Source: Spirosoma luteum DSM 19990 (lineage in GTDB: Bacteria > Bacteroidota > Bacteroidia > Cytophagales > Spirosomataceae). From it: a DNA stretch of 64,000 bases. Both the position numbers and the translations under genes were made by a program. Of this stretch, positions 1 through 64,000 are shown one piece after another. The stretch spans positions 1 to 64,000 of the forward strand of contig NZ_KB893262.1 in assembly GCF_000374065.1 (NCBI RefSeq), in the 5' to 3' direction. Within the stretch, counting starts at the first letter, position 1. Each line of letters begins with the position of its first letter. The notes under the pieces are model-generated. The model ran no database searches and was not told where the DNA came from. It saw only the letters and a list, made by a program, of their open reading frames with translations.

Positions 1-153
1 ATCCAGCACCTGACGTTTCCAATCGGTAATTTGTTGGGTATGAATGCCAAATTCGCTGCTGAGTTGGGGCAGCGTTTTGGCGCCCTTGAGGGCTTCCAGG
101 ACCACTTTGGTCTTGAAGGCAGCGTCGTGGACGCGACGGGTTGAGTTGGTCAT
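1..153 (-). CDS. IS3-family transposase OrfA, N-terminal fragment (runs off window)
   Basis: The 51 visible codons begin MTNSTRRVHDAAFKTKVVLE and continue with a helix-turn-helix of the transposase_8 type (…LSSEFGIHTQQITDWKRQV). This is the DNA-binding protein encoded by the first reading frame of IS3-family elements, which acts with OrfB through programmed frameshifting. The ATG at 151-153 on the minus strand sits 45 bp inside the inverted repeat, as usual. The rest is beyond the window start. Family assignment is firm; activity is unknown. Confidence 0.8.
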   Translation of the reverse strand, partial: MTNSTRRVHDAAFKTKVVLEALKGAKTLPQLSSEFGIHTQQITDWKRQVLD

Positions 154-221
154 TTTTAAACATTTTGTAGGTCGAAACTAATTGATTCAAGTTATCCTAC
201 CTGTCCAGTTTTTGGGGAGCA
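1..221 (-). mobile_element. IS3-family insertion sequence, left part outside window
   Basis: The terminal stretch 198-221 reads, on the minus strand, TGCTCCCCAAAAACTGGACA. This has the TG start and the sequence typical of IS3/IS150-group terminal inverted repeats. It lies just upstream of an OrfA-like coding sequence pointing out of the window. Only this end is visible, so completeness and target duplication cannot be judged. Confidence 0.75.
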
Positions 222-303
222 TTATAATTTACTTACATAACAGGAGCAAATATGTGAATTTTGATAAGCTTGTGCATCATTAACGAGTATCTGAATACTG
301 CTA

Positions 304-765
304 ATGAACAAGCCTAAGCAAATGCTATTTACGCTCTTATTTCTGTGGTTGGGGTACGCTAATGAATCGGTTAGAGCTCAACAAATTGATATTCCGGGCG
401 TAACCGATATCACCAGCATTACAGCCACATCATCACCCGATTCAGCTAGTTTCGCCAAGTGGATAACTAAAAATTGGCGAGACTCTACATACTTCGTTCA
501 ACAGGTTACTAGTCAATTAGGCACTGTAACTTATCGAAGTGACTTGAAGGCCTATGTCATCTCGTGCGTCAATCCGAATGTAGTTTATACGCCTGACACA
601 GCCGTTTGTGATCAATGGACGGGCGTTGTATGTAATTGGCCTAAAGCCAATAAATGGAACAATAAGGTAGTACACTTCAATGGTCGATACTTTCAAGCCC
701 CTGGTGTAATGTTACGATACGGAGGTGAACGGATTTTTTATCTACATCTAACCGATATTCGATAA
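304..765 (+). CDS. Small secreted protein of unknown function, paralogue of next gene
   Basis: 153 aa with a hydrophobic N-terminus (MLFTLLFLWLGYA) and a likely signal peptidase site near VRAQ, so exported. The C-terminal half carries CDQWTGVVCNWP, then KVVHFNGRYFQA and RIFYLHLTDIR. The next gene has the matching pattern DTQWIGYVCNMP, LKVMFSGKYYHA and QLYLVLEKIR. The two are therefore diverged tandem duplicates, separated by about 100 bp and probably co-transcribed. Cysteines around the QW-G-VCN core could form a disulphide. No known family is recognised. Confidence 0.6.
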   Translation: MNKPKQMLFTLLFLWLGYANESVRAQQIDIPGVTDITSITATSSPDSASFAKWITKNWRDSTYFVQQVTSQLGTVTYRSDLKAYVISCVNPNVVYTPDTAVCDQWTGVVCNWPKANKWNNKVVHFNGRYFQAPGVMLRYGGERIFYLHLTDIR

Positions 766-866
766 GGAGGCTGTTTTGTATTTCTCTCTGTAAATGATCA
801 TCACCTATTACACAGATATCTGTTATTAATCCCTTTACATAATCGTCACTTATACAACAGGCATTT

Positions 867-1346
867 ATGATAAATCTAACTAAGGTTTACTTCATAGCCA
901 CATTACTGCTATCAACTATAGCAAGTCAGAGTTGTACAAAAAAGGCGGCTTCAACCATAACTCGTTCAACAGTAAAAGTTGATTCAACCCTGAGTAACCA
1001 GTCTCGATCTGCTCGTTCAACCCCAATGATAATTGACTCAGTAGTAGCTCCACTTGATACGAATTGCCATATAGATGGACCCGTTATTGCCCAAGCAAGA
1101 GACTTTGAAGGATACGTGTATTATCTGGGAACGACCAAACTATATAGTATAACCTATACTGTTCCCAATACCATAGATACACAATGGATCGGCTACGTCT
1201 GCAACATGCCTGAAGAATTTAAGCGAGGTTCATTAAAGGTTATGTTCAGCGGAAAATATTATCACGCTTACAAGCATATAAAACATCCTGGCATTGATGG
1301 ACATCCTCAACTCTATCTCGTATTAGAGAAAATACGTATGATGTAA
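867..1346 (+). CDS. Small lipoprotein of unknown function, paralogue of preceding gene
   Basis: 159 aa. The N-terminus ends in a lipobox-like SQSCTKKA with Cys about residue 23, so this is probably a lipoprotein, while the upstream paralogue has an ordinary signal peptide. The middle is Ser/Thr-rich and low complexity. The C-terminal half shares the QW-G-VCN-P, KV-F-G-YY and L-L--IR pattern with the preceding gene. No enzymatic motif is visible. A hairpin terminator candidate follows the stop codon. Function unknown. Confidence 0.6.
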   Translation: MINLTKVYFIATLLLSTIASQSCTKKAASTITRSTVKVDSTLSNQSRSARSTPMIIDSVVAPLDTNCHIDGPVIAQARDFEGYVYYLGTTKLYSITYTVPNTIDTQWIGYVCNMPEEFKRGSLKVMFSGKYYHAYKHIKHPGIDGHPQLYLVLEKIRMM

Positions 1347-1376
1347 GGACAACTTGAAATTAAACTTTTTGAAGAA

Positions 1377-1406
1377 AGACTTCTATAACGAAGTCTAATC
1401 TTTTTT
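1377..1406 (+). terminator. Putative rho-independent terminator after 867-1346
   Basis: AGACTTC, a 6-nt loop and GAAGTCT form a 7-bp stem, followed after four bases by six T. It lies 30 bp past the stop codon of the small lipoprotein gene, in the right orientation. The stem is short and the T-run is displaced, so this is moderate evidence only. Confidence 0.45.
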
Positions 1407-1455
1407 CACTTTAGTTTCACAACATAATTGGTAGTTATACAACGATCATAAAAAT

Positions 1456-1504
1456 AGTACAAAATCAACTCGCATCGCAATTTTTGATATGTTGATTTTG
1501 TACT
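1456..1504. repeat. Perfect 14-bp inverted repeat between convergent genes
   Basis: AGTACAAAATCAAC at 1456-1469 is perfectly inverted at 1491-1504 with a 21-nt spacer. It sits between two converging genes (ending at 1346 and 1543), so a bidirectional transcription barrier is likely. Low GC and no strong T-tract leave other roles open. Confidence 0.5.
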
Positions 1505-1542
1505 TTATGAAGAATATCACTTAATAGTTATTTTTACTTGAA

Positions 1543-1863
1543 CTACTTTTTTGTTGTCACAAGCACGACGCCATTTTTGCCTTTTTGCCCAAATCGACTA
1601 ATCAAATCATTGGTTGAAGCGGGTGAAAGGACTGTTATATTATCAATTTGATTAGGATTGATTTTTAGCCTACCCTGGCTAAGATCGCCGAAATAACCTT
1701 TCTCTACATTATCAACGATCAAAAGGGGTGGCCCATCAGCTCCTTTTAAGAATTGACTAGTGGTCGGTGAGGGAGGAATACCATTACTAACCTTGCTACA
1801 GCTAATGAAGCTAAAAGCAAAACAACCGAGTAAGGCGACTAGAATAGTATGTTTGAGTTTCAT
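1543..1863 (-). CDS. Lipoprotein with an isolated TonB-receptor plug-like segment
   Basis: 106 aa. The signal sequence ends in the lipobox FISCSK (Cys about residue 22). The remainder reads like the conserved part of a SusC/TonB-dependent receptor plug domain: PPLLIVDNVEKG corresponds to the 'PLyVvDGvp' box, then INPNQIDNITVLSPAST to the 'dIesItVLKdAsa' box, and FGQKGKNGVVLVTTKK to the 'YGsrGanGVVlItTkk' box. No beta-barrel follows, so it cannot be a transporter itself. Stand-alone plug-like domains occur in Bacteroidetes envelope proteins. Its partner is unknown. Confidence 0.65.
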   Translation of the reverse strand: MKLKHTILVALLGCFAFSFISCSKVSNGIPPSPTTSQFLKGADGPPLLIVDNVEKGYFGDLSQGRLKINPNQIDNITVLSPASTNDLISRFGQKGKNGVVLVTTKK

Positions 1864-2064
1864 AGCCTAAGGTTCTTAGAGATAAGAGAATGGAATAAGT
1901 CCTTAAATATCAGAATAATACTGCTTTCAGGTACAAGCTAGTTAAGTATAATTTATAATTATTGACAGACGCGTTGTATAACTACCAATTATGTTATTCG
2001 ATTAAAAGCAGATCTATTCAAAGAATAGCTAATGAACTAACTTGGAATAGGTTAAATTCGCTTT

Positions 2065-2994
2065 CTAAGAACTTGTCTGATTCAGCTTGCTCAAAACGGC
2101 TGGAATACCAATCTCGAAAGAACCATACTTCGGTTGCCACTTTAACTCTCGTTTGGCTTTCGCATTACTGACTCGGAACGAGCTGGTCAGCGATTTCACC
2201 AAAGGACCGCCGATCAATAATCCGATTAACCAAGGCGGAATACTACCCACCGACTTGACCCCTTGAGCGGAGGTGATCAAATCGACTAGTTGACGCAGAG
2301 GAATGGGTTTATTATCGACAATGTTATAAACCTCCCCGTACCGGCCATGAGTCAACGCCAACCCGAAGGCGCTGGCTAAATCGTCTACTTGAATTGGACT
2401 CCAGTAGTTTTGTCCTTTACCAAACACCCGAAGTTGGCCTTTTTTCAGCGTGTCATAGAACGACGTCTTGAATAGGCCACCAGGTCCGTATACGAAGCCA
2501 GGACTGAGCACCAGAAGTTTGAGCCGCTCTTTTTGGTGTAACTTCATCAGTTGAGTCACCACCCGAGCATGACCTTCTCCTAAAGGAGACGGCCTAGCCG
2601 GAGTGTGCTCATCAATCCACTCGGTGCCGTGGTCGCCATAATTGAAACAGCCACTAGTATAGATTAAGATTTTATCATGCTCAAGACAAGCTTTCGCTAA
2701 AGCGAGCGTCATCGCTTCATCGGCTTGATTAATTTTATCCTTGGTAGCATTGGTGAATCGTCCTTTCATCCCCAACTGAGCGGTCTGAATAACCGCATCA
2801 ACAGTCGGCACAATGGGTAGATAGGTTTGGGGTGAAGTCATATCGCCCATCTGCGTATTCATTCCTTTCTGGGAGAGCGAAACGGCTTTGGCCGGATCGC
2901 GAATCAGCCCAATGACTTGATGCCCTTGCTGAAGCAATTCCTTGACGACTGCCGCCCCCACGAATCCCGTGGCCCCTGTGACAAACACATTCAT
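2065..2994 (-). CDS. NAD(P)-dependent epimerase/dehydratase family protein
   Basis: 309 aa extended short-chain dehydrogenase. The Rossmann start MNVFVTGATGFVGAAVVKEL holds the GxxGxxG nucleotide-binding motif at residues 7-13. A YTSGCFNYG segment follows near residue 113. The C-terminal part (VDDLASAFGLAL, VYNIVDNKPI) matches substrate-domain features of the NmrA/epimerase group. It is probably cytosolic and acts on a sugar nucleotide or small aldehyde/ketone; the substrate cannot be read from sequence. It is a single gene next to a VOC-family gene on the same strand. Confidence 0.8.
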   Translation of the reverse strand: MNVFVTGATGFVGAAVVKELLQQGHQVIGLIRDPAKAVSLSQKGMNTQMGDMTSPQTYLPIVPTVDAVIQTAQLGMKGRFTNATKDKINQADEAMTLALAKACLEHDKILIYTSGCFNYGDHGTEWIDEHTPARPSPLGEGHARVVTQLMKLHQKERLKLLVLSPGFVYGPGGLFKTSFYDTLKKGQLRVFGKGQNYWSPIQVDDLASAFGLALTHGRYGEVYNIVDNKPIPLRQLVDLITSAQGVKSVGSIPPWLIGLLIGGPLVKSLTSSFRVSNAKAKRELKWQPKYGSFEIGIPAVLSKLNQTSS

Positions 2995-3055
2995 ATTTGC
3001 TGTTCTATAAGTGCCACTATGTTAATCGAATATCCAATGTAAGCTGACTCTAATT

Positions 3056-3430
3056 CTACGAAGAGACATGAATAAGCCCAATTTCGTTTCCATCAGGGTC
3101 ATAGTAGCTTACTTTGCGGGTATTACTTTCGGGTCGTTCTTCTTTATTAGACTGGATGCCACGGGCTGCAATCTGGGAAACCACCGGTTCCAGGTCGGCC
3201 ACCATCACATTTTGTATCGAGTGTCCGGCGTGTTGGGGCAACACGATCATGTAGATCATCAGGTGTTCGGCTACCTGCCAGACGGCTTCCACCTCGTTCG
3301 GGAAAAAACTGGGTTCACACCCGAAAAACCGTTGATACCAATCCAGCGACGCGTCATAATTTGACACCGCTATACCGGCAAACAGATCCTTTCCTTGCCC
3401 ATTTAATGCGGGTTTCATTTCCTGTGACAT
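3056..3430 (-). CDS. VOC (glyoxalase/bleomycin-resistance-like) family protein
   Basis: 124 aa with a typical vicinal-oxygen-chelate start (GIAVSNYDASLDWYQRFFG) and end (VSYYDPDGNEIGLIHV). The terminal Glu-bearing DPDGNEI motif usually supplies a metal ligand. Such proteins are glyoxalases, dioxygenases or antibiotic-binding proteins, and the role here is open. It lies 61 bp upstream of the epimerase on the same strand, so the pair may be co-transcribed. Confidence 0.8.
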   Translation of the reverse strand: MSQEMKPALNGQGKDLFAGIAVSNYDASLDWYQRFFGCEPSFFPNEVEAVWQVAEHLMIYMIVLPQHAGHSIQNVMVADLEPVVSQIAARGIQSNKEERPESNTRKVSYYDPDGNEIGLIHVSS

Positions 3431-3608
3431 AATCCATTCGATCTAATCATGAAAATAAGTAGATTTTTGGCATTAACTAAGTTATATAATCAACCGTTAT
3501 GAAAAGCTAAATCGACTTTTACATAAATAAGCCGCTATATTCGCTTTATCAACAGGGAATTATAGATTCCCTAATGGTGTGGATAGAACGGGGCCGCCCG
3601 TGCGGCGG

Positions 3609-3640
3609 AAAGCAGACTAACAATGTTGGTCTGCTTTTTT
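3609..3640. terminator. Strong hairpin terminator candidate
   Basis: AAAGCAGACTAAC pairs with GTTGGTCTGCTTT across a three-base AAT loop (13 bp, one G-U pair), followed by T-rich DNA on the plus strand. It lies between two minus-strand genes (3056-3430 and 3710-4297), so it could end transcription of the right-hand gene, although the better T-run is on the plus strand. Confidence 0.6.
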
Positions 3641-3709
3641 GTTAAGCATGTAAAGTAATACAGATTGTAAGACAGACATTTGAACCCTTATACTGACGTA
3701 TGACTAGCA

Positions 3710-4297
3710 TTAAATTGCGCCTTTAAGCTGATCCGTTTTCTGGCGTAAATACGCCCTGATTTCCTGATCGTCTTCTACTAGCAGCTGTTGATGAATCGTT
3801 AGAAACCGGGCTTTCCGGGTGGCAAACCACTCGCTGGTCATAAACTCCCCCAGCCACTGACTGAAATCAAGTAACTCGGGTTGCTGGTGGGAATAGGTGA
3901 AGTACGCCGTGAAACCAGCCTGAGCCAAATTGGACCATTCATATTTTGGGAGTGGGTGAATGGGATGGCCAAAGAACTTATCCAGTACATACGTGTTGGC
4001 ACAGAAAGTTTGCCAGATTTTGGCTTTGGCCTCGGCAAGCTTGCCCGACTTAAAGAGCAGCACTGCCCACTCAAACAAAAAGTCCGGAAAGCCAATATCA
4101 TCGGGAAACGTTTTGGCAAACCAGCGGGTATAACCTAACCCCCCTTTGTAATCGGCCAGCTGGAGAGAATAGCGGGTAGGCAAATAACGCAGTCCCCGGG
4201 AATCATCATAGCCACCAAACTTCCGTTTTTCGGCCGCTAAGGCGCGTTTGATATCGGCTATCTTTTTGATGAGCCGCTGGCTCTGTTTGGGCGTCAT
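3710..4297 (-). CDS. Hypothetical protein, helical
   Basis: 195 aa, not recognised. It has a basic, Lys-rich N-terminus (SQRLIKKIADIKRALAAEKRKFGG), then segments rich in aromatic residues and alternating helices (FPDFLFEWAVLLFKSGKLAEAKAKIW) that resemble a TPR-like helical pair. There is no signal peptide or membrane segment. It is a single gene between a terminator and the resolvase gene. Codon use and length support a real gene. Function unknown. Confidence 0.55.
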   Translation of the reverse strand: MTPKQSQRLIKKIADIKRALAAEKRKFGGYDDSRGLRYLPTRYSLQLADYKGGLGYTRWFAKTFPDDIGFPDFLFEWAVLLFKSGKLAEAKAKIWQTFCANTYVLDKFFGHPIHPLPKYEWSNLAQAGFTAYFTYSHQQPELLDFSQWLGEFMTSEWFATRKARFLTIHQQLLVEDDQEIRAYLRQKTDQLKGAI

Positions 4298-4534
4298 ACG
4301 TCGGGATAGTGGCTGGCTAAAACACCGACGAATATAGTGTCTTAGCCATCAATAAGTCAAGCCATTACCTTGGCTGATGAGATGGAAAAAGCAATCCTTA
4401 TCAGGGGCACTTACCTGGGAAAAATCACAATGAACGGAGTCAATTTGTTGGTTAGAAAATTCAACACCTTCACCCCGCATCTTTGTTAAATACAATTAAG
4501 TGGATTTATAAACTCGTTCACGTAACCATTCCGG

Positions 4535-5212
4535 TTAGTTGAAAAGTGCCATAATACGTTGCACCTGCACGGCCTGAAATTGTTTCCCTCTACGGGTTCT
4601 GAAACCGTGCTCATTTAAGGTAGCCGCGATACCACTCCAGCTCGCTCCCGCCCCGCGCAGTGACCGGGCAAAGGCAGCCGCCCTCCGATTGTTCTCATGC
4701 TCGCGGGCATTCAGCTGCCGAACGGCCAGTCCCTTCTGCACCGCTAGGACCGTTAAATTTTCTGGTTTACCCAACACGTAACCAGCCCGTTTCTTTTCGG
4801 CCAGTGCTTTACGGGTACGATCGCCGATGACTTCCCGTTCGTGCTGGGCCATGGTGGCCATTACTCCGATGGTGAGCGTATTGGCCTCGGGCATATCGGC
4901 ACAGACGAACTCGGCCCCCGAATCCCTTAATGTAAAAATAAAGGCTACGTTACGTGTTAACCGGTCGAGTTTGGCAATCAGGAGCACGGCTCCTTTTTCT
5001 TTGCAAAGCGCAATGGCTTTGAGCAGCTCAGGTCGGTTGTTTTTTTTGCCCGACTCAATGTCAGTGAACTCGGCGACAATTTCACCCCTGTTATAGATAT
5101 AGGAATTAACGCTGGTACGCTGGGCCGAGAGCCCAAGGCCGCTGGCTCCCTGGCGCTGGGTCGACACGCGAAAGTAGGCCACGTACTGTTTGTAACTGAA
5201 CGGGTGTTCCAC
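4535..5212 (-). CDS. Serine recombinase (resolvase/invertase family)
   Basis: 225 aa. The N-terminal catalytic domain shows YFRVSTQRQGASGLGLSAQR with the nucleophilic Ser near residue 17, the LLIAKLDRLTRN motif near residues 77-88 and the E-helix region MATMAQHEREVIGDRTRKAL. The C-terminus (WSGIAATLNEHGFRTRRGKQF) is a short DNA-binding helix-turn-helix. On a plasmid this most likely resolves multimers or belonged to a Tn3-type transposon. The start is set by a TATCTTTG promoter element 24 bp upstream, inside a large palindrome that is both a possible operator and a possible res site. Confidence 0.88.
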   Translation of the reverse strand: MEHPFSYKQYVAYFRVSTQRQGASGLGLSAQRTSVNSYIYNRGEIVAEFTDIESGKKNNRPELLKAIALCKEKGAVLLIAKLDRLTRNVAFIFTLRDSGAEFVCADMPEANTLTIGVMATMAQHEREVIGDRTRKALAEKKRAGYVLGKPENLTVLAVQKGLAVRQLNAREHENNRRAAAFARSLRGAGASWSGIAATLNEHGFRTRRGKQFQAVQVQRIMALFN

Positions 5213-5236
5213 GGCACAAAAGAAAGGTTAATAAGC

Positions 5237-5289
5237 CAAAGATAAGTCAAATTTACATTTTTCAAACGTCCGTTTAAAAAATGTAAATT
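5237..5289 (-). promoter_or_regulatory. Resolvase promoter embedded in a 19-bp palindrome
   Basis: On the minus strand a Bacteroidetes-type promoter is visible: -33 TTTG (5263-5266), 18-bp spacer, -7 TATCTTTG (5237-5244), pointing at the resolvase start. The region 5250-5289 is a near-perfect inverted repeat: AATTTACATTTTTCAAACG, two bases, then its complement with one mismatch. It overlaps the -33 box, so bound protein would block transcription. Autoregulation by the recombinase at its own res site is the simplest reading. Confidence 0.65.
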
Positions 5290-5315
5290 ACGAAAAATCC
5301 GGGTAGATTTGGGTC

Positions 5316-5750
5316 GTGAATACCCCGACCATCCAACCTCACCAACTTAGTACGGATTATAAAGTACTTATCGAGCACCTGGCCCTTTGCTGGGTGAGCG
5401 CTGATCTCTCACCCGAATGGTACTGGGAAGGCGAGCGGTTAGCCGAGCCGATCAGCTACCTGTACCTCGACTACCTGCGCTCCATCGGGAACCTGCTGCT
5501 AGCCACTCAGGACCCGGATCGTACCGAACAGATCTTTACGGCCGTGCTGAACCAGGCACAGGCGCTCGATAAATCTCCGCTCTGGGTGGAGCAGGAGTTA
5601 ACTTTCGAAGGCATCATCGACGGAGCTGACCGGTCCGATTTTCTGCGGTTTGATCTGGAGCAGGCTATTCAGCACACCGATGGGAAGGTCACTGATGAAC
5701 TGCTTGACCAATATAGTGAGCGGTTAAAACGATTTACCGACTATGACTAA
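5316..5750 (+). CDS. Hypothetical protein
   Basis: 144 aa, acidic and soluble, rich in Trp/Glu/Asp (WYWEGERLAEPISYLYLDYL). No signal peptide or known motif is visible. It is divergent from the resolvase with about 100 bp between starts, so the palindrome at 5250-5289 might influence it too. GC content is higher than in the preceding genes, which fits recent acquisition with the block to 8.9 kb. Function unknown. Confidence 0.5.
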   Translation: MNTPTIQPHQLSTDYKVLIEHLALCWVSADLSPEWYWEGERLAEPISYLYLDYLRSIGNLLLATQDPDRTEQIFTAVLNQAQALDKSPLWVEQELTFEGIIDGADRSDFLRFDLEQAIQHTDGKVTDELLDQYSERLKRFTDYD

Positions 5751-5904
5751 CCCGGAGCTATTTATATCGGTTTAGTTTTGACGGCACGTTTCAAGAAAGC
5801 GCTCAATAAACTTTTACAACCCGTACTAGAGGCCCTGGACTTGTAAAATTGATGATCAAATTCTGGCTGATGAATCAATCGCAGCTGCTAGACAGTAAGC
5901 GTTT

Positions 5905-6183
5905 ATGATTATCCTTCGTTTAGTTCTGACTTTACTCTTTTTGCTACCTCTCTGGTTAGCCGTTGACACGCAGACTGTAACCTGCCGCACCAGCCAACAT
6001 CCACACACGGTTAAACGTCCGGCTCCACGCACTGTTTACGTCTCTATTTGTGAGAGCCGTAGCGCGTATGCGTATCATAGAAGCAGATGCCGGGGACTGG
6101 CCCGGTGTACGCATGGGGTAAGTCAGATGACGGTTGCCCAGGCGCAGAACGTTGGCTATGTTCCTTGCAAAATCTGCTACTGA
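5905..6183 (+). CDS. Small exported Cys-rich protein with Ada-like metal-binding motif
   Basis: 92 aa with a hydrophobic leader (LVLTLLFLLPLWLAV). The mature part ends in the pattern YHRSRCRGLARC…VSQMTVAQAQNVGYVPCKICY. This is the H-x-x-x-C … A-x-x-x-GY-x-PC-x-x-C arrangement seen at the C-termini of many exported proteins and related to the metal-binding part of Ada. The Cys residues suggest zinc binding or a structural role outside the cytoplasm. It is followed after 5 bp by the SLOG-type gene. Exact function unknown. Confidence 0.6.
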   Translation: MIILRLVLTLLFLLPLWLAVDTQTVTCRTSQHPHTVKRPAPRTVYVSICESRSAYAYHRSRCRGLARCTHGVSQMTVAQAQNVGYVPCKICY

Positions 6184-6188
6184 CAACG

Positions 6189-6653
6189 ATGCACCATCTT
6201 CAACGCGTTATCTCTGGTGGTCAGACCGGCATCGACCAACTTGGCCTAGAGGTGGCCAGGCAGCTTGGCATCCCCACGGGGGGCGTTGCCCCCAAAGGTT
6301 ATTTAACCGAAACCGGCCCCGATCTGACACTACGTGATCACTACGGGCTGAGGGAACACGAATCGGCCCACTATCCACCCCGTACCCGCGCTAATGTCAG
6401 GCAGTCAGACGGGACGGTTATTCTGGGGGAGTTATCGGGTGGGACCAAATTAACACGGGCTACCTGCCAGAAAGAAGGTAAACCCTACCTGGTGAATCCC
6501 CCCGCGGACGAGTTGCGGACCTGGCTGGTCGATAAGCAGATCAAGGTGCTGAATGTGGCCGGGAACCGGGGAAGTAGATTACCATCAGAAGCGGTTGACC
6601 ACTACCGACAGGTATTAGTAGACGCATTCACCAATCAGCCATCAATACCCTAA
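6189..6653 (+). CDS. SLOG-fold protein, putative molybdenum carrier family
   Basis: 154 aa from ATG 6189; an upstream in-frame ATG at 6087 lies inside the previous gene and is unlikely to be used. The start MHHLQRVISGGQTGIDQLGL holds the nucleotide-binding SGGQTGxD signature of the 'putative molybdenum carrier' (YpsA-related SLOG) family. GGVAPKGYLTETGP and TVILGELSGGTKLT follow. These proteins are thought to bind nucleotides or ligands, and direct molybdenum handling is weakly supported. It overlaps the next gene by one base, implying translational coupling. Confidence 0.75.
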   Translation: MHHLQRVISGGQTGIDQLGLEVARQLGIPTGGVAPKGYLTETGPDLTLRDHYGLREHESAHYPPRTRANVRQSDGTVILGELSGGTKLTRATCQKEGKPYLVNPPADELRTWLVDKQIKVLNVAGNRGSRLPSEAVDHYRQVLVDAFTNQPSIP

Positions 6654-6874
6654 TGGAAAGTAAAGAAGAACTGATCAACTGGTTCAAGGGGCGGGACTTA
6701 CCCACCGGACATTTTCGCATTTCATCCTACGAAACAACCGACAACCTGACTAACCTGATCGAGCTGGCGCTGGCTAACATGGAGCGGGGCAATAAGACGT
6801 CACAGGCTGTACTCACCCGCGTTAAAGCAAAGCTGGAGCAGTCCGGTACCGAATCGACACCGGTGACGGCTTGA
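6653..6874 (+). CDS. Small DUF6965-like protein
   Basis: 73 aa. The opening MESKEELINWFKGRDLPTGH and a conserved helical remainder resemble the small Bacteroidetes proteins grouped as DUF6965 (ELxxxFxxxxLP start). Its ATG overlaps the stop of the preceding gene (TAATG), so the two are translationally coupled. No catalytic residues are evident. Family identity is recalled from pattern only. Confidence 0.55.
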   Translation: MESKEELINWFKGRDLPTGHFRISSYETTDNLTNLIELALANMERGNKTSQAVLTRVKAKLEQSGTESTPVTA

Positions 6875-6881
6875 CCGGATT

Positions 6882-7091
6882 ATGAGCGCTGATGACAAAC
6901 CCATAGAGTTGCCAACTGATAAAGTCGATAGTCGACGGGCTGCCCGTTCCGCTATTATCTGGTTGCTGATTGGTCTGGGTATTGGCTTGATCATGGGCTA
7001 TCTGCTGTATGCTCTGCGGAATGATACGGTACAGCAACAGTACGAGGAGCACCTGCTCCGATACCACAACGATCCCAGGCCCCCGGCCTGA
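6882..7091 (+). CDS. Small single-pass membrane protein
   Basis: 69 aa: a charged N-terminus, one membrane helix (AIIWLLIGLGIGLIMGYLLY, about residues 24-43) and a polar Gln/Glu/His-rich tail. It starts 7 bp after the stop of the preceding gene, so it belongs to the same short operon (5905-7689). Not recognised further. Confidence 0.5.
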   Translation: MSADDKPIELPTDKVDSRRAARSAIIWLLIGLGIGLIMGYLLYALRNDTVQQQYEEHLLRYHNDPRPPA

Positions 7092-7137
7092 CACTGGTCG
7101 GGTTTGAGCATTCTCCCACTACCTGTTACTTTCGGGC

Positions 7138-7689
7138 ATGAACTATATGCTATGGATGGTAGTCCTGTTAACCGGGTGCGCTGGTTCGAAGCCGGTATCT
7201 TCCGGCCCGGACGGTGTGTATGCCGGTGTGCTTCCCACCAAAAACAACCTTGTCTTCTACCGGACCACCGTATCAAGGCGTGGTATACCTTCGGGGATGG
7301 CCGACAGCCGGGCTCGAGCCTGGTTTCAGACAGCAGGCCGGGCATTAAATGCGATGGAGCAGAAGCCCATCCGATACAAGACGGATTTGGTCTATCTGGC
7401 CACCCTACCCGGTCGCCGGTTTGCGGCTGATCCGGCTAACGACGAAGTGTTTATTCCTGCCTTACGCTTCTGGGTAACTGTCGATAACCGGGGGGATAGT
7501 ACCCGCGTGTTTACTACGAACTACGAGGTACTGGATAAGACCAGGCATTACCAGCCGCTGGAAAAACAGGGGTATGATGCCCCACCCAAACAGCCCTGGG
7601 TGTCGATGTGGCTGGCCGACGTGGACGCGGCCGTGACGGAAATGATCCGCTCGCTGACGAACCGAATCACTCAGCCGGCTCCTCGTTGA
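7138..7689 (+). CDS. Predicted lipoprotein of unknown function
   Basis: 183 aa with a lipobox VVLLTGCAGS (Cys about residue 14). The mature part is mostly beta-rich with RYKTDLVYLATLPGRRFAAD and VTVDNRGDSTRVFTTNYEVL, and a C-terminal helix (AAVTEMIRSLTNRIT). It is probably anchored in the envelope. It ends the run of close genes starting at 5905. No family recognised. Confidence 0.5.
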   Translation: MNYMLWMVVLLTGCAGSKPVSSGPDGVYAGVLPTKNNLVFYRTTVSRRGIPSGMADSRARAWFQTAGRALNAMEQKPIRYKTDLVYLATLPGRRFAADPANDEVFIPALRFWVTVDNRGDSTRVFTTNYEVLDKTRHYQPLEKQGYDAPPKQPWVSMWLADVDAAVTEMIRSLTNRITQPAPR

Positions 7690-7972
7690 AACCCGGGTCA
7701 GCCACCTTCGTTACGTCACGGTTGTGATCTTTTTTCCATTGGGTGGTGTACCGGGGGACATACACTGATCACGCTGGTCATGGGGTGGCGACCCCAACCC
7801 GAATTGCCCACTCCCTGGTAGGCGTAGCCAAACCGAACGATAACGAGGAGCGGGGATATAGTATTCCCCGCCCGTTTGGAGGAAAACAAAAAAGCAGTAA
7901 CTGGATACGTACAAACTGACGGCTGAAACGGACGGGTTCGTTATCTTGCCACAAAACCCAACGTAATGAACG

Positions 7973-8860
7973 ATGAAGACTTTTCGACTTAGCTTACTAA
8001 GCCTGGTATTGGCCGTCCTCTTATCGGATTGTAAGCAATCAGACCTCCCCCTTACTCCAGGCTCATCAATCCCTACCCGGGATAACAACCTGGCGCTGGG
8101 TAATCCATCGGGTGCTACCACAACCGAGGTCAATAACTACCTGCTTGACAAACAGACCTTCACCCTCAGCTATAATGCCGGGCGGGGTATTCCCAATTGG
8201 GTAAGCTGGCATCTGTCAACCGCCTGGAAGGGCAGCGCATCCCGTTACGGGGGTAGTTTCATTCCGGATGCCACCATACCGGCCAATGCCTACCCGGTCA
8301 AACACAGTGACTATACCAATACCGGCTTCGATCGGGGCCATATGTGCCCCAGCGACGATCGGGACTCGACGGCCGAGGAGAATAAGACCACCTTCCTGCT
8401 GTCAAATATTGTGCCCCAGGCTCCCCGTTTTAACCGGCAAAGCTGGCGACTATTAGAAGAATACACACGCTCCCTGCTGGCCGATGGAAACGAGTGCTAC
8501 ATCATTGCGGGCACCTATGGCCAGGGCGGGTCAGGCGATAACGGTACGGTGCAAACGCTGGCAGGCGGTAAGTTGGCCGTTCCTTCATTCTTATGGAAAG
8601 TAATCGTAGTGTTGCCGGTGGGCAGTAACGATGCACAACGGGTGGATACCCGGACCCGGGTGATAGCCGTATGGATGCCCAACACCAATGAGACAGGTGA
8701 TCAGAAGTGGTCAAATTTCCGGGTTAGCGTGGACGCCATTGAAAAACAAACGGGTTATGATTTGCTGTCGGCCCTGCCGGTGGCCATCCAACAGGTGCTG
8801 GAAGCGGGAACCGACAATGCGTTTATTCAGTCGGTGTATCAACAGCCAACTGGTTGGTAA
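7973..8860 (+). CDS. DNA/RNA non-specific endonuclease (NUC1/NucA family), lipoprotein
   Basis: 295 aa. The leader ends in a lipobox-like VLLSDCKQS. The catalytic core carries the DRGHMCPS motif (general-base His) near residues 122-129, followed by [18 protein letters not shown] containing the Asn/Gln/Asn metal-coordinating residues of the beta-beta-alpha-Me family. Length and order match secreted NUC1-type nucleases that cut single- and double-stranded DNA and RNA with Mg2+. It is likely extracytoplasmic, for nutrient scavenging or for degrading incoming DNA. Confidence 0.9.
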
Positions 8861-9036
8861 ATTGATGGGTAGTTATCGACTACCGATGAAACCGCTCAGA
8901 AAACCCTAGCGTTGATTGAACCCATGGTTTTACTATCTTTCTAGTGGTCCCGCTCCGGTAGTGGTGCGGCATTCCGAAACGCCACTACGACGATGATTCA
9001 ATTAACTATTTTCCACTGAAGCAACCAATAGCACTA

Positions 9037-9213
9037 ATGACAATTGACATGATAAATCTAGCGCTCTCAATGGGGGAAATAATTTGTTTTATCATCCTAT
9101 TGGCTTATCTGTGGAAGAAGACTGATTGGAAACAAGAGCGGGAATTTGAGCGGTTTATGCACAACATTGATTCAAAAAAACTACCTAAACATTCACGATC
9201 ACAGAACCGATAG
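9037..9213 (+). CDS. Very small membrane protein
   Basis: A 58-codon frame, ATG at 9037 and TAG at 9211. It encodes a short N-terminus, one hydrophobic helix (IICFIILLAYLWKK) and a basic tail ending KKLPKHSRSQNR. The Trp-Lys-Lys boundary and basic C-terminal tail are typical of small inner-membrane proteins. No homologue is recognised, and coding status is uncertain because of its size. Confidence 0.4.
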   Translation: MTIDMINLALSMGEIICFIILLAYLWKKTDWKQEREFERFMHNIDSKKLPKHSRSQNR

Positions 9214-9343
9214 CGGTTAATCTTGGCTCGAAGTCAACAAGTCATTGTTCTTGTGTCATGGTAATTTTTAGGAGTTGTTTGGTTTGGGCATGGATTCCAA
9301 TCAAGGGTAGCTGGCAACACGGCCAATCATGATTTGCCAGTGG

Positions 9344-9550
9344 CTATGGTAGTGGTTGTTTATCGGCCAACTTTTTCACATCGTCAGGGTTAACGAGTTT
9401 CGACTTCTGGTGTTTATTTCCATCGGGCTGAACCTTGAGTTTGCCCGATGACATCCAGGCAATTACGGTTGCTTTGTAGGATTTACGCGTGATATCGTTT
9501 TTGATGGGTGTGACCATCACCCGGTCCCCCGGCGCAATGACTCGGTTCAT
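9344..9550 (-). CDS. Small hypothetical protein, SH3/KOW-like
   Basis: 68 aa. The start NRVIAPGDRVMVTPIKND followed by KSYKATVIAWMSSGKLKVQP looks like a small SH3-type beta-barrel (KOW/CarD-like fold). The tail is Lys-rich. It lies 18 bp downstream of umuC on the same strand and may be the last gene of that operon. A nucleic-acid or polymerase-associated role is possible but is inference only. Confidence 0.45.
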   Translation of the reverse strand: MNRVIAPGDRVMVTPIKNDITRKSYKATVIAWMSSGKLKVQPDGNKHQKSKLVNPDDVKKLADKQPLP

Positions 9551-9568
9551 AACAGTGTTAGATTAAGC

Positions 9569-10852
9569 TCACGATGCTTCCAGTATATCTTCCCAGCGCG
9601 TCGTATACCGCTTGCTGAGATACTTCTGCTTCATGGGCCAATCGGGATTATACTGCTGAGAAGCCAGCCTGAGCTTATCCTGGCCATATCGCTGGTTTAC
9701 CTTGTCAACGACTGACGATAGTGCCAGTAGCTTCTCATTGGGACCGTCTACGAATACGCCCTTTTGCCGGTAATCCCCGGGCACTAAATCCGATAGCATA
9801 ATGCCCACCTTGAGGTAGTTATAGCCAAAGCGAAAGATGGCTTTAAGCCCCGATTCAGCGTATGTAAGTAGCTCCGTGGTTGAATTAGTGGGATGAGGTA
9901 AGGTAAGCGTGATGCTATTACTATACTGCTTAGCTGGTAACCCGTTGCCGGGTGTTTTGCGGAATCGATCGGTGTGTAGAAACACGGTAATCGCTCCGCA
10001 TAATGAATCCTGTTTGCGTAGCTTCTCACAGCATCGGCATAAATGGGTAGTCAGGGCGTCGGCTAGGTTGGCCAGGTCGGGAATGAGTTTGCCAAAGCCA
10101 GGAGCCGTACAGATCGTTTTCCTGGCTGGTGGGTTTATCTCCAGCATGTGGCAGGGAAAGCCGCGCAGTTCATGCACCATACGCAATCCGTTCACCGTCA
10201 TCAGGCTGTTAATCCAATCATCGGGCACGTCACGAAGTTGGGCCGCTGTATTGATGCCAAAGGCCTTCAGCTTGGCCGCGTAGCGACTGCCTACACCCCA
10301 AAGATCTTTTACCGGAAACTCAGAAAGTGCCTCCGCAATGGCTTCAGGGGTATCCAGTACGCACACCCCGTTTAGCTCCGGCGTTCTCTTGGCCAGTCTG
10401 TTGGCCAGCTTGGCCAGGGTTTTGGTTGGTCCGAAACCGACGCAAACGGGGAGCCTGAGCCACTGGTCCACCTTCTGCCTTATAGCTGTCCCTAAGTCCT
10501 GATAGGTTGGGTAAGTGCCCATATATTCCTCAATCCATAGAAACGCTTCATCAATCGAATACACCTCTACATCAGGCGCAAACTGGGTCAAAACGCTCAT
10601 GAGTCTTGACGAAGTGTCACCGTAAAGCTCATACGCAGAAGAGAATACGACGATATCATGCTGCTCCCGAAGCTCTTTGGTTTCAAAGAACGGCTGGGCC
10701 ATTTTTATGTTCAGGGCCTTCGCTTCATTGGACCTGGCCACAATATTTCCATCGCGGTTAGAGAGCACAATAATGGGTTTGCCCTCCAGGGTAGGGTCAA
10801 AACTGCGATGGGCACTGGCGTAAAAATTGTTCGCGTCAACTAAAGCGTACAT
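9569..10852 (-). CDS. umuC: Error-prone DNA polymerase V catalytic subunit UmuC
   Basis: 427 aa from ATG 10852, chosen because the family begins MYALVDANNFYASAHRSFDP; the longer frame adds 12 unrelated residues. The Y-family palm carries the catalytic Asp in LVDANNFYAS and the SIDEAFLW motif near residue 103. The helix-hairpin-helix region (KDLWGVGSRYAAKLKAFGI) and the little-finger domain with DUF4113-like C-terminus follow. It performs translesion synthesis across damaged bases, with mutagenesis. The start overlaps the end of umuD by 17 bp, a normal umuDC coupling. Confidence 0.95.
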   Translation of the reverse strand: MYALVDANNFYASAHRSFDPTLEGKPIIVLSNRDGNIVARSNEAKALNIKMAQPFFETKELREQHDIVVFSSAYELYGDTSSRLMSVLTQFAPDVEVYSIDEAFLWIEEYMGTYPTYQDLGTAIRQKVDQWLRLPVCVGFGPTKTLAKLANRLAKRTPELNGVCVLDTPEAIAEALSEFPVKDLWGVGSRYAAKLKAFGINTAAQLRDVPDDWINSLMTVNGLRMVHELRGFPCHMLEINPPARKTICTAPGFGKLIPDLANLADALTTHLCRCCEKLRKQDSLCGAITVFLHTDRFRKTPGNGLPAKQYSNSITLTLPHPTNSTTELLTYAESGLKAIFRFGYNYLKVGIMLSDLVPGDYRQKGVFVDGPNEKLLALSSVVDKVNQRYGQDKLRLASQQYNPDWPMKQKYLSKRYTTRWEDILEAS

Positions 10853-11306
10853 ACTTGGGCGGTTTAGAAACAATGAATGTGACCACACCTAGCACCCGAA
10901 ATTGATCCTTACCCAGGTGGACGTAAATCGGCGGGTACTTCTCATTACTGGATTCAAGCATAATCATGTGCCCTTTGCGAACGAACCGCTTAACGCAGCA
11001 ATCTCCATTGACCCAGGCCACCACTACGCTACCTGAAAACACCATCTTAACAGAATCCACAACCAGAATTGAACCCGGATAAATGTAGTCGCCAATCATG
11101 CTTTCGCCTACCGCCTTCACGAAATACGTGCAGTCGGGATGAACCACGCATAATTCGTCCAAACTTAGCTTTTCACGGATGTAATTCTCGGCGGGACTGG
11201 TAAATCCTGCGGAGACTAATGACTCATAAAACGGTAGCCGCCTGCGCCGGGCTGAGTTAACCAGGTAGATATTTTCGGATGGTATACGATCTAAGGTATC
11301 AATCAT
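10836..11306 (-). CDS. umuD: UmuD, S24/LexA-type autoprotease subunit of Pol V
   Basis: 156 aa. The cleavage region is SAGFTSPAENY (Ala-Gly bond). The catalytic Ser is in GESMIGDYI (about residue 69), and the Lys of the Ser-Lys dyad is in GDCCVKRFV. RecA filaments on damaged DNA would trigger self-cleavage to the active UmuD', which activates UmuC. It is transcribed with umuC in this order. Upstream, at 11344-11371, ATACTT…AAGTAT forms a possible weak operator in an AT-rich promoter region. Confidence 0.92.
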   Translation of the reverse strand: MIDTLDRIPSENIYLVNSARRRRLPFYESLVSAGFTSPAENYIREKLSLDELCVVHPDCTYFVKAVGESMIGDYIYPGSILVVDSVKMVFSGSVVVAWVNGDCCVKRFVRKGHMIMLESSNEKYPPIYVHLGKDQFRVLGVVTFIVSKPPKYVRFS

Positions 11307-11510
11307 GGGCGGTCGGTGAATACTGCATCAAACCGCTATATTATACTTTTGTTATATATATTGCAAGTATCATACATCATCAACCTATTGGCTATTTTTC
11401 ATTTCGGTCCGGCCGCTCGGTGGTCCGACTGGATAGCCGAGCAACTATGGCCTCGTTTTGTAGTGTAGACCGATAAGCCGAAGATTAAAAGAGATTAGTT
11501 TCAACAATTC

Positions 11511-12803
11511 ATGGAAAACCTAATTTCCGAGATGTTGAAATTATACTTATCTTACTGCCTTACTGTCAAATGCTATATGGCAACCCGATCCACATCGATC
11601 ATCGCTGGCAAGCCTGTCAACGAAACCATTCAGGTTGGTGAGCATGTGCTGACCGTAAGTCAGGCACTGAACTACTTTACTGCCTGGTTACCAAAGCCCG
11701 GTAACTATCCCCGGGTTGTCCGTCCGTATCTCCTGTTTTGTTTGGCCAATGCCTATCCCATTGACCGATTTAGTCTAGGTCTGTTTGCAGCAGGCCTGTC
11801 GGCAAATCGGGTGTCTCCCTTGCGGAAATTTCTATTGTTTTATCACACGCAGGGCACACCCCGTTTAGTCGCTGACCCGCCCCGCGCTTCGACAACGATT
11901 CCGGCCGCCAACGAATTGATCCTGGGCTTTCTCCACGATACGACCACCTTGCGGGGGGATGAGTCCAAAGATACCTATACCAAATCCCTCAACGCGTTCT
12001 TTCGCTACCTGGCCGATGAGCAACTGCAGGGCAGGCAAGCATCATTTGCCGGGCAGACCGTAGGACGCTATGTCGAATGGCTCAAAAATGAAGGGCTATC
12101 GGCCTTTACCGTCAATATCCGACTTTCAGCGATTAAGCAGTTAGCAGCCTGGGTGATCAAGAATCGCCATAAAGTGGGGGTATCAGCCGAGCAGGTAGAT
12201 GCGTTGCGAGACGTAGCGGCCGTACGCGGTTTGACGACCGAACGCAAGTTTTATAAAGACAGTCTGCAACAGGCCGAGCGTGACGAGCTGCTTCAGGCGA
12301 TTGACGATCCAATGGACCGGGCCATCGTAGCCTTGCTGGTGATTGAAGGACTGCGGACGGTCGAAGTTACCCGGCTTAAAGTGGGTGACATCGATTTTGA
12401 GCGCCAGCAGCTTTGGGTGAAAGGTAAGGGGAAAAATACAAAAAAAGACATCATCCTGTTCCCTACGTGCGCTCAGGCGCTGGACCTGTATTTACAGGAA
12501 GCTTACTATTGGCCCATTTCTACCCATGCAGGAAAAGCCTTGTTTCCTGCGTTGAAAACCCATCAAATTCGGTACCGGGTTGACAAATACTTGAAGCAAT
12601 TAGCCCTGAAAAGGCCCCGCTTATCAGCTCATAGCTTACGCCACACAACGGGTCAGTTGCTGATTCAGGAAGGTGTTGAACCCATTCATGTGCAGCGGCA
12701 CTTGCGGCATGAATTGTTCGAAACCACCCAATTTTACATCAAAAAACAAACCGAACAGGATTACTATGTAAAAATAGTGGTATCTAATAAGTCAGATGCA
12801 TAA
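11511..12803 (+). CDS. Tyrosine recombinase / integrase (XerC/D-like)
   Basis: 430 aa, or 408 aa from the ATG at 11577; the start is undecided. The N-terminal SAM-like core-binding domain covers about residues 130-240. The catalytic domain shows the first Arg in LLVIEGLRTVEVTRLKVGDI, the Lys in WVKGKGKNTKKD, HSLRHTTGQLLIQEGV (H-x-x-R) and the nucleophilic Tyr in FETTQFYIKK after the LRHEL histidine. It likely resolves plasmid dimers or integrates DNA. A dif-like inverted repeat lies about 60 bp after its stop codon. Confidence 0.88.
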   Translation: MENLISEMLKLYLSYCLTVKCYMATRSTSIIAGKPVNETIQVGEHVLTVSQALNYFTAWLPKPGNYPRVVRPYLLFCLANAYPIDRFSLGLFAAGLSANRVSPLRKFLLFYHTQGTPRLVADPPRASTTIPAANELILGFLHDTTTLRGDESKDTYTKSLNAFFRYLADEQLQGRQASFAGQTVGRYVEWLKNEGLSAFTVNIRLSAIKQLAAWVIKNRHKVGVSAEQVDALRDVAAVRGLTTERKFYKDSLQQAERDELLQAIDDPMDRAIVALLVIEGLRTVEVTRLKVGDIDFERQQLWVKGKGKNTKKDIILFPTCAQALDLYLQEAYYWPISTHAGKALFPALKTHQIRYRVDKYLKQLALKRPRLSAHSLRHTTGQLLIQEGVEPIHVQRHLRHELFETTQFYIKKQTEQDYYVKIVVSNKSDA

Positions 12804-12861
12804 GGCTGTAATGAAGAAAATAACGTTAATCACTTAATACATTGTCTCGTTGTAAAAAAAT

Positions 12862-12889
12862 ATGTTTAATGCTTTGTTGCATTAAGCTT
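12862..12889. repeat. Candidate recombinase core site (dif-like)
   Basis: TTAATGC (12866-12872) and GCATTAA (12879-12885) are perfect 7-bp inverted arms around a 6-bp centre TTTGTT. Two short arms around a 6-8 bp centre is the usual core of a tyrosine recombinase site. It lies just downstream of the recombinase gene. Assignment as its target is inference; a weak terminator hairpin is the alternative. Confidence 0.4.
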
Positions 12890-12998
12890 TTGTATTTATG
12901 TAACATTGTAACAAACGGCTTTTGCTCTTATATGAATTGGTACTGTAATTCAGGCATTATACCAATTAGCAGGGGATAGTTTGTAACTATTCAAGTAA

Positions 12999-13240
12999 CT
13001 ATTGACCATTGTTTTGACTGAGTATATCAATCGCTATTGGGGCCTCGGCAGGTAGACGTTGTACGGTTAACGCCATCATTGAAAGAAAATACATATTTTT
13101 TTGGCCTCGCTCAATTCGTGAAATGTAAGTTTGATCCAAGCCACATCGGTCAGCAAGCTCTTCTTGCGTAACGCCTTTTTAAAGCCTTCCTTTTTGACCG
13201 CTTTACCGAACGCCAGTGGAATAGAACTCTCCTTTATCAT
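12999..13240 (-). pseudogene. XRE-family helix-turn-helix regulator, frameshifted
   Basis: From ATG 13240 the frame reads MIKESSIPLAFGKAVKKEGF and then shifts. The continuing homology is in another frame: KGVTQEELADRCGLDQTYIS RIERGQKN, the classic HTH_3 core, to a TAG at 12999. Adding one A to the poly-A run near 13176-13180 would restore an uninterrupted reading frame of about 80 codons. Either the gene is inactivated or the base call in the homopolymer is wrong. It would be a Cro/C1-type DNA-binding regulator. Confidence 0.75.
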
Positions 13241-13299
13241 AGAAACAAAGTCCGGTAGCTCTTCGCGCTACAGAAATACCCGATAGGCTATCCTCCTGG

Positions 13300-14037
13300 T
13301 TACTCAGCAGAGCGAATGTATAAAGCGGCTTTACCAAAATTAACTCGATCCGTATACGTCTCCAATTCACGGTCGATGAGTTTGTTATCGTAGGGGACAG
13401 GTCGGGTGATGTATTTGGTATCAATAAAGATGATATTCAGCCGCTCATTGATTAGTTTTTCCGTACTCCGCTCGTCCGTACGCTGAGTATGCTTTAACAT
13501 GTGCTCATTGGCCGTCCCCGTCTTGATCTCTTCCGTATCCTCAAAGTACCGGAATGAACAATACCAATAGCGATAATAGTGATGGTAATTCGATACACAG
13601 AATTGAAATTGATCGGGGGACTGGCGAATAGCGCGTAATAAACTATCAATATCCTGCAATTTCTGGTGTTGGCCCGGTGTCAACTCGTCCAGAAAGGATC
13701 GGGCATACAAATTATCGCGTTGCTCCTTCAGAATATCGTGGGCTGAGTCGGGTTTGATACCCCGGTCAATCTTATACTTATGCTTGTTATAAAAAGTAAG
13801 GGAGATGGCTGGCCGCTCGAAATTAACCAGTTTCAGATTTTTGAAGGGTTTTCCTGGCCTATAATAGGGTCTGAACAGCTCCATTTGCTCGGCGGGTACA
13901 AAGTAGTACTCTAGATCGGTCTCTTTGGGTAAAGCACTGACCTGATGAGTAAGTGGCTGTAAAAGAGTGGTGCAGGACTTTAGTAATTGACGAATTGCGG
14001 GTAAGGGCAGTAGGTCGGATTGCTTAGCTTTAGCCAT
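13300..14037 (-). CDS. Hypothetical protein near the replication origin
   Basis: 245 aa, not recognised. It is rich in Tyr, Arg and Lys (YYFVPAEQMELFRPYYRPGK; NYHHYYRYWYCSFRYFEDTE), without signal peptide or membrane helix. It is divergent from the origin and rep, with its promoter region (TATATTTT at about 14057-14064 on the minus strand) on the AT-rich side of the iterons. Position suggests a plasmid maintenance role. Function unknown. Confidence 0.5.
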   Translation of the reverse strand: MAKAKQSDLLPLPAIRQLLKSCTTLLQPLTHQVSALPKETDLEYYFVPAEQMELFRPYYRPGKPFKNLKLVNFERPAISLTFYNKHKYKIDRGIKPDSAHDILKEQRDNLYARSFLDELTPGQHQKLQDIDSLLRAIRQSPDQFQFCVSNYHHYYRYWYCSFRYFEDTEEIKTGTANEHMLKHTQRTDERSTEKLINERLNIIFIDTKYITRPVPYDNKLIDRELETYTDRVNFGKAALYIRSAE

Positions 14038-14084
14038 ACGGGTAAGGATTAGTAAAATATAGACTCCTATTTCCCTGCAAGGTA

Positions 14085-14601
14085 AATAGTTATATGTAAA
14101 TTTCCTTTTTTACCCTTTTATATAATCAAAATTAGCGTTTGATTTTTTTGAATTTTATCAATTATTCCTTTTGATTGATTTAAGAGGTCTGTAACTTGCT
14201 AATTAACAATAAGTTATGAGCACAAAAACAAGGTTTAGTCGGTACGAAAGTGAGGTTTAGTCGGTTTTGGATAGCTCAAAAAGTGAGGTTTAGTAGGAAG
14301 AAAGGTTAGGTTTGGCCGATATAAAGGTGAGGTTTAGTCGGTCTGTTAAGTAAAGGTTAGGTTTGGCCAGGGTGAAAGTGAGGTTTAGTCGGTGTCTTAT
14401 AATTACCAGCAGAATTGCGTATTTTCTGTGACCAATTGACACATTTATGCCGGTTTATCCCTGAAACCGGGGTATATATCCTCAAACTAGGGTGTTTGAG
14501 CACCAATTTAAGCGGTCAAAATCGGCTTAAAGTGAGGTTTAATCGGTCGAAAAGTGAGGTTCAGTCGGTGACTTATTGTTGAAAGGTTAGGTATAGTCGG
14601 T
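14085..14601 (+). other. Plasmid replication origin with ten iterons and AT-rich region
   Basis: About 130 bp of AT-rich DNA (14085-14215) is followed by repeats of about 19 bp. Type A, AAAGTGAGGTTTAGTCGGT, is at about 14229, 14247, 14279, 14323, 14375, 14529 and 14551. Type B, AAAGGTTAGGTTTGGCCR, is at 14301 and 14352, and an A/B hybrid at 14582. Between 14394 and 14528 there are two small hairpins: CCGGTTT/AAACCGG and CTCAAAC/GTTTGAG. The rep gene follows immediately. Together this is the standard layout of an iteron-controlled theta replicon, where Rep binds the repeats and opens the AT-rich part. Confidence 0.88.
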
Positions 14602-14611
14602 GAGGTTTTCA

Positions 14612-14650
14612 GTGAAAAGTAAATTTGATACAACCAAATTTACTTTTCAC
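14612..14650. promoter_or_regulatory. Perfect 16-bp inverted repeat ahead of rep (likely Rep operator)
   Basis: GTGAAAAGTAAATTTG at 14612-14627 is perfectly inverted at 14635-14650 with a 7-nt centre. It lies between the last iteron and the rep start (14691). In iteron plasmids Rep dimers repress their own gene at an inverted repeat in exactly this place. The arm shares little with the iterons, so a different binding mode or a separate repressor is possible. Confidence 0.6.
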
Positions 14651-14690
14651 CTTTTTCTTTTTAATCTTTGTATATAGACTCCATTGGCAA

Positions 14691-15809
14691 ATGAAGAAGA
14701 CAGATTTTAAACCTCAGCAGTTATCCCTTTTTAATCGATATCCGACTAACTATCAGTCGAATCTGTTCACGGAGTCACGCCAGGAATTTACCGAGCTGGA
14801 AAAGAAAATTGTTACATTACTGGTTAACCAATTGGGTAATATGGCCGTGCAGGGGCAGGTTCAGCCTAACGTAAACGTGGTTGTTACTATACCTTACAGC
14901 GAATTGACCAAAGATCGGTATGATCGGATTACGGAAGCGGCTGAATCACTTTCTAACAAGCGAATATCCTTTAAAGATGATCGAAATGGCCAGTTTATCT
15001 TTATAACGCCTTTTCCTTTTGTACAATCGTTGTTAATTGAAGGCCGTCGGTTGATTGAAATAAAGTTACTGGCTGATGTTGTTCCTCATTTTGCAGCGCT
15101 GGGCCAGCGATATACTAAATACGATCTCGACGTAATGCTATCACTCACATCCGTTTATGCACAACGCATGTTTGAGATTGTGAGCATGAACTTTCACATC
15201 AAAAAAATGCGGTTTACGTATTTAGTGGATGAACTGCGCAATATCCTTAATTGTCCAGCCACGTACCGATATGTCGATTTCAAGATTAATGCCCTGGAAA
15301 TGGCTCAACGGGAGTTACGGCAGAAAGCGGATATCATTCTCGAATGGCAACCCTCCCGCAAGGAAGGAAAGCGAGTCGTTGAACTTGAATTTGAGATTAA
15401 GACTGTGCAGCAACTAGCTGTCGAAGGCGTAAAAGAAGATGCCTTGATAATTAATACCATGTCGCCCAATGAGCTAGTAATAAAAGGGTATGAAGTGATG
15501 GCTAATTATCAATTGAAATCTTGGCAAAAGGACGCAATCGTTACTGATATGACTTTGCTGGAAACGCTGCTAAGATTGCATTCAGAATTCCTGAATGGCT
15601 TGCGGCCTGAGGTGAAGAACCGTAATAAATATTTAGCAAAATCCTTAGGTCTGGATAAGTTGAAGTCTCCTAAAGCCGTTACCCCTGCTGTCCATTCTCC
15701 TGTTGAACCGCAAATAAGCTTTGCCTCTTCGACTTCTGCATCTCGTTCAGGCGAAGCCAAAATTGGGTCTATTATCGGTAGGATAATACCATTGAAAGAA
15801 TCGAAATAG
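14691..15809 (+). CDS. Plasmid replication initiator, Rep_3/RepB family
   Basis: 372 aa from ATG 14691. The upstream ATG at 14625 is rejected because it lies within the inverted repeat and ahead of the likely -7 box (AATCTTTG, 14663-14670). The protein shows the two winged-helix organisation of Rep_3 initiators: ELEKKIVTLLVNQLGNM, IPYSELTKDRYDRITEAAES, and the second domain with LSLTSVYAQRMFEIVS and FTYLVDELRNIL. It should bind the adjacent iterons as a monomer and recruit DnaA and helicase, with dimers repressing. The Ser/Ala-rich C-terminus is probably flexible. Confidence 0.92.
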   Translation: MKKTDFKPQQLSLFNRYPTNYQSNLFTESRQEFTELEKKIVTLLVNQLGNMAVQGQVQPNVNVVVTIPYSELTKDRYDRITEAAESLSNKRISFKDDRNGQFIFITPFPFVQSLLIEGRRLIEIKLLADVVPHFAALGQRYTKYDLDVMLSLTSVYAQRMFEIVSMNFHIKKMRFTYLVDELRNILNCPATYRYVDFKINALEMAQRELRQKADIILEWQPSRKEGKRVVELEFEIKTVQQLAVEGVKEDALIINTMSPNELVIKGYEVMANYQLKSWQKDAIVTDMTLLETLLRLHSEFLNGLRPEVKNRNKYLAKSLGLDKLKSPKAVTPAVHSPVEPQISFASSTSASRSGEAKIGSIIGRIIPLKESK

Positions 15810-15840
15810 GGTGTAATGAAACAAAAAATCAGGCCTTCAG

Positions 15841-15967
15841 AACGGGCAAATGTCTTGTCTCTTGCTTGTGCCCGTTAGTTAAAATCTAAATAATTTATTC
15901 GGCACAGTTTTCTGTGGGAGACTTTGGATGAAGACAAACTTATGGCTACACAAATTAGCCAAAGTCT
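15841..15967. terminator. Two inverted repeats after rep, probable terminators
   Basis: AACGGGCA (15841-15848) pairs with TGCCCGTT (15869-15876), and AGACTTTGG (15919-15927) with CCAAAGTCT (15959-15967). They lie between the rep stop (15809) and the convergent gene ending at 16017. Loops are long (20 and 31 nt) and T-runs weak, so a terminator role is tentative. Confidence 0.4.
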
Positions 15968-16016
15968 GACACCAGTACCAGAAACACACTAATTATTTCG
16001 GTACGGCTTATCTCCG

Positions 16017-16385
16017 TCAATCCTTATCACTGGGGCGTTTCATATGCCGCTTATCTGTCCGACAGTAGAGGTCGAGAGATGGTGCATTAATTGACTGAAC
16101 CTGCCAAATCTGACTATAGGGCAACACAATCCGGCTGATCTGGTCCCGATCACGTTCATTTAAACGGACACTACAAACTAATCCCTCGTCAGTTAATTCG
16201 ACATCCGAAACTGTATCGGTGTTGAACCAAATCTGAGCCATGTACCACCGTTCACCAACTCGTCCCGGTGTTAAATGATCATAATAGTTGGATAAGACGG
16301 TATAATGATTATCAGGATTGGATAACCCGCCGATCACCTCTTGAAGGACTCCTGCCAGTTCTGATTCGATAGAGTTAGTCGTCAT
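16017..16385 (-). CDS. Hypothetical protein
   Basis: 122 aa from ATG 16385, preferred because it gives a short 11-bp overlap with the upstream gene; the longer frame (to 16469) would overlap it by 95 bp. It shows no signal peptide. A beta-rich segment RWYMAQIWFNTDTVSDVELT precedes a basic C-terminus (TDKRHMKRPSDKD). Paired with 16375-16689, probably one operon. Not recognised. Confidence 0.5.
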   Translation of the reverse strand: MTTNSIESELAGVLQEVIGGLSNPDNHYTVLSNYYDHLTPGRVGERWYMAQIWFNTDTVSDVELTDEGLVCSVRLNERDRDQISRIVLPYSQIWQVQSINAPSLDLYCRTDKRHMKRPSDKD

Positions 16386-16689
16386 TGCCGAATTGTTTCC
16401 AGACCCGACGCATGGCATAAGCACTTTCCAGGGCTTCCCGCTTTTCTTCGGCGTACTTGTCGAGGGCATAAGCCACGATACCGTTCTTGGTAGTCACATT
16501 GAATTTAATCATCCAGCACTCCCAAAGCGCATTGAAGGACTCCTGACCGCTCAAGTGGTCGATGTAGTGTTCCCAGACATGGGCAAAACCACGATGTCGC
16601 TCTCTTAGTTGTTGAATGTCCTCGCGGGTGTAATTCCAGAATAGGGCGTTTACACAGTCGATAGCCAGTAGTTCAGGGGCGTGTTCCAT
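16375..16689 (-). CDS. Hypothetical protein
   Basis: 104 aa from ATG 16689 (MEHAPELLAIDCVNALFWNY); longer starts add an implausible Cys/Leu stretch. It is predicted mostly helical with many aromatics (ALWECWMIKFN) and a charged C-terminus (YAEEKREALESAYAMRRVWK). It overlaps the next gene by 11 bp, so the two are coupled. No family recognised. Confidence 0.5.
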   Translation of the reverse strand: MEHAPELLAIDCVNALFWNYTREDIQQLRERHRGFAHVWEHYIDHLSGQESFNALWECWMIKFNVTTKNGIVAYALDKYAEEKREALESAYAMRRVWKQFGNDD

Positions 16690-16877
16690 ATGGAGTAGTA
16701 GGAAAAGTAAAAGACCAGAAGGTAAGATAGCCCTCATAAGCATAACTTCATAGCAGCAACAGGCTATCGACTTGGTTCCTGTAAATACCACTGATCTAGG
16801 TTAAGCTCATATTAATAGCCATTCGGAGGGCCATATCTGCCATTAACTGATCTTTAATAGTCCTCGAATTACATTCA

Positions 16878-18428
16878 TTAGTTAGGCAGCTTTTTAAAAA
16901 TAAACGAATCATTGTCCACAAAATCAGTACCCTTTAATTCAAGAGACTGAACGCCGTTAGCGGCCACCCTAAACTTAACTGGAAATATACCAAAACGGGT
17001 ATTGGAAAAAGTAAGCCGAAATGTGTCGTTGTCCATGTAGTCCAACTGAGCCGTTAAGTCGGGATGATGTTCCAGCCGCATTAACAAAGGTTGATTGCCT
17101 GCCTTATCGGTCGCTGGTGTAATAGTTAGCTTTCCGTATAAATCATTCTGATAAACTCCTATGTAGGCCATTAAGGGTAAGGTAGGCTTCGTATTTTTCT
17201 CTACTCGTACCGCCAAAGCTTTTATTTCATTTTGACTAATCTTGTTTCGGCTTCGGGCTCCTTTTAAATAATACTGATTACGATTCGTATAGGGGACGTT
17301 CAAATAAGAATCCAGCACCTGAAACCGTAGGGCTTCGTGAAAATTGTGATTGTCCTGATTGGTTAAAACAACGATGGCCAGCTTCGCTTCAGGAACAATC
17401 GTCGTGTTACTACGGTACCCCCCACAGGCACCAGCGTGCGAAAAGACGGCATAGTTAGCGTAATCAAACTTGCCGAACCCAAGGCAATAATACTGAAATC
17501 CTAATGGGAACAACTTCATTCGTTCGGTACTAATAATCGTATTCGGTTCGCGCGTCTTTTCCAGTACGGACCAGGGTAATACCGGCTTCCCATTTACTTT
17601 ACCACTGTCGAGCTGAGTCGTCAACCAAGTGGCCATATCACGAATACTAGAGATCATACCAGTTGCGGGGCCTAAGTTGTTCAGATTATCGAATGGTAAG
17701 CTCGATAACTGATCATCAGCCGTGCAACAGGTAGTATAAGGCCGGGCTATATTATCCTGTTTCTGCATTGCTGACGAGGTCATGAAGGTTCGAGTCAGAT
17801 GCAGCGGATTTAAGATGGATTGTTGGATGTATACCTCCCAACTTTCTCCCGCTACCTTGGGTATAATTTCTGAAGCCACAACGTAGCCTGAATTAGAATA
17901 ACCAAAATCCTGCCGAAAGGGGTAATGAGGCACAAAATAACGCATACGCTTAAGAACATCTGTTCGGGTGAAATCGGTATCCCAGAACAAAAAATCCCCC
18001 TGGTAATTTTTAGTCCCCAACCGATGAGATAACAAGTCCCGAATTGTTAGAAGTTTGGTCGCTTCGGGGTCATATAGAGAAAAATCAGGTAAGTACTTAA
18101 CAACCCGATCATCGAGGGAAATTTTTTTCTGTTCATCTAACAAAGCAATTGCCGTGGCCGTAAACTCCTTGGTATTGGAGGCAATCATAAACAGGGTGTT
18201 CTCATCCACCGGATCATTTTTCCCGGCCTCTTTTGTCCCGAATCCTTTAGCGATAACAACCTTGCTATCTTTAATAACGGCTACGGCTAATCCTGGTATT
18301 TGCCAGTCGGCCATACCCTGTTGGATGTAACGTTCCAAACTATCTGATATGAAGGAAGGCGTTGTTTGAGCCAGAACTGGCCATGGAGCCAAGGCGATGC
18401 CTATAAGTATGAGTAAGGCTTTTTTCAT
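16878..18428 (-). CDS. Serine hydrolase of the beta-lactamase/class C (S12) family, exported
   Basis: 516 aa from MKKALLILIG (an ATG five codons upstream is possible). The signal peptide ends near VLAQ. The active-site S-x-x-K is in FMIASNTKEF, the Y-x-N motif in FGYSNSGYVV, and the HAGACGG box takes the place of K-T-G. A DUF3471-like beta domain follows from about residue 390. Such enzymes cleave beta-lactams, D-amino-acid peptides or esters in the periplasm. It lies 65-80 bp downstream of the TonB-dependent receptor on the same strand and is probably co-transcribed. Processing or degradation of a peptide in the neighbouring RiPP island is conceivable but unproven. Confidence 0.85.
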   Translation of the reverse strand: MKKALLILIGIALAPWPVLAQTTPSFISDSLERYIQQGMADWQIPGLAVAVIKDSKVVIAKGFGTKEAGKNDPVDENTLFMIASNTKEFTATAIALLDEQKKISLDDRVVKYLPDFSLYDPEATKLLTIRDLLSHRLGTKNYQGDFLFWDTDFTRTDVLKRMRYFVPHYPFRQDFGYSNSGYVVASEIIPKVAGESWEVYIQQSILNPLHLTRTFMTSSAMQKQDNIARPYTTCCTADDQLSSLPFDNLNNLGPATGMISSIRDMATWLTTQLDSGKVNGKPVLPWSVLEKTREPNTIISTERMKLFPLGFQYYCLGFGKFDYANYAVFSHAGACGGYRSNTTIVPEAKLAIVVLTNQDNHNFHEALRFQVLDSYLNVPYTNRNQYYLKGARSRNKISQNEIKALAVRVEKNTKPTLPLMAYIGVYQNDLYGKLTITPATDKAGNQPLLMRLEHHPDLTAQLDYMDNDTFRLTFSNTRFGIFPVKFRVAANGVQSLELKGTDFVDNDSFIFKKLPN

Positions 18429-18508
18429 CAGTATTGTATTCATTAATGAACAAGGCTGTATTTAGATAAAATTATTCAAGAAACCCGGTTTATGGCAAAT
18501 GGGATACA

Positions 18509-20986
18509 TTAATTTCGCTTGGTGTCGAGTCTTTCCTGCTCCGTATCTGACCCAAACGAACGCAGTTGTATGGTTTTGGCTTTCCGATTGCCAAACCGGT
18601 ACGAGTACGTTAGCAGAAACTGTTGCGACTCGTATTTATGGCGGAATCCGATGTTTGTGTTTAAGTATTCACCGTGATTACGGATCAACAGTGTATGGAA
18701 AATATCAGTGGCAGCTACTTTAATAGTTGCATTTTCACCCAATGGCCTTTGCAATCCCAAATCGACAAACCAGATTGGATCATAAATCATAAAGCCGACG
18801 ACGGCCAGGCCCCGGTACGTTCCATTCAAATTAGCTGACCATTTTTTCCAGGTGAATGTATTATTGATCCGTATAATAGCCGTGGATTGCCTATTAAGAA
18901 AGGGTATTCCTTTGAATGTCGAATAAAAATGAGAATTAGCTGCGGTAATTACCCCCTGCATTAGCCACTCTTTAGTCAGTTTGAAAGGCATTGACAATGT
19001 AGCGGCAATACGACGCTCCCAATTGAAGTTTAAGCTATAATCAAGCGTTGTGGGGGAAAGTGAGTCAATGCGGTAAACAATCTCAGCAATTCGATTTCTG
19101 CTGTTGCTGTAAACGAGTGTTAAACTGATTCGCTTGGGTGTACTATAGATTCCCTGTATGGTCGTAGTTAGTTGAGGAACCAATAGGGGATTTCCGCTAT
19201 ACAATGTTAGGGGGTCATAAAAAATGTAGGCCGGATTAAGTAGGTTAAAGCTTGGACGAATAATCCGACGGTTTAGGGAGATACTGTATTGATTCTTTCG
19301 TTCCGATGTGAACTGCACATTTAAAGATGGGAATAAATTGACGTACGACCGATTAATGGCTATTGAATCACCCGATAATCCTTTATAATTGGTATGCTCC
19401 AGGCGCACTCCTGCTTGTAGCGACCAGTTTTTGATTTTGTAAGCCAGGTTAGTGTAAACGGATTCCGTTTGTTCCTGGTATTGATACGATTTGCTTAATA
19501 AAGAAAGTAACGATCCGAAATAGGGGGTGTAAGTCTCTACGTTGGGCATGGCATTCATCGTAAGCCAACTGTACTTGATGCCTGACTCAACCTGCCCTTT
19601 TTTCAGAAATGGAGTTACGTAGTCAATTTTAGCGGTTCGTATTTGAACCTGATTAGGATAACGTATTTGCACATATTCAGGCGGACGAAGTTGGGGAAGA
19701 GTCTGAAAAAAGTTGGCGGATGATGCTGAACCAACGGTAAATCGAGCAACATCAATATCGGCGGATAAGACGGTTTCCGCGTTCTTAAATTGCTTTCTGG
19801 CATTAACGTTACCGGCCAGATTGTTGATTCGTTGGTTTAGCTGCGTAATGGCATCGATTTGTGTTTGTGCCCCCTCGTTGGATAATTGGTAGGTTATGGA
19901 CGAGATTGGGTTGTCAGTTTCTGCGGTATTTGTGAACTGCAAGACGGTGCCTACTGTAAGTCGCCTGGCAACTTTCCAGTCCCAGGCGGTACGAAGCAGA
20001 TGAGACTTATTGTCAATTCGATTAAATTCATCGCTATGGGCAAACCCTCCTGTTTGCGATGGCCGGGTCGCCAGGTATTGATCAGATCGCCAACTGAAGT
20101 AAGTAGGTCGATAGCTGGGGGTGTACAGAAACGTTCCCTGCGCATTCGCTGTTTGAAAAGCCAGGCTTATAGATGCATTACTTTTAGGATAACGTCCTGC
20201 TCCACCCGATAGAGAAATCTCCCCGGTAAAGCCTTCTTTATTAATCCCTTTGGTATAGATCAATATGATTCCGCTACTGCCGGCATCGTACTGGGCTGAA
20301 GGATTCGTCAGAATTTCAATTCGGGAAATGACAGTAGCGGGTAGTGCCTGTAAGTAAGTTGTAATTTGATCAGGAGGCAGGTAAAGTTGATGCCCATTCT
20401 GGTATAAAATCAATCCCGTTTTTCCATCAATACCTATAGTTTTAGCTACAGCATCAATGGTGACACGGGGAGCGCGACCTAGTGCATCAAACGCATTGCC
20501 ACCACTAAAAACTGGATTCGATTCGACATTCAGCACAATACGGTCTCCCAGTATCTCAAAAACAGGTCGTTTTTCACTAACCGAGACTTCATCCAACTTT
20601 AAAGCAGTAGCCCTTAAAATCAAGTGAACGGGTTGAGTAGTCACCGTATCGGAGACAATGAACTGGCGCTCAACTGATTGCCAGCCTACATAGCTGGCCT
20701 GAAGAATGTAAGAACCAGCCGCTAAGTTGTTTAAGTAAAAAGCACCCGTCGTATCACTAATAGTTGCTTTGACCAGGCTCGAATCGGCCCTTAACAAGGT
20801 TATTATGCCAGAAACAGCATTACCACCCGTTTCAAACCTAATCGTTCCTTGTAAAGTTGTTGTTTTCAGAATTTGTCGGTCAGATGGACTTGATTGACTG
20901 AAACCGGCAAATGCAAAACTTAATATAAACACAGGAACATTTATATACCAGTGATTGAACCAAGACGTTGAGTTTTTATTAAACAT
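18509..20986 (-). CDS. TonB-dependent receptor-type outer-membrane protein
   Basis: 825 aa from ATG 20986; the longer frame would overlap the divergent kinase gene. A signal peptide (VFILSFAFAGFSQS) is followed by a carboxypeptidase-regulatory-like domain (LQGTIRFETGGNAVSGIITLL … GSYILQASYVGWQSVERQF, residues about 45-125), a plug-like domain (GNAFDALGRAPRVTIDAVAKT … QYDAGSSGIILIYTKG) and an OMP_b-brl_3-type barrel ending in the aromatic strand FLLTYSYRF. It is expected to import or release a ligand across the outer membrane. Its start codon is only 6 bp from that of the divergent kinase. Confidence 0.85.
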   Translation of the reverse strand: MFNKNSTSWFNHWYINVPVFILSFAFAGFSQSSPSDRQILKTTTLQGTIRFETGGNAVSGIITLLRADSSLVKATISDTTGAFYLNNLAAGSYILQASYVGWQSVERQFIVSDTVTTQPVHLILRATALKLDEVSVSEKRPVFEILGDRIVLNVESNPVFSGGNAFDALGRAPRVTIDAVAKTIGIDGKTGLILYQNGHQLYLPPDQITTYLQALPATVISRIEILTNPSAQYDAGSSGIILIYTKGINKEGFTGEISLSGGAGRYPKSNASISLAFQTANAQGTFLYTPSYRPTYFSWRSDQYLATRPSQTGGFAHSDEFNRIDNKSHLLRTAWDWKVARRLTVGTVLQFTNTAETDNPISSITYQLSNEGAQTQIDAITQLNQRINNLAGNVNARKQFKNAETVLSADIDVARFTVGSASSANFFQTLPQLRPPEYVQIRYPNQVQIRTAKIDYVTPFLKKGQVESGIKYSWLTMNAMPNVETYTPYFGSLLSLLSKSYQYQEQTESVYTNLAYKIKNWSLQAGVRLEHTNYKGLSGDSIAINRSYVNLFPSLNVQFTSERKNQYSISLNRRIIRPSFNLLNPAYIFYDPLTLYSGNPLLVPQLTTTIQGIYSTPKRISLTLVYSNSRNRIAEIVYRIDSLSPTTLDYSLNFNWERRIAATLSMPFKLTKEWLMQGVITAANSHFYSTFKGIPFLNRQSTAIIRINNTFTWKKWSANLNGTYRGLAVVGFMIYDPIWFVDLGLQRPLGENATIKVAATDIFHTLLIRNHGEYLNTNIGFRHKYESQQFLLTYSYRFGNRKAKTIQLRSFGSDTEQERLDTKRN

Positions 20987-20992
20987 AACCAC

Positions 20993-22258
20993 ATGTTTCG
21001 TAAAACTAGAAAACGTAGTAACATACCTTATTGGTTTAAAGACCAATCACTGGTTGAGTTACCACCTCGCCCTATTACACTAACCCGCATTTGCGAGCAT
21101 CTGCTGTTTTGGGTATGGAATGGCTATTCTGCATATAATGCTCTGGACCGTGTACTTCGTGTTGATCCAGCGATACCCCCTGATCCCGACTTGTTTAAAT
21201 TGATGGATATCACGCACTTTGGCACGACGGTGGTATTATTTTACCTGTATGGCTACCTGGTCGTACCTGCTCTTCTGAGTTCGCTTGTGTACTACCGATC
21301 CACTCGTAAAATAATCTGGCCCAAAGTTGTGTATGTGGCCTTTGCTATCGTGGCGGCTTTTATGTTGTTCAACGTGTATGATTATTATTTATTCACCTAC
21401 GTAGCGGAACATTTCAAACCAGAACCCGCCTATGTTAAACGGTACTATGATCTTTTACAACTTGCTGGACCCTTGGGCATTTTCACCAACTATTCCCTAG
21501 TAACCTTCATCTGGGCTTACAATTTATCGTACATGCTTCTTCCGATATTGATACGCACCATTCGGGAAGCCATTTCGTGGGGAGTAGAAAGCCTTGAACA
21601 GAAAGAGCAGAACCAGATTCTGATTCAGAACCAACTCAAATTGCTTCAGTTTCAGATTAATCCACATTTTTTGTTCAATGTGTTCAACAATATTCTGGCC
21701 CTGATCCAGCGTACTAATCAGGAAGCGGCCGAGCTGCTCCGCAGGTTATCCAGTATGATGCATTACACATTGCATGATACCAACCAAAGCTTTGTGCCTC
21801 TGATAGGTGAACTACAATTTTTGGAGAATTATATAGAAATTGAAAGGAGCAGGCATTTTGACCCGGACAAAATCACGTTTACAAAAACCGGTGATCCTGG
21901 CTCTTTTACAACACCCCCTCTCCTACTGGTGACTTTCATTGAGAACGCTTTTAAGCACGGCCTAAATAACTGCATCGATGAAGCATGGGTAATGATTGAA
22001 TTGCTGATTAATGTCGAGACAGAAACCTTACAGGCAAGGGTAAGTAACTCCGTTTCCCACCAGATCAGTACTCCATCTAAATCAGGAGGGGTGGGATTAG
22101 TAAACGCCCGGAAAAGGCTGGATTTACTTTTCAAACCAAATACCTATCTCTTAACCGTGAATGAGCAAGCTAATTTCTACGAAGTCCTTGTAAAAATTCC
22201 TCTCAATCGAATTAAGCATAATGCCTATGATACCTCCTATCAGTTGTCTAATCATTGA
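20993..22258 (+). CDS. LytS-family sensor histidine kinase
   Basis: 421 aa. Several membrane helices lie in the first 190 residues (VVLFYLYGYLVVPALLSSLVY; VVYVAFAIVAAFMLFNVYDY). The His_kinase domain follows: LQFQINPHFLFNVFNNILAL with the phospho-accepting His near residue 224, and the ATPase N-box FIENAFKHGLNN near residue 317, then SGGVGLVNARKRL. It should phosphorylate the LytTR regulator whose gene overlaps its end by 38 bp. The signal sensed is unknown; gene context makes the nearby peptides a candidate. Confidence 0.9.
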   Translation: MFRKTRKRSNIPYWFKDQSLVELPPRPITLTRICEHLLFWVWNGYSAYNALDRVLRVDPAIPPDPDLFKLMDITHFGTTVVLFYLYGYLVVPALLSSLVYYRSTRKIIWPKVVYVAFAIVAAFMLFNVYDYYLFTYVAEHFKPEPAYVKRYYDLLQLAGPLGIFTNYSLVTFIWAYNLSYMLLPILIRTIREAISWGVESLEQKEQNQILIQNQLKLLQFQINPHFLFNVFNNILALIQRTNQEAAELLRRLSSMMHYTLHDTNQSFVPLIGELQFLENYIEIERSRHFDPDKITFTKTGDPGSFTTPPLLLVTFIENAFKHGLNNCIDEAWVMIELLINVETETLQARVSNSVSHQISTPSKSGGVGLVNARKRLDLLFKPNTYLLTVNEQANFYEVLVKIPLNRIKHNAYDTSYQLSNH

Positions 22259-22970
22259 CGATGAACCGTTAGCCCAGGAATTATTGTCAGATCATGTAGA
22301 ACGAATACCGTCTTTACACGTAATTGGTAAAGCTCAGAATAGTAAACAGGCCCTCAGCTTGTGTAAAGAATTACAACCTGATATGTTATTACTGGATATT
22401 CGGATGCCGGGTCTGAGTGGATTTGAATTTTTAGATTTGCTTCCCCAACCCGTCCCACTGGTTGTTGTGACAACGGCTTATCGGGAGTATGCGTTAAAAG
22501 GGTACGAGCATAATGTTGTTGATTTTCTGGAGAAGCCCATATTTTTTGACCGCTTTCAAAAAGCCATTCAACGGGTTGAAGAGCGTCTGGGGTCAACTCG
22601 GCTCAATAGCAACAGCAAATCATCACAAGAAGATAGTAGTATCAATTTGACGATGAAACTGCTATCGGTGCGCGTGGGCCGGGATACAATTAACATTCTG
22701 CTTGACTCCATTAACTATGTCGAATCGTTGGATAATTATGTTAAAATCCATCTCAATTCAAGAAGTAGTAAACCCGTTTTATCCAAAATGACCGTTGCTC
22801 AATTAGAAAGCAAACTACCTGATGACTCCTTTATTCGGATTAATCGAAAGTACATCGTTCGAATTGATCAATGTCAGAAAATTACAGCTAGTTCGATCCT
22901 ATTGTTTAGTGGTGAGGAATTGCCCATTGGCGTAACCTTCCGGGATGCCGTTCGACAGACCCTACTATAA
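22221..22970 (+). CDS. LytTR-family response regulator
   Basis: 249 aa. The receiver domain begins CLIIDDEPLAQELLSDHV with the acidic pocket at residues 13-14, the phospho-acceptor Asp59 in LLLDIRMPGLSG and the conserved Lys in VVDFLEKPIFF. The LytTR DNA-binding domain covers about residues 150-249 (INYVESLDNYVKIHLNSRSS, FIRINRKYIVRIDQC). It overlaps the kinase gene. The LytTR-type direct repeat at 23059-23088, between this gene and the peptide genes, is its likely target. Confidence 0.9.
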   Translation: MPMIPPISCLIIDDEPLAQELLSDHVERIPSLHVIGKAQNSKQALSLCKELQPDMLLLDIRMPGLSGFEFLDLLPQPVPLVVVTTAYREYALKGYEHNVVDFLEKPIFFDRFQKAIQRVEERLGSTRLNSNSKSSQEDSSINLTMKLLSVRVGRDTINILLDSINYVESLDNYVKIHLNSRSSKPVLSKMTVAQLESKLPDDSFIRINRKYIVRIDQCQKITASSILLFSGEELPIGVTFRDAVRQTLL

Positions 22971-23058
22971 CCCTGTGCAGTTGTGCATTTGAGATGGTGT
23001 AGAGCATCTTGAAGGAAGTGGGCCAAATTTACCCCCCAAAACCCTGTATTCATCCCCT

Positions 23059-23088
23059 CACCAACTAAATAAGGGCATTCGCCAACTA
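23059..23088 (+). promoter_or_regulatory. LytTR-type direct repeat ahead of precursor peptide operon
   Basis: CACCAACTA (23059-23067) and CGCCAACTA (23080-23088) form a 9-bp direct repeat with a 12-bp spacer, starts 21 bp apart. This is the geometry known for LytTR regulators such as AgrA. A T-rich -7-like box (TATATTTTG, 23114-23122) lies 25 bp further on and the first peptide start at 23139. A near-identical block, including flanking TATTYATCCCCTC, occurs at 26801-26842. Confidence 0.7.
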
Positions 23089-23138
23089 CATACTTCCTGA
23101 TACAAAATCAGTGTATATTTTGCCGAAAAATATCCACT

Positions 23139-23270
23139 ATGAACCAGAAAACAACCTACAAGCGCTTTCAAGTCACGAAACGTCATCTCGCCAACCGTCA
23201 GGCCCTCACTTATAATATTACTTCAAAACCTGGCTCTGGAACAACGATTGATGTGACGATTAGTGCGTAG
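23139..23270 (+). CDS. RiPP precursor peptide 1 (43 aa)
   Basis: ATG at 23139, TAG at 23268. The leader-like half holds TYKRFQVTKRHLANRQ and the C-terminal half LTYNITSKPGSGTTIDVTIS is rich in Thr/Ser and Gly but has no Cys. The next peptide has the same length and shares RFQ-VTK, and a dehydratase gene follows. The most likely role is substrate for Ser/Thr dehydration by the LanB at 23544-26654, the leader motif being the recognition sequence. Without Cys it cannot form an intramolecular lanthionine. It does not match the usual Bacteroidetes class I lanthipeptide leader pattern as I know it. Confidence 0.72.
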   Translation: MNQKTTYKRFQVTKRHLANRQALTYNITSKPGSGTTIDVTISA

Positions 23271-23334
23271 TATTTTTTGTTTTTTCTGGATTTTATAAGC
23301 TATTTTGTATATGAACTAACCTAATTATTGTAAT

Positions 23335-23466
23335 ATGACAACGTTAAATCGCTTTCAGCCCGTTACCAAAAAAACGGTAAAATCACGAATGGATGTCAAA
23401 GCTACTGCCTCCAAGAATTACACAGACTGTGGAGGTTCTGGTGGAACAATTGTTTCGACTTTATAG
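23335..23466 (+). CDS. RiPP precursor peptide 2 (43 aa)
   Basis: ATG at 23335, TAG at 23464. The leader-like part is MTTLNRFQPVTKKTVKSRMD and the core-like part TASKNYTDCGGSGGTIVSTL, with one Cys, several Thr/Ser and a Gly-rich centre. It is paralogous to the preceding 43-aa peptide (RFQ-P-VTK versus RFQ-VTK). A single Cys allows at most one (methyl)lanthionine ring. A T-rich TATTTTG box at 23301-23307 may give it its own promoter. A hairpin terminator separates it from the dehydratase gene. Confidence 0.75.
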   Translation: MTTLNRFQPVTKKTVKSRMDVKATASKNYTDCGGSGGTIVSTL

Positions 23467-23487
23467 AGTCATTAGAACGAATGAGAT

Positions 23488-23524
23488 AAATACCCCGCCT
23501 AATCCACCAGACGGGGTATTTTGT
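23488..23524 (+). terminator. Terminator/attenuator between peptide genes and lanB
   Basis: AAATACCCCG (23488-23497) pairs perfectly with CGGGGTATTT (23512-23521) around a 14-nt loop, then TTGTTGTT. It sits 20 bp after the second peptide stop and ends 20 bp before the dehydratase start. Partial read-through would give many copies of peptide mRNA and few of enzyme mRNA, as in many RiPP clusters. Confidence 0.75.
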
Positions 23525-23543
23525 TGTTGATTAGCCTGATTAT

Positions 23544-26500
23544 ATGGAATTGGCCGTTGATCATTTTTCTTTTTTTGTTCTCCGACTGCCCCGTCGACCG
23601 ATCAGTCAACTCATTGAACAAATCAATCGCGTTATACATCTTTCCTCCACGGATGAAAGTAAACTCTTACTGAAGTTGCTTCAACAACCTGGGGTAGATG
23701 AATCAATCTATTTAGCTTCGCCTGACCTATATATTGCCTGGCAGTCAGCGAAAGCAAATCCCAACGGGTTGGACGATGCCTTGAAGAAGTCGTTGTGGCG
23801 TTATGTAATTCGTTCCTATAGCCGGGCTACACCCTACGGCTTATTCGCGGGAGTGGGCGTGGGGACAATAGGCCCGTCAAGTCGGGCCATGTTCGGCCCA
23901 ACTACCTGGAAAACGGTTAGTCGGCCCGATAGCCTTGCCTTGTTAGCGATAAGTCGAAGAGCTGACGAGGACCTTTCCATTCGGCCTTTACTTCACTATC
24001 GGTTAAATAACAGCCTTTATGAAACGGCTGAACAGTACCGGTTCTCCGAACGAACCGGTAGCCGTCATCAACCCAAAATTGTTCTATCGTCGCTACCCCA
24101 TACCCCTGATTTACAAACGCTGGTAAATTTTCTACGAGTGCGTGGATCGGCCTCTTATGCAGAATTGATTATTCTATACGGTCCAGAATACCAGCAGCAA
24201 GTAAAGATTTACGTAAATCAATTAATCAATGATCAATTCTTAATCAGCAACCTAACCTTACCCGTTACAGGTTGTAGTACAGCGGATTATTTATTACAGC
24301 AGTTAAAAATACTGGGAACGGAATACCCTCTCTATCAACAACTTTCGAAAGCTTCGTCTCTATTAAGAGACTCTCCGATCAAGCTGACAAACCTAAAGCA
24401 GGTTCAGGAATTATTTCACGAACTTGTACATGACGAGACAGATGACCGTACAGATGCGTTGGTTCAGACCGATTTATTTTTCTATCCTACCCAGTTAGAA
24501 CTATCATTAACAACGATAAAACAAATTGCTAAGCAGTTCAGTCAGCTTCTGACGGTCTTACAGCACCGAAGTGTTTCTCCTTTAGAAGAATTTTCCAGGC
24601 GGTTCAGGGAGCGGTTCGACCAACAGGAGGTTGATCTACTGACCGCTCTCGATCCCGACTTTGGTATAGGTTTTATGCAGGATACGTTGGCCGGTTTCCC
24701 GCTTCTAAGTGAATTGTTTGATACCCCTCCCTCCTCTCCACATACTAAACAGGAGCATCTTCAGCCATTTCGAGATTCATTGTATATTCGACACGTTCTC
24801 AGTAAATCGAAAGAAGTAGAAATCACGGAAGCCGATTTAGCTATTATAGGGTTAAAAATCACCAATGCTACTTCCCTTCCCCCTTCGTGGTACTTACATG
24901 GTGAGTTATTTTTCAAGCAGCAGACTTCTGAACCGGCTTTCTCTTCAATAGCCGATGACAAGCCGGATACCTGGAGGTTTGTTCTTAATTCGACAATATG
25001 TGGCTCAGCCGCTTATTTTTTAGGGCGGTTTTGTCAGGGGCACGAGCAATTAAGAGCACACGTTCAGGCCATGTGCGCCTGGGAACAAACCCAGTATCCT
25101 GAAGATACACTGGCGGAAATTGTTCATCTTCCGGTGAAGCCCGTTCAGGCGGGGAATGTTGTTGCACGACCAGTATTACGCAGTGTTGAAATACCTTACC
25201 TGACACCTGCGGGCGTATCAGATGACCACACCATTTTGTTATCTGATTTAGTCGTTTCTGTTAGCGACGGAGGGGAGGTCATACTAAGGCATAAAAAAAC
25301 TGGACGGCGGGTTCGACCACGACATAGCAACGCCCACAATTCAGGATTGGGTGACGAAGTGTATCAATTTTTATCCGCTATCCAGGCAAGCGAATCGCCA
25401 ATCCTGGCTTGGTCATGGGGGACATTGCATCATTTACCGTTTCTCCCCCGTGTCGTTTTTAAAAACATTATTGTCAGTCCTGCTCAATGGGTTATACAAA
25501 AACAGTCTCTACCACTCAATCATACTGTTTCGGCTGAGTCACTCAGACACCTTTACGAATTACCCCGATACGTTCAGTTGATTGAAGGCGACAACAAATT
25601 GTTGCTCGATCTTGAATTTGGCCCGACAAGTCAGATGCTGGTTGATGCAGTCAAAAAACAGGAACGGGTTTTTCTGAAGGAGTGGATTGGCCAAACTTTT
25701 CAGCCCTGGATAAAGGATGGACTAGATCAGTACGTATCGGAATTGGTTATACCCTTAAAATCGCCTTCGGTCCAAAAAAATACGTGGAGGATAGTGCGCC
25801 CAACAACGTCGTTTGTACAACGGACCTTCTTGCCTGGACAGGAGTGGTTTTACATAAAAGTATACTTGAATGAATCGGCAGCAGATCAGTTTTTAATAAC
25901 CGTATTAAGCCCTCTGAATCAGCAATTTAAAAAAAAAGGGTGGGTAATAACTATGTTCTTTGTTCGCTTTGCTGATCCAGATTACCATTTACGAATCCGT
26001 TTTTCAACTTCACCTAAACAGTACGGACGGTTAATAAATGCCTGGCAAAAAGCAATTCAGGACTATAGCAGCACTGGTCTGGTGGAACGGGTTCAACTGG
26101 ATACGTATCAGCGGGAACTGGAACGATACCAACCTGAACTGATAGACTGCTGCGAAGCCATATTTTCAGCCGATAGCCAGTGCTTTTTAGTCTGGCTGGT
26201 TCAGAACGAAGTGGCCACAGAAGAGGAACGGTATGCACTGGCCGTGCATAGTGTTGATGCCTTATTGGCTAACTTCGATTTCACACTCGATCAGAAACTA
26301 CTTATTTATCAAGAGCTTCAACAGGCGTTTTTCAAGGAACATGGTGGTGGAAAAGAACTGAAGCAAAAGCTTAATGACCGCTATCGGAAATCCCATAAAT
26401 CAATTTTTGATCAATCAGCCCGCTATGTCCAACTGATGGAAGAACGTAAAGATAGGATGCGGGTGGCCATTGACAGGATTCAAAATTTTTTCTCTACTGT

Positions 26501-26654
26501 AGATACCCATTCCACCTATTACTCTTTGATTGGAAGTATTATTCATATGACATTGAACCGGATTTTTCCGTCGCACCAACGAAAGCATGAGTTGATCGTT
26601 TATCACTTTTTAGCCCGTTACTATGAGTCACAAAAGGCCCGGATTCAGCCTTAA
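23544..26654 (+). CDS. Lantibiotic dehydratase (full-length LanB, class I)
   Basis: 1036 aa, the normal length of full LanB enzymes. The N-terminal glutamylation domain shows SLWRYVIRSYSRATPYGLFA near residues 86-105, typical of PF04738. The C-terminal elimination domain (SpaB_C/thiopeptide-type, about residues 765-1020) shows EWFYIKVYLNESAADQFL and FFVRFADPDYHLRIRF. It should use glutamyl-tRNA to activate Ser/Thr of the two upstream peptides and eliminate to dehydroalanine/dehydrobutyrine. No LanC cyclase, LanP protease or LanT exporter gene lies nearby. Confidence 0.92.
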   Translation: MELAVDHFSFFVLRLPRRPISQLIEQINRVIHLSSTDESKLLLKLLQQPGVDESIYLASPDLYIAWQSAKANPNGLDDALKKSLWRYVIRSYSRATPYGLFAGVGVGTIGPSSRAMFGPTTWKTVSRPDSLALLAISRRADEDLSIRPLLHYRLNNSLYETAEQYRFSERTGSRHQPKIVLSSLPHTPDLQTLVNFLRVRGSASYAELIILYGPEYQQQVKIYVNQLINDQFLISNLTLPVTGCSTADYLLQQLKILGTEYPLYQQLSKASSLLRDSPIKLTNLKQVQELFHELVHDETDDRTDALVQTDLFFYPTQLELSLTTIKQIAKQFSQLLTVLQHRSVSPLEEFSRRFRERFDQQEVDLLTALDPDFGIGFMQDTLAGFPLLSELFDTPPSSPHTKQEHLQPFRDSLYIRHVLSKSKEVEITEADLAIIGLKITNATSLPPSWYLHGELFFKQQTSEPAFSSIADDKPDTWRFVLNSTICGSAAYFLGRFCQGHEQLRAHVQAMCAWEQTQYPEDTLAEIVHLPVKPVQAGNVVARPVLRSVEIPYLTPAGVSDDHTILLSDLVVSVSDGGEVILRHKKTGRRVRPRHSNAHNSGLGDEVYQFLSAIQASESPILAWSWGTLHHLPFLPRVVFKNIIVSPAQWVIQKQSLPLNHTVSAESLRHLYELPRYVQLIEGDNKLLLDLEFGPTSQMLVDAVKKQERVFLKEWIGQTFQPWIKDGLDQYVSELVIPLKSPSVQKNTWRIVRPTTSFVQRTFLPGQEWFYIKVYLNESAADQFLITVLSPLNQQFKKKGWVITMFFVRFADPDYHLRIRFSTSPKQYGRLINAWQKAIQDYSSTGLVERVQLDTYQRELERYQPELIDCCEAIFSADSQCFLVWLVQNEVATEEERYALAVHSVDALLANFDFTLDQKLLIYQELQQAFFKEHGGGKELKQKLNDRYRKSHKSIFDQSARYVQLMEERKDRMRVAIDRIQNFFSTVDTHSTYYSLIGSIIHMTLNRIFPSHQRKHELIVYHFLARYYESQKARIQP

Positions 26655-26812
26655 TACCCACCTATATATCTATAAATCAGTCAAGAAGACGTGGGAAATA
26701 AAATGCACTTACTCTTTGTTTAATTTAACTAAATATACTTTTTACCATAATAATATCTATTTCGTCCACCGAAATAACCTGTTTACCCACCAAAGCCGCC
26801 TATTTATCCCCT

Positions 26813-26842
26813 CGCCAATTAATCCTGAGTATTCGCCAACTA
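26813..26842 (+). promoter_or_regulatory. LytTR-type direct repeat ahead of LytTR-only gene
   Basis: CGCCAATTA (26813-26821) and CGCCAACTA (26834-26842) repeat the 9-bp motif with the same 12-bp spacer as at 23059-23088. The flank TATTTATCCCCTC matches TATTCATCCCCTC there. Its location 80 bp before the LytTR gene indicates shared control of the peptide operon and this regulator, possibly with feedback. Confidence 0.7.
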
Positions 26843-26869
26843 TTTCGTACGGTACCGAAGAATAGTTCC

Positions 26870-26899
26870 GAAACTTGGACTATGCTTTCTCCAAGTTTC
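26870..26899 (+). promoter_or_regulatory. Perfect 10-bp inverted repeat in the leader of the LytTR gene
   Basis: GAAACTTGGA (26870-26879) and TCCAAGTTTC (26890-26899) flank a 10-nt loop. It is 25 bp before the start codon of the LytTR gene. There is no T-run, so a 5'-UTR hairpin or an operator is more likely than a terminator. Confidence 0.45.
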
Positions 26900-26923
26900 T
26901 AACTGATTTAGTCAACTATACTC

Positions 26924-27427
26924 ATGAACTCAATGAATAATTCCCTCGCTCAACTGACTGAACCTGCCCATCATGGACCAACCAATGATTCTTTAATCAT
27001 TCAAAATTTAAGGCAGCAACTGGCCGATGCTTTACAGTTACTGGGGCGGTTACCCGAATCCAGCCAATCGACGATGGAGGATCATATTTATATTACCACT
27101 AACCGTCGGTTGCAGAAGGTATATTTCCAGGACATTCTATGGATCGAGAGCGACCGTAATTACGTCACCATTTACACGTCCACTCAGGTATATGCGGTTC
27201 ATCTCCCCATTAGTAAGGTAGAGGAAAAATTACCGAAAAGTTTGTTCTCAAGAATTCACAAATCCTTTATCGTTGCCAGCAGAAAGGTCGACTTCATTCG
27301 TAGGAATCAGGTGGGTCTCCGTCGGGAACATGAAACCAAGTTAATTCCCCTGGGAGCACAGTTTAAGAAATCATTTATTCAATCGTTTGGCCGAACGATT
27401 CTAAAACACAAATCCTACAACTATTAA
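26924..27427 (+). CDS. LytTR DNA-binding regulator without receiver domain
   Basis: 167 aa. A Gln/Leu-rich helical N-terminus (LIIQNLRQQLADALQLLG) replaces a receiver domain. The LytTR domain occupies residues about 55-150: VYFQDILWIESDRNYVTIYT and FSRIHKSFIVASRKVDFIRR. It probably binds the same kind of direct repeat as the response regulator at 22221-22970 and may antagonise or amplify it. Its own promoter carries such a repeat. Its stop overlaps the convergent backbone operon by 4 bp. Confidence 0.88.
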   Translation: MNSMNNSLAQLTEPAHHGPTNDSLIIQNLRQQLADALQLLGRLPESSQSTMEDHIYITTNRRLQKVYFQDILWIESDRNYVTIYTSTQVYAVHLPISKVEEKLPKSLFSRIHKSFIVASRKVDFIRRNQVGLRREHETKLIPLGAQFKKSFIQSFGRTILKHKSYNY

Positions 27428-27876
27428 AGTTTAAGTCGTTGCAGCACAGTCATAACGGCGATGACTTCTTCGGCTTTCCAGCGTTCCGGTTCACTTTTCC
27501 GTAGATAATAGGTGTTGTAGTTAATACCAGCCTGTTTTAAGACCAATCCCAGATTCGACATTTTATCCAGACGGTTCGACAAATCGGTTTGCGCCTGTTT
27601 AAAGCTGGTAATCCGCTGTTTATGTTGCTCATCCCCAAATGTCAAGACCAGGTTTAGTAAATCTCCTTTTGTGAGAGCACGATGACCTAGTTTTTTCAAG
27701 TAGGCGGATTCCTTTGAACCGGAAAGATGACGCTCATCCACATTCGGTAGCCAATTCTTGATTTGTTGCTCCGCCCACTTCTCCATCTCTACGTACTGCC
27801 TGGCACTCTGCCCAATTTCGGTATCACGGAGCAATTGAGCCTCTCTTTCCGGGATGCTAAGTTCCTCTTTTGCCAT
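27424..27876 (-). CDS. Hypothetical protein, last gene of plasmid backbone operon
   Basis: 150 aa from ATG 27876 (MAKEELSIPEREAQLLRDTE); a longer start at 27915 is possible. It is highly charged and helical. The C-terminal part (GLVLKQAGINYNTYYLRKSE, then a WKAEEVIAVMTVLQRLKL helix) resembles a small DNA-binding or regulator-like helical domain, but no family is recognised. It belongs to the leftward operon 32275-27424. Confidence 0.5.
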   Translation of the reverse strand: MAKEELSIPEREAQLLRDTEIGQSARQYVEMEKWAEQQIKNWLPNVDERHLSGSKESAYLKKLGHRALTKGDLLNLVLTFGDEQHKQRITSFKQAQTDLSNRLDKMSNLGLVLKQAGINYNTYYLRKSEPERWKAEEVIAVMTVLQRLKL

Positions 27877-27927
27877 AGGAACAAAGATAGGACTCATTTG
27901 AATTGGCCCGGTCATCTGGCTACCTGT

Positions 27928-28326
27928 TTAGCTTGGTGAGTCGTTTAAGCGGTCGAAATAACGAAGCAGGCTATCCAAACCTGATAGGGCCGAATCTTCA
28001 ACTGGCTCAATTGGTCGAAACGCCTGCAAGGTTTCCAATACGATAAGCTGTCGAATGTGGTGCAGCGCAGCCACCAAACCGGCGGTATCTAAGGATAGTG
28101 CCGGCAGTTCATGAAATCGTTGCCAGATTATTCGGTCTTTTTGACTCGTAGCACATTCGGTCTCATGGTACAGATTCCACCAAGTCTCGACAAAACCTTT
28201 CAGTAGATTAGCAGGCTGATTACCAAATTTATCTGGAACCTGACCTAAGGCCCATCGTCGGACTAATTCGACCTCGACTGAATTAAACAGACGCTCGTTT
28301 TCCAGAGACAGTAGATTATGTTTCAT
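27928..28326 (-). CDS. Hypothetical protein, backbone operon
   Basis: 132 aa from ATG 28326 (MKHNLLSLENERLFNSVEVE), overlapping the upstream gene by 11 bp. Soluble and helical, with a Leu-rich middle (AGLVAALHHIRQLIVLETLQ) and an acidic Ser-rich end. No known motif. The close overlap indicates translational coupling with the DUF6166-like protein. Confidence 0.5.
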   Translation of the reverse strand: MKHNLLSLENERLFNSVEVELVRRWALGQVPDKFGNQPANLLKGFVETWWNLYHETECATSQKDRIIWQRFHELPALSLDTAGLVAALHHIRQLIVLETLQAFRPIEPVEDSALSGLDSLLRYFDRLNDSPS

Positions 28327-28732
28327 CTTGATCATCCTGATTGTGTCCACTGTCATAGGCTTCGGCTATTGCTGGCCAGTAATCCAGCAAAAAATTGGTA
28401 AGATCAACTTGTACATTAAATGGCTTGGCCAGTGGCCATTTACTAACAAAATTCCTTTTAAAATCCTGATAGACCGTTTCAGCCGCGGTAACATTCTGAA
28501 AAATATGTAAACAGATAGCCAATGCAGTTTGGGCGGCTCCGCTACCATTATACCCCCAGGCAAAGCCATTGGGAGAATGATTCCTAACCTTCAAACTCCG
28601 CTCGGGCGTTAGTTCAACTCCATCGACAAAAAGCCGCTCCAGGGCACAGCATGGTTTCGATCCCGCTGCAATCGCCATAACCCCTGTTACGACGAAGGTA
28701 ATTTTATCCGGTTTAGAATTAGTTGTTATCAT
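28316..28732 (-). CDS. DUF6166-like protein, backbone operon
   Basis: 138 aa. The segment VRNHSPNGFAWGYNGSGAAQ followed by TALAICLHIF matches the conserved 'HSP-GF-WGY-GSG-AQ-ALALL' core of DUF6166, a small family common on mobile elements with no known function. The acidic tail (SGHNQDDQDET) overlaps the next gene's start, and the start overlaps the upstream gene by 14 bp. Confidence 0.6.
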   Translation of the reverse strand: MITTNSKPDKITFVVTGVMAIAAGSKPCCALERLFVDGVELTPERSLKVRNHSPNGFAWGYNGSGAAQTALAICLHIFQNVTAAETVYQDFKRNFVSKWPLAKPFNVQVDLTNFLLDYWPAIAEAYDSGHNQDDQDET

Positions 28733-29117
28733 GATGTTCTACCAAAGCGGTATCTTTTATAGAAAATAGGTTCAGTTGGGGGCCTGCTGCCTCGCAGTTA
28801 ATGGAGCCTGCTGGTTGCAAACTCTCAATTGACTTGCTACCAAATTGTCCTTGAATTTCATAGAGCGTCAGCGTAACCAAATCTGTTACATATAGCAGGT
28901 AATCTTTTTGATGATGCGACTTCTTTAGATTCACCGTCAAAGCAGTGCATCGGTTGAACGAACGGTTGAGACGCATAATGCGGTCCTCTACGAAACGTTT
29001 TAATTCCTCGGGCGATTCAAGTTGATGATCGTCCAGCGAACGAACTACTTTCAGGGCCGCTTCCTGAAGACGATTCTTAGAACCGTAACTGTGAGTTAAT
29101 TTTATAAAATAGGCCAT
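28719..29117 (-). CDS. Hypothetical protein, backbone operon
   Basis: 132 aa. It opens MAYFIKLTHSYGSKNRLQEA, has a basic helical middle and the hydrophobic segment LLYVTDLVTLTLYEIQGQFG. No signal peptide. Its end overlaps the DUF6166-like gene by 14 bp. Not recognised. Confidence 0.45.
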   Translation of the reverse strand: MAYFIKLTHSYGSKNRLQEAALKVVRSLDDHQLESPEELKRFVEDRIMRLNRSFNRCTALTVNLKKSHHQKDYLLYVTDLVTLTLYEIQGQFGSKSIESLQPAGSINCEAAGPQLNLFSIKDTALVEHHDNN

Positions 29118-29135
29118 TGGATTTGCAGATAAAAG

Positions 29136-29774
29136 TTAGTGAGTAATCGCAATCTGCCAGGAACTGGGCGTATAGGGTTTCTTTAACCAGGATGCCAACA
29201 GTTTGCGGTACTTTCGGCGGCCATTCTCAATAAAAGGATCATCGGGTAATAACTCGACAAGGTAAACTTGATGCGGCTTTTGTTTTTGGACACCGAACAG
29301 AATAAAGCGTTGAATAAGCTGACCAGCCATACGGCAACCGTCGATGTAAAAAGCCGCCTGCCGGTCGTACTCGTAGCGGAGGCAATTGCTCAAAAACTCT
29401 GCCCGGTTACGGGCGGAAGTCGTTTTCACGTCGGCGATCAGGGCATCACCTGGTAACAATAAATCCAACTGAGCCTTGCAGGGTAAGCCCGTGCGTTCAT
29501 CGTCCCAGAATTGAGGGATTTCCGGAACAGCTTCCTTTAACAGTTGACAAAATCGTTCGTGGCTTTTCATGACATTCAGCATTCTCAGCATAGGCTTGGC
29601 TCCTACCCCACTGGGTGTGCCCTCACTATCCAAGAGTAAATACTGATGAAAGTTAGTGCCGAAAGTCAGGGAAGGGGAAGTAGACGGCTGGGGGGCTTGT
29701 CCATACAGCAACATATTTTTAAACTCGCTTAAATCGCTGTTGGCGATACGGGGCATGGTTCGGTAAGTTAGCAT
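29136..29774 (-). CDS. PD-(D/E)XK nuclease-like protein (exonuclease VIII/DUF3799 type)
   Basis: 212 aa. Motifs in order are FGTNFHQYLLLDSEG near residue 45 (the early G-x-x-F/x-H helix), CKAQLDLLLPGDALIADVKTT (D…D-x-K active site) at about residues 100-120, and YEYDRQAAFYIDGC (the Q/Y helix). This matches RecE/exonuclease VIII-like and Cas4-like members that degrade DNA ends 5' to 3'. On a plasmid it could take part in recombination or defence evasion. No annealing protein is recognised beside it with confidence. Confidence 0.75.
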   Translation of the reverse strand: MLTYRTMPRIANSDLSEFKNMLLYGQAPQPSTSPSLTFGTNFHQYLLLDSEGTPSGVGAKPMLRMLNVMKSHERFCQLLKEAVPEIPQFWDDERTGLPCKAQLDLLLPGDALIADVKTTSARNRAEFLSNCLRYEYDRQAAFYIDGCRMAGQLIQRFILFGVQKQKPHQVYLVELLPDDPFIENGRRKYRKLLASWLKKPYTPSSWQIAITH

Positions 29775-29809
29775 ATGAAAAACGATTAGGCGTATTTAAT
29801 CACTATTGA

Positions 29810-30160
29810 TTACCAGGATGTCACAAAAATTGCAGGTTTAGTACAGATGTTACCTAACCACTTTATTCGCCTTAAAACCTGTTCTACGGTATAGACTGGC
29901 TCGGTTGTTTTGCCATCTTCATCGCACCCAGCGACAATAGCAATACCGTGAATAGGCCCGAATCCATTGAAGGAAAAAGCGGGTGGTTGTGGGTCTAAGC
30001 TTAACCCATCATCGTCAATAAGTAGGGCATCGTAGTTATCCTGCCGGGCACATACGTCCAGGAACTGGCAACCAATCAGATTGCAAAAACTTTCGTTACC
30101 AGCGTCACCTTCTACAGTAGTGACAGTACAGGCTTGAGGGTCAATTTTAATGAAGATCAT
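29810..30160 (-). CDS. DUF3846-like protein, backbone operon
   Basis: 116 aa. The order of elements (CNLIGCQFLDVCARQDNYDA, LLIDDDGLSLDP, then FSFNGFGPIHGIAIVAGCDE) resembles DUF3846, small proteins common on plasmids and phages in which an acidic 'dEdG' segment precedes 'I-G-a-i'. Function unknown. Assignment from pattern only. Confidence 0.45.
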   Translation of the reverse strand: MIFIKIDPQACTVTTVEGDAGNESFCNLIGCQFLDVCARQDNYDALLIDDDGLSLDPQPPAFSFNGFGPIHGIAIVAGCDEDGKTTEPVYTVEQVLRRIKWLGNICTKPAIFVTSW

Positions 30161-30280
30161 AATAGCTCACTATTTTAGTTTTCCTGATTGATTAGGAAGG
30201 AAAAAAGTAGCCAGTTTAAACCGGCTGATCTTTCTCATTCACTGTAGCTTAGGTACAGGCTGATAGCTATGAAACGCATT

Positions 30281-30916
30281 CTAATTGTTCGTTAGAAGGA
30301 ATGTAGCACGTGCGCCAACAAAGGCATCTTTCAAATAAGATGGCAGACTATTGATTAATTGCTGATAGGCTTCGTCGCCTAACCGGTTAAGTATATACGT
30401 CTCGTGGATGATGCTCACGGCGTAAATCTTCTGAATCAGTTTCTGCTGTAAACTTGCAAACTCGGCTTTAGTGAGTCGCACAGGTTTTTTACTAGTCGAT
30501 GGCCTGTGTTGCATCAACTCGACTAATGGGTTATTATTATTGAAAATACCGTTGCCATACCGTCCGTTTGCGACCCATCTAGTTACCAGCTTTTCAATGG
30601 ATTCGGGGTTAGCTACTAGGATACCATCTACAGCTAATACAGCCCGGACTGAAAATAGAAACGCAAAGTATGCCTGTGGGAAAATCCAGTCGACAGAAGT
30701 ATCCATTTCGGACTGGTCACTAATTAACGGTCTGATTCGCAACGCGTATTCAGCACTCCAGGCGTTCAGGAGTAATTTAGCGACTTTGTCTATCTGGGGT
30801 GTTGTGGCAGTTGATTCCATGATGTTAAAATAAATTGGTTGCCCGGTCGCTGAGGTTCGCCACTCGGCTATCACCTCTTCGGCAATCTGACTCAGCGACC
30901 GGAACCCGTTAAACAT
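30281..30916 (-). CDS. Hypothetical protein, backbone operon
   Basis: 211 aa, helical and soluble, with a hydrophobic stretch FPQAYFAFLFSVRAVLAVDG and a C-terminal LPSYLKDAFVGARATFLLTN. Starts 3 bp after the upstream gene's stop, indicating coupling. Not recognised. Confidence 0.5.
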   Translation of the reverse strand: MFNGFRSLSQIAEEVIAEWRTSATGQPIYFNIMESTATTPQIDKVAKLLLNAWSAEYALRIRPLISDQSEMDTSVDWIFPQAYFAFLFSVRAVLAVDGILVANPESIEKLVTRWVANGRYGNGIFNNNNPLVELMQHRPSTSKKPVRLTKAEFASLQQKLIQKIYAVSIIHETYILNRLGDEAYQQLINSLPSYLKDAFVGARATFLLTNN

Positions 30917-30918
30917 TA

Positions 30919-31626
30919 TTAAACTTCTCCATTACCTATATGATAGACTTCTTCAACGGCTCCCCGTACATCGTCAAACGTTACCCCTTCGGGCAATGCT
31001 TCAAGAACTTCACCCTGTACGAACGGATTGTAGAAATTGAAGGCCGTTTTCACGTTGGCAATGTCAGTAAGTGTTTCCTGCCGAAATATTTTTACACCAT
31101 CCGAAAACTCTTTGAGCGTTTTTGTTGTCTCAATGTCGGCCATTTTGTAGCTGAACGTAGCAATGTAATAAGTGCCTTTCGGCTGGCTCTTTGTATACTC
31201 TTTCTTCTCAGCTACTGCGGTGATAATTACGTCGGCCAATATCAAATCATCATAATATAAGGGTTCAATAAGCCGAAAAATGTTGTCAACTGAATAGCCA
31301 TGAAACAACACCGCCGATACACAATTTTGCTCATCAACAAAAAATAGTTCAGCCCAATTTTTTGTACCCATATTCAGGATATTATCCGTAAAAATGCGCC
31401 ATGCAATCGGCTGAAACGTGAGGGTACGGCCTAACTTCTCGGTACCATTGATGTTGAAAATACCCTCTTTAGCATCAAAGCGATATTGGCGGGGGTGGCC
31501 TTCCAAATACTTGAATTTGTTAGTGACTTCGCCAGTTAACTCATTTACTTTCTGATACGACTTTAAGCTGGTTGAAACATCATTATCCGTTTCTTCAATA
31601 ACTGCGGGGGCGGTTGACTTTGCCAT
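30919..31626 (-). CDS. Hypothetical protein, backbone operon
   Basis: 235 aa. The N-terminus is acidic and probably disordered (EETDNDVSTSLKSYQKV). It is followed by a beta-rich region (RQYRFDAKEGIFNINGTEKL; LTFQPIAWRIFTDNILNMGT; NWAELFFVDEQNCVSAVLFH) suggestive of an OB- or SH3-like fold. A role as single-strand-binding partner for the nuclease two genes on is possible but is only inference. Not recognised. Confidence 0.5.
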   Translation of the reverse strand: MAKSTAPAVIEETDNDVSTSLKSYQKVNELTGEVTNKFKYLEGHPRQYRFDAKEGIFNINGTEKLGRTLTFQPIAWRIFTDNILNMGTKNWAELFFVDEQNCVSAVLFHGYSVDNIFRLIEPLYYDDLILADVIITAVAEKKEYTKSQPKGTYYIATFSYKMADIETTKTLKEFSDGVKIFRQETLTDIANVKTAFNFYNPFVQGEVLEALPEGVTFDDVRGAVEEVYHIGNGEV

Positions 31627-31705
31627 AACAAGGGGAAATTAAAAAGGAACAAGAGTGGCCGGAACTTATCCCGTCCGGCCTTCGGGCTCACCGTTGAGGT
31701 ACTGT

Positions 31706-32020
31706 TCAGGCTATAATCAATCGGTCAGGCCGAAAAGAACGCCAGTTTTGGACAAGGGTATCATAGTAGCGAATGGCTAAACCCTTTCGCGGAATGCTCG
31801 TATCTATTTGGGTATTGGCTCCGTAAAATCCAACGGCTTCACGCTGGCTACCATCCTCTTTCCAATAGTAAAATCGAACGGGTCTTTCCTGCATCTGAGC
31901 GCAAAGTTTTACGCTGGCCCATGCCTGTTTCTGGGCGGCTCCAAATGATAAGGCGGTTTGCTTTACGAGTAAGGCCGTCAGTTTAAGGACTTGGGTACGA
32001 AGGCTGTTTTGCGTTTTCAT
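31706..32020 (-). CDS. Small SH3-like protein (DUF2693/WYL_2 type), backbone operon
   Basis: 104 aa from ATG 32020 (MKTQNSLRTQVLKLTALLVK). The C-terminal half holds RPVRFYYWKEDGSQREAVGF and YYDTLVQNWRSFRPDRLIIA, the 'V-FyY-KEDGs-ReA' and 'YYD--W-SFR-d-li' blocks of DUF2693, a small beta-barrel family common on Bacteroidetes mobile elements. Proposed nucleic-acid association is unproven. Confidence 0.6.
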   Translation of the reverse strand: MKTQNSLRTQVLKLTALLVKQTALSFGAAQKQAWASVKLCAQMQERPVRFYYWKEDGSQREAVGFYGANTQIDTSIPRKGLAIRYYDTLVQNWRSFRPDRLIIA

Positions 32021-32074
32021 GTTGAGAAAAGTAAGGAGTTTAAAAAACTGGTTTGAGGGTGCCGAGCGCAAGCA

Positions 32075-32275
32075 TTAGTAATAGGTATCGAGTGCCTGTT
32101 CAATCATCTGCTGTTGCATCTGCTCGTTAATGGCTCCTAAGGGGATTTCTACGCCATTGAGTCGAACTTTTAGAATTTCCACTTCGGGAGCGTCACCGGG
32201 ATAATCGCGGGTAGGCCGTTCGCCGGGGGTGTACTTGAAATCGAAATCAAGGTCTGTTTCTGTTGTAAATGTCAT
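32075..32275 (-). CDS. Small acidic hypothetical protein, first gene of backbone operon
   Basis: 66 aa, very acidic (TETDLDFDFKYTPGERPTRD) with a short hydrophobic VEILKVRLNGVEIPLG and a Gln/Met-rich helix. The start lies 27 bp after a well-formed Bacteroidetes promoter, making it the first gene of the operon to 27424. Not recognised. Confidence 0.5.
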   Translation of the reverse strand: MTFTTETDLDFDFKYTPGERPTRDYPGDAPEVEILKVRLNGVEIPLGAINEQMQQQMIEQALDTYY

Positions 32276-32301
32276 GGCCTTTTTGCTCTTTGATTATGTA
32301 T

Positions 32302-32356
32302 TAAAGATACAACCCTTTTACATTATTACAAAGAATTATATTTATTAAAATGTAAA
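32302..32356 (-). promoter_or_regulatory. Promoter of backbone operon with TTTACATT/AATGTAAA operator
   Basis: On the minus strand, -33 TTTG (32329-32332), a 19-bp spacer and -7 TATCTTTA (32302-32309) match the Bacteroidetes consensus closely and point at the ATG at 32275. TTTACATT (32317-32324) and AATGTAAA (32349-32356) form an inverted pair spanning the -33 box. The same arms in nearly the same place overlap the resolvase promoter at 5237-5289, suggesting a common repressor. Confidence 0.7.
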
Positions 32357-32427
32357 TTATTGACCCAAAAGAGGGCTTTTTAACCCTTTTATATAGGTTT
32401 GATAAATGCCTTCCGATGGTCGATAAA

Positions 32428-32469
32428 TGTGAGTAGACTCACAAAATTTATGTGGCGAATGGGTCGCCA
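32428..32469. repeat. Two adjacent palindromes after the TOPRIM gene
   Basis: TGTGAGT-AG-ACTCACA (32428-32443) and TGGCGA-ATGGG-TCGCCA (32453-32469, 6-bp arms) lie between the end of the TOPRIM gene (32518) and the backbone promoter. A terminator for the former or an additional operator are the likely roles; there is no clear T-run. Confidence 0.45.
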
Positions 32470-32517
32470 TTCCTACAACTTCTGACGGGTATTCGCTACT
32501 CACTCACGTCCTGTTAC

Positions 32518-34158
32518 TTACAAACCCTGCTCATTTGTAGGGTCAAGGCGTTGGCGATTGGCTTTAGACTTGAAGGTATCCGTGAAAGTTTTTTCTATTC
32601 CTTTTGGAGTAATACCTATTTCACCCTGTAAGGTAGGTATGAGTTGATCTACTTTTGTTTTAATCAGTTTCAGATTGGTGCCGATGGGTAGGTTGGCTAA
32701 ACGGCCACTTTTCATTTCTTTTTCCAAAAATAAACGGGCTGCTTCTTCATTTTTTGCTCGGTGCAGTATCTGTCCACGCTCGGCATTAACAAGCAAGATA
32801 GGTCGCTTAACCTGGCGGAGTAATTCTCCTTTTAAATCTTCATTGAAATCTTTCCCGCGCGGACGCACAATGGCCACTGAGCAGGCAAATTGCCCCTGTT
32901 CAATTAATAAGGTATTGACGGTGTTGAGTAAGGCAGTATTGATGGGAATTTCCAGGGTTGAAACCGATGCGTTTGCCCGCCAATGAAACATATTTTTAGT
33001 TAGGTCGTCTCTTACTTCGCCCGTTGCCGGAGGCATGTAGGTTTTCATAGCGATATTATGCTCCGCTATCAATTTAGAAAACTGGCGTTGAATGGCGGGT
33101 GAAGAAACTTGCAGTGCAACGTATCCCTGCTGACTTGCCTGGGTCATTGCCAGGCCGTCTCTGGAGAGGGCTGCCAGGGCCGTAAGCGCATAGCGAGCTC
33201 CCTTGTCATCATTATCGAATCCGAATACAAGCTGGGTTGATTTATCCATGAATTTACCCAGAGTTGTCAAATGGTCCAGCGATAGACTACCCCCAATCGA
33301 AGCGTACCGGCTGTCGGTCTGCGGATGCAGTCCGGTACTAATTTCCAGTTGCCGGTACGAAAGCAAATCAATGGCACTCTCACCAACAACTATGCGATTC
33401 GTTACGGTATCGTTCAGGTTGGAAATCCAAACGCCATGTCCGCGATTTGAGCCACTGGCGTGACTTTTAAACCTAGCAGTACGTAATTCCAGACCGTTTA
33501 TAGCTTCATTATCCCCCGGAATGTAGGGAAAAGCAATCGTTTCGGTGATGCGTTCGCCATTAGGCGGTTGCTCTGAACCTGTTATCGACACAGGCTTTCC
33601 GTCGGCAAAGTATACCCGTTGGATAGATATAGTTCCTGAAAACTGCGGACTGGTAAGCAAATCGGGGTGAATGTACCGTTCCTGAGTTAAGTAATTTTCG
33701 GCTGGAAGCTGACTAAGCATATAATGTTCCAGCAAAAATTCCTTTTCAGTACCTACTTCGTGGAAACTTTGATGGATGTAATCTTCCAGCTTTTTAACCG
33801 ATTTTTTTTGCTCTGGAACAATACCTAAATAATCCTTCAAAACATCGTTGACGCACTGGGCTGGACTTCGATTGGAATTATTAAATTGACTGAAACAGGA
33901 CGTTAAACGATTACTGACAAAATTGATCAATGTACCGCGATCCGAGTAAGAACCCGTTTGAAAATAAACCTGATTGGCAGAATCGTTGGGGTTCTTAACG
34001 ACGATATGATCATCGAATCCGGGATGGTAGAGTACAGGCATTGTTTTCCCCTTTTTGGGTTGCCATTCATACCCGGCGTGTAAAGCGAGTTCAATGATGG
34101 ATATCTGGTCCCGAAATTCCTGAAAACTCGGCTGGTTATAAGTAGGCATTTTATCCAA
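32518..34158 (-). CDS. TOPRIM-domain protein (DUF3991-type, mobile-element primase-like)
   Basis: 546 aa. The N-terminal part ISIIELALHAGYEWQPKKGK, with a zinc-finger-free CHC2-like layout, is typical of DUF3991 proteins. The TOPRIM core has the Glu in RIVVGESAIDLLSYRQ near residue 257 and the D-x-D in QLVFGFDNDDKGARYAL near residue 310. These are thought to assist primer synthesis or strand processing of plasmids and conjugative elements. A second ATG (34149) may be used. It is divergent from a small lipoprotein gene with 12 bp between starts. Confidence 0.75.
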   Translation of the reverse strand: MDKMPTYNQPSFQEFRDQISIIELALHAGYEWQPKKGKTMPVLYHPGFDDHIVVKNPNDSANQVYFQTGSYSDRGTLINFVSNRLTSCFSQFNNSNRSPAQCVNDVLKDYLGIVPEQKKSVKKLEDYIHQSFHEVGTEKEFLLEHYMLSQLPAENYLTQERYIHPDLLTSPQFSGTISIQRVYFADGKPVSITGSEQPPNGERITETIAFPYIPGDNEAINGLELRTARFKSHASGSNRGHGVWISNLNDTVTNRIVVGESAIDLLSYRQLEISTGLHPQTDSRYASIGGSLSLDHLTTLGKFMDKSTQLVFGFDNDDKGARYALTALAALSRDGLAMTQASQQGYVALQVSSPAIQRQFSKLIAEHNIAMKTYMPPATGEVRDDLTKNMFHWRANASVSTLEIPINTALLNTVNTLLIEQGQFACSVAIVRPRGKDFNEDLKGELLRQVKRPILLVNAERGQILHRAKNEEAARLFLEKEMKSGRLANLPIGTNLKLIKTKVDQLIPTLQGEIGITPKGIEKTFTDTFKSKANRQRLDPTNEQGL

Positions 34159-34170
34159 TCAGTTGCATAT

Positions 34171-34659
34171 ATGAAGCGTTTACTTCTTTTTTTCGCCCTT
34201 ACTGCTCTTGGGAGCTGTAAAAAAGGCGGGGACGATATACTCCCCGCGTTCGATCCTGCTTTAGTGGCTGGCTCGTGGAAACTACAGGCCTTAACCATTG
34301 ATCCCGCTGAGACCGGTGTTTGGGGGACTAATGTTACTGACCTGCTGACAGCGTACCGAAACCAGATTAGCGACGATTGCATCAACAATTTTCGGATGAA
34401 TACTACAGCCGATGGTAAAATCTCGCGTACTACATCTGATAATTGTTCTTCGCGTACTCTGACCTTATTTGGTTTTACCGAAAAGGGAACCTGGAAAGCA
34501 TCGGGGTCTACGCTCAGCGTCTTGTCTCCGTACGAATCCGGCAATTATTACAACGTTTCGGTTGATCAAACTATGATGGTTTGGCATCGTCAGTATTCAA
34601 CGGCTGACAGCGAGGATCATAAAGACCATGTAGTTACGCTGATCTGGACTCGCCAATAA
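34171..34659 (+). CDS. Lipocalin-like lipoprotein of unknown function
   Basis: 162 aa. The lipobox LTALGSCKKGG (Cys about residue 16) is followed by LVAGSWKLQALTIDPAE, the 'GtWkl' opening common to Bacteroidetes lipocalin-like domains, and FGFTEKGTWKASGSTLSVLS. It is probably anchored in the envelope. It is inserted in opposite orientation between two backbone genes that usually lie side by side, so it may be cargo. Confidence 0.6.
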   Translation: MKRLLLFFALTALGSCKKGGDDILPAFDPALVAGSWKLQALTIDPAETGVWGTNVTDLLTAYRNQISDDCINNFRMNTTADGKISRTTSDNCSSRTLTLFGFTEKGTWKASGSTLSVLSPYESGNYYNVSVDQTMMVWHRQYSTADSEDHKDHVVTLIWTRQ

Positions 34660-34672
34660 ATCGCTAGTCTGG

Positions 34673-36100
34673 TTAAACAGTTAAGCTCTGATCCTTCTGG
34701 GCTTTTTTGTTTTTCCTCTGACTCTGGCCTTTGCTTTGTCCCTTTTTCTTGGCCTGTTCACTTTTTAACGTCACATCGGGCGCATCTAATGCTCCGGAGG
34801 AGCGGCTGGGGTCAAAGCCTTTCTGTTTGGAAGCTGTTTTCTTTTGTTGCTGCTCTGGCCGTTTATCCCTGGTAGTAGAAGCACCGACTGAAGTGCCCTG
34901 TAATTGATCCGATGGGCGGGCTAAGTCCTTTGCTGTTAGTATATCTATCGTCTGCCTGATTGACTCAGAGGGTGGAGAAAAGCTTAAACTCCGCTTACCT
35001 GCCGATACTTGAATATCAGCACTGAATTTCTGCCCATTTTCGCTGGTGAGTCCGGCTAACCGGATAGCTCCACCCTGACGTAATGTTTCCTGCTGTTCCT
35101 TTGAAACATCGACTCCCTTAATCTGCATGGGAATATACACCCGGTCGGCTCGCCAAACCGTCAGTGAGTTGGTCTCCTGATCAAGACCAATGTACCCGTT
35201 AAATTTCTTTCTGGTGTACGAATCCTCTAATTCGACTCGTTTTCCCAACTCCCCTTTTTGCCTGAGTGTATCTTTATCCTCCTGGCTGAACACATACCCT
35301 AAATAGTGTTCGGGAATCTGTAGCGTTTGCTTCTGCGTTTGAAAGTAAGGTTTAATTTCTTCGCCTTGTTTAACCAAGTATACCTTACCCCGCAAGGGTG
35401 TTTTCTGCCCGTTGAATTCCGATTTAAAGTCGATCAATCCCGTTTTCTCTCCCCTTAACAACCGTTCCAGATTACCACTTTCGGCGAGTACCTCCCGCGT
35501 TAGGCCCATTTTACTTAATGTGGCTTCAACATCCTCCCATTGGTAGCGCGTTTTCTTGCTCACTTCGATTGGTGGTACTTCTTCGAGATTGTACGTTTTT
35601 TTAAAGTTGTGCATGAAATTGGCCAGTAATCCCCCGTGAACAATCTCGATACTTCTGTCTGGCTTCCTTCTGGCAATTTGATTAACCCTCTCCTCGTCAG
35701 TAACATTACGTTCAGCATCCGGCAACGATTGAACGGTGTGAACATAATACAGTTGATCGGCCCGGATTTTTTCCAAGGTGGGGTCCTGAATGATTTCGTG
35801 CAACTCCCAGAGATACTCCGTTAGTTTTTCCTGCAAGGTTTTGTCGTTACTGGGAAGGTTTAGAGCGGAAAGTTTCTCGGCTAACTCTTCTTTCACTAAT
35901 CTCCCATCGCGCAGAGCCGCAGTAATTTCATCATTACTTAAAAAGCCGTCATTGCCTAAATACTGCCGTAACTCCTGATATTCTTCGGGCAAAAGCAGTT
36001 CATAAAATTGCTCTTTGATTTGCTCAGATTCTGGTACAGCCCCCTCTGCTGGTATAATTTTCAGCGAAGGTATGCGATTGATTTTCTTCTGTTTTACCAT
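34673..36100 (-). CDS. DUF4099/DUF3945 domain protein (mobile-element accessory)
   Basis: 475 aa. The order is an acidic helical N-terminus, the DUF4099-like block VSKKTRYQWEDVEATLSKMG … LERLLRGEKTGLI (residues about 180-225), repeated DUF3945-like beta units (LRGKVYLVKQGEEIKPYFQT; GYIGLDQETNSLTVWRADRV; SADIQVSAGKRSLSFSP) and a long Lys/Gln/Ser-rich tail with KKGQSKGQSQRKNKK. This architecture is found in Bacteroidetes conjugative elements next to topoisomerase/primase genes. Exact role unknown. The basic tail probably contacts nucleic acid. Confidence 0.65.
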   Translation of the reverse strand: MVKQKKINRIPSLKIIPAEGAVPESEQIKEQFYELLLPEEYQELRQYLGNDGFLSNDEITAALRDGRLVKEELAEKLSALNLPSNDKTLQEKLTEYLWELHEIIQDPTLEKIRADQLYYVHTVQSLPDAERNVTDEERVNQIARRKPDRSIEIVHGGLLANFMHNFKKTYNLEEVPPIEVSKKTRYQWEDVEATLSKMGLTREVLAESGNLERLLRGEKTGLIDFKSEFNGQKTPLRGKVYLVKQGEEIKPYFQTQKQTLQIPEHYLGYVFSQEDKDTLRQKGELGKRVELEDSYTRKKFNGYIGLDQETNSLTVWRADRVYIPMQIKGVDVSKEQQETLRQGGAIRLAGLTSENGQKFSADIQVSAGKRSLSFSPPSESIRQTIDILTAKDLARPSDQLQGTSVGASTTRDKRPEQQQKKTASKQKGFDPSRSSGALDAPDVTLKSEQAKKKGQSKGQSQRKNKKAQKDQSLTV

Positions 36101-36218
36101 AATCGTAGCCGGAAAGCGTTTGTATTTTTTGAGTTATTACGACCGTATTTCCGGCTAATTTCTATAGTATATTCTTATAAACCAGCCCTTACGAGAACTT
36201 TTTTGCCTATTTTCGTCT

Positions 36219-37073
36219 ATGTGGATGTCAAAAAAAGTACTCACGTTCTGGTCCGCACTATTAATCAGCATTTCGTCCTCTTTGGCTCAAGGGGTCTTTA
36301 CTTCTTCAGTTCAACTTTTACAGAATAGAAGTAAAAAGTACGACGAAAAAGACTCCTCCAGATCGTTTCCAATTACGTATCTGGACAAGTCCGGGCCATC
36401 GCTACTATCAACAACCACTTTCGCCAAAGCGACATTATCGACAACGGTTCCTAGTCCGGTTAAAGACAGACTTTCTTTTCTTAATTATGTGGATAGTTTG
36501 TCAACATTGCACGCAAAAGGGATTTTCGCGAAGCAAAAAGAGGTAGATACCCATAAATCGGAAAGTGACTGGGATCGGTGGCTTAATCGGTTACGGGATG
36601 TCCCATCGATTCTGCCTTTTTTTGTTTCCTCTGCTACAGCCTCAAAAACGACGTGCCTGATTAAAACCCGCTTGAGTTCAGGGTTTGGTATGCGTCAGCA
36701 TCCTATTTCAGGGAGTCTGGTTTCCCATTCGGGAATCGACTTACCCGCCCCAATGGGCACGCTTGTTTATGCTACTGCGGACGGGTACTGTCGACAAATC
36801 ATCAACCAGTCGAATGGCATCGGGTTGGGCATCTACTTAATCCACGGACGAGGGCATCAGACTTTATATGGGCATTTACTTACGACCCTGGTCAAGCCGG
36901 GAGAGTTTGTCATGCGTGGTCAGGTTATCGGACAGGTGGGAGCATCAGGCTTGACGACAGGCCCGCACTTGCACTATGGCGTTCGCTACAATGGACTGGT
37001 TGTTGATCCCCTACCCTACTGCTTCTTGTTGGCTAAACCGATAAAAGTCACCCGTGCTTTAACCCGCAAGTAA
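36219..37073 (+). CDS. M23-family metallopeptidase (peptidoglycan endopeptidase)
   Basis: 284 aa; the ATG two codons later (36225) is an equally good start. A signal peptide (FWSALLISISSSLAQG) and a Ser/Thr-rich linker precede the catalytic domain: SGFGMRQHPISGSLVSHSGI with H-x-x-x-D (HSGID, about residue 175) and TGPHLHYGVRYNG with H-x-H. It cleaves peptide cross-links in the cell wall. Beside mobile-element genes it may help the conjugation apparatus cross peptidoglycan. Confidence 0.85.
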   Translation: MWMSKKVLTFWSALLISISSSLAQGVFTSSVQLLQNRSKKYDEKDSSRSFPITYLDKSGPSLLSTTTFAKATLSTTVPSPVKDRLSFLNYVDSLSTLHAKGIFAKQKEVDTHKSESDWDRWLNRLRDVPSILPFFVSSATASKTTCLIKTRLSSGFGMRQHPISGSLVSHSGIDLPAPMGTLVYATADGYCRQIINQSNGIGLGIYLIHGRGHQTLYGHLLTTLVKPGEFVMRGQVIGQVGASGLTTGPHLHYGVRYNGLVVDPLPYCFLLAKPIKVTRALTRK

Positions 37074-37426
37074 GTCTGCCTATTTTATCACTACTATTAA
37101 TCCCAAATCAAATCTAAATTTTGTCTCTCAAACTCAGGCTATGTACCGAAAATGAGATGTTGATTTATGAGATAATAATTTGAGACATCTTTTTCCACTT
37201 GTCCGTGTTTCTTGAAGAAGCTGGGTATATATGGCGCAAAACGGGCGTTATTTGAAACACCGCTTCCCTTGTATCGTCCGAAAAAATGTTGACCGTTGTC
37301 AAAACGGTAGCTATACACCGAAGGTAGCCCCCTGACCCGCATGATCCGATTAAGTTAGCAAACACAAGTCGCTATTGGGTGTTCTATACCCACAGATCAG
37401 TTCGGCGGCAGCTGGCTGGCTCACGA
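37074..37426. other. Intergenic stretch without a supported gene
   Basis: 353 bp between the M23 peptidase and the PAS kinase. TGTCTC…GAGACA (about 37122-37192) may form a loose hairpin downstream of the peptidase. A minus-strand frame of about 67 codons (37139-37342) has no recognisable features, and I do not call it. Confidence 0.4.
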
Positions 37427-39454
37427 ATGGAACCTATGAATACAACTTCAGGAAATCCCCAGACCGGTGCACAAACAGCCCTCACCGGGCCAGTGAGTAA
37501 GGCGTTTGTATCGGCCGATGAGTTGTGGGCGCTGATCGAACCCCTGGCGCAGGCGGTCTGGGAAACTAACCCTAAAGGCCAGGTTCTTGTTGACTCACCC
37601 ACCTGGCGGGCTTACACGGGCCAGACCCGGGCGCAATGGCTGGGAGAAGGCTGGGCGAGTGCCGTTCATCCCGACGAGCGGGCTCAAGCCCTAAGCCAAT
37701 GGCAGGAAGCCCTCCGCCAGCGAATACCGCTCAATACCGAGCTTCGGGTATCCACGTCCGATGGCCACTGGCAATGGACCAACCTGCGGGCCATCCCCGT
37801 CTACGGGCCCGACGGCTCAGTGGGCAAATGGATTGGCCTGAACCTGAACATCCAGGACCGCAAGCAAGCCCAGGAAGCCCGTCGTAAAAGTGAAGAGAGC
37901 CTGATCGCTGCCGCTATGGGCACCTATGTGTGGTATATCGAGGAGGATCACGGGGAGCCTGATGCCCAAATGCTCACCCTGTTCGGCTTGCCACCCGGGG
38001 GAGAACTGAATTTGGCCGCGGCCCTTGGTTCCCTGATCCATCCTGACGATGCGGCCCGCTATGCCCAGGCCGTCGCCCAAGCCGCCGACCCGGCCAGTAA
38101 CGGTCAATTGCGGCAGGACATCCGGGTCATCCATCCCGACGGCCAGGAGCGCTGGCTCAGTATTCGGGGTCAGATGTTCTTCCAGGGTGCCCCCCGCCGG
38201 GCCCATCGCCTGGTAGGATCGGCCATCGACATCACCGAGCGTAAACGCAGGGAGCAAACCCAACAACTGATGCTCACCGGCTCTACGGTGGCCATCTGTC
38301 TGTTGCAATCCATTCGGGATGAGCAAGGACAGATTGTTGACTTTCTCTATCAAGGGGGTAACCGGGCGGCCGAGACCATCTTGGGCCAGTCTGTTGAGAA
38401 CATGATGGGCAAAACGCTGTTGCAGCTTTGGCCCGGAGTAAAAGACATCTTCTTTGATTCGTACGTGCAGGCGGTGGAAACCGGCCAGCCGTTTCGGGTA
38501 GAGAACCATTATGATTACGAGGGCTTTGACCACTGGTTTGAGGTTTCAGGGGTGAAGAACGGGGATGGGTTCATCATGACCTTCCAGGATGTGACTCCCC
38601 AGAAGAAAGCCCAGGAAGCCCTGCACCGCAGCGAAACCCGCTACCGTCAGCTGTCGGCCGAGCTGGAAGCCCAGGTGCAGCAGCGGACCCAGCAGTTACA
38701 GGCTAGCGTGGGCGAGCTGGTGCGCTCGAACGAAAGCCTGCAACAGTTTGCCTACATTGCCTCGCATGATTTGCAGGAACCGCTCCGCAAGATTCAGCAG
38801 TTTGGGGATCTGCTCAAGACACAAGATACTGACTTAACCGAACAGAGTCGGCAGTATCTGAACCGTATGCAATCAGCGGCCAGCCGGATGTCGATGCTCA
38901 TCAAAGACCTGTTAGACTTTTCCCGGATCTCTATCCAGCGCGATGCCAGCGGCCCGGTGTCACTTCAATCCGTGGTGGAGGGTGTGGTAACCACCTTAGA
39001 CCTACGTGTTCAGGAGGTGGGTGCCCAGATTCACGTTGGCCTGCTCCCTACTGTTTCGGGTGATGCCTCGCAACTGGGTCAACTGTTTCAGAACCTGTTG
39101 AGCAACGCCCTGAAGTTCCATCGCACGGAGCGGTCCGGCGTTCCGGTGCCCCCCCATATTCAAATCCGATCGGCTCGGCTATCAGCCGATCAACTACCCG
39201 TTGGGGTAAAGCCTGTGCTGACGGGATCGGCCTATTACCAGATCGAGGTGGCTGACAACGGGATCGGTTTTGATGAGCAGTACATAGATCGTATTTTCCA
39301 GGTATTCCAGCGGCTGCATGGCAAGCACCAATATGCGGGGACGGGAATTGGCCTGGCCATCTGTGAAAAGGTAGTTGTCAATCATGGGGGAGCTATTACG
39401 GCGAGGAGTCAACCGGGTCAAGGGGCCACCTTTAGCATTTACCTACCAGCGTAG
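37427..39454 (+). CDS. PAS-domain sensor histidine kinase, probably cytosolic
   Basis: 675 aa from ATG 37427. Three PAS/PAC modules lie in tandem: AVWETNPKGQVLVDSPTWRA … GKWIGLNLNIQDRK, then AAMGTYVWYIEEDHGEPDAQ … SAIDITERKRRE, then LMLTGSTVAICLLQSI … MTFQDVTPQKKAQ. A coiled coil leads to the HisKA box YIASHDLQEPLRKIQQFGDL and an HATPase with NLLSNALKFHR, VADNGIGFDE and GTGIGLAICEK. No membrane segment is seen. No response regulator is adjacent. High GC sets it apart from the backbone. Confidence 0.9.
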   Translation: MEPMNTTSGNPQTGAQTALTGPVSKAFVSADELWALIEPLAQAVWETNPKGQVLVDSPTWRAYTGQTRAQWLGEGWASAVHPDERAQALSQWQEALRQRIPLNTELRVSTSDGHWQWTNLRAIPVYGPDGSVGKWIGLNLNIQDRKQAQEARRKSEESLIAAAMGTYVWYIEEDHGEPDAQMLTLFGLPPGGELNLAAALGSLIHPDDAARYAQAVAQAADPASNGQLRQDIRVIHPDGQERWLSIRGQMFFQGAPRRAHRLVGSAIDITERKRREQTQQLMLTGSTVAICLLQSIRDEQGQIVDFLYQGGNRAAETILGQSVENMMGKTLLQLWPGVKDIFFDSYVQAVETGQPFRVENHYDYEGFDHWFEVSGVKNGDGFIMTFQDVTPQKKAQEALHRSETRYRQLSAELEAQVQQRTQQLQASVGELVRSNESLQQFAYIASHDLQEPLRKIQQFGDLLKTQDTDLTEQSRQYLNRMQSAASRMSMLIKDLLDFSRISIQRDASGPVSLQSVVEGVVTTLDLRVQEVGAQIHVGLLPTVSGDASQLGQLFQNLLSNALKFHRTERSGVPVPPHIQIRSARLSADQLPVGVKPVLTGSAYYQIEVADNGIGFDEQYIDRIFQVFQRLHGKHQYAGTGIGLAICEKVVVNHGGAITARSQPGQGATFSIYLPA

Positions 39455-39603
39455 CTCAATGCGTTAGTTGAAGTTTTGTTCGTAATCCGGTGGCGCGATC
39501 CTTTTTTAGAAGCACCCACTTATTAGAAAGCTCATTCTCTAATAACGCTCTCAGCGTGAGAAGAATAGGTATCATGGGATGGATAGCCGCCAGCACGATA
39601 CAG

Positions 39604-39641
39604 AAAAGCCTTTGCCAATCTTGATAAGGGCGAAGGCTTTT
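39604..39641. terminator. Bidirectional terminator between kinase and DinB genes
   Basis: AAAAGCCTTTGCC (39604-39616) pairs with GGCGAAGGCTTTT (39629-39641) with one G-U pair, giving A-tract and T-tract on both sides. It lies between two convergent genes and should stop transcription from both. Confidence 0.75.
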
Positions 39642-39677
39642 GTATAAGGGCTTACCCCTTGCAGGCTTACCGGCGGA

Positions 39678-40196
39678 CTATACCTGGGGGCGGTCCCAGA
39701 AAGCAGGCGGTTCTACGCCCAGCGTACGTAGGTAGACATAAGCCTGAGCCCGGTGATGAATTTCATTATCGATCAGGTAGAACAGAAACCAGTAGATAGG
39801 TCCTTCATACAACCCAAAAGCCTTGTCGACTTCCTGGAAGCGAGCGGGTGGAATCAACGGCCAATGGGCAGCAATCGTCTCGGTTACCCCATCCCACTGA
39901 GCCAATACCTGCTGCTTCGTCGTTGCTTTGGGGGTTGACTCCGCCCCCTCGCCAAATGAAGGCCAGTTGCCCGAAACAACGCCCTGCATGCTCTGGTCAG
40001 CCATTTGCAGCACTTCATCCATCAGCGCCGAGCAAGGTCGCATGCCGCCCAGGGTATACGAGAAGAAGTGCTCCTCGGGGTAGGCTTCAATCAACCGGCG
40101 GGTGAGTCCCCGGTGTCCCTGCCAGTGGGCAAGCAGTTGCTGAGGTGAGAGAACGATCTGATCCATCGTTTGGCTAAGCTGCGATGTATTTTCCAT
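39678..40196 (-). CDS. DinB-family protein
   Basis: 172 aa four-helix-bundle protein: LLAHWQGHRGLTRRLIEAYP, MRPCSALMDEVLQMADQSMQ and YLIDNEIHHRAQAYVYLRTLG. The last contains the metal-binding HH pair of the DinB/YfiT fold. Members include thiol S-transferases; the DNA-damage link of the name is loose. Function here unknown. Confidence 0.8.
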   Translation of the reverse strand: MENTSQLSQTMDQIVLSPQQLLAHWQGHRGLTRRLIEAYPEEHFFSYTLGGMRPCSALMDEVLQMADQSMQGVVSGNWPSFGEGAESTPKATTKQQVLAQWDGVTETIAAHWPLIPPARFQEVDKAFGLYEGPIYWFLFYLIDNEIHHRAQAYVYLRTLGVEPPAFWDRPQV

Positions 40197-40533
40197 GGTC
40201 TGCTATTGTTTAAAGTTATCGATTGATTGACAAGACAAAGAAAAGCCAGGGGAGTGACAACGGTATGTCAGTAGTGAACCCAGTCGACGGTGAATAGCAC
40301 AGGCCACGGAAAAGACGTTACAGACTTATTCAAGAGTCAACAATGAATTGTATTTTACCATTATAGCGACTTCAACTTTGTGATTTTGGGCGACGTCACT
40401 ATTTTGTACTTTTCATAGTAGTCGTTCAGTAAAGACCACCTTTTCGTGAACGCTTTCAGGTATCGGAGCTAAACGTTACTCTATTCCTATAAGTCATGTT
40501 AGGAGTTCATTTGGCCAAGCGTATTCTGAGACA
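40197..40533. other. Intergenic stretch, nothing recognised
   Basis: 337 bp between the DinB gene start and the end of a methyltransferase gene, both on the minus strand. It presumably holds the DinB promoter, but I see no clear -7 box, hairpin or repeat. Confidence 0.4.
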
Positions 40534-41244
40534 CTACTGGCTGATCGATTCCGGCTTTAAGCCCAATCCATAATAAAAATACGTGGGTGTTTGGTGTATC
40601 ATTATTAACAAGCCCGCTGCTTCAAACGCCTTTTGTAGTTCATCCGCCGAATAAAATACTTTTATGATTGAAAAGCTTTGACCATCATTCAACTTCCGGC
40701 TCATGATCTGCGAATCCTCCAGGGGAAGTTGGTGGTCGTTAGCCGTACTAGTTTCCTGGCGCAAACCGTCTAGAAAAAACAGCTTACCACCAGGTCGTAA
40801 ACAGGCGTTCACTTTATGAAGAAAAGTATCCAGTCGCTCCCGAGGGACATGGGAAAGCCAAAAGCTAAAGAAAACTGCGTCATAGGATTGGGCGGGCTCC
40901 CATTCAAATAGATCGGCCACTAGATACTGCACTTTAGCACTCCTCACTTTAGCCTGATTGATACTAATCATCTCGGGGGAAGCATCCACCGCCGTAATAG
41001 AGATAGCCTTTTCAGTCAACGTTTCGGTCCAGATACCCGTACCTGGTGCTAACTCAAGTATGTGTCCCTCTAGGCTAAATTGGCTAAGGGCTATTTTGAC
41101 TTGATGAGCTTCCTCAAACCAAATCGCATTCGCGTTGGAACCGCGGTCATAGCGTCCCTGGCGGTACCACCATTGGTCGTACTCTTTTGCGCGAAGCTGG
41201 TAGTAGCTTTTTTGACCGGCTAAAGCTTGGTTGATGACTTGCAT
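40534..41244 (-). CDS. Class I SAM-dependent methyltransferase
   Basis: 236 aa. Motif I is HILELAPGTGIWTETL (about residues 60-75), followed by ITAVDASPEMISINQAKVRS (acidic ribose-binding loop) and YDAVFFSFWLSHVP (motif IV region). The small-molecule acceptor cannot be deduced. Single gene, 337 bp from DinB. Confidence 0.85.
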   Translation of the reverse strand: MQVINQALAGQKSYYQLRAKEYDQWWYRQGRYDRGSNANAIWFEEAHQVKIALSQFSLEGHILELAPGTGIWTETLTEKAISITAVDASPEMISINQAKVRSAKVQYLVADLFEWEPAQSYDAVFFSFWLSHVPRERLDTFLHKVNACLRPGGKLFFLDGLRQETSTANDHQLPLEDSQIMSRKLNDGQSFSIIKVFYSADELQKAFEAAGLLIMIHQTPTYFYYGLGLKPESISQ

Positions 41245-41506
41245 AGGGGGTGTTAATATGATTTAGGCTGAGTTGATTTATCTGACTACTAATCTTACTT
41301 TTCTATCTTATAGAATTTACAATTTTCAGACAATTAATTGTTCTTTGTCGCATATGGGAGCGTTATTTGAGAATTTATAAAAATGGAATCACAGTTCAGG
41401 AACGACCATCATAGGGTTGTCATACCTTAACGGTCGTAGAACAAAACCAAAGTGCCTATTTTTTGAGAATAATACTGTTGAATTTCTTGCTTTCAACTTG
41501 TAATGC

Positions 41507-41516
41507 GTAATATTAC
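41507..41516 (+). promoter_or_regulatory. GTAATATTAC palindrome ahead of higB
   Basis: A perfect 10-bp palindrome lying 17 bp before the preferred higB start (41533). The 12-mer CGTAATATTACA (41506-41517) recurs exactly before arsR (42547-42558) and with one change before the DUF6428 gene (42949-42960). Confidence 0.55.
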
Positions 41517-41532
41517 ACGCTACGATGGTGTT

Positions 41533-41811
41533 ATGATTATAAATTTCCGGCACAAAGCCTTGCAGCAGTACTACGAGGAGGGCAACGGCGCGAAGCTGCC
41601 CGCGCAGTATCTACGCAAGATCAACCGCGTTCTTGACCAATTAGACGCTGTTTCATCGGTCAGCGATATTCAGCAAATGGGATCAGGGATTCACAAACTA
41701 ACGGGCGATATGACGGATTTTTGGTCGATCACCGTCACGCCGAATTATCGGATCATTTTCCGCTTTGAGGGCGGTGACATTCACGACGTGGATTATGTCG
41801 ATTATCATTGA
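41533..41811 (+). CDS. higB: HigB-type toxin (RelE/ParE superfamily)
   Basis: 92 aa from ATG 41533. The earlier ATG at 41503 overlaps the operator palindrome, and the family begins MIINFRHKALQQYYEEGNGA. Further conserved parts are LPAQYLRKINRVLDQLDAV, IHKLTGDMTDFWSITVTPNY and RIIFRFEGGDIHDVDYVDYH. Such toxins cleave mRNA on the ribosome. The antitoxin gene starts 15 bp downstream, and this toxin-first order is typical of higBA. The pair would stabilise the plasmid or the adjacent arsenic island. Confidence 0.9.
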   Translation: MIINFRHKALQQYYEEGNGAKLPAQYLRKINRVLDQLDAVSSVSDIQQMGSGIHKLTGDMTDFWSITVTPNYRIIFRFEGGDIHDVDYVDYH

Positions 41812-41826
41812 AGAAAGGAACCAGCT

Positions 41827-42141
41827 ATGAAGCGTAATTTAGCCCCCGTACATCCCGGCGAAATTTTGCGGGAAGAATATATTCAAGAGCGCGGCTTGAC
41901 GATTACTGAAGTAGCGAAAGGTTTAGGCATTGCACGCGCCAACCTATCGGCCATTGTGAACGAGCGGGCAGGTATTAGCCCGGAGTTGGCCGTGAAACTA
42001 TCCGAGGCTTTCGGTAATACGGCGCAGTTTTGGGTAAATCTGCAAAAGAATTATGAGTTATGGCACGCCGAAAGGAAGGTTAACCGCTCCGTGGTGCGCC
42101 ATTTTTTTGCGCCTGTTAGTCCGTCGCAGCAACCAGCGTAG
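41827..42141 (+). CDS. higA: HigA-type antitoxin, XRE family
   Basis: 104 aa. The opening VHPGEILREEYIQERGLTIT and helix-turn-helix AKGLGIARANLSAIVNERAG, with FGNTAQFWVNLQKNYELWHA, are the hallmark of HigA/VapI antitoxins. It neutralises HigB and represses the operon. The palindrome at 41507-41516 is a possible binding site. Confidence 0.92.
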   Translation: MKRNLAPVHPGEILREEYIQERGLTITEVAKGLGIARANLSAIVNERAGISPELAVKLSEAFGNTAQFWVNLQKNYELWHAERKVNRSVVRHFFAPVSPSQQPA

Positions 42142-42173
42142 GATACCACTATGGATGTCGCCGAAGGTTTAGT

Positions 42174-42416
42174 TTATGACTTCTCTAACTGATAGCGAGA
42201 GAACAAGCCCTGGTAGCGCACCTCACCTTCCCACCAAATGCAAATGAAACTGTCCGGGTCTTCGATCCACCGATCTGGCGTTAGCCAGCTGATGGGGTGA
42301 AGGTCTTGTGTACCGTACTCAACGACAATCATCGGCGGACTACCGGTTCGCAGTTGGACGACGTCACCCAGGTCAAGTGCTGCCATGTTTACGAATGATT
42401 GAGCTTGGGAAGCCAT
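42174..42416 (-). CDS. YodC-like small protein (DUF2158)
   Basis: 80 aa. ALDLGDVVQLRTGSPPMIVV and the later FICIWWEGEVRYQGLFSRYQL match DUF2158, where 'GDvVqLkSGgp-MTV' opens and 'C-Wf' closes a small beta-barrel. It is convergent with higA. Function unknown. Confidence 0.65.
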   Translation of the reverse strand: MASQAQSFVNMAALDLGDVVQLRTGSPPMIVVEYGTQDLHPISWLTPDRWIEDPDSFICIWWEGEVRYQGLFSRYQLEKS

Positions 42417-42546
42417 GCTAACCAGAAGCTAATGTAAGCAAACGCAGTATAGCGTCAAATAGTTGATTCTTGGTCCTATGGAATGGATTGTTGGCTATCT
42501 CCGAATGCTGGCTTACAACCCCTATGCAAGAAGCAAGAATATCTAT

Positions 42547-42584
42547 CGTAATATTACAATGAATTAATTTTCTTGTTATCTTTG
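42547..42584 (+). promoter_or_regulatory. arsR operator and promoter
   Basis: CGTAATATTACA (42547-42558) overlaps the expected -33 region. A perfect -7 box TATCTTTG (42577-42584) lies only 4 bp before the arsR ATG. ArsR bound at the palindrome would block polymerase until arsenite releases it. The tight spacing suggests a leaderless or nearly leaderless mRNA. Confidence 0.65.
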
Positions 42585-42588
42585 TCCC

Positions 42589-42915
42589 ATGGGACTAACT
42601 AAAACCGAAATTTTCACCGACGAGCAAAACCGCATAGCGGATTTGGCCAAAGCCTTTGCCCATCCCGCACGGGTGGCTATTCTGCAAATGCTCATTTCCA
42701 AGAAAGCGTGCGTTTGTGGTGATCTGGTGGGCGAACTGCATTTGGCCCAGGCGACCGTTTCCCAGCATTTGAAGGAGCTAAAACGCATTGGCATCATTCA
42801 GGGCGAAATAACCCCGCCCCGCGTCTGCTACTGCATCAATCCCCCCGTATGGGATGAAGCTCAACAAGCGTTCGGTGCCTTGCTGGAAACGTTCGCGCCC
42901 GCGTCCTGCTGCTGA
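42589..42915 (+). CDS. arsR: ArsR-family arsenic-responsive repressor
   Basis: 108 aa winged-helix repressor. The alpha-3 metal site [15 protein letters not shown] holds Cys-x-Cys as in arsenite sensors. The recognition helix is [19 protein letters not shown]. The C-terminus ends in Cys-Cys, possible extra ligands. Arsenite binding should release DNA and induce the operon to about 47065. Confidence 0.93.
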
Positions 42916-42948
42916 TCTGGGAGCAGGTATTTTTTTGTTCTTTTCAAT

Positions 42949-42960
42949 CGTAATATTGCA
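42949..42960 (+). promoter_or_regulatory. Second ars operator, before DUF6428 gene
   Basis: CGTAATATTGCA, one base different from the sites at 41506 and 42547, lies 9 bp before the ATG at 42969, after a T-rich -7-like TATTTTTTTG. It suggests an internal ArsR-controlled promoter for the resistance genes. Confidence 0.55.
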
Positions 42961-42968
42961 ATAATACA

Positions 42969-43550
42969 ATGGAGAATCTAATGACTGCATCCGAGCCAAT
43001 GACCTGGCGAGCGTTCAAAAACACGCTCATTCAGAACCCCGATAAATTCCTGCAATTCCAGTACGCGGAAGGGGAGTTTGTCCATCCGTCGTTTCACATT
43101 ACCGAGATCAAGCAAGCCCCCATTGTGTCGGTCGATTGCGGTGGCCAGATGAACACCTGGACGGAAGTCATCGTGCAGCTCTGGGAGCCGGACGTTCAAG
43201 AGGCCGACTGCTCGATGAAAGTCAGCAAAGCCCTTTCCATCATCAACCTGGTGGAAAAGTCGTTGCCCCTGAATCCGGTGGCCACGGTTAAAATCGAGTT
43301 CGGTAATTCCAAATTCGATACTCGCCAGATGTACCCCGGCGAACTGACGACGGAGGGCGACAGCTTCACGGTCAGCCTGACACCGGATTACACGCAGTGC
43401 AAAGCCCTTACCCGGTCGCAGAGTTGCGGCACCGCCACGTCGGGCGAATCCTGCTGCGCCCCTGCCGCTGAAAAAGAAACGGCCAAACCTGTTTTGGAAC
43501 TTGTTGGAGCCGATGCCCCGGCTTGCGCTCCTGGTTCCGGCTGCTGCTAA
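42969..43550 (+). CDS. DUF6428-family protein with Cys-rich tail, ars operon
   Basis: 193 aa. The body (MTWRAFKNTLIQNPDKFLQF … HPSFHITEIKQAPIVSVDCG … WTEVIVQLWEP) matches DUF6428, a family found in Bacteroidetes ars operons. A tail of about 55 residues follows with SCGTATSGESCCAP and CAPGSGCC, seven Cys in all. Cysteine pairs suggest arsenite or metal binding, as a chaperone delivering As(III) to the exporter or as a sink. This is inference from context and residues. Confidence 0.75.
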   Translation: MENLMTASEPMTWRAFKNTLIQNPDKFLQFQYAEGEFVHPSFHITEIKQAPIVSVDCGGQMNTWTEVIVQLWEPDVQEADCSMKVSKALSIINLVEKSLPLNPVATVKIEFGNSKFDTRQMYPGELTTEGDSFTVSLTPDYTQCKALTRSQSCGTATSGESCCAPAAEKETAKPVLELVGADAPACAPGSGCC

Positions 43551-43580
43551 TCGAATCCATCGCTCACGGACAAAAACACC

Positions 43581-44021
43581 ATGAAGAATATCCTAGTGCT
43601 TTGCACGGGCAATTCCGCCCGTTCCCAGATGGCCCACGGCTATCTGCAACATTTTGCCGATACGGCGGGCCGGGGCGAGAGCGCCCAGGTTTACAGTGCG
43701 GGCGTTGCTCCCCACGGGGTCAATCCCCTAGCGATTCAGGTCATGGCCGAGGATGGCATTGATATTTCACATCACACCTCCAACCATGCCGACGAATACA
43801 CTAGCCTGCCGCTCGATTACGTGATTACCGTCTGCGATAATGCCCGCGAACAATGCCCGATTTTCCCGTCCACGGCCAAGAAGGTGCATCATAGCTTCAC
43901 CGACCCGTCCCATGCCCCCGGCGATAATAAGTTGGCCCAGTTTCGCGCGGTACGTGATGAAATCAAAGCGTACAGCCAGCAATTCATCGAGGACAACGTA
44001 ACGAGCCAAGTCCCTGCCTGA
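43581..44021 (+). CDS. arsC: Arsenate reductase, low-molecular-weight phosphatase type
   Basis: 146 aa. The P-loop LVLCTGNSARSQMAHGYL gives C-x5-R at residues 8-14. The redox relay Cys is in ITVCDNAREQCPIF and the general-acid Asp in HHSFTDPSHAPGD. It reduces arsenate to arsenite for export, using thioredoxin. It lies between DUF6428 and the monooxygenase gene in one operon. Confidence 0.9.
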   Translation: MKNILVLCTGNSARSQMAHGYLQHFADTAGRGESAQVYSAGVAPHGVNPLAIQVMAEDGIDISHHTSNHADEYTSLPLDYVITVCDNAREQCPIFPSTAKKVHHSFTDPSHAPGDNKLAQFRAVRDEIKAYSQQFIEDNVTSQVPA

Positions 44022-44066
44022 CGAATTTGCTGACCGGCTCCGACGGGCCTACTAGTCCTGATATCC

Positions 44067-45173
44067 ATGAACCAACACTCAAGTAAAGAAATAGACATTG
44101 TCGTTATCGGTGGCGGACAGAGCGGCCTGGCGGTAGGCTATTTCCTGCGCCGGACGGGCCGTTCCTTTGTCATTCTAGATGCCGAGTCTGCACCGGGGGG
44201 AGCCTGGAACCAGGGTTGGGACTCGCTGCGGCTTTTCTCTCCGGCCGAAGCGTCTTCCCTGCCCGGCTGGCCTATGCCCCGCCCTACAGAAATCAACGAC
44301 ACCGGGGAGTTTCCATCCCGACAGCAGGTCGTTGATTATCTGTCCGCGTACGAAAGCCGCTATAAATTACCTATTCAACGGCCGGTTGTAGTCAAACAAG
44401 TAATGGTCGCTGGGAACGGCTACGAAATAATGACGGATCGAGGGATTTGGCATACGAACGCTATAATCAATACCACCGGAACCGCCAGCCGCCCGTTCAT
44501 TCCGTCTTACCCAAGTCAGACCAATTATAAGGGTCTTGAATTTCATTCGGCCAACTACCGGTCGGCTGAGGAGCTGGCGGGCCAGCGGGTGTTGATCGTC
44601 GGCGGGGGTAATTCTGGCGCGCAGATCCTGGCCGAGGTCTCGCGGGTGGCCCAAACTGTCTGGGTGACACTCATTGAGCCAACGTTCCTGCCTGATGATG
44701 TTGACGGCCGGGTGTTATTCAGCCGGGCGACGGAGCAATATCATACGTTGCAAACCGGCGAGACCCCAGCCCCCTCGGGTAATCTGGGCGACATTGTGAT
44801 GGTGCCCCCTGTGCGGGAAGCCCGGAGCCGGGGGGTATTGCAAGCCGTTCGTCCCTTCGTGCGCCTTACCCAAACCGGTGTTCAGTGGGCCGATGGTCGG
44901 ACCGAGGCCTTCGATACGATCATCTGGTGTACAGGTTTCCGCCCGGCGACGGATTATTTACGACCACTGGGTATCGTGGACGCGGAGGGGCGAATCGCCA
45001 CCGAGGGTACTAGAGCCATTCATTCACCCGGACTATGGCTGGTCGGCTACGGCTCCTGGACAGGTTTTGCCTCGGCTACTCTAATCGGTGTTGGCCGGTC
45101 GGCCCGCGCAACGGCCGACGAAGTCGGAACTTATCTCAATCAACTTACGCCTGTTTTAACGACTCACGACTAA
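44067..45173 (+). CDS. Flavin-dependent monooxygenase, ArsO-like
   Basis: 368 aa. The FAD Rossmann motif is [20 protein letters not shown] at the N-terminus, the NADPH motif is [18 protein letters not shown] near residue 178, and the linking [12 protein letters not shown] lies near residue 280. This layout matches ArsO-type oxidases found next to ACR3 exporters. The real substrate, inorganic or organo-arsenic, is not settled for the family. It ends 6 bp before the ACR3 gene. Confidence 0.82.
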
Positions 45174-45179
45174 TCAATT

Positions 45180-46265
45180 ATGCTCAGTACCCCAACGCTT
45201 ACCGAGCAGCCCCGGCTCTCGTTTCTCGACCGCTTTCTAACGCTGTGGATTTTCTTGGCCATGCTGATCGGCGTGGGCATCGGGTATTTCTTCCCGCAGT
45301 CGCAAGGCTTCATCAATCAGTTTAATTCCGGCTCAACCAATGTTCCATTGGCTATTGGCCTGGTGCTGATGATGTACCCAGCGCTGGCAAAAGTGCGTTA
45401 CAGCGAGTTGCCGAAGGTGTTTGCCAATACCAAAATTCTCGGTCTGTCGCTGTTGCAAAACTGGATCATCGGCCCGCTACTGATGTTCGGTTTGGCGGTT
45501 ATTTTTCTGCCCGACAAACCCGAATACATGACCGGCCTAATCATGATCGGCATTGCCCGCTGCATTGCCATGGTGATCGTCTGGAATGACTTAGCCAAAG
45601 GCGACCGGCTCTATGCCGCTGGCTTGGTGGCTTTCAACAGCATTTTTCAGGTGTTGTTCTATTCGGTCTATGCCTATGTGTTTATCACGGTGCTACCGCC
45701 CCTGTTCGGGCTGAAAGGCTATACCGTCAACATCACGATTGGCGAAGTAGCCAAGAGCGTTTTCATCTATCTGGGAGTGCCGTTTCTGGCCGGGTTGTTC
45801 TCGCGGATCATCCTGACCAGGCTGTTCAGCCGCCAATGGTATGAAGAACGCTTTTTGCCCGCCATCAGCCCCATAACGCTTATTGCGCTGCTGTTTACAA
45901 TCGTCGTCATGTTCAGCCTCAAAGGGCAGTTGATCGTGTCTATCCCGCTCGATGTGGTGCGTATCGCCATTCCGCTGACGATCTATTTTGCCATCATGTT
46001 TTTTTCGGCTTTCTACCTGTCGAAGCGGGCCGGGGCCGATTACGGCAAATCTACGTCACTGGCCTTCACCGCAGCAGGCAATAATTTCGAGCTGGGAATC
46101 GCGGTAGCCATCGCCGTTTTCGGCATCAATTCCGGTGCGGCCTTTGCCGCCGTAGTTGGCCCCCTAATCGAAGTGCCAGTGCTGATTCTGATGGTCAATT
46201 TTGCGCTGAAACAAGAGAAGAAGTTTGCCCCTCACTACACAAAAGCCTTTCAAAAACACGCATGA
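45180..46265 (+). CDS. arsB: ACR3-family arsenite efflux transporter
   Basis: 361 aa with ten hydrophobic segments. Family signatures are [55 protein letters not shown] (with the conserved Cys) and [20 protein letters not shown]. It exports arsenite across the inner membrane by proton exchange. The stop overlaps the metallophosphoesterase start by 4 bp (ATGA). Confidence 0.93.
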
Positions 46266-47065
46266 GAATTGCCCTGTTTTCGGACATTCACGCCAATCTG
46301 CCCGCGCTCGAAGCGGTATTGGCCGACATTGACAGCCGCCAGCCTGACGCGGTGTATTGTTTGGGGGATATGGTCGGTTACAACATCTGGCCGAACGAAG
46401 TGATCCGCACCATTCGCAAACGCGGTATTCCGACGATTGCCGGGAATTATGATTATGGCATCGGTCGCAGCTCCGACGATTGCGGATGCGCCTACAAAGA
46501 GGAGCAGGAAAAGGCCAATGGCAAAGTGTCCATTGCCTATACTAATGCTCAGGTAGGTAATAATGAACGAAACTATCTGCGTACGCTCCCAACCCATATT
46601 CGGGTGGAATTTGAGCTAGGCAATGACCCTGAACACCTTTGGCAGCAACAACCCCCGTTTACGCTGCTGCTGGTGCATGGTAGCCCCCGGCGCATGAATG
46701 AATATCTGTTCGAGGATCGGGGCGACCGTAGTTTGGGCCGGGTGATCGAGGGCGCGGGAGCTGATGTGATGTGCTTCGGCCATACGCACAAACCCTTTCA
46801 CAAAGTGGTCAGTGCAGAGCCAGAGGGCGAAGCGGCCTATTTCCGTCATGCCATCAATATCGGTTCAGTGGGCAAACCAAAGGACGGTGATCCGAGGGCC
46901 GGTTATGTGCTGTTGACGATCGACGAAACGGCACGGCCAGGTTCAAGCGAAGGGGTTGCCGTGGAGTTCGTGCGCGTTGTTTATGACGTAGAGAAAGCAG
47001 CCCAGGCCGTTGAGCAATGCGAATTGCCGGATGCCTACGCGGAAGCCTTACGCATCGCTCGATAA
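46262..47065 (+). CDS. Metallophosphoesterase, last intact gene of ars operon
   Basis: 267 aa calcineurin-like phosphoesterase of the YfcE/MJ0936 type: [20 protein letters not shown] (D-x-H), [16 protein letters not shown] (GD), TIAGNYDYG (GNxD in place of GNHD), [15 protein letters not shown] and [13 protein letters not shown] (GHTH). It binds two metal ions and cleaves a phosphodiester or phosphoester. The ATGA overlap with the ACR3 gene shows it is translated with it. A role in arsenic resistance is not established. Confidence 0.85.
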
Positions 47066-47099
47066 TTGCCCAACTCGACCGCTCAAATCTTCGCAGCGC

Positions 47100-47692
47100 A
47101 TGAGAAATATTCTATGTTGGTTCGCCAGTGCCGGGATGCTCTATTTTGTGGCAGCTCCCGGCTTTGCTCAGTCGAGCAGTAATTTTCTGATCGACTACAC
47201 ACGGGAGGGCGCATGGCGATATACCAGCGTGAGAGAAACACCCTACCAAAGTAACGGGCGCGTGATTCAGCACCAGTTAACCGCGCTGGGTAAGAAGCTC
47301 AATCATTTGTCGGTTGTCGATGCCCCGGCCTATTCGCAGCTCTAGGGCGATTTGCACGGGTACTTGCAACGGTCGACTATGGACGCGCAGAGGTGTTCCA
47401 TGCCGTTTTACTGCGTCTGATGCAGTTCGAGGAGTCGATTAAAGAAAGCCTGATCAAGAACAGGCAGCGTGACCCGCATCCGATAGCGGCCAATGCTGCA
47501 AAGCCGGATGAAGGACAGGAAGCCGCCGTGCTACCGTATGCGTTGCTTTTCCGGCACCAGGATCACCGCTCCAAGCTGGTGCATATCGTCACCAGTGGGA
47601 AAGTCACAATTCTAAAGCATGGCCCGACGTACTGCCTGGTGCGGTGCGGCCCTCACGAGGGATATTTGCACAAAGGAATGATTCTTTGGTAA
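47100..47692 (+). pseudogene. Exported SH3-like protein, probably frameshifted
   Basis: From ATG 47100 a signal peptide (LCWFASAGMLYFVAAPGFAQ) and about 55 further residues end at a TAG near 47345. The neighbouring frame is open from before that point (LGRFARVLATVDYGRAEVFH…) through 47692, ending CLVRCGPHEGYLHKGMILW, an SH3-like ending. One frameshift near 47340 would join them into a protein of about 195 aa. No family is recognised. Two separate small genes is the alternative, with the second starting at GTG 47393. Confidence 0.5.
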
Positions 47693-47968
47693 CGGCCCTT
47701 TACCGTCGCTTTTCATGCGTTTTTGTTCACATGCATACGCTGTGTTGCCCGTATGCTACGAAAAGTAGCTGATTCTTACTGAGACAAGCTGTCCAATTAA
47801 ATGCCCCATTTATAGAGCAGATCAATGAACGTTTCTCCGTCTCAAGTTGGAGCGATTACGTGAGAATAAGTAATTCGTATCCCAAGGTCTGGAAAATCAT
47901 CAACGGTTAGATGAAGTCGTTATTTTCGCACTCAAGAAATTCTAAATCTGTTCGGAAAATACGCCTGT

Positions 47969-48802
47969 TTATTCTGGACTGCGTAAAAGCGGGGCTTGTG
48001 TGTACTGTGTAGAAATTGATAGAATGGGTTCAGTCGATACAACTCCTGCCCGTTTACGGCCTACCAACCGAGTATATCCCAAATACCGGCCAGCATCCGA
48101 TGCCAAGGTGTCAATCTCGATTTTGTTGTCAGGGGCTATGGCTAGGTGCCACTGGTGCCATAAACGCCATCCCTCAGCCAGCGAATCGGCCACTTCTATG
48201 TCCATTAGGCCAGTCCGCTCCCAATGCCGTTTCCACCAGGGCGCCGAATGGAGGCACCATAAGTCCGGCGTCCACCAGTCGTTCAAATGCTCCGGGACCC
48301 TGGCAACAATCTCCTTCATCAGGCCCGCTCCGGCAATCCCTATTTGGCCACCGGGTTTGATGAAGCGAATTAGCTCGTTGAGGTATAAGTCATCCGTACC
48401 ATAATAGAAGAAGGAATCAATGCTCACAATAGCATCGAAGAAATCCGCCCCAAAGGGCAATGTCCGGGCATCGGCACGAAGGGGAAAGACCCCTTGGTCT
48501 ATTCCGGCGTGGCGAATCCGCTGCAGGTTCTCCGAGACCGAACATAGTAAATCGACTGCCCATACTTGTAGGCCAAACTCCCGATGTAGAAAGATGGAGG
48601 ACAGTGCCCGTCCGCAGCCTAAGTCTAACACCCGCATGCCCGGTCGCAGGTCCAAGGCTTGGGCCAGCCATTCGGTTATCCACAAAGGATTGGCTCCGCC
48701 ACTGATCCCTGCCTTTATCCACTCGGGATGATACTTGGCGGAGCGAGGGAACTCCGCTATTGCGAACAGATCTTCCATAGGCCACTTGGCTCGAGTACTC
48801 AT
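47969..48802 (-). CDS. Class I SAM-dependent methyltransferase
   Basis: 277 aa. Motif I is GMRVLDLGCGRALSSIFLHR near residue 53, then QVWAVDLLCSVSENLQRI, FGADFFDAIVSIDSFFYYG and FIKPGGQIGIAGAGLM. The arrangement is close to small-molecule methyltransferases annotated as cyclopropane-fatty-acid-synthase-like or SmtA-like. Acceptor unknown. Single gene. Confidence 0.85.
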   Translation of the reverse strand: MSTRAKWPMEDLFAIAEFPRSAKYHPEWIKAGISGGANPLWITEWLAQALDLRPGMRVLDLGCGRALSSIFLHREFGLQVWAVDLLCSVSENLQRIRHAGIDQGVFPLRADARTLPFGADFFDAIVSIDSFFYYGTDDLYLNELIRFIKPGGQIGIAGAGLMKEIVARVPEHLNDWWTPDLWCLHSAPWWKRHWERTGLMDIEVADSLAEGWRLWHQWHLAIAPDNKIEIDTLASDAGRYLGYTRLVGRKRAGVVSTEPILSISTQYTQAPLLRSPE

Positions 48803-49035
48803 TAATTAACTAGCCACACAAGTTGCTTAGAAAAATGGATCTAAGCTAATGGCAGTACCGATTCGTTGATTCACTACCGGTGTGGGCTAGTCACAACTTA
48901 ACCTGAAATTTTCCCCGCTAACTACGTTTGTCTCAACTGCTTCCGTAATCGCCCTATTTACGGATAAGCAAATCTTCCCCGTCTCGTACGGGAGCGTTTT
49001 AGTGAGCCTGTATATGCCTTACTGGTCTATAAGGT

Positions 49036-49644
49036 TCAGCCTTGCAGTTTGTATTTATCTATAATGGCCTGACGTTGTTCAGGAAACACCGTTGTACCGA
49101 ATTTTCTATCAAGAGCCGCTAGTCTATTGGCAATCTCCGGTGAGGTCGGATTCAGGTTTCTGCGGATCATATCAGGAAGGATTTTATGAAATGCCTCCTC
49201 TAAATAATCTTCAAAGTTTTGATTAAAATAATTGTCTATAAACCGTAAGGGTTTATCCGAAGCATTCCAGAACGTATGTACGATACGGCGAGGGCGAAAA
49301 TTCCAGCCCCCAGCTTGTACTTCATAGATTTCCTTTCCAATCATGACAGTAGCCGTTCCTTCTACTACGTACATTAATTCGTCAAGGTCTTGATGCAGGT
49401 GAGGGGGTGGTCCCATTTGCTTTGGGGCCACGGCTACATCAACATTGGAGAATTGGTTGTTCGTCTGTCTAGCATGAATAATCGTGCGGATATCTAAATT
49501 TCCAGGCCCGGGCGACAAAGGGGCTGTAGGTGGAATATAAAAAGGCATCAATGGGTCTGCATACGTAGAGCCAATGGCAAAGCTGGGTATGTTTAGGAGA
49601 GAAATACCGCTAATTACTCGGGTAAGAAAATCTTTGCGTTCCAT
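49036..49644 (-). CDS. Cupin-domain protein, possibly exported
   Basis: 202 aa. The cupin core shows MGPPPHLHQDLDELMYVVEG (metal ligands H-x-H…E) and GGWNFRPRRIVHTFWNAS (second motif His). The N-terminus (MERKDFLTRVISGISLLNIP) resembles a Tat-like or hydrophobic leader without a clear twin arginine. It could be a dioxygenase or sugar isomerase-like protein; substrate unknown. Confidence 0.75.
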   Translation of the reverse strand: MERKDFLTRVISGISLLNIPSFAIGSTYADPLMPFYIPPTAPLSPGPGNLDIRTIIHARQTNNQFSNVDVAVAPKQMGPPPHLHQDLDELMYVVEGTATVMIGKEIYEVQAGGWNFRPRRIVHTFWNASDKPLRFIDNYFNQNFEDYLEEAFHKILPDMIRRNLNPTSPEIANRLAALDRKFGTTVFPEQRQAIIDKYKLQG

Positions 49645-50026
49645 AGAATCGTGTTCGTTTGATAAAAATTGGGCAGTTGAGATAACCTGGTTAGTAGGGG
49701 TACCGCCCGAAAGTCCAGTGCCTGCATCGACAGGGCTGAACAGACCAGCAAACTGATGAGTAGATTCTTTTCATACGCGTAGACAATAGATGTGAATCGC
49801 TACGTAGCCGAACGTCAAAGCCTGGCGGGAAACGTTCGTGGACCAATGCGTCAGGTACAGCCGTTAAAAGTCCGTTTTGTGAGTAGCGTTTGACTATACC
49901 AAACGTAGCGCACCGAAGCACAACAGAAAAAATCACCGGAATAAACAGGCTATTATTTTCCATAATCCTATAGGGTTGTGCCACCCGAAGTTTTGGTTTT
50001 CAAAGTATATCGCTTGTCTTAGCCAG
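49645..50026. other. Intergenic stretch, possible gene remnant
   Basis: 382 bp. A minus-strand frame beginning GTG at 49984 runs 97 codons with a hydrophobic start (SLFIPVIFSVVLRCATFGIV), but it matches nothing known and may be a degraded gene. No hairpins or repeats noticed. Confidence 0.35.
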
Positions 50027-50491
50027 TCAAGGTTCGTGTGTAGCCGTAGCCAGCGGTAAACTCAACCATTGGCGGTTAGGCACATCGACAAAGCCTGTTC
50101 GTCGGTATACCCGTTGAGCGGGTCCATTGGCGGGGCCTACTTCAACCGATAGGGACCGAATCCCGGCTTGCTGGCAATAAGCCCGAAGTTCAGCCAGAGA
50201 TTGGGAGCTTAATCCCCTATTTCGATAGTCAATTCGGACAAACAAATCGTCTAGGATGGCTTTCATGCCGCCATACTCCATACTGAAACAGAAGCTCAAC
50301 ACCAGATAGCCAACCGCCGTTGGTTGAGTGGGTGTTTCGATCAACCAGACGAGCCCTACCCGTTGATCGGCCAGAAGCGAAGCAAAGGCCTTCGTAGCGT
50401 GAGACTGATTAAGCGTATACCCCCCTTCCGCATAAAATTCAGCCATTAGCTCAACCAATAGGGGTAAGTCGGTCGGAGTCGCTTTTCTCAT
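50027..50491 (-). CDS. GNAT-family N-acetyltransferase
   Basis: 154 aa. It opens MRKATPTDLPLLVELMAEFY; the acetyl-CoA-binding motif A is in LDDLFVRIDYRNRGLSSQSL (R/Q-x-x-G-x-S variant), followed by SVEVGPANGPAQRVYRRTGF. It transfers an acetyl group to an amine. Substrate not deducible. Single gene. Confidence 0.85.
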   Translation of the reverse strand: MRKATPTDLPLLVELMAEFYAEGGYTLNQSHATKAFASLLADQRVGLVWLIETPTQPTAVGYLVLSFCFSMEYGGMKAILDDLFVRIDYRNRGLSSQSLAELRAYCQQAGIRSLSVEVGPANGPAQRVYRRTGFVDVPNRQWLSLPLATATHEP

Positions 50492-50626
50492 CGTTAATCA
50501 GTACAAGAATTGTTACTTGATCATGGGTGTCCTACTACGAGCTTTGTGCCGGACTGAACGTAGGGCAAGTTGGCTTAGCCTATTGACTAGTTTTTTTACG
50601 TTTAATTTGAGCGGGCTCTTTCCTGT

Positions 50627-51382
50627 TTAGTGATGGGTTAAGCCACCGTCCACATTGATCGTCTGGCCGGTAATAAAATCACTCTCATCCGAGGCCAGAA
50701 ATAGTACCGCTCCGGCCAAATCGATTGGTGCTTCCCGGCGCTTGATAATTTGCTGCTCAACCGTTAGAGTCTGGATGTAATCGACCGTTTCCTGGGGCGC
50801 CATTTGCTGAACGCCTTGGGTCAGGGTAAGGCCTGGCGTAATGCAGTTCACATGGATACCCGTACCCGACAACTCACGGGCCAAACTACGGGTGAACGAG
50901 AGAATAGCGCCTTTGGAGGCCACATAGGGTAAGAGCATCGGCGTGCCTGCCCAGATCGTGTCAGAAGAAATATTAATAATTTTGCCTTTTCCCTGCTGAC
51001 GCATGGTGGCTATCACCGCTTTGCAACATAGCCACATCCCTTTCACATTGACGGCCATCACCTGGTCCCAATCTGCTTCCAGAACCTGATCAAACGGGGT
51101 GAGTTTAGGGATCAGGGCTGCGTTATTGATTAGAATATCAATCCGGCCGTACTGATTGATCACTTGGATCGCCATCGCCTGCACACTGGTAGCATCGGCA
51201 ATATCCGTAATGATCTCAATAGCTTGTCCACCGGCTTGCTTTACCGTAGTGACCGTCTCTGCGCAGGATAGAATGTCAACAGCCACCACCTGGGCCCCTT
51301 CCCGGGCCAGGGACAGGCAGTATTGCTGACCGATGCCACGGGCCGCGCCCGTCACAATAGCTACTCGATCAATTAGTCTCAT
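50627..51382 (-). CDS. SDR-family oxidoreductase (FabG-like)
   Basis: 251 aa classical short-chain dehydrogenase: VAIVTGAARGIGQQYCLSLA (TGxxxGIG), ILINNAALIPK (NNA), IINISSDTIW (active Ser) and MLLPYVASKGAILSFTRSLA (Y-x-x-x-K), ending ITGQTINVDGGLTHH. It reduces or oxidises a carbonyl/alcohol with NAD(P). The substrate is unknown. It lies upstream of the GNAT gene on the same strand, next to an AraC regulator that may control it. Confidence 0.9.
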   Translation of the reverse strand: MRLIDRVAIVTGAARGIGQQYCLSLAREGAQVVAVDILSCAETVTTVKQAGGQAIEIITDIADATSVQAMAIQVINQYGRIDILINNAALIPKLTPFDQVLEADWDQVMAVNVKGMWLCCKAVIATMRQQGKGKIINISSDTIWAGTPMLLPYVASKGAILSFTRSLARELSGTGIHVNCITPGLTLTQGVQQMAPQETVDYIQTLTVEQQIIKRREAPIDLAGAVLFLASDESDFITGQTINVDGGLTHH

Positions 51383-51575
51383 GTTGGTATTGATTTACTT
51401 TGTAGCAGGCTCCTGAAGTTTGAGTCGTACGGATGACTTGAGCTGGGAAACTTCCGGTACTGGACATCCCCGTTGATACGCCCAAAGGTATAGGGTGCTT
51501 AAGCAAAGGGATAGTAAAAATCCGCCAAGTTCATCGGGCAATTCTTTGCTGCAAAAGTAATTCTCACCAGGAAAT

Positions 51576-52433
51576 TTAGTAGGATGCGGATGAGCGGTAG
51601 GATGCTTGTTCGACGGGTTGCTCGGTGATGGCGGTCGCCTGGCAGAAAAATTCAGTGGGACTTAGTTGGGCGAATTGCTTGAATTCCTTGATCATATGCA
51701 TCTGGTCGTAATACCCATAAGCATAGGCCAGCTCGGTTAGGCTTCGAGTGGGTTGCTGAAGTTTGGCTTTAACCACCTCATTGAATCGAACCAACCGCAT
51801 ATACAATTTGGGAGCAACGCCCGTTTGCTCGGAGAACCGTCGTTCAAAGTTTCGCACACTCATGTTGCAGAGGTCCGCATATCGATCCACCGTTAACCAG
51901 TGTTGTGTTGACCCTATATGATGGGTGAGGGCCGTAATGGCAGGATAGCCTACCGGCTTACCAGGCTGCCGGTTGAGTAAGGACAGTAAAAATGAATCCG
52001 CTAAATCAGCCATTTGCCGGACATTGCCAACCCTGCTGAGCTGCTCCTGTACCTCATTGATTCGGGCACCCCAAATATCTTCACCCAGGATTACCCGATT
52101 GGTTACCTCACTGGCGGGTATACCCAATAAGCTCGTAAAGCCATTGGCTTTAAACTGAATAATAAAGGTGTGATATATACCCTGAAAATTGACCTGGCCA
52201 TTATACTGGGTTAGTACCCCAATCAGGCAATTGGGCTTTTGGTAGAGTTGCGAATCGGGGTTTGCGGCGATCGGCTGAGGTTGATCAGCTAAGTGAAAGG
52301 CGAGGGATGTTTCCGGGCTGGCCGCCCAATTGCCCAGGATTGTTACGTTGTGCCCTTGTGAAGTCGATAGTACATACTGATCCACAAGGTGGGCCAAATG
52401 GGCATGGGGCGCTATGGCATAGTCGTTGACCAA
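51576..52433 (-). CDS. AraC-family transcriptional regulator
   Basis: 285 aa. The N-terminal ligand domain resembles DUF6597 (HLAHLVDQYVLSTSQGHNVT … CLIGVLTQYNGQVNFQGIYH). The C-terminal double helix-turn-helix reads CNMSVRNFERRFSEQTGVAP … SLTELAYAYGYYDQMHMIKE FKQFAQLSP. It likely regulates the SDR gene 190 bp away on the same strand or itself. Inducer unknown. Confidence 0.88.
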   Translation of the reverse strand: MVNDYAIAPHAHLAHLVDQYVLSTSQGHNVTILGNWAASPETSLAFHLADQPQPIAANPDSQLYQKPNCLIGVLTQYNGQVNFQGIYHTFIIQFKANGFTSLLGIPASEVTNRVILGEDIWGARINEVQEQLSRVGNVRQMADLADSFLLSLLNRQPGKPVGYPAITALTHHIGSTQHWLTVDRYADLCNMSVRNFERRFSEQTGVAPKLYMRLVRFNEVVKAKLQQPTRSLTELAYAYGYYDQMHMIKEFKQFAQLSPTEFFCQATAITEQPVEQASYRSSASY

Positions 52434-53055
52434 CCGATATGGAGTTTATCATTTCGCTACTTTCAACGCAATTTAGGGAATTCTTCCCGCTCGCAAAACA
52501 CCCAGTTGGCGAGGTGAATACGCATTCTTCTCGTATTACATAAAAAGTAGATAAACCGGTACTCGAACTAGTAGGGTTGGTTCGCCACGAAGACCTTAAC
52601 TCGTAATGAGAATGCAAGGAGCAAGTTTTTTTTCATTCTTGTTTCGTCAAAATGACGACCCTCTCCCTTTGTGGAGGGGGACAAAGTTAGCCCTTTATCG
52701 GCTCACCGCGTGACCAGACTAGTACCTGTCAGTGTCAACCCTTTTAACCGTTAAAAGATTATGTTTGATGGTAATCTTCTGGCAAGCACATACAAGTATA
52801 CTCGTCAATGGAAGTACATTACATTCTAGGCTACTAGTGGTGATTAGCTTTAACCGACAAAAAGAATAGAAATTGAAAATCTACAAATCTATTCTTTTAC
52901 TATTTCGCAAAGTAAAATCACTCGTTCTTGTTTAAATACAATTAATGATTTTACTAATTTCGTCCACGAAAAGGCTCCTTTATTGATGCACCTGTTTTGT
53001 ATAAGGTTGTCGATTGGAAGTAGCGAATTTCACGATACCGGTGAACTCTCCGTTG
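52434..53055. other. 622-bp intergenic region with several perfect palindromes
   Basis: No gene seen. CTTTTAAC-C-GTTAAAAG is at 52741-52757. An 11-bp inverted repeat AAAAGAATAGA/TCTATTCTTTT is at 52860-52898. A 10-bp repeat AGTAAAATCA/TGATTTTACT is at 52911-52955. The last two lie just downstream of the leftward mob operon and are likely terminators; the first may be an operator. Confidence 0.5.
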
Positions 53056-55158
53056 TTAGTCATCATCGGATTCCTGATACTGACTGACTAAGTGTTGATA
53101 AGTAGGGTCGTTGTTAAGTCTCTCCAGTTCAGATTTTACCAATGCTTTTATTTCCTGTTTGACCTGTTTAAAATTATCGGCCACTAGTTTATTCATTTGC
53201 TCATCCGAGTATTTTTCCATTTCCGCACGGGTGGGAATTGGCGTTAGATTCTTGAGTTGATCCAGCATGGTCTGTTCCACAACCAATTCCCCATTAAATG
53301 TCTTCAGCTTGACTTTCTGGTCGAAATTATCCGCTACACTCCCCACGAACGATCCCTGAGAAAGCCCGGAAATTTTACTTTCAGGAATAAGCGGTTCCAT
53401 GCGCTCGGACAGGCTTATGTTCGTATCCCGCTCATTGAGCGATACTGAGCGGCTTTGCTGGCGAATTTTACCGAAGCGACTGGATAAATCCTTCGCTGTT
53501 TCGCCCAGGACTTGACCGGCGAAGATATTACCAATGATTGTCCAAATGGCATCGGCCTCTTTATCGCCGTACTGTTTCTTTATCTGCGTTTTATCCTGAA
53601 TCCCCAAACAGGTAGCTATTTTGTTACTTCTGGCGGTGGCGATCAGATTATCCAATCCCATCAGATAGATGGTTGGTAGTTCATCGACTATAATCGAACA
53701 TTTGAGTTGTCCTTCTTTATTGATGAGTTTTACCATCCGGGAGTTAATCAGGCCAATCACAATACCCTGCGTGTCTTTTCGCTCCTGATTGTTTCCCAAA
53801 CAGAGAATTTTGGGTTCTTTCGGATTATTGATGTCTAGGCTAAAATCATTCCCCGTCAATACCCAGTAAAGGGCTGGGCTAGCCACCCGTCCCAGTGCAA
53901 TTAGTGCCGATGAGATTTGGCCTTCCAACTGATTATTTGCTCCCTTTAACAGAGCGGACGCGAACGGACTCAGGAGTAACTCAATATCTTCCTGCGATTG
54001 CAGAATTGGGAAAAGTTGCTCTTTGACGGTGGCAATCATCTCGATGGTATGGGGCAAGGTGCAATAGAAACGGCCGTCGTGTTCAACACCATTGGCAGAT
54101 GCTTCTTCTAACCGCCTGTCATCGTATTTCTTGAGGTACCAGATTACCGAGGTTAGAAAGTTAATAGCCGAATCAGCGAAGTAATCACCGCTTTTACCGA
54201 TCCAGTCCCGGTTAATATTGTACATGATGATCTTAGCCGCTTCCAGCGCATCCTGAATATCCGTCATGCGTGTTGGGAGCAATGGGTTAATCCGCAAGGA
54301 TTCGCGCGGTTTGTCAAAGTTTACGTTACAAAACATGGGCACCACGCCTTTTTCCCCGGTTACTGGATTCTTATTCAGGTCAGGATACTTGTCCTTATTT
54401 TTAAGGTAATAGGTATAGGCAATTTTGGTCAGTGTTGGGTATTTAATGTCATATACCATCATCGAAAATCCTTTTTCGATGTGTTGCCGGATGAAATTAT
54501 TCAGGACCGCAAACGACTTACCCGAACCGGGCGTACCAACGATCATGGTGGCCCGAAATGGATTGATGATGTTGACCCAGCCTTGCCGCTGCTTTTTCTG
54601 ATAGATGTAATTGATGGGTATGTTAACCGAATTTTCATTCACCAGCTTTTCTTCCTGGTGCAGGAATTGTTCATTTTCCTCGTTATACGGATCATCCCGC
54701 AGGTTGAAATCCAGAACCCGTTTAGCTAAGCTAACGGCACTCAACAGTAAAATAAACCCAGCCACGCTTGTGGTGATATAGAGGATGTTGCGGGTATCCA
54801 CTTGTATAGAAGCCATCCGTAGCAAAAAGAAATTACCAAAAAAAATTAGCAAACCCGGCAGACCATTAGCCCATACCTGCGACCAGGTTGAGGTTAAATC
54901 TTTCTTAGGTTTATTGGCATACCCGTACATGCCCAACAGTCCTAAACAAGCCAGTTTTGTATAGAGCGTATTGTCAAAAATGTGATAATGCCGGTTTGCT
55001 TTTAGAAGGAATTGGTTGAAGTAAGATAGAGTATACCCCCGACTCTCCAGGCTGTCATAACAGAAAAAGTAAATGTGTACCAGCAATACGATAAAACTGG
55101 CAGTTAGTACAATCCGAATGACCAGATCGTAGTGCTGTTGTTCATTTTGCGTACTCAT
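53056..55158 (-). CDS. Type IV coupling protein (TraG/TraD-like, Bacteroidetes MobC)
   Basis: 700 aa. About four N-terminal membrane helices (IVLTASFIVLLVHIYFFCY; ILYITTSVAGFILLLSAVSL) precede the ATPase: Walker A MIVGTPGSGKSFAVLNNFIR near residue 210, Walker B CSIIVDELPTIYLMG near residue 490, and a conserved TARSNKIATCLGIQDKTQIK. It links the relaxosome to the transfer channel and pumps DNA. It is the last gene of the leftward MobA-relaxase-coupling protein operon, as in CTnDOT-type elements. Confidence 0.92.
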   Translation of the reverse strand: MSTQNEQQHYDLVIRIVLTASFIVLLVHIYFFCYDSLESRGYTLSYFNQFLLKANRHYHIFDNTLYTKLACLGLLGMYGYANKPKKDLTSTWSQVWANGLPGLLIFFGNFFLLRMASIQVDTRNILYITTSVAGFILLLSAVSLAKRVLDFNLRDDPYNEENEQFLHQEEKLVNENSVNIPINYIYQKKQRQGWVNIINPFRATMIVGTPGSGKSFAVLNNFIRQHIEKGFSMMVYDIKYPTLTKIAYTYYLKNKDKYPDLNKNPVTGEKGVVPMFCNVNFDKPRESLRINPLLPTRMTDIQDALEAAKIIMYNINRDWIGKSGDYFADSAINFLTSVIWYLKKYDDRRLEEASANGVEHDGRFYCTLPHTIEMIATVKEQLFPILQSQEDIELLLSPFASALLKGANNQLEGQISSALIALGRVASPALYWVLTGNDFSLDINNPKEPKILCLGNNQERKDTQGIVIGLINSRMVKLINKEGQLKCSIIVDELPTIYLMGLDNLIATARSNKIATCLGIQDKTQIKKQYGDKEADAIWTIIGNIFAGQVLGETAKDLSSRFGKIRQQSRSVSLNERDTNISLSERMEPLIPESKISGLSQGSFVGSVADNFDQKVKLKTFNGELVVEQTMLDQLKNLTPIPTRAEMEKYSDEQMNKLVADNFKQVKQEIKALVKSELERLNNDPTYQHLVSQYQESDDD

Positions 55159-55202
55159 GATCGCTCTGTCAAATGGTTGTTGAATACCCCTTTTCTATAT
55201 TC

Positions 55203-57275
55203 TCACAAGTCACGGCTCTGGCCTTTACCCCTCTTTTTGATTCCCTTTCCTACGTGCTTAAATTTCCCAGTCTGTTCATACCCGAAAACATCAGCCGCCC
55301 GAATGTCCAGCAACTGAGCGTTTATTGAAGGTTTGTCCATAAGCGTAATTGGTTCCTGCCTTGCCTCAAGTTCGGTTTGCCTTATCCATCCTTTTCCCTG
55401 TAGGCTTCGTCTCTCCAGAATGCCGACCAGTTCTACATCAGTGTATGTCTCAAGGCCCGGATCGAGTTGGTGAATCTGTTTCCGTAGCTTAGTAATTTCT
55501 ATGGCTTTATTAATGCCGTCGTCTGATTTGACTTCTGTAGCCCGGTCGATAGATTGCGCCAAAGCGACCATGTACCGACCGGCTTCCGTAGAAAGTCCTC
55601 GTCTCCAGTTTTCTGTATTCAAGAGCGGGATTTGTTTGCCAAAAATTCCGTCCGGCGCTACGGCGACCTGGCGAGGAGCCTGATGGTATCGAACTAAATA
55701 AGTAGTTTCTTGAGTAAACTTCTCCCCTATCGGCTTCTGCAATTTGTCCACCAGAATACCCCGTTGGTAAAAATACCGTACCTGATCCGCTTCAACAACC
55801 GGGGCAGCTCTTGCTAGTTTGGCTACATAATTCTTATTCAATTGCCGATGAATACCAATCATTATATTGCGTTGCAGAATACGTTGCAAGTGCTCTGATC
55901 GTACATCGTAATAGCTTTCCTCAAACGGTTTTTTTGAGTTGCTAAGTAGCAGTACGGTACGCTCTCCCCGGGAATATTCTTCGGGAACGTTTAGGTCTGG
56001 ACCTGTTTCTGACTTGATGGCTAACCAGCGTTCAGCTTCGATTTGATACATTAATTGTCGATTGATTGGACTGGTCAATAAGCCATTTTGATCGACTCGA
56101 ACTCCTAAAGCTGAAAAGTATTGTAATTTAGTCAAAGCACTCCCCTCTATCTCACACCCAATCTTTGTGTAGGTATCCATCGTGCGCGTAAAGGCAGCCT
56201 GCTCCTTTCGGATAATCTCAGGCAATCGTGTTCGCTTATACTCCTCAAACCGCCGAACAGCCTCCACTACTTCGGCTTCTGTCAACTTTTTCTGAGTCAG
56301 TGAGTGAAGCGCAACCCGCATCGCGGCCGTTGGGAAATTTTCAATTAGCGCACTTTCGTAATAAATACGTTGGTTTTTCTTGTATTCGCGCAGTTGGTCT
56401 GACAAAATAGCTGCCACTACTTTGTATTCATCAATGGATAAGTGGTTGGGGTGAAGTTGCTCCTGCTGGATTTGCGCAGTCTTATCGAATAGGTTTTTTA
56501 ACCCTTTCCAGGTAGCCCAAGTGCCTATCTCACTCGCCTTAATACGAGGAGACAATGCCTTGCCAGATTGATCGGTAAGCTGATAACTGATGCCCCGTAA
56601 CTGTTTTCCCGCCTTTTCACTTTGGTGCAACGTAATTTGAACCTGCTGTTTTTTTAACAACGCCTTAAATTCTTCTATCGTCCCGAAAGCAGACTGCTGG
56701 AACGTTTGCCTTAATATGGCTTCTAACTGCTCTTTCTTCTGTACTTCATCCTGAATAACTTCTTGCGTTGAATCAAAGTATATGGATTTATTGAACTCCT
56801 TGCCCCTACCCTGCGCTTTGATAAGGTCGAACTTAAATTCCAGTTTCTGTCGGACGGTATTGGCTCTACGTTTGATAAATGCATCATCAAGCTTTGCGCC
56901 CGTTTCATCCACACAGGTAGTCACTATATGAATATGAGGATGCGCTGTATCATGGTGCCGGTATACGATGTAGGGTTGGTCTTTGTAGCCCATTTCACCC
57001 ATAAATTGATATGCTATTGCCTTAAATGTATTGTCACTAATCCGTTCACTAGGGTGTAAACTCAGCGAAAAATGCAGCGTTGGTTTCTTTACATTGCTGT
57101 TCTTTCTACTCTGACTCTCCAAGACATAAGTGGTATAATTTCGATTTTTAGTCGCCAATTCATTGTTCGCAAAGCCCATTGCAACCAGAACCTGTGCCTG
57201 TTTCTGAACAACTTTTTGTTCATTATAGCGCAAAGCTCCTCCAATCTGTGCCCCGGTTTTTAGTCGAATTACCAT
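55203..57275 (-). CDS. Relaxase/mobilization nuclease (MobB-like)
   Basis: 690 aa. The N-terminal relaxase domain begins MVIRLKTGAQIGGALRYNEQ, with catalytic Tyr candidates at NYTTYVLES, and motif III YRHHDTAHPHIHIVTTCVDE (H-x-H metal site) near residue 105. The long C-terminus is helical and partly coiled coil. It nicks oriT and leads the transferred strand. Its ATG is adjacent to the end of the MobA-like gene (57277), implying coupling. Confidence 0.92.
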   Translation of the reverse strand: MVIRLKTGAQIGGALRYNEQKVVQKQAQVLVAMGFANNELATKNRNYTTYVLESQSRKNSNVKKPTLHFSLSLHPSERISDNTFKAIAYQFMGEMGYKDQPYIVYRHHDTAHPHIHIVTTCVDETGAKLDDAFIKRRANTVRQKLEFKFDLIKAQGRGKEFNKSIYFDSTQEVIQDEVQKKEQLEAILRQTFQQSAFGTIEEFKALLKKQQVQITLHQSEKAGKQLRGISYQLTDQSGKALSPRIKASEIGTWATWKGLKNLFDKTAQIQQEQLHPNHLSIDEYKVVAAILSDQLREYKKNQRIYYESALIENFPTAAMRVALHSLTQKKLTEAEVVEAVRRFEEYKRTRLPEIIRKEQAAFTRTMDTYTKIGCEIEGSALTKLQYFSALGVRVDQNGLLTSPINRQLMYQIEAERWLAIKSETGPDLNVPEEYSRGERTVLLLSNSKKPFEESYYDVRSEHLQRILQRNIMIGIHRQLNKNYVAKLARAAPVVEADQVRYFYQRGILVDKLQKPIGEKFTQETTYLVRYHQAPRQVAVAPDGIFGKQIPLLNTENWRRGLSTEAGRYMVALAQSIDRATEVKSDDGINKAIEITKLRKQIHQLDPGLETYTDVELVGILERRSLQGKGWIRQTELEARQEPITLMDKPSINAQLLDIRAADVFGYEQTGKFKHVGKGIKKRGKGQSRDL

Positions 57276-57276
57276 A

Positions 57277-57741
57277 TTACTGACTAAATAAGCTCTCGGT
57301 CTGTGCCTTTATAGCTGCATCAATCTGCTCAATCAAGGGTGCTAACTTCTCGATTATTATCTTGCTATTTTGTACTTCGTAGTAAAGTTTCCTAGTGTGT
57401 TCTATGCTATTGATACGCTTTGCTACCTGATTATAATTCGTGTCGATGTGCCTCAGATGCTGACGAATCCCGTGAAGTGTCTGGGTAATTTCGATAATCT
57501 GTTCTCTTTCTGAACCAACAGATACCTGTTGCCATCGGACGTTCCTTCTCAGAATTATTTCGCGCAAAAAATCGGCGATACGACCAGCCCTCCCACTTTT
57601 CCAGCTTTTATATTCTTTTTCTATCGCCTGATAGTCCTCTGATCTGACGCGGGTGACTAACCGGTGAGACAACATCTCATCATTCGCCAAACTGGGTCGC
57701 CCTCCCTGATTTAAATACTTTTTTTCCAGTTCGTTTGCCAT
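57277..57741 (-). CDS. Relaxosome accessory protein (MobA/MobC-like, ribbon-helix-helix)
   Basis: 154 aa. GGRPSLANDEMLSHRLVTRV starts a ribbon-helix-helix DNA-binding region, followed by SGRAGRIADFLREIILRRNV, the typical Bacteroidetes MobA/MobC segment, and a C-terminal coiled coil. It binds oriT and positions the relaxase encoded immediately downstream. oriT is expected in the adjacent 800-bp region. Confidence 0.85.
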   Translation of the reverse strand: MANELEKKYLNQGGRPSLANDEMLSHRLVTRVRSEDYQAIEKEYKSWKSGRAGRIADFLREIILRRNVRWQQVSVGSEREQIIEITQTLHGIRQHLRHIDTNYNQVAKRINSIEHTRKLYYEVQNSKIIIEKLAPLIEQIDAAIKAQTESLFSQ

Positions 57742-58544
57742 TCTCTTCCATTAAAAAGCGTACAAATCAAAGAGGGGGACTGGGTAGTCAAGCCTACTTC
57801 CTGGAGTCGCATGAGCGCAAAGGAAGGTTTTTCGTGCCGGAAAACACATCTTGCTCTTTGTCTATAGAACAAAGCTAAAAAATTCCTGTCGCCCATTTAC
57901 CTCCTTTAAAAATTTCTTAGATTCTGATGCATAGTGTCAAATTTACAATGTAATAATGTCATATTGTTACAAATTTACAGCGATTAGAAGCTGAAACTAA
58001 AACGCGAATTATAGCCAGACAAAAAGGTAGTTTCTTTGATACAATATAGAATTTACATGTTGAAACCCCTCGTGACTTTTATATCTAAGGTATAGGTAAC
58101 AAAGCATCTTTTTAACCTTAACCCAATCTTAAACTATGAATTTCCACTTTGAGTATTTCTCTAAAAGCAACTTTTATACATTGTAACTGTGTGTGAAAGT
58201 ATTAAAGTATATTTTGTTACTATAAACAATGTAATAAAGTATAGTTGTTTTTTTTATAAAGGTTATACTTTACAATGTATGTTCTACAATTATACACCTT
58301 GTAACTATAGAAAAATGCAACAATGTTACTATTTTGCAAAGTACTTTGTTATTAAAAGCAATAAACATATAAATATACTTGTACAATTTAAAATTTGCAC
58401 AATGATTCTTTTTAGCTTTATATTTTCAATACATTTACCTGTTATTACTTTGTACTTTCAAAGTAGTAGTCATTAGCATTTTGCAGCATTGTATCAATGC
58501 TGTATTCCTCAATGTAATTTTGCAATTCCATTCATTTATCTACT
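57742..58544. other. Divergent mob/tra region with repeated TTACAATGTAA motif; candidate oriT/centromere
   Basis: 803 bp of very AT-rich DNA between mobA (leftward) and traA/parA (rightward). TTACAATGTAA or close variants occur at 57943, 58077-58186 (TACATTGTAA at 58177), 58225, 58270, 58294 (CCTTGTAAC) and 58319 (AACAATGTTAC). AATTTACA occurs near 57941, 57972 and 58049. Near mobA a stem-like CTTCCTTTGCGC…GCGACTCCAGGAAG lies about 57812-57842, and CTTTGT/ACAAAG at 57856-57874. By analogy with CTnDOT-type elements oriT should be here. The repeats may bind a partition or regulatory protein. Confidence 0.5.
58484..58502 (+). promoter_or_regulatory. CAGCATTG-TAT-CAATGCTG palindrome before traA/parA
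   Basis: Perfect 8-bp arms with a 3-bp centre, 42 bp before the ATG at 58545. Position and symmetry fit an operator controlling the tra operon, possibly autoregulation by the ParA-like protein or its partner. Confidence 0.55.
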
Positions 58545-59270
58545 ATGGCAAAGATTATCTCATTTTGTTCCCAAAAAGGTGGAGTAGGCAAAACCAGTAT
58601 CACTGCCCATGTCGCCACCTACTATTCCCAGATTGAGCATGTGCCAATAGCGGTTTTCGACTGTGATTTTCCTCAGCACTCATTAAGCTCAATTCGGGCC
58701 TCTGAAATAGACCGGCTGAAATCCGACGAAACCTTCTTTAAGAAGGCAGAACGATTAACCAATACGCCTTATCCGATCTATTCGGAAACGTTGGTTAATT
58801 CATTACCCAAGTTGGATGCTTATGAAAACAAGAACGAACTGGTTTTTGTGGACTTGCCTGGAACGTTGAACGTGGAAGGATTTCCAGGTATCGTAAAGCG
58901 ACTCGACGCAGCAATACTTTTGCTGGAAGCTGACCCCATTTCCTTTGAGTCAACTATGCACACTGCCTTGGCTATAGCCAACTTTGCTAACAAGAACGGA
59001 GGTATGGTACCTACCTATCTATTATGGAATAAGTACAATGTCCATGAAAAAGAAGAGCGGTATTCAAGTTTGGAACAGGCGGCCATGAACTACCTGGATA
59101 GCCTGAACGCTGACCGTGCTACGCCAATGAACGTTAAATTCATGGAGTACCGTATTCCCCAATCAGTGAATATTAAGGATTACCGTTCTACGCTAATACC
59201 CCATCGTACGATTGAGCCCCTAATAAAGGAGTTGAATAAACTATTTGTTCCAAACAACGCAACTGCATAA
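58545..59270 (+). CDS. ParA/MinD-type ATPase (TraA of conjugation operon)
   Basis: 241 aa. The deviant Walker A is SFCSQKGGVGKTSITAHVAT, then FDCDFPQHSL (A') and ELVFVDLPGTLNVEGF (Walker B). It is the first gene of the rightward tra operon and corresponds to TraA of CTnDOT-type elements. A plasmid partition role is the alternative, and the repeats upstream would then be centromere-like. It ends 4 bp before the next start. Confidence 0.88.
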   Translation: MAKIISFCSQKGGVGKTSITAHVATYYSQIEHVPIAVFDCDFPQHSLSSIRASEIDRLKSDETFFKKAERLTNTPYPIYSETLVNSLPKLDAYENKNELVFVDLPGTLNVEGFPGIVKRLDAAILLLEADPISFESTMHTALAIANFANKNGGMVPTYLLWNKYNVHEKEERYSSLEQAAMNYLDSLNADRATPMNVKFMEYRIPQSVNIKDYRSTLIPHRTIEPLIKELNKLFVPNNATA

Positions 59271-59274
59271 TATT

Positions 59275-59895
59275 ATGGCTAAAGCTAAAGCAAAAACAAG
59301 TACAGTTCCAACCATTAAACCGAACAGCAGTTTAATGAGTTGGTTAAATCAGGAAAGTCAGACAGCAGATAATTCACTAGAGAATGAATCTGTACTGAAA
59401 AGAGTAGTGACTCCTGAGGAAAGAGATGAACCTGCGATATCAGTAGGAGTGAATACTCTGTCAAATCCAGCAGATGAGAAGCCTGAGCGGCTATCAACTT
59501 CGGAGTTAGTTCAACCCGAGGTAGATGAAGTAAGTAAACAGGACAATCAGGAGTCAGAGGAAAGCGGGTCTGAAGCGAATCCATCCCCACCGGTTTCCAG
59601 GAAAGTAAAAACCAAATCTGTTAATGGCAGTTCGTCAAGTAAATCGTATCAGGAACGATTCTTTAAAAAACCAACCAAATCAGAAGACGGTATTATAGAA
59701 AATGATATAAAACCGATCCGAATTTCAGAAGACAGCCATTGGCTACTTTCAGTGCTGGTTCAGGAAGCACGCCGACAGGGCAACAAGCTAACGGTTAGTG
59801 ACCTGATCGAAAATTTACTAACTGATCATAGAGAAGTTCATAAAGGGATGGTCGACGACCTAATTGATCAATGGAAGGCCCGTAAAAGGATCTGA
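59275..59895 (+). CDS. DUF3408-like TraB protein
   Basis: 206 aa from ATG 59275; an earlier frame overlaps traA. It has a long acidic, Ser/Glu-rich disordered N-terminal part, and a C-terminal region PIRISEDSHWLLSVLVQEAR followed by KLTVSDLIENLLTDH, resembling the ribbon-helix-helix end of DUF3408 (TraB of Bacteroidetes conjugative elements). It probably binds DNA together with the ParA-like partner. Ends 2 bp before the next gene. Confidence 0.65.
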   Translation: MAKAKAKTSTVPTIKPNSSLMSWLNQESQTADNSLENESVLKRVVTPEERDEPAISVGVNTLSNPADEKPERLSTSELVQPEVDEVSKQDNQESEESGSEANPSPPVSRKVKTKSVNGSSSSKSYQERFFKKPTKSEDGIIENDIKPIRISEDSHWLLSVLVQEARRQGNKLTVSDLIENLLTDHREVHKGMVDDLIDQWKARKRI

Positions 59896-59897
59896 TA

Positions 59898-60755
59898 ATG
59901 GATGTTTTAATTCTTCTTATCGGTGTAGTTGGGCTTAGTATATCGGGCTGGGTATTAAGGGGGTACTTTGTAAATGTACCCCCAACTTCACAACAAAAGC
60001 CTGCCCCGGAATCCGAACCCGATCAGGATGAATCGCAAGCTGATTTACCGAAAGCAAGTTATGTATCGTCGGAAGAGCATCAACAGGTGTTAAAACGGCT
60101 TGAGCAACTGGAAAAAACAGGGTTAACTTCCAAGGTTGAACAAGATAGCGTCGGACCACATGATACGATTTCTTCAACCAAAGACAGTAGGGGAGGGGTT
60201 AATCCAGAGACCGAACTCGCTGCTACAGACACAACGGCAGAGGATGCTAATTCAGAGAAGTGGAAGCAGATAGTTGCGTTGCAGGAGGCCTATCAGAGAG
60301 AACGCCAGAAAGAAAGGGACATAGATTACGAGCGCGAACAAACGCTATTTGATGTTTCACAGGGGCCCAGCGGGCGTATCGGCGATTGGACTAATGAAGA
60401 TGTTTTAGGGGATGAGAATGAAACTGAACAGCGAATGCTGGACAATCAGTACCAGATAGGGGAGGATTTGGAATCGTATCAGAAGAGAATGAGTCAATTC
60501 GCAACGCTTTCTAAAGAAGTGTTGATTATGCGACTGGAGTCGGCTAATACACAACTCAAGGAGCAACAGGAAAGGCATCAGGCTTCATTACTCAATATTA
60601 TTGCTACGCTAATAGAAAAGGGGCCAGGTGATGTCAATCTGAAAAGTATCGCCCAATCCAGTTATGCTACAGCCTCATCGGAAATTACCGATGATGATGG
60701 TGAGACAAACATGGAGAACTTTCAAAAGATGTTTCATGAAAGTTTTGGACGTTAG
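59898..60755 (+). CDS. Membrane-anchored coiled-coil protein of tra operon
   Basis: 285 aa. One N-terminal membrane helix (MDVLILLIGVVGLSISGWVL) precedes a long Gln/Glu/Asp-rich region with coiled-coil character (EEHQQVLKRLEQLEKT; ESANTQLKEQQERHQASLLN). No enzyme motif. In CTnDOT-type operons this position is held by TraC/TraD, whose roles are poorly defined. A strong terminator follows. Confidence 0.6.
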   Translation: MDVLILLIGVVGLSISGWVLRGYFVNVPPTSQQKPAPESEPDQDESQADLPKASYVSSEEHQQVLKRLEQLEKTGLTSKVEQDSVGPHDTISSTKDSRGGVNPETELAATDTTAEDANSEKWKQIVALQEAYQRERQKERDIDYEREQTLFDVSQGPSGRIGDWTNEDVLGDENETEQRMLDNQYQIGEDLESYQKRMSQFATLSKEVLIMRLESANTQLKEQQERHQASLLNIIATLIEKGPGDVNLKSIAQSSYATASSEITDDDGETNMENFQKMFHESFGR

Positions 60756-60801
60756 TTTTTCTAAAAAAAGTTAAAATTTTTTGGGTCGGACGAAGTGGCA
60801 G

Positions 60802-60827
60802 AAGGAGGGGACAACCTCCTTTTTTTT
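60802..60827 (+). terminator. Rho-independent terminator after the first tra genes
   Basis: AAGGAGG (60802-60808), a 6-nt loop, CCTCCTT (60815-60821), continuing into a run of eight T. It closes the traA-traB-like unit, so traE onward needs its own promoter in the 290-bp gap that follows (weak TACATTTT box at 61071-61078) or read-through. Confidence 0.85.
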
Positions 60828-61116
60828 GTGGACAAACTTGTCAAACCAGCACATTTTATATTATATGTAACTCTATTTCAATTACTTAAAGGATTTGATT
60901 TTAAACGTTTGGTTCGTAGGTTAGCTATGAAATAGATTAAGAAAGGCATATTAAACGGTATCAAAACACCCAATAGTTTTACGTTTTCCAACTTCCGTAA
61001 AAATATAACTCGCTCGTTTTTCACTGAACCGAAATAGACCAGATTACGGGGATTTGACTTCAAAACGAACTACATTTTCAGGCTTAACTTTTTATGAACC
61101 AGTAACTTTTCAACTC

Positions 61117-61449
61117 ATGAAAATCGTAAAAACGACCTACTATCAAACCCTTTCTTTACTGTTAGGTTTAGCTTTGTCATCGGGTTCTCTCTACGCACAG
61201 GGTTTGAAGTCAGGAGCTATTGCCAAGGGGGTCGACAAAGCGACCACTGAATTGCAGGACGTTGGTAAAAGTGTAGGGGATCTTATGCTGCCCCTATGTT
61301 TAATCATGGGATTTGTTGGGGGTATTTCTTGTGCCAGCAAATTCTTCAACAACGACCCCGATTTTAAGAAATCAGTGATCAACTGGGGATCTGCGATAAT
61401 TTTTGCTGGGGTCGTCGGATTAGTATTGACCGCTGCTTTTGGCAAATAA
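61117..61449 (+). CDS. TraE-like conjugation protein (DUF4134)
   Basis: 110 aa from ATG 61117, which places the signal-like segment (TLSLLLGLALSSGSLYAQGL) at the N-terminus. ATTELQDVGKSVGDLMLPLC and ASKFFNNDPDFKKSVINWGS with a final membrane helix match DUF4134, the VirB2/pilin-like TraE of Bacteroidetes conjugative elements. It is probably a subunit of the transfer channel. The TraF gene follows after 11 bp. Confidence 0.85.
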   Translation: MKIVKTTYYQTLSLLLGLALSSGSLYAQGLKSGAIAKGVDKATTELQDVGKSVGDLMLPLCLIMGFVGGISCASKFFNNDPDFKKSVINWGSAIIFAGVVGLVLTAAFGK

Positions 61450-61460
61450 GTCAGATTAGC

Positions 61461-61781
61461 ATGGGCTATGAAATCAATAAAGGGGCTGACCGCCCCCTAC
61501 AAGTAAGAGGAGTAGTGGGAATGGACTATCTGGGTTTGTTGGTAAAATGGATTATTGGGATTGTGGTCGTAGGAGGAGTGTCAGCCGTTTTTGTACCTCT
61601 ACCCGGTTGGATGATTTTTATCGCCTGTGGAATCGGCATTTATGTGATCTACGTGAGATTAGTGCAACGCTCATCCAATCAGGGAACGGGTGGGTACACT
61701 CGTCAGCAAGCCCGCCTAAAACTACCTGGTATTCTAACAGTCCGCAGGGATTCTGTTTACCGAAACCTCCGCAAACAATAA
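61461..61781 (+). CDS. TraF-like conjugation protein (DUF4133)
   Basis: 106 aa. The opening YEINKGADRPLQVRGVVGMD matches the 'i-KG-drp-ef-Gl-G-Y' start of DUF4133. Two membrane helices follow (LLVKWIIGIVVVGGVSAVFV; WMIFIACGIGIYVIYVRLV). It is VirB3-like, associated with the VirB4/TraG ATPase whose gene begins 20 bp downstream. Confidence 0.88.
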   Translation: MGYEINKGADRPLQVRGVVGMDYLGLLVKWIIGIVVVGGVSAVFVPLPGWMIFIACGIGIYVIYVRLVQRSSNQGTGGYTRQQARLKLPGILTVRRDSVYRNLRKQ

Positions 61782-61801
61782 CTACCTAAACCGGCGTAAT
61801 C

Positions 61802-64000
61802 ATGACGTATGCGGTCAAAGAATTAGAAAAGGTCTTTCCTCTTGGCGCAGTTGAAGAGAACTGTATTTTTTCAAAGTGGGGGGATCTGACATTAGCCTTC
61901 GAGCTTGTGCTTCCTGAAATTTTTACACTGAACGCCCGTATCGAAAATGGCCAGGAACTGGGTGATTATCGCGAACTCGTCGAAACCTGGACTAAAGCCA
62001 TTGGAGTCTTACCTCCCGGATCGGTTTTGCACAAACAGGATTGGTTTGTCGAAGAAACATACAGACCAAACGCCAGGGAATTACCAGAAAACTACCTGGA
62101 TCGTTCGTCCGAACTGCACTTCAATGAGCGCCCGTTTCTGCATCATACCTGTTATCTATACATAACCTATTCGCAGGGTGAGCGAACCCGGACAAATGTG
62201 GGATTAACCTCGCTACTCCGTAGTCGGATTGTGCCCAAACGAGCACTCAGCCGAAGCGATATTGACAAGTTCATGGTTGCAGTGCTTCAGCTTACCTCTA
62301 TTCTGGTATCTAGTCGACTGATAAAATGCCGTCGGTTAAGTAATGACGAGCTACAGCCTGACAAGAACGCGCCGGTGGGTCAGGCTGGTTTAATCGAGCG
62401 GTATATGACCCTATCACTGAATGACAAGGTCGTTCCACTGATGGACATGGATTTCACTTCGGAAGATGAATTGCGTATTGGGGGTAAGTATGCCAAGTTC
62501 TTCACCATTTCACAGGTTGATGATATGCCGGACTCAGTCAATACTAACGTTCGGATTGGTGCGCTATCGACAGAGAATTCAAATCTATCTGTGGGATACG
62601 CGACACCCATTGGCCTGATGCTGGATTGTAATCACATCTACAACCAGTACGTGTTTATTGATGATAAAACCCTGATCACGGCGGAACTGGAAAAAAAGGC
62701 AGGTAACATGGTGGCATTATCAAATTTTGACCGGGCTAATTCGGTCAATGCGGTAATGGTCAACAACTTCCTGACGATGGCTGCTGAAAAATCGCTGACA
62801 CCCGTCCGTATTCACTCGAACATACAGGTTTGGACGGAAGACAAGCTTAGGCTGCCTGAACTGCGTAATAAAGCAACGGCTTCTATCGCCAAGATGAACT
62901 TAAAGCCCAGGGAAAATACGCGGGATGCCGCATTCCTCTTTTTTGCCGGTATTCCGGGCAATTCTCCTGATCTCCCCCGAGAAGATACGTTTACCCAGTT
63001 TGCTCCCCAGGCTGCCTGTTTATTTAATCACGAAACAAACTACTACACCTCCGAATCGGCCAAAAATAGCATTCGGGTGGTAGATCGTTTATCGGGTCGG
63101 CCATTGTGGGTTGATTTCTCCGATGAACCAATGAACAGGAACTGGGTAACCAATCGGAACAAGTTTATCATCGGGCCTTCCGGTTCAGGAAAAAGTTTCC
63201 TGACCAACCATTTCCTACGAAGCTATTATACCCACGGAGCGCACGTAGTCATTGTGGACGTTGGTGATTCGTACCGGGGTTTGTGCGGAATGCTGGGGGG
63301 GAAATACATCACTTATACGATGGAAAAACCCATACACTTCAATCCATTTAACATCGAAGGCAGGTTGTTCCCAGATACCGAAAAAGCCGAATCGCTCAAA
63401 AATCTATTGCTTACTCTTTGGAAGTCAGTTGAAGAAAAAACCAATCGGTCTGAATACAATGCGCTCTCGGCAGCCGTAGCAGGGTATTTCAGCAAACTTC
63501 ATACTGACGAGTCCATTGTACCCTGCTTTGATACGTTTTATGAATTCATGCAGGAAGACTTTAAAGCCTATCTCAAACGCGAAGGGGTCAAGGACGATTA
63601 CTTCGACTTTGATAATTTCATGTTTAATCTCAAACCCTATTATAAGGGAGGTGAATTTGATTTTTTGCTTAACTCAACCGAAAACCTGGATTTACTCCAT
63701 GAGCGGTTTATAGTCTTCGAACTGGATAACGTGAAGGACCACCCAATCCTATTCCCCATTGTCACTATCATCGTGATGGATACGTTCATCTCGAAAATGC
63801 GAAAACTAGAGGGTATCCGCAAGATTATTCTTATCGAAGAAGCCTGGAAAGCCATTATGACACCAAGCATGGCTGGGTATATCAAATACCTCTACAAAAC
63901 GGTACGGAAGTTCGCTGGCGAAGCCTGGATTGTTACCCAGGAGATCAACGACATTATTAATAACCCCATCGTTCAGGATTCGATAGTTAATAATGCGGAC
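61802..64000 (+). CDS. TraG-family conjugation ATPase (VirB4-like), C-terminus outside window
   Basis: Open from ATG 61802 to the window end, 733 codons without a stop. The N-terminus MTYAVKELEKVFPLGAVEEN is typical of Bacteroidetes TraG. Walker A FIIGPSGSGKSFLTNHF lies near residue 455 and Walker B KIILIEEAWKAIM near residue 673, followed by AGEAWIVTQEINDII. It is the energising ATPase of the type IV secretion channel. The family is about 800-850 aa, so roughly 100 residues are missing. Confidence 0.93.
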   Translation, partial: MTYAVKELEKVFPLGAVEENCIFSKWGDLTLAFELVLPEIFTLNARIENGQELGDYRELVETWTKAIGVLPPGSVLHKQDWFVEETYRPNARELPENYLDRSSELHFNERPFLHHTCYLYITYSQGERTRTNVGLTSLLRSRIVPKRALSRSDIDKFMVAVLQLTSILVSSRLIKCRRLSNDELQPDKNAPVGQAGLIERYMTLSLNDKVVPLMDMDFTSEDELRIGGKYAKFFTISQVDDMPDSVNTNVRIGALSTENSNLSVGYATPIGLMLDCNHIYNQYVFIDDKTLITAELEKKAGNMVALSNFDRANSVNAVMVNNFLTMAAEKSLTPVRIHSNIQVWTEDKLRLPELRNKATASIAKMNLKPRENTRDAAFLFFAGIPGNSPDLPREDTFTQFAPQAACLFNHETNYYTSESAKNSIRVVDRLSGRPLWVDFSDEPMNRNWVTNRNKFIIGPSGSGKSFLTNHFLRSYYTHGAHVVIVDVGDSYRGLCGMLGGKYITYTMEKPIHFNPFNIEGRLFPDTEKAESLKNLLLTLWKSVEEKTNRSEYNALSAAVAGYFSKLHTDESIVPCFDTFYEFMQEDFKAYLKREGVKDDYFDFDNFMFNLKPYYKGGEFDFLLNSTENLDLLHERFIVFELDNVKDHPILFPIVTIIVMDTFISKMRKLEGIRKIILIEEAWKAIMTPSMAGYIKYLYKTVRKFAGEAWIVTQEINDIINNPIVQDSIVNNAD

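Follow-up and report, generated by a model that had tools for sequence, protein, structure and literature searches.

The window analysed here is a 64,000-nucleotide stretch of the Spirosoma luteum DSM 19990 genome (contig NZ_KB893262.1, positions 1 to 64,000), and carries two short precursor genes directly ahead of a LanB dehydratase. PepA (23139-23270, plus strand) is a 43 aa peptide from its ATG with no Cys and the sequence MNQKTTYKRFQVTKRHLANRQALTYNITSKPGSGTTIDVTISA; PepB (23335-23466, plus strand) is also 43 aa from its ATG, contains one Cys and has the sequence MTTLNRFQPVTKKTVKSRMDVKATASKNYTDCGGSGGTIVSTL. An earlier note on this DNA had drawn attention to the two equal reading frames ahead of LanB, and both ORFs are indeed found at these positions. 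It had also made its reading depend on conservation of the pair beside LanB in related genomes; in the closest LanB subfamily, which comprises 10 loci in 8 genomes of Spirosoma and Fibrisoma limi (the window’s locus counted), PepB is present at the same position in all 10 loci and PepA in nine, the locus in G021 keeping PepB alone. Both genes are under purifying selection, with dN/dS values of 0.19-0.43 for PepA (NG86, 8 window pairs) and 0.16-0.31 for PepB (NG86, 5 window pairs), synonymous sites being near saturation in each case. Since the peptides are conserved in relatives and their dN/dS is well below 1, the possibility that they are chance ORFs is rejected; conserved, adjoining LanB and Ser/Thr-rich at the C-terminus, they have the features of LanB-modified precursors.

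The leaders of PepA and PepB are related, and most copies display the pattern F-x4-[KR]-x4/5-R-[QM]. The cores in the window’s subgroup are SGTTIDxT and GGTIVST, and are nearly invariant within the main subgroup. Neither window peptide has a credible match among Pfam and NCBIfam models, none being over the cut-off; nor do the peptides of nine LanC-free relatives exceed the cut-off of any Pfam or NCBIfam precursor model. The leader model NF038153 (L1a; curated cut-off 22 bits) matches neither the window peptides nor four PepA/PepB relatives. Among five sister-locus peptides it gives one weak match of 16.7 bits; this belongs to one of the four with leaders of the R-L-x-L-K-K-x-R-I type, the other three of which have no score. 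The suggestion that the leader is unlike known Bacteroidetes class I leaders is true for the PepA/PepB subtype, and a derivation from the known leader can only be inferred. The proposed new precursor family likewise stands, as two new families conserved beside LanB without LanC and matching no Pfam or NCBIfam model.

LanB (23544-26654, plus strand) is a 1036 aa protein with complete glutamylation and elimination domains, in agreement with its earlier description as a full-length class I dehydratase; the domain matches are PF04738 and PF14028, both in full, and score 398 bits (Lant_dehydr_N) and 211 bits (Lant_dehydr_C). In an alignment of nine LanBs, the window’s counted, the residues equivalent to NisB Y80, R83, R87, R826 and H961 are invariant. 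The YxxR, GxG, RxTP and RY motifs given in PMC3091789 are also invariant, as are the R and F of its GRF motif and the H and R of HxxxNR. LanB homologues of changed function exist in the form of PEARLs, so that the enzyme might only glutamylate, or perform another tRNA-dependent step without elimination; this is very improbable and is rejected because the elimination domain is intact, being full length with H815, R817, R819, E858, E860, R861 and H1001 invariant in the nine sequences.

No LanC is found in the 6.6-Mb genome to which the window belongs (0 matches), and no C39 peptidase; the supply of either from elsewhere in the same genome is rejected. The absence of LanC, claimed earlier for the window, therefore extends to the whole genome, so that a mark of class I lanthipeptide systems, LanC in the cluster or the genome, is lacking here. 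LanC is absent from five of the eight module-bearing genomes (this one counted), and in the other three it lies on a different contig than the module. The aligned PepA cores contain zero Cys; seven of nine aligned PepA copies are entirely Cys-free, and those of G032 and G015a have Cys in the leader. PepB has one Cys in eight of nine distinct aligned copies. As PepA cores lack Cys and PepB usually has one, the dehydrated, little or uncyclised product proposed by the earlier note would be the natural reading. A single thioether ring is possible because PepB mostly retains its Cys, and lanthionine closure without an enzyme is chemically possible. An ordinary one-ring class I lanthipeptide, closed spontaneously at the PepB Cys or by LanC in trans, is nevertheless unlikely given the Cys-free PepA cores and the five genomes without LanC; furthermore, the PepB of G027 has no Cys, and in the G006/G000b/G015b subgroup the residue is at a different position.

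The neighbourhood features five further genes that belong to the module. The LytS-type histidine kinase (20993-22258, plus strand; PF06580) has hydrophobic segments within its first 190 residues, and its true start may be downstream of the ORF start; it is followed by a response regulator with receiver and LytTR DNA-binding domains (22221-22970, plus strand), and each of the two is present in 9 of 10 loci. Divergent to the kinase/regulator side, also in nine loci, is a TonB-receptor-like outer-membrane β-barrel (18509-21046, minus strand; PF14905) with a CarbopepD_reg-like N-terminus and a weak plug match. Beyond it lies an S12 (β-lactamase family) serine hydrolase (16878-18443, minus strand; PF00144 and DUF3471) with a hydrophobic N-terminus, which is probably exported; seven of the 10 loci have a homologue in the corresponding position, a count in which the fetched stretches of G029 and G015a end too early to judge, and in G032 it is split over two frames. 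A stand-alone LytTR DNA-binding protein of 167 aa (26924-27427, plus strand) has a counterpart downstream of LanB in four of the 10 loci. The G021 locus has no kinase, regulator, PepA or barrel. Across 36 Spirosoma genomes, 13 of the 15 places with a kinase match at E ≤1e-45 (the window’s own counted) adjoin LanB; the barrel has eight places in Spirosoma at ≥44% identity, again counting the window’s, all of them in such modules, the remaining matches listed being ≤31% identical. By this sequence comparison, homologues of the barrel and of the kinase are specific to loci with LanB. LytS-type kinases also adjoin LanC-carrying loci (18 of 21 rows), so their presence does not set the LanC-free type apart. 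The overall interpretation of the earlier note thus holds for new, conserved, LanC-free precursors; its “minimal RiPP locus” does not, as five more genes belong and PepA/PepB represent a single subtype within the large set of LanB loci in this family that lack LanC and carry Cys-poor peptides.

A direct repeat, TCACCAACTA-N11-TCGCCAACTA, with a 21-bp period precedes PepA (23058-23088, plus strand) and is presumed to be the site at which LytTR binds ahead of the peptide operon; a second copy (26812-26842, plus strand) precedes the stand-alone LytTR gene. These are the only two exact copies in the 6.6-Mb genome (backwards control 0), and across 12 genomes there are six exact matches, five of them in modules (control 0). 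The exact repeat is absent from four module genomes (G021, G027, G029 and G150); with ≤3 mismatches in all, it is found before 8 of 9 pepA genes, G027 having none ahead of PepA, and before the second LytTR gene in all four loci that have it. The relaxed scan gives seven extra matches in the 10 module loci and three in 11 other LanB loci, more than the 0.16 per locus averaged over shuffles. The sixth exact match (G015:C1:5057151) is 39 kb away from a module; the 52-aa ORF that follows it has degenerate-looking surroundings, and this match was left out of consideration.

LanC-free loci account for 60 of 81 LanB rows and outnumber LanC-carrying ones in this sample of one bacterial family, which is not an unbiased frequency because the rows were ranked by likeness to the window’s LanB. 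That LanB groups in a clade of 16 rows, all lacking LanC (FastTree support 100). Many other LanC-free LanB loci in the wider family have short Cys-poor peptides beside a LytS-type kinase, and sister loci carry leaders of the R-L-x-L-K-K-x-R-I type. Viral contigs contain nine LanBs, all of ≤26% identity; 92 plasmid records have a LanB match, the best 15 of the 92 being ≤34% identical. A scan of genome contigs confirmed no relative with a single-LanB query and yielded named ones with an alignment query. In the Holophagaceae (Geothrix and kin), kinase and regulator matches lie upstream of LanB at nine loci, strand disregarded, and no clear short precursor was found at these nine.

Linaridins are linear dehydrated RiPPs that are not known to be made by LanB; a largely uncyclised dehydrobutyrine peptide would be common to them and to the module’s predicted product, whereas the window’s module has a LanB. 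Bacteroidetes class I lanthipeptide systems (pinensin type; L1a, NF038153; LxLxKx5L) likewise feature a two-domain, full-length LanB adjoining short precursors, and the leaders at the sister loci are similar to theirs; unlike them, the window’s genome has neither LanC nor C39 peptidase, and its 43 aa precursors have 0-1 Cys, no GG leader end and no leader-model match. In the same genus, Spirosoma linguale DSM 74 has four LanBs, one of which is clustered with LanC, and orphan LanBs were noted in 2010 (Marsh et al., PMC3091789); the part of that paper drawn on here describes only one LanB-LanC cluster with its LanAs, and mentions neither short peptides poor in Cys nor a kinase, barrel or repeat. 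Among the papers listed in a search of mainly openly readable literature, none describes Spirosoma LanB loci that lack LanC, or this module.

On balance, the locus, which sits on a plasmid-like element, is fairly likely to be a LanC-independent, autoregulated class I RiPP module that makes short dehydrated, mostly linear peptides. LanB would recognise PepA and PepB by their related leaders and, with glutamyl-tRNA, dehydrate Ser/Thr in their short C-terminal cores; the full-length enzyme probably modifies both without any cyclase, giving short Dha/Dhb-containing peptides. The LytS-type kinase and LytTR regulator would turn on the pepA-pepB-lanB operon via the 21-bp-period repeat, as well as the second LytTR gene through its own repeat, forming an autoregulatory loop. 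After presumed leader removal and export, the product most likely acts extracellularly and would be received via the adjacent barrel and kinase, whether it serves as a signal or as an antimicrobial that its producer senses; the module may yield a simple dehydrated peptide, either a signal or a weapon. Against this reading, neither an exporter nor a leader protease gene is seen in the module.

For the weapon, PepA and PepB could be halves of a two-component dehydrated bacteriocin whose production is controlled by the kinase pair, with the barrel or hydrolase providing immunity or resistance. Nine of the 10 loci carry two different precursors whose leaders are related, which would suit this, as would the plasmid-like setting, where Rep3, relaxase and TraG-like genes occur, and bacteriocins under LytTR control are usual among Gram-positives; however, the module shows no dedicated exporter or recognised immunity gene, the cores scarcely vary in the main subgroup, and G021 retains PepB alone, which makes it a rather doubtful explanation. 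For the signal, it may tentatively be proposed, at well below even odds, that LanB-only Dha/Dhb peptides are Gram-negative quorum or plasmid-carriage pheromones which cross a dedicated barrel, are sensed by the LytS-type kinase and boost the operon that encodes them, LanC-free loci with other peptide subtypes forming a set of channels. Agr and ComDE are peptide-pheromone two-component circuits with LytTR regulators, and share with the module a small peptide gene, a membrane kinase and direct repeats before the peptide operon. As such circuits have it, kinase and regulator are genetically tied to the peptide (9 of 10 loci; 13 of 15 kinase places). The module differs in its Gram-negative host, outer-membrane barrel and LytS-type (PF06580) kinase, and in having LanB as the sole modifying enzyme seen. 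Over 28 pairs, kinase-sensor identity does not track the peptide cores more closely than LanB does, LanB and the barrel correlating equally or better; pheromone-receptor co-evolution is therefore not demonstrated.

LanB enzymes are normally read as one half of a lanthionine-forming pair. A large mining study (PMC7268733), in the portion considered here, began from LanC and discarded ORFs without core Cys, and therefore would have left out a LanC-free, Cys-poor class by design. Each LanC-free LanB locus offers a ready-made test of the chemistry of LanB acting alone. To our knowledge the Bacteroidota have no well-defined peptide pheromone; should these peptides act on the neighbouring kinase, the phylum would have ribosomally made dehydropeptides as signals.

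PepA (23139−23270) and PepB (23335−23466) are 43-aa precursor peptides encoded ahead of LanB (23544−26654); the positions that the earlier note proposed for both short ORFs and LanB are borne out on the sequence. Both parts of a class I dehydratase are recognisable in LanB, Lant_dehydr_N scoring 398 bits and Lant_dehydr_C 211 bits. Residues Y80, R83, R87 and H961 are reported as important in NisB in the available part of PMC4341554, and by our own reading of the NisB alignment their equivalents would be Y87, R90, R94 and H1001; R861 corresponds to NisB R826, placed via the RYG motif in the available part of PMC3091789. All five residues are invariant in nine aligned LanBs (the window and eight relatives). 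Neither peptide has a credible family match in Pfam or NCBIfam, and their cores, judged by eye, are alike (T/S-[IV]-x-x-T or near).

The window LanB was searched against 222 genomes of the Spirosomataceae, with at most three candidates scored per genome, and 114 of these have a match at an E-value of 1e-30 or better. The close LanB subfamily comprises ten loci in eight genomes, the window counted; the other nine share 39−60% identity with the window LanB, and the next best match has at most 37%. The proposed pairing of the peptides with LanB holds in these relatives, as PepB is present at all ten loci and PepA at nine; the exception, G021, is without the kinase, regulator, PepA and barrel, and keeps PepB and LanB. 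Carriers include Spirosoma endophyticum DSM 26130 (G006), Spirosoma telluris HMF3257 (G032), where LanB is split over three frames, and Fibrisoma limi BUZ 3 (G150) on plasmid pFLIM01; S. luteum itself (G000) has two such loci, the window and one on contig C28. In an order-wide sample of 390 genomes, six have a match at 1e-185 or better, five from Spirosoma and one from Fibrisoma. Two motifs, F-x4-R-x4-R-Q and T-I-x-x-T, recur in all nine PepA copies; the main PepB subgroup features RF...K[KQ]T.KSR[MI] and GGTIVST, the PepB of G006, G000b/G015b and G027 is divergent, and across copies only M1, S17, R18 and G37 are invariant. For pairs with the window, dN/dS is 0.19−0.43 for PepA (8 pairs) and 0.16−0.31 for PepB (5 pairs), with synonymous sites near saturation; pooled pN/pS is 0.56 and 0.43, respectively, and the near-identical pair G000b−G015b gives 0.78 for PepA, a value resting on very few changes.

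The subfamily loci share a syntenic module in which a barrel gene (−), a LytS-type kinase (+) and a LytTR response regulator (+), each present in 9/10 loci, are followed by PepA, PepB and LanB. An S12 hydrolase (−) occurs in seven of the ten, the examined stretch ending at that place in G029 and G015a, and a stand-alone LytTR protein is found downstream of LanB in four. Among the Spirosoma barrel matches listed, all eight of at least 44% identity (the window's own counted) lie in modules and the others have at most 31%; for the kinase, 36 Spirosoma genomes contain 15 places with an E-value of 1e-45 or better, and 13 of these adjoin a LanB (the window's own counted), the remaining two being G030:C224 and G015:C1:2286791. 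An integrase, Rep3 initiator, TraG/YWFCY coupling protein and MobA-type relaxase (11511−15809 and 53056−57275) give the window the look of a mobilisable plasmid or a related mobile element; the module is not always plasmid-borne, as G015 has its two loci on a contig of 8.8 Mb.

LytTR domains bind spaced direct repeats, and a repeat of such kind, TCRCCAAYTW with a 21-bp period, lies as a putative regulatory site upstream of PepA (23058−23088) and of the second LytTR gene (26812−26842). With N11−13 it has exactly two matches in the S. luteum genome (backwards control, 0); the exact N10−11 form has six matches in four of 12 genomes, five of them in modules (control, 0), and none in module genomes G021, G027, G029 and G150. 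The sixth (L233 at 11152; G015:C1:5057151) lies 39 kb from a module, in a neighbourhood that looks degenerate, and is upstream of a 52-aa ORF whose C-terminal residues are SSITLILSTL. Allowing up to three mismatches in all, the repeat is upstream of 8/9 pepA genes (G027 is the exception) and 4/4 second-LytTR genes, with seven further matches in the ten module loci (one downstream of the G021 LanB) and three in 11 other LanB loci; the background is 0.16 per locus in mononucleotide shuffles of the window locus.

The earlier observation that the window has no LanC extends to the whole genome, with zero PF05147 matches; no C39 peptidase is found there either. At an E-value of 0.001 LanC is absent from five of the eight module genomes (G000, G006, G015, G021, G032); G027, G029 and G150 carry it on a contig other than the module's. 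In the available part of Walker et al. 2020 (PMC7268733), LxLxKx5L is described in Bacteroidetes LanA leaders, from a search which began from LanC and dropped ORFs without core Cys; the available part of Marsh et al. 2010 (PMC3091789) gives S. linguale four LanBs and five LanCs, with a single LanB−LanC pair clustered. The module is not described in the available portions of the literature found on Spirosoma lanthipeptides, LytTR with lantibiotic dehydratases, or orphan/stand-alone LanB.

A wider sample of 80 stretches, taken from the top of the 222-genome match list and therefore biased to LanBs like the window's, contains 80 intact LanB rows (two in L081, none in L070). LanC is within 20 kb of 21 rows, weak matches counted, and of none of the other 59, some of which are perhaps LanC-free only through a contig end (L082); a LytS-type kinase is in the stretch for 18/21 and 54/59, respectively. 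LanC-carrying rows have a long multi-Cys precursor with the known leader in 12 cases (by pattern), none caught in eight and a short peptide in one (L111), where the LanC belongs to another, neighbouring LanB. LanC-free rows display an R-L-x-L-K-K-x-R-I type (28/59; loose pattern, up to three Cys allowed), an RLKTKAIGSRM type (7/59) or the window's type (8/59; assigned by hand), with no peptide caught in 16, several of which have such a peptide by eye. In a FastTree phylogeny of 81 LanB rows (60 LanC-free; long branches flagged, including L069 in the window's clade), the window and eight relatives form a clade (support 100) nested in a 16-row clade without LanC (100); 34/36 rows of one clade are without LanC and 17/21 of another are with it, and the LanC label requires 8 changes on the tree vs 18.9 in shuffles.

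Sister LanC-free loci (L071, L072, L073, L076, L084, L086, L088) have an adjoining kinase and LytTR regulator and just one Cys-poor peptide each, RLKTKAIGSRM...YPTTIDLTIIFTL or a variant of it. The large LanC-free clade of L077, L078 and many of L098−L140 has ~42−47-aa peptides with the R-L-x-L-K-K-x-R-I leader and adjoining LytS/LytTR-like genes; none of four such peptides tried was recognised by NCBIfam. At L074 and L075 a LanC-free LanB is followed by a CNLNCSYCYVY-motif protein, judged radical-SAM-like by eye, and by two further genes of similar appearance, which may point to a second modification. Nine LanBs from Holophagaceae (Geothrix and others; L173, L190, L198, L199, L206, L208, L212, L220, L223) have LytS/LytTR-like matches 1.4−2.3 kb upstream, counted irrespective of strand, with no clear short precursor seen.

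The window locus fits a LanB-only RiPP, the reading of the earlier note, whose product is predicted to be dehydrated and largely linear; judged from gene content, peptide production may be under a dedicated autoregulated two-component system. Kinase-sensor identity tracks the peptide cores no better than LanB does (28 pairs). Between an antimicrobial and a signalling role for the product, signalling is considered slightly ahead, since the cores are conserved, kinase and barrel are dedicated to the module, and no exporter or immunity gene is seen in it.
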